A stretch of DNA of 34,296 bases from an uncultured Oscillospiraceae bacterium (GTDB taxonomy: Bacteria > Bacillota > Clostridia > Oscillospirales > Oscillospiraceae). Where the stretch lies: contig CANQKZ010000015.1 in assembly GCA_947624585.1 (NCBI GenBank), positions 1 through 34,296 of the forward strand. Direction: 5' to 3'. Below are positions 1 to 34,296 of the stretch, piece after piece. The stretch's first letter is position 1. Each line of letters begins with the position of its first letter. Both the position numbers and the translations under genes were made by a program. Below the pieces are notes generated by a model that saw only the letters and a list, made by a program, of their open reading frames with translations, ran no database searches and was not told the origin of the DNA.

Positions 1-689
1 CCGCCCTGGAGGGCCTTGCGGTCGTGCATCATGCACTCCACGGTGTAGGTCTCCTCGGCGCCGTTGAACTTCTCCTTATCGGTCTTGCGGCCCCGGATGA
101 CGGGCATGGCAAGGGTGTTTTCCATGAAGTCGGCGTAGACGTTCAGCATTCGCTGGGTCTCGGCCCGGGCCTCCTCCTCCGTGGCGTGCATGGTGTGGCC
201 CTCCTGCCACAGGAACTCCCGGTGGCGGAGGAAGGGACGGCTGGTCTTCTCCCAGCGGAGCACGGAGCACCACTGGTTGTAGAGCTTGGGCAGGTCCCGC
301 CAGGAGTGGATGATGTTCTTATAGTGCTCGCAGAAGAGCGTCTCGGAGGTGGGGCGGATGCAATAGCGCTCGTCCAGCTTGTCCGCGCCGCCGTAAGTGA
401 CCCAGGCGCACTCGGGGGCGAAGCCCTCCACATGGTCCTTCTCCTTCTGAAGAAGGGACTCGGGGATCAGCATGGGCAGGTACACGTTCTCGTGGCCCAG
501 GGCCTTGAACTCGGTGTCCAGGATGTGCTGGATGCTCTCCCAGATGGCGTAGCCGTAGGGGCGGTAGATGAACATTCCCTTGATGCTGGAGTAGTCGATG
601 AGCTCCGCCTTGGTGCATACGTCGGTGTACCACTGGGCGAAGTCCACGTCCATGTCGGTGATCTGTTCTACTTTCTTGTCCTTTGCCAT
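1..689 (-). CDS. proS: prolyl-tRNA synthetase, N-terminal part (runs off the window start)
   Basis: Minus-strand translation [54 protein letters not shown]...[55 protein letters not shown] is class II ProS (archaeal/eukaryal-type N-terminus). ATG at 687-689. Confidence 0.93.
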
Positions 690-739
690 ATCAAAAACTC
701 CCGTTTTCAATTGAATTGGTATGTCAGTCTATTTTAACC

Positions 740-1774
740 TCACACACGCAGCTTGTCAAGGATTTTGAAAAACTCCGATACAACCTGCGGTTCAGTGGCC
801 CAGCTTGCGGCGAGGCGCACCACGGAGCTCGTGTCATCGAAGGGCTCCCAGAAGGAGAAGCGGACCTCCTTCTCCAGGCGGCGGAGGAGGGCGTTGTCGA
901 AAATCGGGAACTGCTGGTTGGTGGGGGAGTCCACGAAGAGCCGGAAGCCACGGTCCAGAAGGCCCTGTCTTATTTCCATGGCCCGCTCCACGCCGTGGCG
1001 GCCCAGCCGGAGGTACAGGCCGTTCTCGAAGAGCGCCTCGAACTGCGCCCCGCAGAGCCGTCCCTTGGCGGGCATGGCGCCCCGCTGTTTTTGCACCGTG
1101 TCGAAATGCTCCGGCATCCCGCGGGGGAAGACAAGAGCCTCGCCGCACAGGGCCCCGCACTTGGTGCCGCCGATGTAGAAGACGTGGCACAGGCGGGCGA
1201 TGTCCCGGATCTGTACGTCCGTCTCCGCCGCCAGGCCGTAGGCCAGACGCGCCCCGTCCAGGTAGAGGGGGACGCGGAAGCTTTTGCAGATGCCGGAGAT
1301 CTCCTCCAACTCCCGGAGGCTGTACAGCGTCCCGAACTCCGTGGGGTGGGAGATGTAGACAAGGCCGGGGAAGGCCATATGGGTGTGATTGGGGTCGGCG
1401 AAGAATCCCTCCAGGATCCGTCGCAGGCCGGAGGGGTCCATCAGACCCCGGCGTCCCGGGACGGTGAGGACCTTATGGCCGGTGAACTCCACGGCCCCGG
1501 CCTCGTGGACGTTGATGTGGCCGGTGTCGGCGGAGACGGCGGCCTCCCAGGGACGGAGCAGGCCGCCTGTGACCAGGGCGTTGGTCTGGGTACCGCCGGG
1601 GATGAAGAGTACGTCGGCCTCGGGAGACGCGCAGGACCGGCGGATGAGGTCCCGGGCGTGAAGGGAATACTCGTCCGCCCCGTAGCCGGGCTGGGGCGTC
1701 AGGTTGGTGTCCAGGAGCCTTTGCAGGACGAGAGGGTGAGCGCCCTCGGAGTAGTCGTTTTCAAGAAAGATCAT
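740..1774 (-). CDS. low-specificity L-threonine aldolase / beta-eliminating lyase family (PLP)
   Basis: 344 aa; MIFLENDYSEGAHPLVLQRL...PGGTQTNALV...HEAGAVEFTGHKV...YLDGARLAYGL...YIGGTKCGALCGEALVF, typical threonine aldolase with PLP-Lys in GGTK. Confidence 0.9.
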   Translation of the reverse strand: MIFLENDYSEGAHPLVLQRLLDTNLTPQPGYGADEYSLHARDLIRRSCASPEADVLFIPGGTQTNALVTGGLLRPWEAAVSADTGHINVHEAGAVEFTGHKVLTVPGRRGLMDPSGLRRILEGFFADPNHTHMAFPGLVYISHPTEFGTLYSLRELEEISGICKSFRVPLYLDGARLAYGLAAETDVQIRDIARLCHVFYIGGTKCGALCGEALVFPRGMPEHFDTVQKQRGAMPAKGRLCGAQFEALFENGLYLRLGRHGVERAMEIRQGLLDRGFRLFVDSPTNQQFPIFDNALLRRLEKEVRFSFWEPFDDTSSVVRLAASWATEPQVVSEFFKILDKLRV

Positions 1775-1844
1775 GGGGTCTCCTCCGGTAGAATGTAAGT
1801 ATCCCGGCCCGCATTGGGATGGCCGGTTTATTTTCGCAACACTT

Positions 1845-1872
1845 CAAGCCCCTGCCGTCCGGCGGGGGCTTG
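1845..1872. terminator. 13-bp stem hairpin between S1-domain gene and threonine aldolase gene
   Basis: CAAGCCCCTGCCG-TC-CGGCGGGGGCTTG (one G-T wobble); no clear U-tract, so terminator role is tentative. Confidence 0.45.
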
Positions 1873-1899
1873 GGGGTCTTTCGGGGAATTCCGACGGAG

Positions 1900-2418
1900 T
1901 TACCTTCTTCTCCGGCCGCCGCCGCGCTCGGATTTGCGCATGGCGTCGGAGATCTTGCCCTCGGAGTCCTTCATGAACCGCTTGAGCTTGTCCTCAAAGG
2001 CGGCGTCCACCGGGCCGTCGGACGGGACGGCGTCATAGGGGTCCGGCGGGCGGCCTGACTGGACCGGCCGGCCCGACGGGGCAGGGCGGCCCGATTGAGC
2101 GGGGCGGCCTGACTGCGCCGGACGGCCCGACGGGGCGGAACGGCCCTGTGAGGGCCTGGCGGGCCTCTGCTGGGGGTCCGGGCGGGGCTGGGCCTGCTTG
2201 ATGGACAGATTGATCCTGCCCTGCTCGTCAATGCTGATGACCTTTACCTGCACCTCCTGGCCGATGGACAGAAAATCCGCCACGTCGGAGACAAAGGTAT
2301 TGGCTATTTCGGAGATGTACACCAGGCCCGATTTTCCCGGCGCCAGCTGTACGAAGGCGCCGAACTTGGTGATGCCGGTGACCTTGCCCGTCATCACCGC
2401 TCCCTTTTGAATATCCAT
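1900..2418 (-). CDS. S1 RNA-binding domain protein (YabR-like) with low-complexity C-terminal tail
   Basis: MDIQKGAVMTGKVTGITKFGAFVQLAPGKSGLVYISEIANTFVSDVADFLSIGQEVQVKVISIDEQGRINLSIKQA is an S1 domain, followed by ~6-aa SGRPAQ/SGRPAP repeats; sits downstream of divIC as in Bacillus. Confidence 0.88.
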   Translation of the reverse strand: MDIQKGAVMTGKVTGITKFGAFVQLAPGKSGLVYISEIANTFVSDVADFLSIGQEVQVKVISIDEQGRINLSIKQAQPRPDPQQRPARPSQGRSAPSGRPAQSGRPAQSGRPAPSGRPVQSGRPPDPYDAVPSDGPVDAAFEDKLKRFMKDSEGKISDAMRKSERGGGRRRR

Positions 2419-2462
2419 TTATTTTCCTCTCTATAACGGGCGCGCCTTGCGGGCGGCCCGTG

Positions 2463-2753
2463 TCATTCCGCCTGACCGGCGTCGCCGCCGGTTACGTAGA
2501 TCTCCTCGTCCGGGTCGGTGAAGCCCTGGCCCCGGGCGATGTCCCGCAGGACCTCCTCGTCCGTGCTGTGGTCGATGGCGTACTGCATCCCGTCCACATT
2601 GGCGGCAAGCCGCGCCTCATAATTGCGCAGATCCTCCAGCTCGCTTTGCTTTTGCCTTTCGAGATCGGTCTGCCCGATCTTCGTCACCAGCGCGTACACC
2701 AACAGCACCGCCAGCACGATCTTCGTAAGTATACCTGTACGTCTTAACCGCAT
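2463..2753 (-). CDS. septum formation initiator family protein (DivIC/FtsB-like)
   Basis: MRLRRTGILTKIVLAVLLVYALVTKIGQTDLERQKQSELEDLRNYEARLAANVDGMQYAIDHSTDEEVLRDIARGQGFTDPDEEIYV: one TM + coiled coil; conserved yabP-yabQ-divIC-yabR order. Confidence 0.85.
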   Translation of the reverse strand: MRLRRTGILTKIVLAVLLVYALVTKIGQTDLERQKQSELEDLRNYEARLAANVDGMQYAIDHSTDEEVLRDIARGQGFTDPDEEIYVTGGDAGQAE

Positions 2754-3225
2754 CTTCAGCGTCCCTCACATCCGGCGCACCGCGCCTTTTTTTACCGCCT
2801 TCTATTTTAAACCATTTGCGCGCGGATGAAAAGCGTTTTTTTAAAATTCGTCGAAATTTTTCTAAACTTCTTTTCAGGACCCTCAGCGGAGCGGTCAAAA
2901 GTGCCAGGATCCGGCCCAGGATCCCCATGAGGAAGGCCCCCAGCTCCAATACGAGGGGACTGACGGTGAGAAAGTAGAGCACCGCGCCAAGGGCGGCCAT
3001 GGCCTGCATGAAGAGCCTCTGCCGCCCGCCCCCGGCGGACAGCCCCAGGGCGAAGAGCATGAAGGCGCTGACCGCCCAGAAGACCGTGTCCGCGAGGACG
3101 GTCACGAGCCGGGAGCGGACGCCGCGCCGCAGAGTCCTGAGGACGTCGTACAGCACCCCGGCCAGCACGCCGCACAGCAGCGAGACGCCGGCCTCCAGAA
3201 GCTGGGAACTGACTGAGACCTCCAT
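2617..3225 (-). CDS. yabQ: YabQ-like spore cortex biosynthesis membrane protein
   Basis: MEVSVSSQLLEAGVSLLCGVLAGVLYDVLRTLRRGVRSRLVTVLADTVFWAVSAFMLFALGLSAGGGRQRLFMQAMAALGAVLYFLTVSP; position between yabP and divIC. Confidence 0.85.
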   Translation of the reverse strand: MEVSVSSQLLEAGVSLLCGVLAGVLYDVLRTLRRGVRSRLVTVLADTVFWAVSAFMLFALGLSAGGGRQRLFMQAMAALGAVLYFLTVSPLVLELGAFLMGILGRILALLTAPLRVLKRSLEKFRRILKKRFSSARKWFKIEGGKKRRGAPDVRDAEDAVKTYRYTYEDRAGGAVGVRAGDEDRADRSRKAKAKRAGGSAQL

Positions 3226-3228
3226 GGC

Positions 3229-3516
3229 TCACCTGAAAAGACGCGCGAAGAAGCCCTCGCCGGTCTTGGGCGTGTCCTCATACTCCAGAGCGTCGATCTG
3301 CCCCGTCACCACCACGTCGCCGCTGTCCACGCTCAGCTTCTCCATGTGCAGGTCCTGTCCGTGGACCGCCAGCGCACCCTGAGTGGTACCCATCAGGACC
3401 TCCTGTTCGTTGAAGCTCTCCACCTCCGTCACGCCGGACACCAAAAGTCTGCGTCTGCCCTCCATGCTGAGGCTGTGCATGGCCTCCACGGGCGCGCGCC
3501 TGTCCTCCATCGCCAT
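3229..3516 (-). CDS. yabP: YabP/YqfC-family sporulation protein
   Basis: MAMEDRRAPVEAMHSLSMEGRRRLLVSGVTEVESFNEQEVLMGTTQGALAVHGQDLHMEKLSVDSGDVVVTGQIDALEYED; start chosen at internal Met (ORF is open to 3579). Confidence 0.88.
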   Translation of the reverse strand: MAMEDRRAPVEAMHSLSMEGRRRLLVSGVTEVESFNEQEVLMGTTQGALAVHGQDLHMEKLSVDSGDVVVTGQIDALEYEDTPKTGEGFFARLFR

Positions 3517-3685
3517 TTGCCTCCCCCTCTCCCGGTGTGGTCGCGGAGCGGAACGCCGCCCGCCTCCGCGCTGTTCCACTATACGCGCGGGGAGACCGGT
3601 TTATGCCAGGGGGCCTTTGAATAAACCGAAGCGCCGACCGGGCGGCGGGTTTTTGGGGGATATCGCGATTTCACGCGGGAATCAT

Positions 3686-3714
3686 TTGATTTTTCCCGGG
3701 GGCGGTGGTATACT
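3686..3714 (+). promoter_or_regulatory. sigma-A-like promoter for the aspartic protease-like gene
   Basis: TTGATT - 17 bp - TATACT. Confidence 0.55.
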
Positions 3715-3748
3715 TGTTGCGGAATAACGCTTTCGGAGGTGCGGAGAG

Positions 3749-4507
3749 ATGGTTTATATGGATTTCCATCCTGTGAACGGGCTGGTTTTGCTGGACGCCC
3801 GGGTGGACGGGGAGAAGGGACAGTTCCTGCTGGACACAGGGGCCATGATGACGGCGCTGAATGCGGAGTATTTTTCGCCCGCCTCGGGGGGCGCTGTAGA
3901 GATCGCCAAATTCAGCGGATCCATGAGCGCCGAGGACGCACGGAAAACCCGTATCCTATCTCTGGAGCTCCAGAATACGGAGCTCCACGATCTCGACGCC
4001 ATGTGCATGGATCTCGGATACGCGGAGGCCGGGCTGAGGACGGAGGACGGCTCCGTCCGGCTCCTGGGGCTTCTGGGGAACGATGTGCTCCGGGGGTACA
4101 GCCTGTTTTTGGATTACAAGGCCGGGCTTCTGGCGCTGGACTCGGAGATGTGTTTCAGGGATTTCACCCTGGCCCCCATGCCGGTGGACGCCTTCGCCAC
4201 GGTGGAGCTTGTCATTGGGGACCGGCCACGGCGGTTCGTTCTGGATACCGGGGCCAACGCCTGTCTTCTGGACGCGGAGCTTCAGGGGGAATTTGCCGTC
4301 ACCCCGGCGGAGGGCGCGCCGGGGCAGTTCACCCTGCCGCGCGTGCGCCTGGAGGATCTGGAGTATCGTGACGTGACCGCCGTTTTCGCGGATCTGACGG
4401 CTCTGAAGGCCGTGGCGGACGTGTGCGGCGTCATCGGCTCCGCCGTTCTCTCGCCGCGGAGAACGATCCAGGACTTCAAAAGGCAGCTCCTTTTCCTGGA
4501 AAAGTGA
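3749..4507 (+). CDS. retropepsin-like aspartic protease family protein with two DTGA lobes
   Basis: 252 aa; GQFLLDTGAMMTALNAEYF and RRFVLDTGANACLLDAELQ, each followed by LLGLLGNDVLRGYSLFLDYKAGLLAL / VCGVIGSAVLSPRRTIQDFKRQLLFL. Confidence 0.82.
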   Translation: MVYMDFHPVNGLVLLDARVDGEKGQFLLDTGAMMTALNAEYFSPASGGAVEIAKFSGSMSAEDARKTRILSLELQNTELHDLDAMCMDLGYAEAGLRTEDGSVRLLGLLGNDVLRGYSLFLDYKAGLLALDSEMCFRDFTLAPMPVDAFATVELVIGDRPRRFVLDTGANACLLDAELQGEFAVTPAEGAPGQFTLPRVRLEDLEYRDVTAVFADLTALKAVADVCGVIGSAVLSPRRTIQDFKRQLLFLEK

Positions 4508-4557
4508 CAGGATCGCCTCCGGTTCCGGCCGGGGGCGGATTTATGCAAAAATAATCC

Positions 4558-4586
4558 TTGCAACGCGAGGTTTTGTTCGTTATAAT
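4558..4586 (+). promoter_or_regulatory. promoter upstream of membrane pyrophosphatase
   Basis: TTGCAA - 17 bp - TATAAT. Confidence 0.6.
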
Positions 4587-4613
4587 AGATTTACTATTTT
4601 ATGATCGGGGAGG

Positions 4614-6767
4614 ATGTACAAAATGACCGCATGGTACCTTGTGCTGTGTCTCGTCATCCTGGGAATCGCCTACGTGTTCTTCAACTACATGAGGATCCGT
4701 AAGATGCGGGAGGGGACGGCGGACATGGTGGAGATGGCCGGGATCATCCGGTCGGGGGCCAACACCTTTATGCTGACGGAGTATAAGAGCATATGCCTGG
4801 TGCTCCTGGTGGTGGCCGCCATATTCACGCTGTTTATCGAGAAGACCTCTGGCTTAAGCTTCCTTCTGGGCGGCGCCATGAGCTCGGCGGTGTGCGTTCT
4901 GGGCATGAAGAGCGCCACATACGCCAACGTGCGCACGGCCAACCGGGCCCGGGAGAGCCTGTCCATCGGCGAGACGGTGAAGGTGGCCCTGTGCGGCGGG
5001 TCCGTCTCGGGGCTGGCGGTGCAGACCTTCGGGATGCTGGGGCTGCTGATCATCCTGATGGTCCAGGGCGGGGTGGACCACACCTCCGTCAGCACGGGCC
5101 TCATCAAGCTGGGCTCCATGGCCTGCAACCCCACGGTGATGCGCATATCCACCTACTCCCTGGGGTGCTCCATCGTGGCCATGTTCAACCGCGTGGCCGG
5201 GGGCAACTACACCAAGGCCGCCGACATCAGCTCCGACATCCTGGGCAAGATCCGCCACGACCTGCCGGAGGACGACAGCCGTGTGCCCAACACCATCGCG
5301 GATTTCATTGGCGACAACGTCAACGACATCGCGGGGAACTGCTCTGACCTCCTGGAGTCCTTCGTGGCAACCATGTCCGCCTCCATCATGATCGCCGTGA
5401 CCCTCTACCAGACCCACGGCGTCCGGGACGAGATCACCGACGCCACCTTCAACGCCACGGTCCTGTTCCCCATCATCCTGGCCGCCTGCGGCCTTGTGGG
5501 GTGCCTTGTGGGGCTGATGATCGCGAATTTTAAGAAAATGGGCGACAATCCCTCCAAGGAGCTGGATATGTCTACCTGGATCTCCGCCGGGCTCACCGTG
5601 ATTTTGGGGGGCGTTGCTTCCTTTGTGATTTTCAACGAGCTGGGGCGGAACGGGAATCTCTATGAGGACTTCCTTCTGGGCTGGGCCTCCCCCTGGGTCA
5701 GCGCCGTCATGGGCATCGTCTCGGGCGTGGCCATCGGGGTCATCACGGAGTACTACACCTCCACCGACCACAAGCCCACGAGAGAGCTGGCGGAGATCTG
5801 CGAGGAGGGGGAGGCCTTCGTGGTCACCAAGGGCGACGCCATCGGCTCCCGCTCCTGCCTGCTGCCGGTGCTGATCATCGCCGTCGCGCTCCTCATCTCC
5901 GGCAAGGTCTGCGGCACCTACGGCATCGCCATATCCGCTCTCGGGATGCTGGCCTTCGTGGGCGCCACGGTGTCCATCGACGCCTTCGGGCCCATCGCCG
6001 ACAACGCCGGGGGGCTGGCGGAGTCCTGCCACCTGGACCCCGACGTGCGGAAGATCACCGACAAGCTGGACGCGGTGGGCAACACCACCGCCGCCATCGG
6101 CAAGGGGTTCGCCATCGGCTCCGCCGCTTTCGCAACGGTGTCCCTGATCGTGGCATACGTGGGCAACTACACAGAGATCGGCGCGGAGCTGAGCCTGAAC
6201 TTCGCCTCCTTCTTCGTGGTGGCCGGAGGCATCCTGGGCGGCGCGCTGGTGGAGTACTTCTCCGCCATGCTCACCGACAACACCATCGATTCCGCCAAGA
6301 TCATGGCCGACGAGGGGGACAAAATGATGTCCATCCCCGGCGTTCTGGAGGGCAAGGTCCGGCCCGACTACAACAAGATGATCCGTCTCGCGGCCCAGGA
6401 GGCCATTCGGAAGATGGTCCTGCCCTCGGTGCTGGCGCTGCTCATCCCCGTGGTGGGCGGGCTTCTCTTCGGCGTCCAGTTCGTGGGCGGCATCCTGGTG
6501 GGCGCCACGGTGGTGGCCATCCCCAGGGCCATCTTCATGGGCAACTCCGGCGGCGCTTTTGACAACGCCAAGAAGTACATCGAGGGAGAAAACATCAAGG
6601 GCCACGGCAAGGGATCCCCGGCCCACAAGGCCGCCGTCACCGGTGACACCATCGGGGACACCCGCAAGGACGTGGTGGGCGTGGCGCTGGACATCTTCAT
6701 CAAGCTCATGTCCACCGTCGCCAACACGCTGGCACCGGTACTGAAGAACATCGCCCTCATCAAATAA
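4614..6767 (+). CDS. hppA: membrane-bound ion-translocating inorganic pyrophosphatase (divergent; K+-dependent type predicted)
   Basis: 717 aa, multi-TM; KAADISSDILGK, PEDDSRVPNTIADFIGDNVNDIAGNCSDLLES, FGPIADNAGGLAES, VGNTTAAIGKGFAIGSAA, GDTIGDTRKD motifs of M-PPases. Confidence 0.93.
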   Translation: MYKMTAWYLVLCLVILGIAYVFFNYMRIRKMREGTADMVEMAGIIRSGANTFMLTEYKSICLVLLVVAAIFTLFIEKTSGLSFLLGGAMSSAVCVLGMKSATYANVRTANRARESLSIGETVKVALCGGSVSGLAVQTFGMLGLLIILMVQGGVDHTSVSTGLIKLGSMACNPTVMRISTYSLGCSIVAMFNRVAGGNYTKAADISSDILGKIRHDLPEDDSRVPNTIADFIGDNVNDIAGNCSDLLESFVATMSASIMIAVTLYQTHGVRDEITDATFNATVLFPIILAACGLVGCLVGLMIANFKKMGDNPSKELDMSTWISAGLTVILGGVASFVIFNELGRNGNLYEDFLLGWASPWVSAVMGIVSGVAIGVITEYYTSTDHKPTRELAEICEEGEAFVVTKGDAIGSRSCLLPVLIIAVALLISGKVCGTYGIAISALGMLAFVGATVSIDAFGPIADNAGGLAESCHLDPDVRKITDKLDAVGNTTAAIGKGFAIGSAAFATVSLIVAYVGNYTEIGAELSLNFASFFVVAGGILGGALVEYFSAMLTDNTIDSAKIMADEGDKMMSIPGVLEGKVRPDYNKMIRLAAQEAIRKMVLPSVLALLIPVVGGLLFGVQFVGGILVGATVVAIPRAIFMGNSGGAFDNAKKYIEGENIKGHGKGSPAHKAAVTGDTIGDTRKDVVGVALDIFIKLMSTVANTLAPVLKNIALIK

Positions 6768-6808
6768 ACCGGCGCGGGGAACTTAAACCGCGCAAAGGAG
6801 TGATCCGA

Positions 6809-7567
6809 TTGATCGACAAATGGGAGATCGCCCTCTCCGGCGGCATAAGGCGGGCGTATGTCTGCACCCCGGCGGCGGCCCGGTCGGACCCGGACGCCAG
6901 GTTCCCGGTGCTCTATATGTTCGACGGCCACAACGTCTTCTTCGACGCGGACGCCACCTACGGGAAGAGCTGGGGGATGAAGGAATATCTGGAGCGGACC
7001 GGGACGGGGCTCATTGTGGCGGCGGTGGAGTGCAACCACGGGGCCCACGGGGAGAGGCTGTCGGAGTACTCGCCCTTCGATTTCTACGCCCCGGAGTTCG
7101 GCCCCCTGCCTGGGCTGGGGCGGGAGACCATGGAGTGGTACGTCCGGGCCTTCAAGCCCTACGTGGACAGCCATTACCCCACGCTGCCGGACCGGGAGCA
7201 CACGTTCATCGCGGGAAGCTCCATGGGCGGGCTCATGAGTCTCTACGCCGTCAGCGCCTACAACCGGGTCTTCTCCGCCGCCGCGGCGCTGTCGCCCTCC
7301 CTGATGGTGGCCCCCGAGAAGCTGGACGGACTTCTGCGCTCAGCGCCCATGGAGCCGGGGACCCGGATCTACATGGACTACGGCTCCCGGGAGATGGCCC
7401 ACTTGCCGACCGGGAGGGCAGCTAAGCGCTTCGGCGCGGTGGCCGCCGCCCTCATGGAGCGGGGCGCGTTCGTCACGGCCCGGATCGTTCCCGGCGGAGA
7501 GCACTGCGAGGCCAGCTGGGAGAGGCAGATCCCGTTCTTTATGAATACACTTCTTTATAAAAGCTAA
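6809..7567 (+). CDS. esterase-D-like alpha/beta hydrolase
   Basis: PVLYMFDGHNVFFD, nucleophile elbow GSSMGG, C-terminal GGEHCEASW. TTG at 6809 is preferred to GTG at 6800 because AAAGGAG (6794-6800) is ~8 nt upstream of the TTG. Confidence 0.82.
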   Translation: MIDKWEIALSGGIRRAYVCTPAAARSDPDARFPVLYMFDGHNVFFDADATYGKSWGMKEYLERTGTGLIVAAVECNHGAHGERLSEYSPFDFYAPEFGPLPGLGRETMEWYVRAFKPYVDSHYPTLPDREHTFIAGSSMGGLMSLYAVSAYNRVFSAAAALSPSLMVAPEKLDGLLRSAPMEPGTRIYMDYGSREMAHLPTGRAAKRFGAVAAALMERGAFVTARIVPGGEHCEASWERQIPFFMNTLLYKS

Positions 7568-7727
7568 GGAACCTCCGAACAAATCACCGCACCGATCTTG
7601 ACGGCAGATTTTCCGCCATATTTCGTCAAAAAATCTTGAAATACACAAAGTATTCCCGCAATTTTTCCTTCATCTGGCGAAAAATCTGCTCGTCAATTTC
7701 GGCGCTTCGATTTATTCAGAGGTTCCC
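7568..7727. mobile_element. MITE-like palindromic repeat, family A copy 1
   Basis: GGAACCTCCGAACAAATC...GATTTATTCAGAGGTTCCC, flanked both sides by TAA; near-identical to 18531-18692; internal fold-back symmetry. Confidence 0.85.
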
Positions 7728-7777
7728 TAAAATACCTCATATATATCACACAAAACTGAAAGAAAGCGGAAATCACT

Positions 7778-8971
7778 ATGAAAAACGTCATATTTATCTC
7801 CCCCAACTTCCCCGCCAACTACTGGCTCTTCTGCCGGGAGCTCAAGGCGAACGGCATGAACGTGCTGGGGATCGGCGACGAGCGCTACGAGCGGCTGGAG
7901 CCGGGGCTTCGGGAGAATCTGACAGAATATTATAAGGTGGACAACCTGGAAAATTATGACTCGGTCTACCGGGCGGTGGCCTTTCTCATCTTCAAGCACG
8001 GGCCCATCGACTGGCTGGAGTCCAACAACGAGTACTGGCTGGAGCGGGACGCCAAGCTGCGCACAGCCTTCCACATCACCACCGGTTTCCAGGAGGCGGA
8101 CATCCCCGCCATCAAGCTGAAGTCCCAGATGAAGGAGTACTACCGCCGCGCCGGGATCCCCACGGCACGGTACCATATCGTGGAAGAGATCGAAGACTGC
8201 CGGGAATTCATCGCGGAGGTGGGGTACCCCGTGGTGGTGAAGCCCGACAACGGCGTGGGCGCCTCGGACACCCACGCGCTGAAGAGCGACGGGGCGCTGG
8301 TCAAGTTTTTTGAGATGAAGGACTCCAAGGTCAGCTACATCATGGAGGAATACGTCCACGCGGAGGTCAACTCCTACGACGCCATCTACGACTCCCACGG
8401 CGAGCCCATGTTTGAGACGGGGAATGTGACGCCGGTGTCCATCATGGACATCGTCAACGACGGGGACAACTCCATCTACTACATCCTCCGGGACCTGCCG
8501 GAGGACACGCGGGCCGCCGGGCGGGCCACGGCCAAGGCCTTCGGCGTCAGGAGCCGGTTCATCCACTTTGAGTTCTTCCGCCTCACCCAGGACCAGGAGG
8601 GCCTTGGGAAGAAGGGGGATCTGGTGGGGCTGGAGGTCAATATGCGGCCCAGCGGCGGATACACCCCGGACATGATCGACTTTGCCCACGGCACCAACGT
8701 CTACAAGGTCTGGGCGGACATGGTGGCCTTTGACAGGACGAGCACCCCGGAGAAGGACCGGTACTTCTGCGCGTATCTGGGCCGCCGGGACGGGAAGGAT
8801 TTCGTCATGAGCCACGAGGACATCATGGGCAAATACGGCGCGCGCATGAAACTGGTGGGGCGCATCCCCCAGGTCCTGGCCGGGGCCATGGGCAATCAGA
8901 TGTATATCGCCGTCTTCCCCACACGGGAGGAGATGGACGGGTTCTATCGGGACACGCTGGCCTGCCGGTGA
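7778..8971 (+). CDS. ATP-grasp domain protein (carboxylate-amine ligase-like)
   Basis: 397 aa; YPVVVKPDNGVGASDTHALKS, SYIMEEYVHAEVNSYDAIYD, LVGLEVNMRPSGGYTPDMIDFAHGTN. Confidence 0.87.
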   Translation: MKNVIFISPNFPANYWLFCRELKANGMNVLGIGDERYERLEPGLRENLTEYYKVDNLENYDSVYRAVAFLIFKHGPIDWLESNNEYWLERDAKLRTAFHITTGFQEADIPAIKLKSQMKEYYRRAGIPTARYHIVEEIEDCREFIAEVGYPVVVKPDNGVGASDTHALKSDGALVKFFEMKDSKVSYIMEEYVHAEVNSYDAIYDSHGEPMFETGNVTPVSIMDIVNDGDNSIYYILRDLPEDTRAAGRATAKAFGVRSRFIHFEFFRLTQDQEGLGKKGDLVGLEVNMRPSGGYTPDMIDFAHGTNVYKVWADMVAFDRTSTPEKDRYFCAYLGRRDGKDFVMSHEDIMGKYGARMKLVGRIPQVLAGAMGNQMYIAVFPTREEMDGFYRDTLACR

Positions 8972-9021
8972 GGGACGCGGCGAAAAACGCGCCCGGCTTC
9001 AAGAGAAAAGGAGAAAAGGAA

Positions 9022-9969
9022 ATGAAAAAGGACATCAGGATCGCCGATATGGCGGTGGGGGACGAGATCGAGGGCTTCTACATCCTCAAGACCGCCCAGA
9101 ACAAGGTATCCAACAACGGCAAGCCCTATCTGAACGCCACGCTTTCCGACTGCACCGGCGACATCGACGCCAAGGCGTGGGACTACCCAGGCCCTCTGGG
9201 GCCCAATGAGGAGGGGAAGGTCGTGCGGCTCCGGGCCTCCGTTTCCGAGTACCGGGGGTCCTTGCAGGTGACGGTGGACAGGATCCGCCTGTCCGACGAA
9301 AACGACGAGTTCGACTTATCCGACCTGGTGCCCGTGGCGCCCATGGACGCCGAGGCCGGGTACAGGGAGCTCCTGGCGCTGGTGGCGTCCATCGAGGACG
9401 CGGACTACCGGGATGTGACCGAGGCGCTTTTGGAGCGGCACGGGGAGATCATGAAGACCATGCCGGCGGCAAAGAGCGTCCACCACAGCTTTTTGAGCGG
9501 ACTTCTCATGCACACCCTGAACATGATGCGCCAGGCGGACTTCCTGGCGAAGCTGTACCAGGACACCGTGGACCGGAGTTTGCTGCTCGCGGGGACGTGT
9601 CTTCACGATCTGGGCAAGCAGTGGGAATTTGAGTACTCCGAGCTGGGCCTGGTGACCGAGTACTCCACGGCGGGCGAGCTTTTGGGGCACCTGGTGATGG
9701 GCGCCCAGGAGGTGTCCGACGCAGCCCGGGGACTGGGCATCCCGGAGGAGAAGGGGATGCTTCTCCAGCATATGCTCCTGTCCCACCACGGCGAGCCGGA
9801 GTTCGGCGCAGCCGTCCGCCCCATGTGCGCCGAGGCGGAGCTGCTGTCCATGATCGACAAGATCGACAGCCGCATGGAGATTTACAGGGAAAACCTGGAA
9901 AATGTCGCCGCCGGCAACTTCTCCGGCCGCATCTTCGCGCTGGAGAAGAGGATATACAGGCATATGTGA
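9022..9969 (+). CDS. OB-fold/HD-domain 3'-5' exoribonuclease YhaM-like
   Basis: N-terminal OB fold (PYLNATLSDCTGDIDAKAWDYP) + HD domain (VHHSFLSGLLMHTLNMM...GTCLHDLGK...LLSHHGEPEFG). SD GGAG/AAGGAA before ATG 9022. Confidence 0.9.
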   Translation: MKKDIRIADMAVGDEIEGFYILKTAQNKVSNNGKPYLNATLSDCTGDIDAKAWDYPGPLGPNEEGKVVRLRASVSEYRGSLQVTVDRIRLSDENDEFDLSDLVPVAPMDAEAGYRELLALVASIEDADYRDVTEALLERHGEIMKTMPAAKSVHHSFLSGLLMHTLNMMRQADFLAKLYQDTVDRSLLLAGTCLHDLGKQWEFEYSELGLVTEYSTAGELLGHLVMGAQEVSDAARGLGIPEEKGMLLQHMLLSHHGEPEFGAAVRPMCAEAELLSMIDKIDSRMEIYRENLENVAAGNFSGRIFALEKRIYRHM

Positions 9970-9980
9970 TACCGAAGCCA

Positions 9981-10000
9981 ATACTAATATTCAATCAAAA
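9981..10000. repeat. solo family B terminal repeat
   Basis: ATACTAATATTCAATCAAAA, same as the ends of the family B elements, with no element body attached. Confidence 0.7.
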
Positions 10001-10002
10001 TG

Positions 10003-10050
10003 AGCCGCCCCGGGTCAAAATCCGGGGCGGCGCTTTGTCTATTCCTTTTT
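10003..10050 (+). terminator. intrinsic terminator downstream of yhaM-like gene
   Basis: GCCGCCCCGG-GTCAAAAT-CCGGGGCGGC followed by T-rich GCTTTGTCTATTCCTTTTT. Confidence 0.8.
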
Positions 10051-10212
10051 ATACTAATATCTATTTAAAAGGAGACACCGAGCGGCGAGGATTTTTCGTG
10101 TCAGGCAAGGAAGACGCCTCAGGGAATACTGTATGTATTTTCAAGGCGGCTGACGCAGCATGACGTGAAAAAAGACCGCCGTGAATATCTTGTTTTGATT
10201 GGATATTAGTAT
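10051..10212. mobile_element. MITE-like palindromic repeat, family B copy 1 (opposite orientation to copies 2 and 3)
   Basis: ATACTAATATC...GATATTAGTAT; internal sequence is the reverse complement of the elements at 18524-18849 and 22745-22904. Confidence 0.82.
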
Positions 10213-10289
10213 CAGGGCGAAGAAGCTCACGAAGAGGGCCGGCAGGAAGAGGAGGGCGGATTCGAGGAGATGTGTTTTCACGGTATAAC

Positions 10290-11528
10290 TCACGTCAGGT
10301 CCCGGATGGACAGGTTCGCCTTGTGCTCGATGGGCTTCCATTCCACCTTTTGGAAGACGGCGGCGATGGAGATGGGGATATAGGTGAGCATGAACACCGG
10401 GAAGGTCAGTGTGTAGAGGACCTTTTTCAAATTGGACGTGTGTATGTGCCGCCACTCCCGCGCCGTGGTGACGCCGCCGATGAAAAGCATGAAGAGGTAC
10501 GTCCCCGCCAGGGACCGGAGCGCGGGCCAGATCAGCTGCCAGGCGGCGCCGCCGGACAGGAGCGCCAGGACGGATGCCAGGGTGTTGACCGCGAATCCCA
10601 GACAGGCCAGGACCATGGCGGGCATGATGGACAAAACGAGGTCGAAGCAGGAGAAGCTGCCGCGGGCCGCGCCGCTGAGGAGCCTGCCGCCGTACCGGCG
10701 GAAAACCTGGAGGAAGCCTTTGGACCAGCGGAGGCGCTGGGCCCAGGACTGGGAGAATTTGACGGGCTGTTCGTCGAAGAGCTCCGCGTCCGGGGCGTAG
10801 CCGATGCGGTCGCCACGAACCATGCAGTCGGCGGTGAACTCCGTGTCCTCGGTGAGCAGGTGGAAGGGCCAGCCGCCGTTGCGCTCCAGGATCTCGCGGC
10901 TCACCAGAAATCCGGTGCCGGACACCACGGCGCTGGAGCCAAGAAGGGAGCGGGCGTGGTTCAGAAATTCCGAATCCCTCAAAAACCACAGGGCGTACCC
11001 GGCGCTGATCCAGTTGTCGCCGAAGTTTTTGGAGTTGCGGAAGCTGGTGACCACCGGGCAGTCCTCCGAAAAGCGGCGGTTCATGGCGGTGATGTACCCC
11101 GGGGAGAGCAGGTTGTCCGCGTCGAAGACGAAATATCCGTCGTACACGTCGCCCCGCTCGCACCGGATGCGCCGGAGGAGGAAGTCCAGCGCATACCCCT
11201 TGCCCACGCGCCCCGTGTCGAACCGCTCGTAGACGGCGGCCCCCGCCTCACGGGCGGCCAGGGCGGTGCTGTCGGTGCAGTTGTCCGCAACAACGAAGAC
11301 GCTGACCAGCTCCGCCGGGTAGTCCTGACGTTTTATGGATTCAATGAGGTTCCCGATGACCGTCTCCTCATTCCGCGCCGCGATCAGCACCGCGTACCGG
11401 CGGAGCACGGCGGGACCCCTGAGCCTGTCCCGGCGGACAAGGGGGACCAGCAGGTAGATGAGCTGGTAGAGGTAGCAGGCGAAAAACAGGATGGAAATGA
11501 CGGTGTTGACCGTTCGCAAGAATAACAT
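10290..11528 (-). CDS. family 2 glycosyltransferase, membrane-associated
   Basis: 412 aa; AVLIAARNEETVIGNLIESI, VFDADN, GTGFLVSREIL, LTEDTEFT, QRLRWSKG motifs; TM segments at both ends. Confidence 0.9.
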   Translation of the reverse strand: MLFLRTVNTVISILFFACYLYQLIYLLVPLVRRDRLRGPAVLRRYAVLIAARNEETVIGNLIESIKRQDYPAELVSVFVVADNCTDSTALAAREAGAAVYERFDTGRVGKGYALDFLLRRIRCERGDVYDGYFVFDADNLLSPGYITAMNRRFSEDCPVVTSFRNSKNFGDNWISAGYALWFLRDSEFLNHARSLLGSSAVVSGTGFLVSREILERNGGWPFHLLTEDTEFTADCMVRGDRIGYAPDAELFDEQPVKFSQSWAQRLRWSKGFLQVFRRYGGRLLSGAARGSFSCFDLVLSIMPAMVLACLGFAVNTLASVLALLSGGAAWQLIWPALRSLAGTYLFMLFIGGVTTAREWRHIHTSNLKKVLYTLTFPVFMLTYIPISIAAVFQKVEWKPIEHKANLSIRDLT

Positions 11529-11609
11529 AACCGCGCCTCCTTTATGATGTGGTCAAATCATAACAGAAGCGCGGTTAAGAAAAAATCCGGGAAACGGTTA
11601 AGGAAAATT

Positions 11610-11650
11610 AAAGGTTATTTTAAGGGTTATTTTAAGGGTTGTTTTAAGGG
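11610..11650. repeat. 12-bp tandem repeat, ~3.4 units, at the 3' end of the anti-sigma-like gene
   Basis: AAAGGTTATTTT AAGGGTTATTTT AAGGGTTGTTTT AAGGG. Confidence 0.85.
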
Positions 11651-12630
11651 ATCCGGACCTCCGTATTTCCGATCCGCAGCGCCGCAAGGTCGTTCAGGTT
11701 GACGGGGATCCGGAAGTGGGCGGTGCAGAGGAAGTCCTCTCCGTCGGGGTTCCCCAGGTTCTCGTCGCAGGGGATCTCCGCGCCGTCGGACAGGATCGCC
11801 ACAAATTGGTCGGGATCCGGCAGCTCCCGAGAGCTGTCGTGGCAGAAGCGGATGCCGGTGCTGGTGACGGTCACATCCCGGGCGGTGAAGCGGAACGGCT
11901 GGCGCTCCGGGAACGTCTCCCACTCCGCCTCCACGTCGCCCAGGGAGAGGATCTGGAACGCCTCCCGCAGATCCAGGTCGAAGCGGAAGCTCCACTCCCC
12001 CGCCGCCTCCACCTTTTCCCTGTCGCCGAAGGGGCCGCGGCGGGTGAGGTCCCGGAGCGTCAGCTCCACGGGCACCGGGTCCCCCTCCGGGGTGAATCGG
12101 GCGGCGACGGAGGTGTATCGGACCAGGAACAGCAGCGCCCCGGCGCCGTCGCCGCCCTGGAAGGAGCATCCGCAGGCCGACATGGAGGCCGCGGACTCGG
12201 CGGGCCAGCAGGAGAATCCGTCAAATCTGTAGTCGGCGCGGGCCCTGGGCAGGACGCCGGTGACGCGCAGGAGGATCTGGAAGGAGTCGTCCCCCACGGC
12301 GGCGGAGTCCACCGTCACGGTGACGCCGTCCACGGTCCGGCTCCGGCCGATCTCCTGGCTCAGGCCCCGGATCAGGGCCTCCTGGGCCGCGCCCATGGCC
12401 TCGCCGGTGAGGCGGAGCCAGGCTTCACCAAAGAATTCCGTGATGCCCTCCCCCCGGACGGCCGCCGCCACCGTGCCGCACAGGAGCGTCAGCAGAAGCA
12501 CCGCCGCCAGGAGAAGCGGAAGGCGGCGGCTATGCCGCTTGGGCGCCATATCATCGAGCTCATTCAAATATTCCTCGCGCACATCCGAAAGGCCCGCGAA
12601 GAGCCTCCCGGCGCTGTCGGTTTTGTTCAT
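11644..12630 (-). CDS. DUF4179-like anti-sigma factor, single TM
   Basis: MNKTDSAGRLFAGLSDVREEYLNELDDMAPKRHSRRLPLLLAAVLLLTLLCGTVAAAV + extracytoplasmic domain; overlaps the sigma gene by 4 bp. Confidence 0.75.
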   Translation of the reverse strand: MNKTDSAGRLFAGLSDVREEYLNELDDMAPKRHSRRLPLLLAAVLLLTLLCGTVAAAVRGEGITEFFGEAWLRLTGEAMGAAQEALIRGLSQEIGRSRTVDGVTVTVDSAAVGDDSFQILLRVTGVLPRARADYRFDGFSCWPAESAASMSACGCSFQGGDGAGALLFLVRYTSVAARFTPEGDPVPVELTLRDLTRRGPFGDREKVEAAGEWSFRFDLDLREAFQILSLGDVEAEWETFPERQPFRFTARDVTVTSTGIRFCHDSSRELPDPDQFVAILSDGAEIPCDENLGNPDGEDFLCTAHFRIPVNLNDLAALRIGNTEVRIP

Positions 12631-13181
12631 ACGGTCAGTCCCTCCTTCTCCAGGGCGTCCCGGAGGTGCGCGCGAAGGCGCGTCAGGCGCTTGGTGACGC
12701 TGTTGGGCGTACCGCCCGCGCTTTTCGCGATGTCCCGCACGCTCTCGCCCCGCCAATACCGGCGCAGGAAGAGCCGCCGGTCCTCCGGCTTCAGCGAGCC
12801 GAGCCAGAGGTCCAGAAATTCCGTCAGCTCCCGGCCCTCCAGTTCCCGCTCCGGGTCACAGGGGTCGGGGATGCAGTCGGTGAGCTCCTCCAAGAGGAGC
12901 TCCGCGCCGCCCCGGCGCTGCCGGCGGTCCCGCTTCCACCGGTCGAAGGCCAGATTCCGGGTCACACGGGCAAGCCAAAGCCCCAGCCGGTCCGGCCGGT
13001 CCGGAGGGATGGCGTTCCAGGCCCGCAGATACGTGTCGTTGACGCACTCCTCCGCGTCCGGCTCGGAGCCCAGGATATTCACCGCCACCCGGCGGCACAG
13101 GGGACCGTATTTTTTCGCCGTCTCCCCCACCGCCGCCTGCTCCCGGCGGAAGTACAGGTCCAGGATTTCCGCGTCCTCCAA
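12627..13181 (-). CDS. ECF-type sigma-70 family RNA polymerase sigma factor
   Basis: EPDAEECVNDTYLRAWNAIPPDRPDRLGLWLARVTRNLAFDRWKRDRR (region 2) and RRLFLRRYWRGESVRDIAKSAGGTPNSVTKRLTRLRAHLRDAL (region 4). Confidence 0.92.
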   Translation of the reverse strand: MEDAEILDLYFRREQAAVGETAKKYGPLCRRVAVNILGSEPDAEECVNDTYLRAWNAIPPDRPDRLGLWLARVTRNLAFDRWKRDRRQRRGGAELLLEELTDCIPDPCDPERELEGRELTEFLDLWLGSLKPEDRRLFLRRYWRGESVRDIAKSAGGTPNSVTKRLTRLRAHLRDALEKEGLTV

Positions 13182-13205
13182 GGGTCCGCCCCCTTTCTCG
13201 ATCTT

Positions 13206-13219
13206 TTAGGGAACCTCTG
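13206..13219. repeat. solo family A terminal repeat upstream of the ECF sigma gene
   Basis: TTAGGGAACCTCTG, identical to the reverse complement of the family A right end. Confidence 0.6.
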
Positions 13220-13270
13220 CTTATAAAGACGACGTTTTTCTGAAAATGTGCCATGAAGAGCGGCGGGGGG

Positions 13271-13825
13271 TTATTTTGCGAACATACGGCCTCCCAGGAG
13301 GTTGCGGGTCACGGTGCCGAGGGTGTCCACGGTGAGGCCCTGGCCTTGGGTGAGCCACATATACATGAGCTCGTAGGTGACGCCGGCCACGGACGCCTTT
13401 ATGTAGGGGAGCTGCCAGGGCTCGCATTGGAAGAGAGGGTCCAGGATCTGCGTGTCCTCCACGAAGAAGGAACGGTTGCAGTCCTGGTACAGGTACCCCA
13501 TCTCCTGCCGGAACAGCAGGGTCAGAAAGTCCCGGCTGTCCCCCCAGAAGAGGAAATAGTCGATGAGCAGCTCCTCCGGCTCCGGCGCCGAGGCCGTAAG
13601 CTTCGTGAGATACCGCCGGAAGAGGCCGTGGAGCAGGTACACCAGGATGTCCTCCCGGCGCTGGAAATTAGTGTAAAATGTCTGCCGGGACAGGCCCGCC
13701 CGGGAGGTGATGTCCGAGACGGTGATGTCCTTGAAGGGCTTGTAGAGCATCAGCTTCAAAAGCGTCTCCGAAAGGGCGTTCTTGGAGCGCAGGGCCATGG
13801 GGTTCTCATACTTCTGTTCCAGCAT
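13271..13825 (-). CDS. TetR/AcrR family transcriptional regulator
   Basis: ALSETLLKLMLYKPFKDITVSDITSRAGLSRQTFYTNFQRREDILVYLL is a TetR HTH. Confidence 0.9.
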   Translation of the reverse strand: MLEQKYENPMALRSKNALSETLLKLMLYKPFKDITVSDITSRAGLSRQTFYTNFQRREDILVYLLHGLFRRYLTKLTASAPEPEELLIDYFLFWGDSRDFLTLLFRQEMGYLYQDCNRSFFVEDTQILDPLFQCEPWQLPYIKASVAGVTYELMYMWLTQGQGLTVDTLGTVTRNLLGGRMFAK

Positions 13826-13837
13826 CGTATGCCTCCG

Positions 13838-13878
13838 CAACTGTAAATCTAAGGTTTGAAACCCTGACAATTGTAAAT
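13838..13878 (-). promoter_or_regulatory. candidate TetR operator/promoter region
   Basis: Odd palindrome GGTTT-G-AAACC (13853-13863) flanked by direct repeats CAACTGTAAAT / CAATTGTAAAT 30 bp apart, just upstream of the TetR start. Confidence 0.4.
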
Positions 13879-13903
13879 TCTTTTACACGAGATGTCAAGA
13901 GTT

Positions 13904-14272
13904 TTATTTCCCAAAGAACATTTTAGCACCGACGGCTATGCAGAATATGCCGAAAAGGCGGCGGAGGAGGGAGGGATCCACCGAGGACGCGGCGAGGGCG
14001 GTGATGGCGGCGGAGGCCATGCCGGGGAGGGCGGTCCAGAGGGCGGCTTTTTTCTCCACCAGGCCGTTTTTGAAGTGGGAGACAAGGGCGGCGGCGGAGG
14101 TGGGCAGGAAGTACAGCAGGTTCACCCCTTGGGCGGCGGCCTGCCGGAGGTGCGCCGCCTGGGTCATCCACAGGAGCAGCAGCGAACCGCCGCCCAAGCC
14201 GTACCCGGACAGGACCCCGCAGAGAAAGCCCGCCAGGGCATTGAGTCCTGTCAGGACGTTTGCCCCGGTCAT
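13904..14272 (-). CDS. half-length TauE/SafE-family permease (second half-gene)
   Basis: MTGANVLTGLNALAGFLCGVLSGYGLGGGSLLLLWMTQAAHLRQAAAQGVNLLYFLPTSAAALVSHFKNGLVEKKAAL. Confidence 0.82.
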   Translation of the reverse strand: MTGANVLTGLNALAGFLCGVLSGYGLGGGSLLLLWMTQAAHLRQAAAQGVNLLYFLPTSAAALVSHFKNGLVEKKAALWTALPGMASAAITALAASSVDPSLLRRLFGIFCIAVGAKMFFGK

Positions 14273-14637
14273 CCCAGCACGCTCCTGACGCCCCCGAAGA
14301 GGATGAGCAGGGCGAATGCTTTCGTGAGCACCCTGGGCGGCACCCGCCGGTAGCTGAGGCCGGAGACGGCCCCGCCCAGGACGCCGCCCAGCAGGTAGGG
14401 CCAGGCCGTCCCCAGGTCGAGGCCGACCCGCATCCGGTAGATCCAGGCGGAGACGGCGCACATGGGGAACATCACCGCCACGCTGGTGGCGAAGACCCGT
14501 TCGTCGTCGAGTCCGATCCAGCCCCGCAGGAGGGGCACCAGCGCCATGCCTCCGCCGCCGCCGAAAAATCCGTTGACCGCGCCGGACACAGCGCCGGTCA
14601 CCAGGAGACGGAGCTTTTGAGCCTTGTCTATTTCCAT
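14269..14637 (-). CDS. half-length TauE/SafE-family permease (first half-gene)
   Basis: MEIDKAQKLRLLVTGAVSGAVNGFFGGGGGMALVPLLRGWIGLDDERVFATSVAVMFPMCAVSAWIYRM; 4-bp overlap with the next half-gene. Confidence 0.82.
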   Translation of the reverse strand: MEIDKAQKLRLLVTGAVSGAVNGFFGGGGGMALVPLLRGWIGLDDERVFATSVAVMFPMCAVSAWIYRMRVGLDLGTAWPYLLGGVLGGAVSGLSYRRVPPRVLTKAFALLILFGGVRSVLG

Positions 14638-15689
14638 AATTTTATAATTCCTTTTGTATTCATTTGATTGAGGAGCATGAGGGCGAAGGGGAAGAGGACC
14701 ATACCCAGGACGCCCGCGAGCCGGAAGCCCGCGTACATGGCCAGGAGCGCCGCCGCCGGGGCAACGCCGAACTGGTCGCCGATGAGCTTGGGTTCCAGGC
14801 ACTGGCGGACCAGAGTGACCAGCAGGTAGGTGATGAGCAGGCCGGAGGCCCGGCCCGTGTCCCCGGCGATGAAGCTGGCGGCCGCCCAGGGCAGGAGCAC
14901 CGCCCCCACTCCGAACACCGGCAGGGCGTCCACCAGGGCGGTGATGAGGGCGATGACGGCGCCGTACTCCACCCCCAGCACGGTGAAGGCAGCCGTAAGC
15001 TCGGCGAAGGTGATGCCCACCAGCGCGGCCTCGGCACGGAGCCAGCGGCCCACCCCGTCCAGCAGGTCCTTCTTGACCGTGCGGACATTCTGTCGCATCC
15101 GCTCCGGGATCTGCCGGGCGAGGAAGGCCCGGACGGAGTCGAACCCGGCGCTTATGAAGTAGGCGCCGATGACGTAGGTCCCCACCGCCAGGAGGGTGCC
15201 GGGCGCTCCGGCGGCCAGGGCGCGGAGCTTATCCAGGGCCCAGGCGGACAGCTCCGCCGGGATCTGGGCGGCCCGCTCCCCCGCCGCCTCCATGGCCCCC
15301 GCCAGATACGCCCGCGCCCCCTGGGGGGCCGAGGCGATGAGGCGGCGGAGGGTGAACTCCACCCGATCCAGGACCCGGGGCAGGCCCTCAGTGAGACGGG
15401 GAAGCTCTTCCATGAGCCCCGCCGCCTCGTCGAAGAGCCGCACCACCACCAGAAGGAAAAATCCGGTGAGGGACGCCAAAAACACCGTCACACAGACCGC
15501 CGAGGCCACTCCCCGCCGCAGGCGGCACCTGTCCGAGAGAAAGGCCGCCGCCGGTTCGCACACCGCCGCCGTCAGGAACGAAAGCAGGAAGGGCCAGAGG
15601 CACGGCAGCAGGAACCGCGCGAACACCAGCGCCCCCAGGACGATCCCCCCAACCGTCAGGACGGCACGGACGGCGTGTCTTCCACCCAT
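14628..15689 (-). CDS. AI-2E/YtvI-family membrane protein (sporulation integral membrane protein YtvI-like)
   Basis: 353 aa; FLLPCLWPFLLSFLTAAVCEPAAAFLSDR..., C-terminal VLGVEYGAVIALITALVDALPVFGVGAVLLPWAAASFIAGD...LEPKLIGDQFGVAPAAALLAMYAGFRLAGVLGMVLFP. Confidence 0.85.
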   Translation of the reverse strand: MGGRHAVRAVLTVGGIVLGALVFARFLLPCLWPFLLSFLTAAVCEPAAAFLSDRCRLRRGVASAVCVTVFLASLTGFFLLVVVRLFDEAAGLMEELPRLTEGLPRVLDRVEFTLRRLIASAPQGARAYLAGAMEAAGERAAQIPAELSAWALDKLRALAAGAPGTLLAVGTYVIGAYFISAGFDSVRAFLARQIPERMRQNVRTVKKDLLDGVGRWLRAEAALVGITFAELTAAFTVLGVEYGAVIALITALVDALPVFGVGAVLLPWAAASFIAGDTGRASGLLITYLLVTLVRQCLEPKLIGDQFGVAPAAALLAMYAGFRLAGVLGMVLFPFALMLLNQMNTKGIIKLWK

Positions 15690-15938
15690 TTCCACGCTTC
15701 TCCCCTCCTCTATCCGATTTTGTGAAAAATGACATTTTTTCCGCCCCTGTTCCGGGAAAAATTCGGTTTCACAGGGGAAAAATCCTGTTGCGCTCAGCGC
15801 CGGACTGTGGTATGATAAGGGTTGCGCGGAACGTTTTCTCAATGGAAATGCCCAGGCGACAGGGCGTCCGCGCGTTTTGTACGAACGTATTTTTTGAATT
15901 TCCCCAAGGAAACTATTCACTGCGGAAAGAGGAACAGC

Positions 15939-17159
15939 ATGGTAAATATAGCCATACTTGGGTTTGGGACCGTGGGCTCCGGCGTCGCGGAGGTCATGGC
16001 CGAGAACGCCCAGAGCATCGCCCACAACGCCGCCGAAGAGATCGGCGTCAAATACATCCTGGACATCCGGGACTTCCCCGGCTCCCCCTTCGCCGACAGG
16101 ATGGTGAAGGATTTCTCCGTCATCGAGTCCGACCCCGACGTCTCCGTGGTGGTGGAGACCATCGGCGGGGCGCGGGTGGCCTATGAGTACACGAAGCGCG
16201 CGCTCCTGGCGGGAAAGAGCGTGGTCACCTCCAACAAGGAGCTGGTGGCGACACGGGGCCATGAGCTTCTGGAGATCGCCAGAAGAATGAACGTCAACTA
16301 CCTCTTCGAGGCCAGCGTTGGCGGCGGCATCCCCATCATCCGGCCCATCACCCAGTGCCTGACGGCCAACGAGCTGGACGAGATCTACGGCATCCTCAAC
16401 GGCACCACCAACTACATTCTCACCAGGATGATCACCGACGGAGCGCCCTTTGAGGAGATTTTGAAGGACGCCCAGAGGCTCGGCTACGCGGAGGCCGACC
16501 CCACAGCCGACGTTGAAGGATATGACGCGGCGCGGAAAATATGTATCCTGGCGGATCTGTGCTTCGGGAAGAGCGTGGACCCGGAGAGGATCCACATCGA
16601 GGGCATCACCGGCGTGACACTGGAGGACGTGGAGTACGCGCGGCGTCTTGGGTACAAGTTGAAGCTCTTAGGGAGGGCCTACCGACTCCCCGACGGGCAC
16701 ATCACCGCTTACGTGGCGCCCCATCTCATCAGCAAGACCAGCCTCCTCTCCAACGTGGACGGGGTGATGAACGGCATCGTGGTCCACGGCAACGCCCTGG
16801 GCGAGTGTATGTTCTACGGCGCGGGAGCGGGCAAGCGGCCCACCGCCAGCGCGGTGGTGGCCGACATCATCGACGCGGTGAAGCACCGCAAGGCACGGAA
16901 ATACCTGGGCTGGGACGAGTCCGCGCCCGGTTATGTGGTGGACGCGGAGGACGTGAGGACCCGCTGGTACATCCGCACGGGGTCGGGGCTCTCGGCCATC
17001 GGCGGCGCTTTCGGAGACGTGCGGCTTATAAGCTACCCCGGGGAGTACCCCGGCGCGGGGCCGGAGGAGTACGCTTTCGCCACGCCCGAGATGACGGGAC
17101 GGGAACTTGCCGAAAAGACGGCGGGCATGGAGATCCGCAGCCGGTTCCGCATCCTGTGA
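15939..17159 (+). CDS. hom: homoserine dehydrogenase
   Basis: MVNIAILGFGTVGSGVAEV, SVVTSNKELVA, FEASVGGGIPIIRPI, ILNGTTNYILTRM, YAEADPTADVEGYDAARKICILADL. Confidence 0.96.
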   Translation: MVNIAILGFGTVGSGVAEVMAENAQSIAHNAAEEIGVKYILDIRDFPGSPFADRMVKDFSVIESDPDVSVVVETIGGARVAYEYTKRALLAGKSVVTSNKELVATRGHELLEIARRMNVNYLFEASVGGGIPIIRPITQCLTANELDEIYGILNGTTNYILTRMITDGAPFEEILKDAQRLGYAEADPTADVEGYDAARKICILADLCFGKSVDPERIHIEGITGVTLEDVEYARRLGYKLKLLGRAYRLPDGHITAYVAPHLISKTSLLSNVDGVMNGIVVHGNALGECMFYGAGAGKRPTASAVVADIIDAVKHRKARKYLGWDESAPGYVVDAEDVRTRWYIRTGSGLSAIGGAFGDVRLISYPGEYPGAGPEEYAFATPEMTGRELAEKTAGMEIRSRFRIL

Positions 17160-17251
17160 AGGGCGAATAAAATGGATTGACGGGCGGCGCGTCCGCCTGG
17201 ATATATCTTTTATCATGTAATTCACCGTAATCTGATCGAAGGAGGCCGTTT

Positions 17252-18460
17252 ATGGCACTCATTGTACAAAAATTCGGCGGAAGCTCCGTGGCGGACGTGG
17301 AGCGGGTCCGGCGTGTGGCCGGGATCATCTCCGACTGCTACCGCGCCGGAAACGACGTGATCGTGGTCCTCTCCGCCCAGGGCAAAACCACCGACGGACT
17401 TATCGCAAAGGCCCTGGAATATAACCCCAAGCCCTCCAAGCGGGAGATGGATATGCTCCTCAGCACCGGCGAGCAGCAGTCCGTGGCCCTGTGCGCCATG
17501 ATGCTGAACGGCATGGGCGTCCCCGCCGTCAGCCTCACCGGCTGGCAGGTGGATTTCAAGACCAACACCAACTATTCCAACGCATCCATCAAGTCCGTGG
17601 GCAGCGAGCGCATCCGCAAGGAGCTGGACGGGCGCCGGGTGGTGCTGGTCACCGGCTTCCAGGGCATCAACAAGTACGACGACATCACCACCCTGGGGCG
17701 CGGCGGGTCCGACACCTCGGCGGTGGCCATCGCGGCGGCCATGCACGCGGACCTGTGCCAGATCTACACTGACGTGGACGGCGTCTACACAGCCGACCCC
17801 AACAAGGTCCGGGGCGCCAAGAAGCTGGACGAGATCACCTTCGACGAGATGCTGGAGCTCGCCAGCATGGGCGCCAAGGTGCTTCACAACCGCTCCGTGG
17901 AGATGGCGAAGAGATACAACGTGGATCTGGAGGTGCTCTCCAGCTTTGAAAGAGTACCCGGTACTAAAGTCAGGGAGGTAAAGAAATTGGAACAGGTAGA
18001 AGTAAGCGGCGTGGCAAAGGATGTGAACGTAGCCCGTTTCACCCTGGTGGACATCCGGGACGAACCCGGCATCGCCTTTAAGATCTTCCGCATCCTCGCC
18101 AACGAGAAGATCAACGTGGACATCATCATCCAGTCCCTGGGCCGTGAGAACACCCAGGACGTGACCTTCACCGTCAACCGCGCCGACGCCGAGGCCGCCC
18201 GGGAGGCTCTGGAGAACAGCTCCGACTCCCTGGGGTACAAGAAGCTGGACGTGGACACACACGTTGCCAAGATCAGCATCGTGGGCGCGGGTATGCTCAT
18301 GACCAGCGGCGTGGCCGTCAAGATGTTCGACGCGCTTGCGAAAAAGAAGATCAACATCAAGATGATCTCCACCAGCGAGATCAAGGTCTCCGTTCTGGTG
18401 GACGAGGACGACGCCGACAAGGCCGTGCAGGCGGTCCACGACAAGTTCTTCGGGGACTGA
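17252..18460 (+). CDS. aspartate kinase with C-terminal ACT domains
   Basis: [65 protein letters not shown], two ACT modules. Confidence 0.96.
17987..18460 (+). CDS. possible separately translated aspartokinase beta subunit (internal in-frame start)
   Basis: SD AGGGAGG (17972-17978) 8 nt upstream of in-frame TTG at 17987 (codon 246 of 402); product (M)[22 protein letters not shown]..., 157 aa. Confidence 0.55.
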   Translation: MEQVEVSGVAKDVNVARFTLVDIRDEPGIAFKIFRILANEKINVDIIIQSLGRENTQDVTFTVNRADAEAAREALENSSDSLGYKKLDVDTHVAKISIVGAGMLMTSGVAVKMFDALAKKKINIKMISTSEIKVSVLVDEDDADKAVQAVHDKFFGD

Positions 18461-18479
18461 GGAAAACATATTAATTTAC

Positions 18480-18504
18480 AGGGGAGGGCTTTGGGCCCTC
18501 CCCT
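18480..18504 (+). terminator. terminator-like hairpin after aspartokinase gene
   Basis: AGGGGAGGGC-TTTGG-GCCCTCCCCT. Confidence 0.7.
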
Positions 18505-18523
18505 GTTCGTATGTCTGTGGTTA

Positions 18524-18849
18524 ATACTAAGGAACCTCTGAACAAATCGCCGCACCGATCTTGACGACATATTTTCCGCCATATTTCGTCAAAAAATTTT
18601 GAAATACACAAAGTATTCCTGCAATTTTTTGCCTTCATCTGGCGAAAAATCTGCTCGTCAATCTCGGCACTTCGATTTATTCAGAGGTTCCCTAATATTC
18701 AATCAAAGCAAGACATTCGCGACGGTCTTTTTCGGGTCATGCTTCGTCACGCGGCTTGGAAATACATACAGTATTCCCGGCGCCGCCTTCCTCGTCTGAC
18801 ACGAAAAATCCTCATCGCTCGGTGTCTTATTTTAATTGAATATTAGTAT
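18524..18849. mobile_element. MITE-like family B copy 2, interrupted by family A copy 2
   Basis: Left end ATACTAA (18524-18530), then A element 18531-18692, then TAATATTCAATCAAAGC... resumes; right end AATTGAATATTAGTAT at 18849. Confidence 0.82.
18531..18692. mobile_element. MITE-like family A copy 2, nested in family B terminal repeat
   Basis: GGAACCTCTGAACAAATCGCCGCACCGATCTTGACG...CGATTTATTCAGAGGTTCCC with TAA on both flanks. Confidence 0.87.
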
Positions 18850-20297
18850 TACTGTTTTCCGTTGAATTTGAAGCCCGGGAACTCATCGGGGGCGACGGTC
18901 TCAACCTGTTCCCCGTCCACGGTGAAGGTGCCCTCCGGGACGCCATTGTCCTCCCCCACGGTGAAGGCGGAGTAGAGGACCGCCTGGCGGCGGTGGTCGA
19001 AATCGCCGGAGAGCTGGATCTCCGACGGGGCGCCGGTTTGGGTGAGCGCGTCGGCGAGGGTGCGGTGGTAGTAGTTCATCTGGCAGGAGTAGATAGACCG
19101 CAGGGTGTCGGCGCGGGAGAGGGTGTAGAGGATATAGCCCTCGGTGTCCTCAGCCGTCAGAGGGACGAAGACGTTCCCACGAATCACGGCCTCGCTCCGG
19201 GGGCCGAAGAGGCCGCCCAGGGTGCGGGTCTCCGCCGTCAGGTCCGCGAAGGGGACCGTGTACGTCTGTCCGCGTTGCCGGTAGACCAGGCGTCCGGAGG
19301 GTTCCCCGGTCCGGGTCAGGCCCTCGGACTGGGTGAGGTAAAGCGCGTCGCCCCACTTAGGGCCGCCCTCCAGCCAGCGGAAGTATTGCAGGATGAACAC
19401 CCGGCCGTCGGGAAGCTCCCCGGTGAGGTCGCACGCCTCCAGGCCGGTGACGGCGTTCATGCCGGCGCCATCCTGCCAGGAGATCTGGATGTTCCCGGCG
19501 CTGTCTATCAGGGCCGCGTCCTCCGGCGTCAGGATCCGGGCGATTTGGGCGGGCGCCGCCTCCGTCAGGGCCGCCTCGTCCGGCGGGGTGAAGATCTCCG
19601 CCTCCGGCACCGAGAGAGACAGGCCGAGCGCCGCGCCGCAGAGGGTCGCGGCGAGGAGTCCCGCCAGGGCAACCGCGGCGAAGGCTCCGTCCGAGAGACG
19701 CACCGGCGCGTTGCGCAGGGCGTACCCGGTGTCGCCCAGGGCGGCGTGCAGGCGGCTGACGGCAATGAGCACGGCGATATATCCCGCCAGCAGAAGGATC
19801 CCGAAAAATCCCAAACTTCCCCAGTCCATCAATGCCCCCACAGCCAGGAGCAGGCTGAAGGCCAGGAGCAGGTTCACGGGCCACAGCCTCCCGGGCGTGC
19901 CGGTCCGGGCGAACACCCGCCCCATCCCAACGCGGAAGGCCGCCAGCTGGGCCGCCTGCAAAAGGAGCGAAGGCACAGTCAGTTCATCAACGGAGAAAAA
20001 CGGCGAAGTCCGCAGGGCTCGGACGGCGAACATCAGCGCAAGCCGCAGGAGCGACAGGACCCAGGCCGCCCGGAAGCCGCCGTTCTCCCGCCGCAGAGCC
20101 CGGAATCCCAGGACCGTCAGAACCGCCCCCACCGGCGGCAGGAGCCGGTCCAGGTAGAGAAAGTTGAAGATGACGGTGGTCAGGAGGATGCCCCAGGCGA
20201 TGAAGCGGACGGGCCGCCGCCAGGTGTCGATCCGCTCCACGTCCCCGCCGTCGGGGTCGGGCAGGTCGGCCAGAAGCTCTTCAAACCGGTCATCCAT
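18849..20297 (-). CDS. multi-TM membrane protein, probable anti-sigma partner of the adjacent ECF factor
   Basis: ~482 aa; MDDRFEELLADLPDPDGGDVERIDTWRRPVRFIAWGILLTTVIFNFLYLDRLLPP..., several TMs then extracytoplasmic C-terminal domain; overlaps the sigma gene. Start chosen at the internal Met of the 18849..20306 ORF. Confidence 0.65.
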   Translation of the reverse strand: MDDRFEELLADLPDPDGGDVERIDTWRRPVRFIAWGILLTTVIFNFLYLDRLLPPVGAVLTVLGFRALRRENGGFRAAWVLSLLRLALMFAVRALRTSPFFSVDELTVPSLLLQAAQLAAFRVGMGRVFARTGTPGRLWPVNLLLAFSLLLAVGALMDWGSLGFFGILLLAGYIAVLIAVSRLHAALGDTGYALRNAPVRLSDGAFAAVALAGLLAATLCGAALGLSLSVPEAEIFTPPDEAALTEAAPAQIARILTPEDAALIDSAGNIQISWQDGAGMNAVTGLEACDLTGELPDGRVFILQYFRWLEGGPKWGDALYLTQSEGLTRTGEPSGRLVYRQRGQTYTVPFADLTAETRTLGGLFGPRSEAVIRGNVFVPLTAEDTEGYILYTLSRADTLRSIYSCQMNYYHRTLADALTQTGAPSEIQLSGDFDHRRQAVLYSAFTVGEDNGVPEGTFTVDGEQVETVAPDEFPGFKFNGKQ

Positions 20298-20823
20298 CCT
20301 CATCACCTCCCAGCAGTTCCCGGAGCCGCCGCTTCGCCCGGTAGAGCCGCCCCTCCACCGCCCGCGCCGTCAGGCCCAGCTCCGCCGCGATTTGGGCGGT
20401 GGGCTGGCGGTACCAGTATTTTCTATAGATGAGACGCCGGTCGGAGGCGGGCAGTTCCTCCAGCGCCCGGCGCAGGGATTCCTCCCGTTCCCGGCGCAGA
20501 AGCTCCTCCTCCGGGGTGGTCCCGGAGGCCAGGGATTCGTCGAGCTGCGTCTCCTCTCCCCTCTTCCGCCGGGCCATGGAGACGGCGGCGTTCCGGGCCA
20601 CGGCGGTGATCCAGGGCTTCAGGGGCCGCGACGGGTCCAGGGCGGAGGCGGAGGACAGGAGCCTTAAGTACACGTCGCTGACGCACTCCTCCGCGTCCCG
20701 GGCGTCGGGAAGGATGGCGTCCACCACGTAGCGGATGAGCGCCCCGTACCGCCGCCGCAGCTCCGGCAGCGCGTCCCCGCCGCCGCGCCGCAGGAGCTCC
20801 GAAAGCTCTTCCAACCTCCTCAC
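20290..20823 (-). CDS. ECF-type sigma-70 family RNA polymerase sigma factor
   Basis: DARDAEECVSDVYLRLLSSASALDPSRPLKPWITAVARNAAVSMARRKR and ASDRRLIYRKYWYRQPTAQIAAELGLTARAVEGRLYRAKRRLRELL. Confidence 0.92.
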   Translation of the reverse strand: MRRLEELSELLRRGGGDALPELRRRYGALIRYVVDAILPDARDAEECVSDVYLRLLSSASALDPSRPLKPWITAVARNAAVSMARRKRGEETQLDESLASGTTPEEELLRREREESLRRALEELPASDRRLIYRKYWYRQPTAQIAAELGLTARAVEGRLYRAKRRLRELLGGDEDG

Positions 20824-20913
20824 CGCCTTTCTTTATCGTCTTTCTACTCTATAATACGCAAGGAATCTGAAAAACCCACAAAAAAACGGGCGCCGCCGCC
20901 CGAAAAAAGCGAG

Positions 20914-20949
20914 GAGACCGAACCGGGACGGATCCCGGCCCGGTCTCCC
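20914..20949. terminator. intergenic hairpin between the cytidylate kinase-like gene and the ECF sigma gene
   Basis: GGAGACCGAACCGGG-ACGGAT-CCCGGCCCGGTCTCC; a second hairpin CGGGCGCCGCCGCCCG lies at ~20886-20902. Confidence 0.6.
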
Positions 20950-20973
20950 CGTCATGCGCTGTATTCGCGGGCC

Positions 20974-21603
20974 TCACAGGCGCCCCGCCGCCTTCAGGTA
21001 CTCCATGATGATGGCCACCGCCCCGTCGGGGCCCACCTTCGTGACATTGACGGACAAATCGTGGCCCTGGGCCTGGCCCCAGTTCTCACCGGTGAAGTTC
21101 TTGTAGTAGTTCTGGCGGCTGCGGTCCAGCTTCCTCAGCTGCTGCTCCGCGCCCCGGTCGTCCAGGTTGTACTCCGCCTTGCACTGCTCCAGTCTGTCCC
21201 GGAGCTCCGCGAACAGGAACACCTTGACGCAGTCCGGGTCGTCCCGCAGAAGGTAGTCCGAGCACCGGCCGATGATCACGGCGCTGCCCTTTTTGGCGAT
21301 CTCCTGGATCACGTTGGCCTGGGCCGAAAAGGCGGTGTAGCTCATGGGCATATCGTAGGTGTGGTGGAAGCCGTGGACGTTGTAGGAGTTGTAGGAGCTG
21401 GCGGCCAGGTTGAAGAGGAAGGAGCCCGTTATGTTCTCCTCCAGCTTCCCGATGTAGTCCGGGGAGAGGCCGCTCTTCTCCGAGGCCAGGTCGATGATCT
21501 TTCTGTCAAACATCGGGATCCCCAAATCGGCGGCAAGCTTTCCGCCGATGACCGTGCCATGGGCCCCGTAAGCACGGCTGATGGCAATGATGGTTTTTTT
21601 CAT
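20974..21603 (-). CDS. cytidylate kinase-like family protein (P-loop kinase)
   Basis: MKKTIIAISRAYGAHGTVIGGKLAADLGIPMFDRKIIDLASEKSGLSPDYI...GSAVIIGRCSDYLLRDDPDCVKVFLFA. Confidence 0.87.
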   Translation of the reverse strand: MKKTIIAISRAYGAHGTVIGGKLAADLGIPMFDRKIIDLASEKSGLSPDYIGKLEENITGSFLFNLAASSYNSYNVHGFHHTYDMPMSYTAFSAQANVIQEIAKKGSAVIIGRCSDYLLRDDPDCVKVFLFAELRDRLEQCKAEYNLDDRGAEQQLRKLDRSRQNYYKNFTGENWGQAQGHDLSVNVTKVGPDGAVAIIMEYLKAAGRL

Positions 21604-21994
21604 GGCCGATCCTCCTTGTGCGAATTTCCTAAAAAGAACGGGACAGGAGCTCCGTTCTTTATTTAAATATACCACATCCTCCCGGATTTTGCAATAATTT
21701 ACCTTGATAATATTCATTTTATTTTTTGAGAACATCCGCACGCCAATTTTCCCTTGCGCCGCAAGGTTTTTCAGTCTTCAGGAAATTCCCGTCACTCCCT
21801 GTATACACCGTTTGACACCAAATTGACGCCAAATCCGAAAATCCGCCGGTTGTGACACCGTACCGACGCACGCTCCGATTTAAGCGCATACGCGATGAGG
21901 CGCTTGAAAATGTTTTCTTTCATGACGGATTTCCCTTTTCTGATGACATTTCAATAACTTTCAAGTATAACAATCATAAAAGAGGTGACCGCCG

Positions 21995-22363
21995 TTGTAT
22001 GCAATACATTTTTACTCCGACAGAAGCGGGAACGAGCCCGTTCCGGACTATCTGCGCGAGCTTTCGGAGCGGTCCGACAAGGACAGCCGCATCAAGCTCA
22101 ACAAGATCCGCGACTATGTAAAAGCCCTGGCCCGGTACGGCACACAGGTGGGCGAGCCGTATGTAAAGCACCTGGACGGCCAGATCTGGAAACTCTGCCC
22201 CATCCGGGACAGAATTCTCTTCGTTGCCTGGCACGAGGGAGGCTCCGTCCTCCTCCACACGTTTGTAAAGAAGACTCAGAAAACTCCCGCGAGGGAGATC
22301 TCCAAGGCAAAGCGCGAGCTTGCCGACATGGTTGAAAGGGGTGTTACCTTTGAAACCGAATGA
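21995..22363 (+). CDS. type II toxin, RelE/HigB (phage-derived Gp49-like) family; TTG start
   Basis: [114 protein letters not shown] upstream. Confidence 0.9.
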
Positions 22364-22649
22364 AAAACCCGTCAGCCCCATCGGCCACAGTTGGGAGGAG
22401 GTGGAGCATGAACTCTATACCCCCGAAGAGATCGCCGCCAGCGATCTGCGCGTCGCCATCATCGGCGAACTCATCAAGGCCCGTCAGGAGCGCGGCATCA
22501 GCCAGAAGAAGCTTGAAGAGCTCAGCGGCGTGAAGCAGCCCATCATCGCCCGCATGGAACGCGGCAGCACCAGCCCCCAGATCGACACGGTCCTGACGGT
22601 CCTGGCCCCCCTGGGCAAGACCCTTGCCGTCGTCCCCCTGGACCGTTGA
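22350..22649 (+). CDS. HigA-like XRE antitoxin; TTG start overlapping the toxin gene
   Basis: [96 protein letters not shown]. Confidence 0.9.
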
Positions 22650-22744
22650 CCCCCTCCCCCGCAGCATGGTTTTTGCGTCCGCCCAATTTTTGTGACATTT
22701 TGGAGATTTGTTGAGATTGGGCCGAAAAAACTTATTTAGGGCTC

Positions 22745-22904
22745 ATACTAATATCCAATCAAAGCAAGACATTTGCGGCGGTCTTTTTTGCGCCATACTT
22801 CGTCAGCCTGCTTGGAAATACGACAGTATTCCCTGCGCAGTCTTCCTCGTCTGGCGCTAAAAATCCTCGCCGCTCGGTATCTTCCTTTAATTGAATATCA
22901 GTAT
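22745..22904. mobile_element. MITE-like family B copy 3
   Basis: ATACTAATATCCAATCAAAGCAAGACATTTGCGGCGGTC...CGCCGCTCGGTATCTTCCTTTAATTGAATATCAGTAT; same architecture as copies 1 and 2. Confidence 0.85.
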
Positions 22905-23004
22905 GAGATTGTGGAGAACTTCCTCGTGCATCGCCATCAGTTCCGATCAAGCCTCACCGGCCTCCCCTTCTCCGTCTTCTTGCACTTCTCGGCATACGGA
23001 CAGC

Positions 23005-23163
23005 CTGAGCGGTCCACACATTCTTACCGCGATCCCGGATCTGATAGATCTGCTTGACATCGAGGGCGGCATGGGGACGGGGGACGGTATGGGGACGGTC
23101 AAGACAACCGTGACAAGCCCGAAAACGGGAGAAGTCACCGAGGAGTGCCCCTGTGGACAGTGA
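23005..23163 (+). pseudogene. possible decayed fragment of an ISAs1-type DDE transposase
   Basis: Frame reads SGPHILTAIPDLIDLLDIEGGMGTGDGMGT, resembling the ISAs1 motif ...ITAIPELL-LLDL-G-IVTIDAMG-Q; short, truncated and degenerate. Confidence 0.35.
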
Positions 23164-23279
23164 GGCGCTAAGGCGGGTTGCGTTTATGGAAGAGTACCTG
23201 CTGTCGCCGTGAGGCCGCGGCGTCGGGGGCTTGACGGGAATTGGTGGGATTGCTATAATTTGAAGAAGGGGTGATTTTT

Positions 23280-24266
23280 ATGAAAACCGAATTACTGAGT
23301 GAAGAAAATCTTTGCGTGCCCTGTGGGTGCCGGTGCCGGCACTGTCTCCTGGGGTTTGACGGCGGGGTTCCGGGGGCGGGGTACGCGCGGGGGAAGGATC
23401 TGGCGCGGCGGCTGAAGGGGGAATCGCCGGTGAGGTTCACCTACTACATCGGCTTCTGCATGGACACGCCGGAGCTTTTGGACTACATCGCTTTCTGCCG
23501 GGAGATGGGCTTCCCCGGCGGGAGTTTTCTCCAGATGAACGGCTTCGCCAAAAGGCCCTACCCGGAGCTGGAGCGGCTGATGGGCGATGTCCGGGACGCC
23601 GGGGTGGAGCTCATTGACCTGACCTTCTACGGGTTGCCGGAATACCACGACCGATTCGCCGGACGGGCCGGGGATTTTGCGCTTCTGACGGATATGCTGC
23701 GGGCCGCGGGCGCCGTCCGCCTGCCGGTACACATCAGCGGTCCCCTCACCGAGGAGAACGCCGGGCAGGCGGAGGGGCTGCTGGACCTGCTCGCGGGGTA
23801 TGACACCGAGAACATCCGTTTCTATCTGCCCCACGCCAAGGGGCGGGGGTGGTTCCTGGAGCCCGCGCGGCTCAGGAAGAGCACCCTGGACCTGCTCCCC
23901 CACGCTGTCCGGGACCGTATGCCGCGTGTCGCCACCCAAACGGAGGCCGACTGGCTGCGGCGGAGGGACTTCCCGGAGCCGGAGTCGCGGTACCTGACGC
24001 TTTCCGTGACGGCGGAGAACATCGGAAAATACGAAAAGATGCCCGCCGCCGATATTCTTGCGGAGCTGGAATCGCTGGACGACGCCTTCTGGTCCGCCGT
24101 GCCGTCCGCTGCGGAGCTTGCGCGGCTCTACGGCGATGCGGACAGCGACAGGCTCTTCCGGTACCGGGACCTGGTTCTTCTGTGGACGAAGAGGTACGTG
24201 CGGGACAACAAGCTCACCCTCCACGACATGACCGACGAGCGGGGGCACTTCTCTGTGAGGGAGTGA
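23280..24266 (+). CDS. radical SAM superfamily protein (function unknown)
   Basis: 328 aa; CVPCGCRCRHCLLGFDGG contains CxxxCxxC near the N-terminus; FTYYIGFCMDTPELLDYIAFCREMGFPGGSFLQMNGFA follows; SD GAAGGGG 5' of ATG 23280. Confidence 0.7.
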   Translation: MKTELLSEENLCVPCGCRCRHCLLGFDGGVPGAGYARGKDLARRLKGESPVRFTYYIGFCMDTPELLDYIAFCREMGFPGGSFLQMNGFAKRPYPELERLMGDVRDAGVELIDLTFYGLPEYHDRFAGRAGDFALLTDMLRAAGAVRLPVHISGPLTEENAGQAEGLLDLLAGYDTENIRFYLPHAKGRGWFLEPARLRKSTLDLLPHAVRDRMPRVATQTEADWLRRRDFPEPESRYLTLSVTAENIGKYEKMPAADILAELESLDDAFWSAVPSAAELARLYGDADSDRLFRYRDLVLLWTKRYVRDNKLTLHDMTDERGHFSVRE

Positions 24267-24281
24267 TCCCTTTCCGTGGGA

Positions 24282-25310
24282 TCAGAGCTTCCTTCTGAGC
24301 CTCTCGATCTCCCGCCGCACCGCGTCCACGGTTTCGCCGTCGGTGGTGTCCCAGTCGGAGCCCATGGCCTCGATTTCCCGCTCCAGGGCCTCGATGGCGG
24401 CTGGGATGTTGCCCATGCGCTCACAGGTCTGGGCGATGGCCTCAAAGGGGTCGGTGAAGGCCCTGGGGTGGGTCTGACGGCGCTGGGCCTCCCGGTAGCA
24501 CTCCAGGGCCCGGTCATACTCCCCGTCGAAGACCAGGTTGTCGCCCAGGCTTGTCCAAGCCATCCAGTCGTCCGGGAAATCCAGGACCATCCGCTCCCTT
24601 ATCTCGCGGGCCCGCGCCCTGTCGCCCCGAGCCAGGGCGATCCTGGCCCGGTAGTCCGGCACCCGGAAGGTGTCATTGATCTGAGCGAGCTTCTCGCACC
24701 AGACCTCCGCCTCGTCGAAACGGCGGTCCGCTATCAGGGCGTCCATGATCCACAGGTAGGCCCGCCAGACGGTGGGGTTGCGGGTGATGAAGTCCTCGTA
24801 CCAGCCGATGTACTCCCAGTGGGTGTCGGAGTACCAGTCGGGGCTGAGGATCCCCACCGCCTCCGCCAGCTCCCCGTGGGCGTCCCGGCTGTCGGGCGTC
24901 CGGGCAAGGGCCTCCTTGGCGTAAGCTTCCGCCCGGCGGTGATGGGCACGGGCCTGAAAATTCTCCATCCAGGCAAGCAGCGTCCAGGGCTCGCCGTTTT
25001 TCGGCTCCCGGCGGGTCATATCCCGCAGAAACTCCGCCTCCCGCTCAAGGATCGGGTCCTCGATGTCCCGCTTGTCCCAGAGCATATTGCGGATCCGCTC
25101 CATCCGCGTCCCGTCCGTCAGGGCAAAGAGCTGGTCGATGGTCACCCCGAAGTAGGCGGAGATCTCCGGCAGCAGGCCGATGTCCGGCGCCGTGGCGCCC
25201 GTCTCCCACTTGCTGACGGTCTGGGGCAGGACCCCCAGGGCCTCCGCCACCGTCTCCTGGGTGACGCCCCGCCGTGCGCGGAGCGCTTTGATCTGATTTC
25301 CGATTTCCAT
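24282..25310 (-). CDS. XRE-family HTH regulator with TPR-like C-terminal domain
   Basis: MEIGNQIKALRARRGVTQETVAEALGVLPQTVSKWETGATAPDIGLLPEISAYFGVTIDQLF then helical repeats. Confidence 0.9.
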   Translation of the reverse strand: MEIGNQIKALRARRGVTQETVAEALGVLPQTVSKWETGATAPDIGLLPEISAYFGVTIDQLFALTDGTRMERIRNMLWDKRDIEDPILEREAEFLRDMTRREPKNGEPWTLLAWMENFQARAHHRRAEAYAKEALARTPDSRDAHGELAEAVGILSPDWYSDTHWEYIGWYEDFITRNPTVWRAYLWIMDALIADRRFDEAEVWCEKLAQINDTFRVPDYRARIALARGDRARAREIRERMVLDFPDDWMAWTSLGDNLVFDGEYDRALECYREAQRRQTHPRAFTDPFEAIAQTCERMGNIPAAIEALEREIEAMGSDWDTTDGETVDAVRREIERLRRKL

Positions 25311-25332
25311 GGATCGTATAACCTCCAAAACA

Positions 25333-25384
25333 AAAACTCGTCCGGACTGGGGTCATCATACCACATCCGGACGAGTTTTATCAA
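25333..25384 (-). promoter_or_regulatory. promoter nested within a 14-bp inverted repeat upstream of the XRE-TPR gene
   Basis: Arms AAAACTCGTCCGGA (25333-25346) and TCCGGACGAGTTTT (25366-25379), 19-bp loop; minus-strand TTGATA (25379-25384) - 18 bp - TATGAT (25355-25360). Confidence 0.75.
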
Positions 25385-25422
25385 GGGCGCGAAAGGCTTG
25401 CGCGCTCGCCTGTCAGGCGGGC

Positions 25423-26889
25423 TTACCAATCCGGGACCTGCCAGTCGCCTCCCCAGGCGTAGCGGACGCCCTGGGCTTCGGGGACGTCCTCGTCCCACTG
25501 GTGCTCGGTGCCGCGCAGGATGTCGCTGGTCACGTTGAAATAGGTCACCGCGTACAAGCGGAGGTATGTCTCGTTGGGTTCCACCACGGCGCCGTCGGCG
25601 TTTGTGAACACTGGGTCGTTCCAGGTCACGTCCACCGCGTACCAGTCGCCCTCCAGCTGCACCAGGTTCCATGCGTGGTCCTCCCGCTCGCGGTGGGCAA
25701 AGCCGTGGACGGTCTGGCAGGGGATGTCCAGAATGTCCATGAACAGCTGGAAGGTGCTGGTGTACCCCAGGCAGATGCCCACCCCGTGGGCCAGGACGCC
25801 GTAGGGGTTGTCGTTGTCCGGATCCGGGATCCCCGTGGGGTGGGAGCTGAGCTCCGCCGGGTCGTAGCGGGTGTTCCTGACCAGGTACACGTTCACCTGC
25901 CATTCCTTCTGCACGTCGGTCATGTCATCTGTGACGATCTCCTCCAGAATCTCCCGGCACCGCTTGTACACGTAGAGTTCCTTGGGGTTCAGCGATGTCA
26001 GGTCCCCGGTCTCAAAGGCGGCGGTGACGGCCTCCTGGTCAAAGGGGTCGTACTGTAGAATGCTGTCCGGGGCGTCGATGACAGACGGATCCGCCATCAG
26101 GAAGATGGGGTCGTCGGCCCAGCTCTCGCCGCTCCCGGCGGAGGTCTCCCGCCCGCCCGGAGCGCCGGATGTGCCGGTCTCTTCCTGCCCGCCGTCCGGC
26201 GTATCCGTATCGTCCATTTTTTCTGGAGCGTCCGGGATATCCGTTCCGTCCTCATCGCCGGAGGTGTCCGGCGCGTCCCCGTCCGGCTCCGGCATGGGCC
26301 GGACGTAGTCGTAGAGGTTCAAATCAGAGGCGGCCTCCGGGCCGAAGCAGCCGTCCCAGGCCGTCCGGGCGCTGTCCGGGTCCCGGCATATGACCAGCGC
26401 CGCCGTGTCTCCCTCCGTCAGGACCAGGCCCGCCGCCGCCAGCTTCGACTCCTCCGGCGCGTAGCCGAAGAAGGCGCCCTCCCGCTCGGCCCGGTATGCC
26501 TCCAGAGATTCGGCGCAGGACGCGGCGGTGTCGGCGGAGTCCACGCGGAAAACGGCGATCTCACAGGCGGTGACGCCGAAGGGGTAGCAGATCACGCCGT
26601 CCGCACAGCTCTCGGCGCTGTCCCCCAGGTAGATCATGGAGTAGGGCCGGAACTCCGGGTCGCCAAAGGTCACGGCGTAGAGCTCCGGCAGCTCCGTTTG
26701 GGATGCCGCAAGCTCTGCGGCGATTTGGGCGGCGGTCAGAGGCGTCCCGGTGTCGGGGGTGTCTGCCCCACCGGGGGCGTCTCCCCCACCGGGGGTGTCT
26801 CCCCCACCGGGGGTGTCTTCGCCGCCGCACCCGGTGAGGACGCTCAGAAGCAGGGCGGCGGTGAGTATAAGTGTCAGGAATCTTTTCAT
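25423..26889 (-). CDS. lipoprotein with DUF4358-like N-terminal region and transglutaminase-like C-terminal domain
   Basis: Lipobox LLSVLTGC; LPELYAVTFGDPEF...TACEIAVFRVDSADTAASCAESLEAYRAER (DUF4358-like); GVLAHGVGICLGYTSTFQLFMDILDIPCQTVHGFAHREREDHAWNLVQLEGDWYAVDVTWND (transglutaminase Cys/His/Asp). Confidence 0.85.
   Translation of the reverse strand: MKRFLTLILTAALLLSVLTGCGGEDTPGGGDTPGGGDAPGGADTPDTGTPLTAAQIAAELAASQTELPELYAVTFGDPEFRPYSMIYLGDSAESCADGVICYPFGVTACEIAVFRVDSADTAASCAESLEAYRAEREGAFFGYAPEESKLAAAGLVLTEGDTAALVICRDPDSARTAWDGCFGPEAASDLNLYDYVRPMPEPDGDAPDTSGDEDGTDIPDAPEKMDDTDTPDGGQEETGTSGAPGGRETSAGSGESWADDPIFLMADPSVIDAPDSILQYDPFDQEAVTAAFETGDLTSLNPKELYVYKRCREILEEIVTDDMTDVQKEWQVNVYLVRNTRYDPAELSSHPTGIPDPDNDNPYGVLAHGVGICLGYTSTFQLFMDILDIPCQTVHGFAHREREDHAWNLVQLEGDWYAVDVTWNDPVFTNADGAVVEPNETYLRLYAVTYFNVTSDILRGTEHQWDEDVPEAQGVRYAWGGDWQVPDW
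26764..26820. repeat. 18-bp tandem repeat encoding GGGDTP/GGGDAP linker behind the lipobox
   Basis: CCACCGGGGGCGTCTCCC / CCACCGGGGGTGTCTCCC / CCACCGGGGGTGTCTTCG. Confidence 0.85.
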
Positions 26890-26898
26890 TTTTTCGCC

Positions 26899-27531
26899 TC
26901 ATTCCTCTACGGGTACCGGTTTCAGGCTCTCTCCGGTGACCTCCAAAAGGGCCGTGCCCGCCGTCAGGTCGGTGACGCGGCTGTTGAATCGTTCAAAATC
27001 CCCCGGCGGCACGGTCAGGGACAGGTCCACGTCGGCGCCGAACTCCGTGGCCTCGATCCGGGCGCCGAGCCGGGGCAGTTCCGCCCGGAGGCGCTCATAC
27101 TGGGGGTAGGAGCAGATCAGCGTCAACTCCAAAAGGGGCGTCATCCTGGCCTTTCCCGCCGCCTCCAGCGCCAGGGAAGCGGATTTGGAGTAGGCCCGCA
27201 CCAGCCCGCCCGCGCCCAGGAGGATGCCGCCGAAATAGCGCGTCACCACGCAGCAGAAGTCCTGGACCCCGGCCTTGCGGAACACGTCCAGCACCGGCAT
27301 CCCGGAGGTGCCGGAGGGCTCCCCGTCGTCGGAGTACCGCATGTTGCCCGACTCCCGGATGGAGTAGGCGTACACGTTGTGGCTGGCGTCCCAGTGGCGC
27401 TCCCGGGTCTCCCGCAGGCGGGCCAGCGCCTCGGCCTCCGACTCCGCGTGCCACACCCGGCCGATGAACCGGGACCTCTTTTCAATGTACTCGATCTCGC
27501 CGTAGGCGGCGGGGATGATGTAGTCCGCCAT
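26899..27531 (-). CDS. IMPACT/YigZ family protein
   Basis: YIEKRSRFIGRVWHAESEAEA...HNVYAYSIRESGNMRYSDDGEPSGTSGMPVLDVFRKAGVQDFCCVVTRYFGGILLGAGGLVRAYS. Confidence 0.93.
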   Translation of the reverse strand: MADYIIPAAYGEIEYIEKRSRFIGRVWHAESEAEALARLRETRERHWDASHNVYAYSIRESGNMRYSDDGEPSGTSGMPVLDVFRKAGVQDFCCVVTRYFGGILLGAGGLVRAYSKSASLALEAAGKARMTPLLELTLICSYPQYERLRAELPRLGARIEATEFGADVDLSLTVPPGDFERFNSRVTDLTAGTALLEVTGESLKPVPVEE

Positions 27532-27543
27532 ATCTCCCTCCGC

Positions 27544-28833
27544 TCACCGGGGCGTGCGGCCGTCCGGCCGCTCCGCGTAGTCCCGCACCTGGCCCCACAG
27601 CTCCGGCTTGACGGTCACGTCCGCCCGGATGCCGGTGTCCCCGTAGTCCAAGCCGTGGACCTCCGCCTCCCGGTGCAGAAGGTCCAACAGTCCCCCGGCG
27701 GAGTAGGGCAGCAGGAGCGTCACCCGCTTCTTGCCCCGAGAGAGGATCTGGCCGATCATTTCCAGAAGCCTGTCCGTCCCCTCGCCCGTTTTCGCGGAGA
27801 TGGCGACCGTGTTCTCCCCCCGGGGGATCCCGGCGGGGTCCGGGCACAGGTCCGCCTTGTTGTACGCCTCGATACAGGGGGTGGCGGAGGCGCCCAGCTC
27901 CGCGATGAGACGCCGCACAACGTCGATCTGGGTCTCCCGCTCCGGGGAGGAGGAGTCAATGACGTGGATGAGCACGTCCGCGAAGCTCAGCTCCTCCAAG
28001 GTGGCCTTGAAGGCCTCCACCAGGTGGTGGGGCAGCTTGCGGATGAATCCCACGGTGTCGGACACAAGCACGTCCGTGCCGGGGGAGAGCGTCAGCTTCC
28101 GGGTGGTGGTATCCAGGGTGTCAAAGAGCCGGTCGCGTGCCTCGATCCCCGCGCCGGTCAGGCAGTTTAAGAGCGTGGACTTCCCGGCGTTGGTGTACCC
28201 CACCAGGGCGATCACCGGCACGCCGTTCTTCTCCCTCTGCCGCCGCTGGGTGCCCCGAACGCGGCGCACGGATTCCAGCTCATCTTCTAATTTCTGTATC
28301 TTCCGCCGGATGTGCCGCCGGTCCGTCTCCAGCTGGGTCTCGCCGGGGCCTCGGGTGCCGATGGGGCTCTTGCCGCCGGAGGCCGTCTGGCGCACCAGGT
28401 GGGTCCACATTCCGGTGAGGCGCGGGAGAAGGTAGTTGTACTGGGCCAGCTCCACCTGGAGCCGCCCCTCGCTGGTCTGGGCCCGGGAGGCAAAGATGTC
28501 CAGGATGAGCTGGGACCTGTCCAGTACATGGACGCCCAGATCCTCCTCCAGCGCCCGGAGCTGGGAGGGGGACAGCTCGTTGTCAAAGACGGCCAGCGTG
28601 CAGTCGTTGGCCTCCAGAAGGTCTTTGACCTCCCGGACCTTGCCTTCGCCGATAAAGCTGCGCGGGTCCGGTGCGCGCTTGTTTTGCAGGACCTTCCCGC
28701 AGGATACGCCCCCGGCGGTCTCCAGGAGCGCCTCCAGCTCGTCCAGCGTCACGTCCGTGGACCGCTCCCGCTCCTCCATACTGTCAGCGGCCAGCCCCAC
28801 AAGGACGGCCCTCTCTTTCTCGTTTCGTTCCAA
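27544..28833 (-). CDS. hflX: GTPase HflX
   Basis: [43 protein letters not shown]-like HflX domain; G1 [19 protein letters not shown], YNKAD. Confidence 0.95.
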   Translation of the reverse strand: [429 protein letters not shown]

Positions 28834-28948
28834 CGCGGTCTTCCCTTCAAATCTTGATCCGTGTAGTGTATTATAGCACAGAATTGGGGGATTGTATATA
28901 AGAAAAATGTAAACCCGCGGTTAAGCGCCGGGATCGGCGGAAAATAAA

Positions 28949-28977
28949 TTGACAAAATTCGACCCATACCTTATAAT
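28949..28977 (+). promoter_or_regulatory. perfect-consensus promoter driving the small hydrophobic peptide locus
   Basis: TTGACA - exactly 17 bp - TATAAT. Confidence 0.85.
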
Positions 28978-28983
28978 TGGGGC

Positions 28984-29135
28984 ATGGGCCTTGCATTATG
29001 CAAGTGTGCCGCTTTCGCGGCATGGAGATCGACGTTCCAGCTTACGGAACGGTTAAAAGGACGGTGCCTGATTTCCGCGAGAGCGGGAAGGAGGCGTGCA
29101 TCAGCTCCCGCGGGAAATACTCCCGAAAGGAGGCT
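28984..29135 (+). ncRNA. structured 5' leader of the small peptide transcript
   Basis: Serial hairpins: CTTGCA-TTA-TGCAAG, TGCCGC-TTTC-GCGGCA, GTTCC-AGCTTAC-GGAAC, TTCCGC-GAGA-GCGGGAA, CGGGA-AATAC-TCCCG; AGCTCC (29103-29108) can pair with the SD-containing GGAGGCT (29129-29135). Confidence 0.55.
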
Positions 29136-29241
29136 GGTACATATCACTTGGACCACTGTGCTGAGTCTGGTGGGCTTCATCGGCTCCCTGGCCAGTATCA
29201 TCTCTCTTGTGTTGTATTTTTACGACAGAAGAAAAAAGTGA
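29134..29241 (+). CDS. small hydrophobic single-TM peptide, type I toxin-like (start codon unclear)
   Basis: After AAAGGAGG: (LV)HITWTTVLSLVGFIGSLASIISLVLYFYDRRKK, ~20-aa hydrophobic helix with basic C-terminal tail; stop TGA 29239-29241. No ATG/GTG/TTG at normal SD spacing. Confidence 0.5.
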   Translation: MVHITWTTVLSLVGFIGSLASIISLVLYFYDRRKK

Positions 29242-29267
29242 GCCGTCTGCCAAATCAGACGGCTCAC
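29232..29267 (-). terminator. intrinsic terminator, perfect 12-bp stem, canonical for the minus-strand RNA
   Basis: GTGAGCCGTCTG-ATTTGG-CAGACGGCTCAC-TTTTTTC on the minus strand. Confidence 0.88.
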
Positions 29268-29338
29268 TGTGGATTTGGGCCTGCGAACCCGATCCACTAA
29301 ATTAGAGCTATTAACTGTGGCACCGTTCCGGTCTCCAC
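29232..29338 (-). ncRNA. candidate antisense/antitoxin RNA convergent with the small peptide gene
   Basis: Minus-strand promoter TTGACA (29368-29373) - 17 bp - TATACT (29345-29350); predicted start ~29338; ends at intrinsic terminator 29238-29267 with T6. Confidence 0.6.
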
Positions 29339-29344
29339 CCTTAC

Positions 29345-29373
29345 AGTATAACTTCTTCTCTCAAATTTGTCAA
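29345..29373 (-). promoter_or_regulatory. near-consensus promoter for the antisense RNA
   Basis: TTGACA-N17-TATACT on the minus strand. Confidence 0.75.
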
Positions 29374-29419
29374 TACCGTATTTTCCTCCGCAGTCCCAGG
29401 GACGGCGGAGATTATTGTT

Positions 29420-30805
29420 TCACGCTTCCTCCACGTCCTCCGCCTTCGCCACCTGCATCATGACGGCGCACTCCATGCGTTTGCGGAAAAGCTCGCAGCC
29501 GTACTCGTAGACGCCGCGAATGGAGCCGGAGGCGTGGTAGGCGTTGGCGGCGCAGCCGCCGGAGCAGTAGAGGCGGGCCCAGCAGCCATCGCACTCATGG
29601 CGGGCGTAGACGTTGCACTGCTTGAACTCGTCCCGCAGGGCCGTGTTGGTGACGCCGTCCCAGATGTTGCCCATCAGATACCGCTCGTCGCCCACGAACT
29701 GGTGGCAGGGGTACAGGTCGCCCCAGGGGGTCACGGCCATGTACTCGGTGCCGGAGCCGCAGCCGGAGATGCGCTTGTAGATGCACGGCCCGTGCCGGAG
29801 GTCGATCATGTAGTGGTAGAAGGTGATGGGCCGCCCCTCCTTTTCGCGTTTCAGCATCTCGCGAGCCAGGATCTCGTATTGCTCGAAGAGCACCGGCAGG
29901 TCCTCCTTTGTCAGGGCGCAGGAGTCGTCGGGGGCGCAGACCACCGGCTCCATGGAAAGCTCCGTGAAGCCCAGGTCCGCCAGGGCGAAGAGGTCCTTCG
30001 TGAAGTCGGTGTTGTAGTGGGTGTAGGTGCCCCGGACGTAGTAGCTCCGGTCCCCTCGGGCCTTGGCAAATTTCTGGAATTTGGGGACGATCTTCTCCCA
30101 GCTCCCCTTCCCCGCCAGGTCCACCCGGAAGCGGTCGTGGGTCTCCCGCCGTCCGTCGATGGACATGACCACGTTGTGCATCTCCCGGTTGGAAAATTCG
30201 ATCACGTCGTCGTCCACCAGAACGCCGTTGGTGGTCAGGGTAAAGCGGAATTTCTTGTGGGCGGGCCCTTCGATGCTTCTGGCGTAGGCCACCAGGTCCT
30301 TCACCACCTGCCAGTTCATCAGCGGCTCGCCGCCGAAGAAGTCCACCTCCAGGTTGGTGCGCCCGCCGGAGTTCTCCACCAGGAAATCCAGGGCCCGCTT
30401 GCCCACCTCAAAGCTCATCAGCGCCCGCTCCCCGCGGTACTTGCCCTGGGAGGCGAAGCAGTAGGAGCAGTTCAGGTTGCAGGTGTGGGCCACGTGGAGG
30501 CACAGGGCCTTCACCTCATTGGAGCGCTTCTTGAAGTCGAAGGCCATTCCGGCGTAGGTGTCCTCGGAGAAGAGCTTCCCCGCGTCCTTCAGCGATTCGA
30601 TGTCCGCGAGGCACTCCCGCAGATCCTCCTCCGTCACGTCGGGCCGGTCGCCGTATTTTTCCAGCATCGCCGCCACGATCTCGTCGCCGGAGTGTGTCCC
30701 GAACATGGCGATCATGTCGTAGGCCACCTCGTCCACCGCGTGGACGGAGCCGGAATTTACGTCCAGGACGATGTTGTATCCGTTCAATTTGTACTGATGT
30801 ATCAT
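29420..30805 (-). CDS. thioether cross-link-forming SCIFF peptide maturase (radical SAM, SPASM)
   Basis: ALCLHVAHTCNLNCSYCFASQGKY (CxxxCxxC), FFGGEPLMNW, C-terminal CDGCWARLYCSGGCAANAYH auxiliary-cluster Cys; adjacent SCIFF peptide. Confidence 0.95.
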   Translation of the reverse strand: MIHQYKLNGYNIVLDVNSGSVHAVDEVAYDMIAMFGTHSGDEIVAAMLEKYGDRPDVTEEDLRECLADIESLKDAGKLFSEDTYAGMAFDFKKRSNEVKALCLHVAHTCNLNCSYCFASQGKYRGERALMSFEVGKRALDFLVENSGGRTNLEVDFFGGEPLMNWQVVKDLVAYARSIEGPAHKKFRFTLTTNGVLVDDDVIEFSNREMHNVVMSIDGRRETHDRFRVDLAGKGSWEKIVPKFQKFAKARGDRSYYVRGTYTHYNTDFTKDLFALADLGFTELSMEPVVCAPDDSCALTKEDLPVLFEQYEILAREMLKREKEGRPITFYHYMIDLRHGPCIYKRISGCGSGTEYMAVTPWGDLYPCHQFVGDERYLMGNIWDGVTNTALRDEFKQCNVYARHECDGCWARLYCSGGCAANAYHASGSIRGVYEYGCELFRKRMECAVMMQVAKAEDVEEA

Positions 30806-30823
30806 GATCTCACCTTAAAAAAT

Positions 30824-30858
30824 GCCGCCTGCGGTCATCCGCAAGCGGCAGCGTTTTT
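30824..30858. terminator. bidirectional intrinsic terminator between SCIFF precursor and maturase genes
   Basis: GCCGCCTGCGG-TCAT-CCGCAAGCGGC flanked by A6 on one side and T6 on the other. Confidence 0.8.
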
Positions 30859-30868
30859 TACCGATCGC

Positions 30869-31009
30869 TTATTTCTTCTCGCAAAGCTGGTTGGCGACGC
30901 CGCAGGAGGTCTTGCAGGCGGACTGGCAGGAGGTCTGGCACTCGCCGCAGCCGCCGGTCTTGACGCTGGCCTTGAGATCGCGGGTCTCAACAGTCTTGAT
31001 CCTCTTCAT
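30869..31009 (-). CDS. SCIFF (six cysteines in forty-five) ribosomal peptide precursor, 46 aa
   Basis: MKRIKTVETRDLKASVKTGGCGECQTSCQSACKTSCGVANQLCEKK; six Cys; not in the supplied ORF track; GGGGGAG SD upstream. Confidence 0.95.
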   Translation of the reverse strand: MKRIKTVETRDLKASVKTGGCGECQTSCQSACKTSCGVANQLCEKK

Positions 31010-31049
31010 TTGGGTAGCTCCCCCTTTCCCGAAAACTTACCTGTCTATA

Positions 31050-32426
31050 TTACACCATTTTTCCCGGAAGGTCAACACAAAAAATCAAATCCGGACCGTG
31101 TTTATGTGTAAAATGGAGATCCCGGGCCGTTTTCACCGTCTCCAGGACGCCCGGGTCCACCTCCTCCCCGGGCACGAGGCACGGCACGCCGGGCGGGTAG
31201 GCCCATGCGTACTCCCCGGAGACGCGGCCCAGGGCCTTCTCCAGCGGCACAAGCTCCCCGGTCAGGGACATGGCCTCCCGGAGCGTCAGGACCTGCCGGG
31301 GCAGGGGCGCGGGGGCGCGGTTCTCCGATTTACGCGGCCCCATCTGCCGGTCGAGCTCCCGAAGGGCCTCCAGCAGGCGGCCCAGGGATTTCTCCGTGTC
31401 GCCCATACCGGTCATGCACAGGGTGAGGCCGCCCCGGGCGTACTCCGGTTCGATGCGGAATCTGTCTCTCAGCGCGTCCCCCAGGCCGCCCCCGGAGGCG
31501 AACAGCAGCTTGGAGGGGTCAAGGCGAAAGGTCCCAGCCCCGCCCCGCCACAGGCGGATGTTCTTCAGGGCAGCGGCCCTGTCCCGGAAGTCCGAAAGAA
31601 GCTCCGCCCACGCGCGGGATGCCTCAGGGCCGCGTTTTTTCAGATACTCCAGGCACTTCTCGATGGAGGTGGACAGGAGGTAGGAGGGGCTGGATGTCTG
31701 GAGCATCCCCACGTACCGCCGCACTTTGGCCCGGTCCGCCAGGTCCCCGCTTATGTGCAGAAGGGCCGTCTGTGTCAGGGCGGGCAGGGTCTTGTGGAGG
31801 CTCTGGACCGTAAGGTCCGCGCCGCCCCTGACGGCGCCCTCCGGGAATCCGGGCAGGCCCAGGTGGGCGCCGTGGGCCTCGTCCACCAGGAGGGGCACGC
31901 CGCGCCGGTGGCACTCCCGGGCGATGGCGGGGATGTCGCTCAGCACCCCCTCGTAGGTGGGACTGGTGACGCACACCAGACGGACCTCCGGGTACCGGTC
32001 CAGGCTCTCCGCTACCCGCGCCGGGTCCACCGACAGGGGGATCCCCAGAAGGGGGTCCGGGGCGGGGGGCAGATACCGGGTCCGCGCTCCCAGAAGCTGG
32101 GCGGCGTGGTAGACGGAGCGGTGGGAGGCGCGGCACATCAGCAGCTCCCCGCCCCCCTCCAGCACGGAGAGGACGGAGGCCAGGACCCCCAGGGTGCTCC
32201 CGCCCACCAGCGCCACGGTTTCGGAGGCGCCCCAGAGGCGGGCGGTGGACTTTTCCATCTCCAGGAACCCGTCTTCCGGGTCGTTCAGGTCATCAAAGCC
32301 CCGGATCTCCGTGATATCCCGCTCCGCCAGGCCCCGCAGCCACGGGTACGCCTCCGCGTTGCGCTTATGACCCGGCATATGCATGGGCAGCGTGTCGATG
32401 GCGGCGAGCCTGTCGTACAGCTTCAT
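31050..32426 (-). CDS. Orn/Lys/Arg decarboxylase family PLP protein
   Basis: MKLYDRLAAIDTLPMHMPGHKRNAEAYPWL...TEIRGFDDLNDPEDGFLEMEKSTARLWGA...LLVDEAHGAHLGLPGFPEGAVRGGADLTVQSLHKTLPALTQTALLH. Confidence 0.92.
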   Translation of the reverse strand: MKLYDRLAAIDTLPMHMPGHKRNAEAYPWLRGLAERDITEIRGFDDLNDPEDGFLEMEKSTARLWGASETVALVGGSTLGVLASVLSVLEGGGELLMCRASHRSVYHAAQLLGARTRYLPPAPDPLLGIPLSVDPARVAESLDRYPEVRLVCVTSPTYEGVLSDIPAIARECHRRGVPLLVDEAHGAHLGLPGFPEGAVRGGADLTVQSLHKTLPALTQTALLHISGDLADRAKVRRYVGMLQTSSPSYLLSTSIEKCLEYLKKRGPEASRAWAELLSDFRDRAAALKNIRLWRGGAGTFRLDPSKLLFASGGGLGDALRDRFRIEPEYARGGLTLCMTGMGDTEKSLGRLLEALRELDRQMGPRKSENRAPAPLPRQVLTLREAMSLTGELVPLEKALGRVSGEYAWAYPPGVPCLVPGEEVDPGVLETVKTARDLHFTHKHGPDLIFCVDLPGKMV

Positions 32427-32514
32427 GCGCTCCGTCTCCCTTCTGAAAAAGGTAACGCGGGCGGGACAGCGCCCGCCCGCGAGGGGGTTTAAGATTTTGG
32501 AAATTATCCTCTCA

Positions 32515-34068
32515 TCAGCCGCCCAGGGCGGTGATCTTCTTGGAGAGGCCCATCTGCCAGCCTTTTTCCACATCCTGGTAGTTGGCGACGGCGGAATCCT
32601 CCCAGTCGGCGTAGGCCTCGTTGCGCAGGTCGGCCTCGCTGAGCATGTCGCCGTACACGCCGTCCACGCCGGAGAAGTACACCACGAAGGCGCCGTAGCC
32701 GTCCACATAGACCACGTCCACATCGCCTTCGGCGCGGGACTCGTCCATGAACCAGTCGGACAGCTTGTCGGGCAGGCTGTAGCGCCCCGCGCTGGTGATG
32801 GAACTGCTGGAGGTGACGAGGTCGGAGCTGTCGGCCATCAGGTCCACAAAGGCGTCGTAACCCTTTTCGGTGAGGGCGTCGTAGTCGGCCTTGACCTCCT
32901 GGGCCTGGAGGGTGGCCTTCTCCTGAGCGGTCTCCTCGGAGCCCTCCTCGGTGTCGGCGGACTCGGTGACGAGTCCGTAATAGCCGCTGACAGCGTTGTA
33001 GCGGTTGGTGTCGCGGTCAAGGAAGTAGGCCACATAGACATAGGGCGTGGCGGCGTCCTCGCCGGTCTTGAGCACCTCCACATCTCCGGCCTTGCGGGCG
33101 GGATCGGTCATCCAGTCCTTCAGGGCGTCGGCCAGGGAGCTGCCCTGGGTGTGGCGGATGGTGGCGGCGTCCCCGTCGTAGTCCTCGTTGTCCGCGTTCA
33201 GGGAGGCGGCGTAGTCTATGAAGCTCTGTTCGTCGGTGACGGCGGCCAGATATGCCTCGGCGTCGGCCTGGGCCTTGGCGGAGGCGTCCTCAGCGGACAT
33301 GGTCTCGTCCTCCTCGGTGTCCTCGTCGTCGGTGACGGCGGTGCCGGAGAAGGAGTAGAGGCGGTAGTTGAAGTAGTCGTAGTCGTCGGCGTTCTCGCTG
33401 TAGTGAGCGGCGATCTCGTCGGCGGTGAAGGTGAAGCTGTCATTCTTGTACTGGGAGAAGTTGGAGGCCAGATAGTCGCGCTCGATATTCTCACGGAACA
33501 CCTTCTCATTGGAGCCCTTGCCGTAATAGACGGCCAGATACGCATCCAGATCCTTGTAGCCGCCGGCGACGACGGACTCGGTGAGGGAGGCGATGCTGCT
33601 GTCGATCTCGTCCAGGTCCTCCTGGGTGAGCTCATAGCCCTCCGCTTTGGCGGCGGCGCACAGGGCGGCCGAGTTCTTCATGCGCTCGATGGCGGCGTCC
33701 TCAAAATAATCGGCCCAGGTGGTATCAGAGTCGCCGCCGAAGTATGCCTGGTCCCGGAAGGGGCTCTGGGTGCTGGGCAGGAACATACTCATGACGTCCT
33801 GAGAACTGCCGTAGGAGGAGGTCACGCTGTTGTAGTAGCTGTTATAGGTGCTGTAGTAGTTGTAATTGAAATCGGCGACGGTGTATTTCTGGTCGCCGAT
33901 CTTCAGGGCGGTGGTGCCGTTGTAGAAGAGGTTGGAGTCAAAGAGGATCACAAAGACCAGGACCAGGACCACGCAGGCCACCACGATGCCCACGGTGACG
34001 TTGTACTTCCTGCGCTCCTTTGCCGCCTTTTCCTCCTCGGCCTTCCTGGCGGAGACATATTCGCTCAT
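32515..34068 (-). CDS. membrane-anchored SurA/PrsA-like (peptidylprolyl isomerase-type) protein
   Basis: MSEYVSARKAEEEKAAKERRKYNVTVGIVVACVVLVLVFVILFDSNLFYNGTTALKIGDQKYTVADFNYNYYSTYN...: N-terminal TM, SurA_N-like segment, long acidic helical body. Confidence 0.65.
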   Translation of the reverse strand: MSEYVSARKAEEEKAAKERRKYNVTVGIVVACVVLVLVFVILFDSNLFYNGTTALKIGDQKYTVADFNYNYYSTYNSYYNSVTSSYGSSQDVMSMFLPSTQSPFRDQAYFGGDSDTTWADYFEDAAIERMKNSAALCAAAKAEGYELTQEDLDEIDSSIASLTESVVAGGYKDLDAYLAVYYGKGSNEKVFRENIERDYLASNFSQYKNDSFTFTADEIAAHYSENADDYDYFNYRLYSFSGTAVTDDEDTEEDETMSAEDASAKAQADAEAYLAAVTDEQSFIDYAASLNADNEDYDGDAATIRHTQGSSLADALKDWMTDPARKAGDVEVLKTGEDAATPYVYVAYFLDRDTNRYNAVSGYYGLVTESADTEEGSEETAQEKATLQAQEVKADYDALTEKGYDAFVDLMADSSDLVTSSSSITSAGRYSLPDKLSDWFMDESRAEGDVDVVYVDGYGAFVVYFSGVDGVYGDMLSEADLRNEAYADWEDSAVANYQDVEKGWQMGLSKKITALGG

Positions 34069-34187
34069 GTTCGATCATTCCTTTTTCATTTGATATCTTC
34101 GAGTGCAACGCTCAGTGCTGTATTATACAATAAAGCGAGCAATTTCGCAAGTGAAATAATTGTGAACGGAGGTGTTTTTTCAAAAAA

Positions 34188-34235
34188 GGGGCTGTGAAAA
34201 AACACGCCACCCCAGGCGTGGACATTCACAGCCCC
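34188..34235. terminator. compound hairpin terminator at window end
   Basis: Outer arms GGGGCTGTGAA / TTCACAGCCCC, inner CACGCC-ACCCCA-GGCGTG; A6 before and T5 after. Confidence 0.75.
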
Positions 34236-34296
34236 GTATTTTTGTGGAAAAAACCACATTTTTCAGCGAAAAAGGGCATAGCTCCCCCTTACCCCC

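Follow-up and report, generated by a model that had tools for sequence, protein, structure and literature searches.

A hairpin element nested in the terminal repeat of a second hairpin element downstream of ask in an uncultured Oscillospiraceae bacterium, and a core likely shared by the two families

Results

The 34,296 nucleotides analysed here, referred to as the window, belong to contig C15 of the draft genome of an uncultured Oscillospiraceae bacterium (3.28 Mb in 290 contigs). The window contains hom, encoding homoserine dehydrogenase (15822-17159), upstream of ask, which encodes aspartate kinase (17252-18460, plus strand; 546 bits to NF005155, cut-off 346). This kinase shares 94-95% identity with its counterparts in metagenome bins of uncultured Oscillospiraceae. 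The gap between ask and a convergent open reading frame (ORF) at 18849-20306 is occupied by two repetitive elements, A and B, one of which is nested in the other.

From position 18524 the sequence reads ATACTAA|GGAACCTCTGAA...TTCAGAGGTTCC|CTAATATTCAATCAAAGC. The junction and the alignment of A copies place element A, a non-autonomous hairpin of 161 bp with the terminal repeats GGAACCTCTGAA and TTCAGAGGTTCC and the outermost bases GGAACC...GGTTCC, at 18531-18691 (plus strand, as are the features of A and B listed next). It is flanked by two copies of CTAA, at 18527-18530 and 18692-18695, as judged from the junction sequence and from comparison with other A copies. Comparison with other B copies identifies the bases to the left of A (TACTAA, 18525-18530) as the outer piece of the left terminal repeat of B, severed by A from the rest of that element (TATTCAATCAAAGC ... 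TTAGTA, 18696-18848). The rejoined B measures 161 bp when the flanking A and T are counted. By the target rule derived below from B copies, B lies between two copies of a TNA triplet, TAA at 18522-18524 and TTA at 18849-18851, which match imperfectly; the right triplet, read on the minus strand, serves ORF 18849-20306 as its stop codon, TAA.

A thus sits, flanked by its own duplication, inside an otherwise intact B, and both elements are repeated throughout the genome. An earlier note on this DNA had recognised the nested insertion from the junction at 18524, and that reading holds, as does its use of the junction to set the boundaries of A, except for one base: the note counted the C of CTAA as part of A, whereas it is part of the duplication, and for that reason described a duplication of TAA or TA. 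It proposed to decide between the two by aligning A junctions genome-wide; the alignment supports neither, since the direct repeat is 4 bp long at most of 45 full-length copies. Removal of A does restore the end of B, as the note stated, provided that A is excised with one CTAA instead of one TAA; the product is a B of 161 bp with an intact 19-bp end.

Element A and its affiliation with the IS5 group

Copy counts given here rest on pattern searches and on stretches of sequence fetched from the genome. The terminal repeat of A has 171 matches in this genome compared with 9 for a reversed-pattern control, which corresponds to about 85 copies. Being present in many copies, 161 bp long (well within the ~600 bp that MITEs may reach) and devoid of a transposase gene, A has the properties of a MITE. 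The 45 full-length copies are 159-161 bp long, and most carry a perfect 4-bp direct repeat immediately outside GGAACC...GGTTCC: CTAA at the focal site and CTAA, TTAG, TTAA, CTTG or TTTA elsewhere, that is, duplications of the YTAR type. Shorter relatives of 51-146 bp are also present. The window holds a second copy of 159 bp (7568-7726, plus strand) between CTAA duplications at 7564-7567 and 7727-7730. A truncated left end of A (TTAG GGAACCTCTG) is found at 13206-13219, where ORF 11716-13209 has its stop codon.

The 18-bp end pattern of A, GGAACCTCTGAAYAARTC, is present on complete 1196-bp IS5-group elements at two loci on viral contigs (L338 and L339), where the elements are flanked by CTAG/CTAG and CTAA/CTAA. 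The transposase of this type has 324 amino acids and scores 349 bits against the NCBIfam IS5 model NF033581 (cut-off 140). An IS5 element from the same genus (L375, L388) matches A at 15 and 14 of the 18 end positions and is flanked by CAAG or CTTG duplications. A therefore resembles the IS5 group of the IS5 family and its MITEs in both the terminal repeat and the 4-bp YTAR-type duplication, and differs from the complete elements in lacking a transposase and in having a gene-less 161-bp hairpin as its interior. From these likenesses we infer that A is a non-autonomous member (MITE) of the IS5 group, which an IS5-group transposase would mobilise. IS5 relatives of the DUF4096 type were considered as partners of A and rejected because their ends do not match. 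The two IS5 copies at L375 and L388 (genome G020) have both landed in another repeated hairpin, CCTCCCCCAAGGGGGAGG, at an identical position (CAAG).

Element B and its affiliation with the IS630 family

The ends of B have 335 matches in this genome and the reversed-pattern control has one. The boundaries, TACTAATATT...AATATTAGTA, enclose an element of about 159 bp and were determined from 59 copies with intact ends in this genome and its genus-mates. Position -2, two bases beyond the left ATAC, is T in 53 of the 59 copies and position +2, two bases beyond the right GTAT, is A in 58, and the middle base is the same on both sides in 45 copies compared with 18 expected under shuffled pairing. The nearly invariant flanks together with the matching middle base indicate a 3-bp duplication, TNA; a 1-bp duplication was dropped in favour of this rule because the outer two positions are nearly invariant. 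Intact copies of B without A are numerous. Two of them lie in the window, an intact hairpin of 162 bp at 10051-10212 (minus strand) and a copy at 22745-22904 (plus strand) that serves as the reference for an unoccupied B end. The former is preceded by a solitary 19-bp left end of B (9981-9999) and a terminator-like GC hairpin.

An IS630-family element of the same genus (L392, L412) has ends of the B type, agreeing with the terminal repeat of B, TACTAATATTCAATTAAA, at 16 of 18 positions at both ends, and is flanked by TGA/TGA; the transposase ORF at L392 scores 133 bits against NF033545 (cut-off 100). A second IS630-family element of the genus (L411) has the right end TACTAATCTCTAATTAAAACAAGACAATAT, identical at 27 of 30 positions to a B variant from genome G014 of the same genus, and the duplication TTA/TTA. 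The genome under study has 11 IS630-type DDE matches. IS630 elements are known to duplicate TA, and RUP of pneumococcus is an IS630-related MITE; RUP and the IS630-family elements form the closest known system for B. These elements and B have the terminal repeat and a short target in common. B differs in being gene-less, and the duplication in B and in both complete elements is TNA (3 bp), not TA. On the strength of its ends and flanks we file B as a putative MITE of an IS630-like subgroup with TNA duplication, as opposed to the canonical TA-duplicating IS630.

Coincidence of insertion sites with stop codons

TNA amounts to TAA, TGA or the complement of either, and a TAA or TAG can be read in YTAR on each strand. 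Of the 59 B copies, 14 have a TNA that coincides exactly with the stop codon of a neighbouring open frame (80 codons or longer). The A duplication falls at such a stop codon in 15 of 45 copies, although some of these frames may run into B. The other A copy of the window lies at the stop of ORF 6800-7567 (duplication at 7564-7567). At such sites, which include 18849-18851 and 7564-7567 in the window and loci L041, L044, L057 and L059, the stop codon is duplicated and the gene left intact. The coincidence follows from the target rules combined with selection against insertion within genes. An insertion at the last codon that duplicates the stop may help to explain how these elements could rise to high copy number harmlessly.

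Discussion

Their ends and target duplications indicate that A and B are MITEs of two unrelated transposase families. The sequence shows that B was at the locus first and that A arrived later, and it is highly probable that B was brought there by an IS630-family enzyme and A by an IS5-group enzyme, probably in both cases by cut-and-paste. According to this history, B (~159 bp) would have inserted into a TNA triplet between the convergent ask and ORF 18849-20306, mobilised in trans by an IS630-family transposase. An IS5-group transposase, likewise acting in trans, would subsequently have moved the 161-bp A into the YTAR motif CTAA of the B terminal repeat TACTAATATT, duplicating CTAA and splitting the repeat. 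The focal A differs from its consensus at 2 of 161 positions and the rejoined focal B at 10 from its own, which fits A as the later arrival. As the left end of B is broken, the focal B is probably immobile, whereas A keeps both of its ends. Nesting of A in B, one MITE within another, is nothing unusual in itself. The nested copy dates two abundant mobile repeats of uncultured gut bacteria cleanly relative to each other and fixes their boundaries exactly.

Several points count against this history. Complete transposase partners for A and B were not found in this genome, whose 290-contig assembly is fragmented and breaks at repeats, so that we infer mobilisation in trans; the TNA copies of the focal B are imperfect (TAA and TTA); and the TA duplication usual for IS630 does not agree with TNA. 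The orthologous empty site was not found either. The earlier note had suggested a search for relatives with an uninterrupted B at this site, which should read ATACTAATATTCAATC, but across the 30 genus loci read (own genome included) none of the relatives has retained it, and genus-mates diverge throughout the region downstream of ask. The A-free state of B was taken from other B copies. In another species (G021, locus L189) an independent A lies just downstream of ask, and B is absent.

Does A favour the ends of B as targets?

About 22 of the 45 full-length A copies are inserted in the CTAA or TTAG of a B end (25 by a looser criterion that admits L013, L070 and L298, discounted as weak). This raises the question of whether A specifically targets B ends, transposon into transposon, beyond what the supply of CTAA would produce. 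In a 154-kb sample, B ends account for 6 of 34 unoccupied intergenic CTAA/TTAG sites, and against this share of 18% the excess is pronounced (P ~1e-6). However, the sample is small and was drawn from large contigs. Genome-wide, the frequency of B ends is about 2.5 times higher (335 matches), which brings the expected share to about a third and nearly removes the excess. Moreover, A sites outside B have the same YTAR core. We regard such targeting as rather unlikely; given the many intergenic CTAA sites that B ends themselves supply, the data do not establish that A prefers B.

A hairpin core common to A and B

A and B, both 161 bp as first measured, are predicted to fold into full-length hairpins with energies of -60 and -66 kcal/mol, respectively. 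Their hairpin tips, located by folding, tip pattern search and alignment, are GAAATACACAAAGTATTCC at 18601-18619 in A and GAAATACATACAGTATTCC at 18759-18777 in B (both plus strand) and share a core motif that the earlier note did not report. The terminal 24 bases of the two elements are unrelated, with only 2/24 and 4/24 identities. The global alignment score of A with B is nevertheless 19, compared with -27.8 +/- 5.2 for palindrome-preserving shuffles, a difference of 8.9 SD. The tip pattern GRAATAC-N5-GTATTYC occurs at 171 places per strand in this genome, with no matches to the reversed pattern, and its exact form is present in 25 of 34 genus genomes. A longer form is found in 63 of 301 genomes of the family, representing 42 of 106 genera, with almost no reversed-pattern matches.

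The inspected family loci are mostly hairpins, about 150-177 bp in length, with a variety of ends, among them GGAACCTCTGA, GGAAACGCTGA, GGCAACACCGCACAATTG, AGAACCTGTATTCACAAC, TTAGAGCCTGTTGAGCAT and GGTAAACGCCGATCC. Loci L342-L371 and L237-L241, from family and genus genomes, are ~160-bp hairpins with the tip CTTGAAATACA-N3-AGTATTCC and many different terminal repeats. In an alignment of about 24 elements the tip is conserved together with TGCG, CCTT, AAAAT and CTCGCC, and the arms and ends vary. Since the tip served as the search criterion, its conservation in this alignment is partly by construction; A and B themselves were found by their ends. Double changes are seen in 8 of 15 predicted consensus pairs. 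Since template switching, which can homogenise palindrome arms, could also be what keeps the arms complementary, the covariation does not prove a selected RNA. In Rfam, the sole low-E match, to a microRNA-precursor model, scores 40 bits, well short of the threshold of 211, as expected from a long palindrome.

The most likely explanation is that the hairpin core descends from a common ancestor and that the terminal repeats around it were replaced. The similarity might alternatively have arisen by convergence or chance, such that any long palindrome with an AT-rich tip would look alike: both elements are near-perfect palindromes of equal length, which inflates their apparent similarity, and template switching could homogenise their arms. 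We consider this improbable given that the shuffles preserve the palindrome and still fall 8.9 SD short, that matches to the exact and longer tips are widespread in the genus and family and reversed matches few, and that positions outside the searched tip are kept across the ~24 elements.

Common descent of the core leads us to propose, tentatively and as a view that falls slightly short of an even chance, that a ~110-bp module tipped by GAAATACA-N3-AGTATTCC is carried across the family (42 of the 106 sampled genera) between ends that belong to no fewer than two unrelated DDE families (IS5, IS630), and between several further types of end. The core would persist and the ends be exchanged, as in a single hairpin parasite that repeatedly changes its mobilising enzyme. 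If ends do swap around a constant hairpin, a classification of MITEs based on the ends conceals how they are really related by descent, and one can then test whether the core is selected, be it for ending transcripts, protein binding or aiding transposition. Searches of the literature by tip and end sequence strings returned no relevant paper. TIMEs, mosaic Tn3-derived miniature elements, are comparable in that their movement is described as producing mosaic elements (PMC4133298); A and B differ from what is described there in that one core is combined with the ends of unrelated transposase families in many genera. As far as the open literature searched shows, the novelty of these observations lies in the shared core and its exchangeable ends.

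Independent insertions and composite elements

About half of the full-length A copies examined adjoin B ends, as would be expected if A and B moved as one fused composite of which the junction at 18524 is merely one copy. Composites that look like units do exist: at several loci a B subfamily (B2) occupies one and the same position within A, and nests of the form A[B2[A]] are among them. For the A-in-B junctions, however, a fused unit is very improbable. They are found at different loci, at the left or right end of B, with A in both orientations, and in several host subfamilies (TATTCAAT, TATCCAAT, TGTTCAAT and TACTCAAC); about ten A-carrying B copies keep perfect TNA duplications of their own, which vary among TCA, TGA, TAA and TTA. 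In addition, many intact B copies are free of A, and B ends hold only about half of the A copies. This variety indicates repeated independent insertions. The earlier note named a fused A+B unit always having the same junction as the finding that would contradict it, and no such unit was encountered; its view that A moved as a unit into a B already present is borne out by the independent junctions and fits the smaller number of consensus differences in A.

It is extremely unlikely that A and B are REP/REPIN-like repeats mobilised by a single-strand Y1 (RAYT) transposase, which their high copy number, intergenic location and hairpins might suggest, given that Y1 enzymes leave no target duplication and that A and B have clean duplications of 4 and 3 bp and ends matching those of DDE-transposase elements.

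The reverse composites, with a B subfamily inside A, were likewise absent from the earlier note. They are located at L054 1670-1992, L303 578-900, L090 1501-1921, L296 590-1008 and L029 1437-1661. The point of insertion in A is always the same, some of the composites share further internal changes, some contain an extra insert of about 96 bp, and one is a three-level nest, A[B[A]]. They look like copies of one composite moved on the ends of A, and their outer duplications are poor.

Other elements also insert into these hairpins. Locus L377, which has a PF05598 match with B ends on both sides, was considered as a partner of B and rejected, as it proved to be a B copy interrupted by an IS1182 element. 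At L377 (344-2036) and at L258 (G030) an IS1182-family element lies within the B hairpin, near the tip and not, as A does, in the terminal CTAA.

Follow-up and report, generated by a model that had tools for sequence, protein, structure and literature searches.

A probable type I toxin-antitoxin family of Clostridia with a predicted locked mRNA and an apparent near-cognate start codon

What is encoded in the short interval that separates two minus-strand genes, hflX and that of the SCIFF peptide maturase, in a contig of an uncultured Oscillospiraceae bacterium? Within the window, by which we mean the whole 34,296-nucleotide stretch of DNA that was analysed, an initial annotation had described this interval (28949-29373) as a compact locus resembling a type I toxin-antitoxin (TA) system, and a gene check bore out both of the neighbours that it named. 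Here, we use the computed architecture, conservation, purifying selection, leader covariation and start-codon pattern of the locus and its relatives to argue that it is very probably a type I TA locus of an undescribed family, combining a predicted locked mRNA with an apparent near-cognate start. As read from sequence, the whole locus spans ~460 bases and would comprise the gene for a tiny membrane peptide together with an antisense RNA by which that gene is probably silenced.

The locus is framed by convergent promoters, both present as first claimed: TTGACA-N17-TATAAT on the plus strand (28949-28977, consensus score 12/12), which would drive the toxin mRNA, and TTGACA-N17-TATACT on the minus strand (29345-29373, 11/12), which would drive the antisense RNA. 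A 3-kb stretch contained four promoter-like sites, where shuffled sequence would be expected to hold 0.5, and the architecture is far beyond chance because the whole arrangement recurs in 60 distinct loci, where promoters scoring at least 11/12 were found on the plus strand in 57, on the minus strand in 50 and on both in 47. The putative antisense (antitoxin) RNA, ~110 nt long, occupies 29227-29338 on the minus strand with a predicted transcription start, and is captured by a covariance model termed R1. Its 5' hairpin (29317-29339, minus) reads GGCACCG...TCTCCA on the plus strand, the 3' UTR segment that pairs with the leader of the mRNA; a middle hairpin, GGGTTCGCAGGCCC (29277-29290, minus), follows, and then an intrinsic terminator (29237-29268, minus) in which the stem precedes TTTTTTCTTCT and overlaps the TGA stop codon of the peptide (29239-29241). 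The stem is perfect, as had been reported, although it has 13 bp instead of 12. It had also been read as a hairpin common to both RNAs, a view we abandon, as its U-tract lies on the minus strand only and it would terminate the antisense RNA only. The plus transcript therefore probably continues across the antisense gene as far as a possible terminator (29386-29411), a tentative assignment beyond the antisense -35 box in which the stem CTCCGC...GCGGAG is followed by a T-rich tract (29386-29420 in all, plus strand); a strict search returned a comparable toxin-mRNA terminator in 16 of the 60 loci, the window locus not being among them.

Across the family the antisense RNA keeps its 5' hairpin, its middle hairpin and its terminator, the stem of which is almost invariant. 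Its linker, by contrast, is hypervariable, and this is what specificity of each antisense RNA for its own mRNA would lead one to expect. There are also apparent solo antitoxin copies, that is, antisense genes with no adjoining toxin ORF (L020, 1501-1564, and a second unit in L017/L022), and near position 1501 of L014/L041 (G024) an isolated GAGCCGCCGGC terminator with a Lys-rich tract resembles the family's terminator part only.

How far does the arrangement extend beyond this genome? Of 60 genomes searched at the DNA level, 14 have related loci: that of the window and 13 others, all in the same genus. The window's own genome has six matches and one genome has ten, some of these being parts of one locus. 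Searches with two covariance models, R1 for the antisense RNA and R2 for the leader, gave matches in other genera and other families of the order, in 7 of 340 other genomes when the class was searched, and in a single genome from a different class of the phylum, which carries a distant copy (L153); the leader, for which a covariance search across Clostridia had been proposed, does have relatives across the class. A pattern scan of named species genomes in GTDB returned 28 stretches, mostly from metagenome-assembled genomes (MAGs) of Oscillospiraceae and other Clostridia; one of the 28, in a proteobacterial MAG (L144), was set aside as chance. Two viral contigs match the family, one of them (L151), a prophage-like contig, with an intact copy and with genes that, named by eye from their sequences, are antirepressor-like and small-terminase-like; the plasmid and phage collections held no record matching the family. 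The peptide is under purifying selection, with pN/pS of 0.27-0.29 in four subgroups (0.29 in that of the window peptide) and an excess of third-position changes. The peptide and the antisense promoter, on whose conservation the initial annotation had staked its reading, are both kept across Clostridia, and the conservation of a type I TA-like architecture across this class is supported by these comparisons.

The leader of the toxin mRNA (28984-29133, plus; model R2), beginning at a predicted transcription start at ~28984, is structured. The pairs of its hairpin P2 (29075-29113, arms 29075-29084 and 29104-29113) covary in the family, with 95% of cells paired, 13 two-sided changes and none of 500 shuffles equally high. 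An alternative hairpin, P1, is conserved yet shows no covariation in the family alignment, and a bistable switch is therefore not claimed. In six leader copies (L017, L022, L023, L053, L085 and L086) a MITE-like insertion of ~110-130 bp (GGGGTCCCCGCAAAAT...ATTTTGTGGGG...GCGACGACG) takes the place of the P2 5' arm. Further downstream, the Shine-Dalgarno (SD) sequence AAAGGAGG (29126-29133, within an element at 29120-29133, plus) is predicted to be partly occluded by a CTCC just upstream, with an unpaired probability of 0.34 in the window locus and 0.22 as the family mean. This occlusion comes from a local hairpin and is the same when the 3' UTR is removed, so that the folds attribute no effect on the SD to any longer-range pairing.

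Such longer-range pairing is nonetheless predicted. The leader and the 5' element of the antisense RNA are alike, forming an inverted repeat in the DNA, and the mRNA leader can therefore pair with its own 3' UTR. The 5' half of this fold-back (29023-29068, plus) consists of TGGAGA (29023-29028) and ACGGTGCC (29061-29068), both complementary to the 3' UTR, and folds of full-length mRNAs predict the pairing in most loci, with 18 expected pairs in the window locus and 13.7 as the family mean. In an extraction of which 17 rows were placed by hand, cognate leader and 3' UTR pairs match at 15.5 of 17 positions, whereas permuted pairs match at 13.5; the cognate value was reached in none of 5000 permutations, which ignore relatedness; by class, the test is significant in two of three, the exception being the short class of six rows. 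When partners are ranked by raw duplex energy the cognate 3' UTR seldom comes first, its median rank being 15 of 52, and this ranking is confounded by base composition; the residual version, in which row and column effects are removed, corrects for this and gives the cognate partner an advantage of 2.8 kcal/mol, matched in 0 of 5000 permutations (sd 0.62). In the distant copy L153 both arms are altered together, GCAGGGAAA with UUUCCCUGC. The common motif might instead reflect the same 5' hairpin serving stability or protein binding in both RNAs, or homogenisation of the two arms, with no folding back of the mRNA, and it is true that the antisense motif folds as a hairpin of its own and that template switching can make inverted arms alike. 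We nevertheless regard this as rather doubtful, since in the leader the motif is interrupted by an inserted hairpin and has no CCAC partner, and since the non-identical cells hold 44 G.U against 10 A.C combinations, as RNA pairing predicts, in a hand count that includes related loci repeatedly. The toxin mRNA is thus predicted to fold back, leader on 3' UTR, following the logic of hok and AapA.

Where does the peptide begin? A strong SD followed by a hydrophobic peptide of ~34 codons had been proposed; the SD, the frame and the basic tail hold up, but the toxin-like ORF (29143-29241, plus), (I/fM)TWTTVLSLVGFIGSLASIISLVLYFYDRRKK, has 32 codons when read from ATC, at a spacing of 9 from the SD. 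The window peptide is hydrophobic, with a single predicted helix and a basic tail. Following AAAGGAGG, the hydrophobic frame in the window reads CTG GTA CAT ATC ACT TGG, with no ATG, GTG or TTG near the SD, and the CAT ahead of the ATC is probably not coding. In a tally counted by hand from 58 distinct ORFs, 40 have an in-frame ATA, ATC or ATT (ATH) that lies 6-9 nt downstream of the SD core (seven of these with a shorter SD, AAAGGA, and a spacing of 8 from that core), 11 have ATG, GTG or TTG at 7-8, three have TTG at 10-11, and four are disrupted or unclear (L039, L082, L104, L116). Loci of the ATG and ATA types align at the start codon (GATAC-ATG-AAC-ACT-TTG with GATAC-ATA-GTC-ACT-TTG) and, the unclear loci aside, this position holds only known initiation codons and never other hydrophobic codons, which argues that it is the true start. 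Judged from their sequences, most family members thus appear to use AUC, AUA or AUU, and not AUG, as the first codon of the peptide. In two loci, L038 and L113, the toxin ORF is broken soon after ATA GTC ACT, with a similar inserted segment in both.

A canonical start at another position, either an upstream CTG, GTG or ATG overlapping the SD or a later TTG or GTG, with the ATH then an ordinary internal isoleucine, is unlikely. Such codons do occur: in six of the 40 ATH loci an in-frame ATG is fused to the SD, right after AAAGG, in some a GTG or CTG lies within the SD or immediately 3' of it, and in many a TTG stands two codons further on. None of them is conserved, however, the close relative L010 having AAG in place of the fused ATG; L034 has an in-frame TGA just upstream of its ATA and an ORF with no ATG, GTG, TTG or CTG at all, L035, L148 and L081 have none before codon 19, and L037 has only CTG. 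The codons at the ATH site are almost exclusively ATA, ATC, ATT, ATG, GTG or TTG, and the preceding codon (CAT, CAA, TAC or AAC) is not kept as an amino acid. The classic bacterial cases of AUA/AUC/AUU-type initiation are infC and pcnB. A search of the openly readable literature found no report of such starts in type I toxins, and in some type I toxins a non-canonical start codon is known to lower translation (PMC8167048).

Is the family one that already has a name? Initially said to have no obvious match to a nameable family and possibly to be new, the peptide indeed has no curated family above cut-off in Pfam, NCBIfam, PHROGs, PADLOC or the PDB. For the window peptide itself there is no Pfam match, and NCBIfam up to E 10 gives only LPXTG-like noise, these LPXTG-anchor matches looking compositional; an Fst/Ldr homology test by the same profile searches had the same outcome, and the Pfam and NCBIfam matches of 35 members include no Hok-type family. 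Rfam, searched at the gathering cut-off for the window and up to E 1 for eight loci, gave no match on the TA RNAs. Its only matches above cut-off are neighbouring RNAs, a drum RNA (RF02958, 88.7 bits) at 1315-1425 of L034 and a skipping-rope RNA (RF02924, 41.7 bits) at 1279-1363 of L074, each near a TA copy.

TxpA/RatA and BsrG/SR4 of Bacillus subtilis and par/Fst of Enterococcus faecalis have convergent promoters, a 3' overlap and a small membrane peptide, as here. The match to these systems first proposed survives as a convergent type I architecture, whereas membership is not demonstrable: profile searches of Pfam and NCBIfam give no toxin match, the direct DNA repeats of Fst, which make its RNAs complementary, contrast with an inverted repeat here, which makes the RNA 5' ends similar, and the U-tract on one strand only differs from a bidirectional terminator. 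The Hol_Tox family (PF16935) and the PHROG 920 holin likewise comprise short one-helix peptides with a basic tail, to which a few distant members of the present family are weakly similar; membership of Hol_Tox was rejected, the score being 13.5 bits against a cut-off of 23.3 and the window peptide having no match. Because these tested features fail, we do not place the locus in par/Fst or Hol_Tox, nor do we claim membership of the hok, AapA, TxpA or BsrG families. As in hok/sok and aapA/IsoA, the putative toxin is small and hydrophobic, there is a cis antisense RNA, there are several paralogues per genome, and the leader is predicted here to pair with the 3' end and the SD to be hidden (PMC8167048, PMC6733600); LDI-locked mRNAs are used by some type I toxins (PMC8167048). 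In contrast to those systems, the antisense RNA here spans the stop codon and 3' UTR, its 5' end repeats a leader segment instead of being complementary to the leader, the start appears to be near-cognate, and no peptide similarity was found, as judged from Pfam and NCBIfam profiles. The type I systems of Clostridioides difficile (CD2517.1-RCd8, CD0956.2-RCd10 and others) share the convergent overlapping genes, and their toxins have 34-53 aa, a hydrophobic N-terminus and a Lys-rich tail, some being encoded on prophages (PMC6563280, PMC7699646). Their ATG stands 7-8 nt after AGGAGG (PMC7699646), the same geometry as here, yet the described C. difficile toxins use ATG where the new family appears mostly to use ATH, and C. 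difficile is not listed among the GTDB species that the pattern scan with the leader returned.

TA behaviour would fit the presence of several copies in a genome, some of them solo or degenerate, and of one on a prophage-like contig. That the peptide is instead an antisense-regulated small membrane protein under the same RNA logic, for example a membrane-stress or holin-like regulator, seems quite improbable, for although one subgroup resembles the phage holin profile phrog_920 (E 1e-4) and toxicity is here a prediction from sequence, the multi-copy paralogues, solo antisense genes, degraded copies, layered repression, hydrophobic core and +3 tail typify type I toxins.

From this we infer transcription, fold-back function, antitoxin action, toxicity and a membrane target, as follows for a type I TA system. 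The strong plus-strand promoter would yield a toxin mRNA of ~430 nt with its leader paired to its own 3' UTR, its SD held in a small hairpin, and initiation further dependent on a near-cognate AUC (AUA or AUU in relatives). The strong opposing promoter would yield an antisense RNA of ~110 nt whose complementarity to the mRNA is complete and takes in the stop codon and 3' UTR. When abundant, this RNA would pair as a duplex with the 3' end of the mRNA and so lead to removal or silencing of the mRNA, whose translation would until then be restricted by the fold-back, the hairpin at the SD and the weak start. Were the antisense RNA lost, the 32-residue, single-helix, basic-tailed peptide would build up, act at the membrane and disturb it. 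An evenly balanced proposal is that selection has conserved the near-cognate AUH start as a throttle on toxin synthesis, one that may be linked to IF3 or stress and that works with the leader fold-back and with a leader-mimicking antisense RNA that competes for the same 3' segment.

The new elements are an apparent near-cognate start at the normal distance from an SD, and a leader whose complementarity to the 3' UTR of the same mRNA covaries between cognate partners, in a family that is apparently undescribed. Type I TA loci are difficult to detect by homology, and a homology search cited in a review found almost none in Clostridia (PMC6563280). The present family is multi-copy in gut Oscillospiraceae, where gene callers would miss most members because these have no AUG, GUG or UUG start. 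Its AUG-bearing homologues permit direct comparison with AUH members and, if confirmed, it would offer a natural and recurrent instance of bacterial AUA/AUC/AUU initiation in which weak initiation has an obvious purpose.
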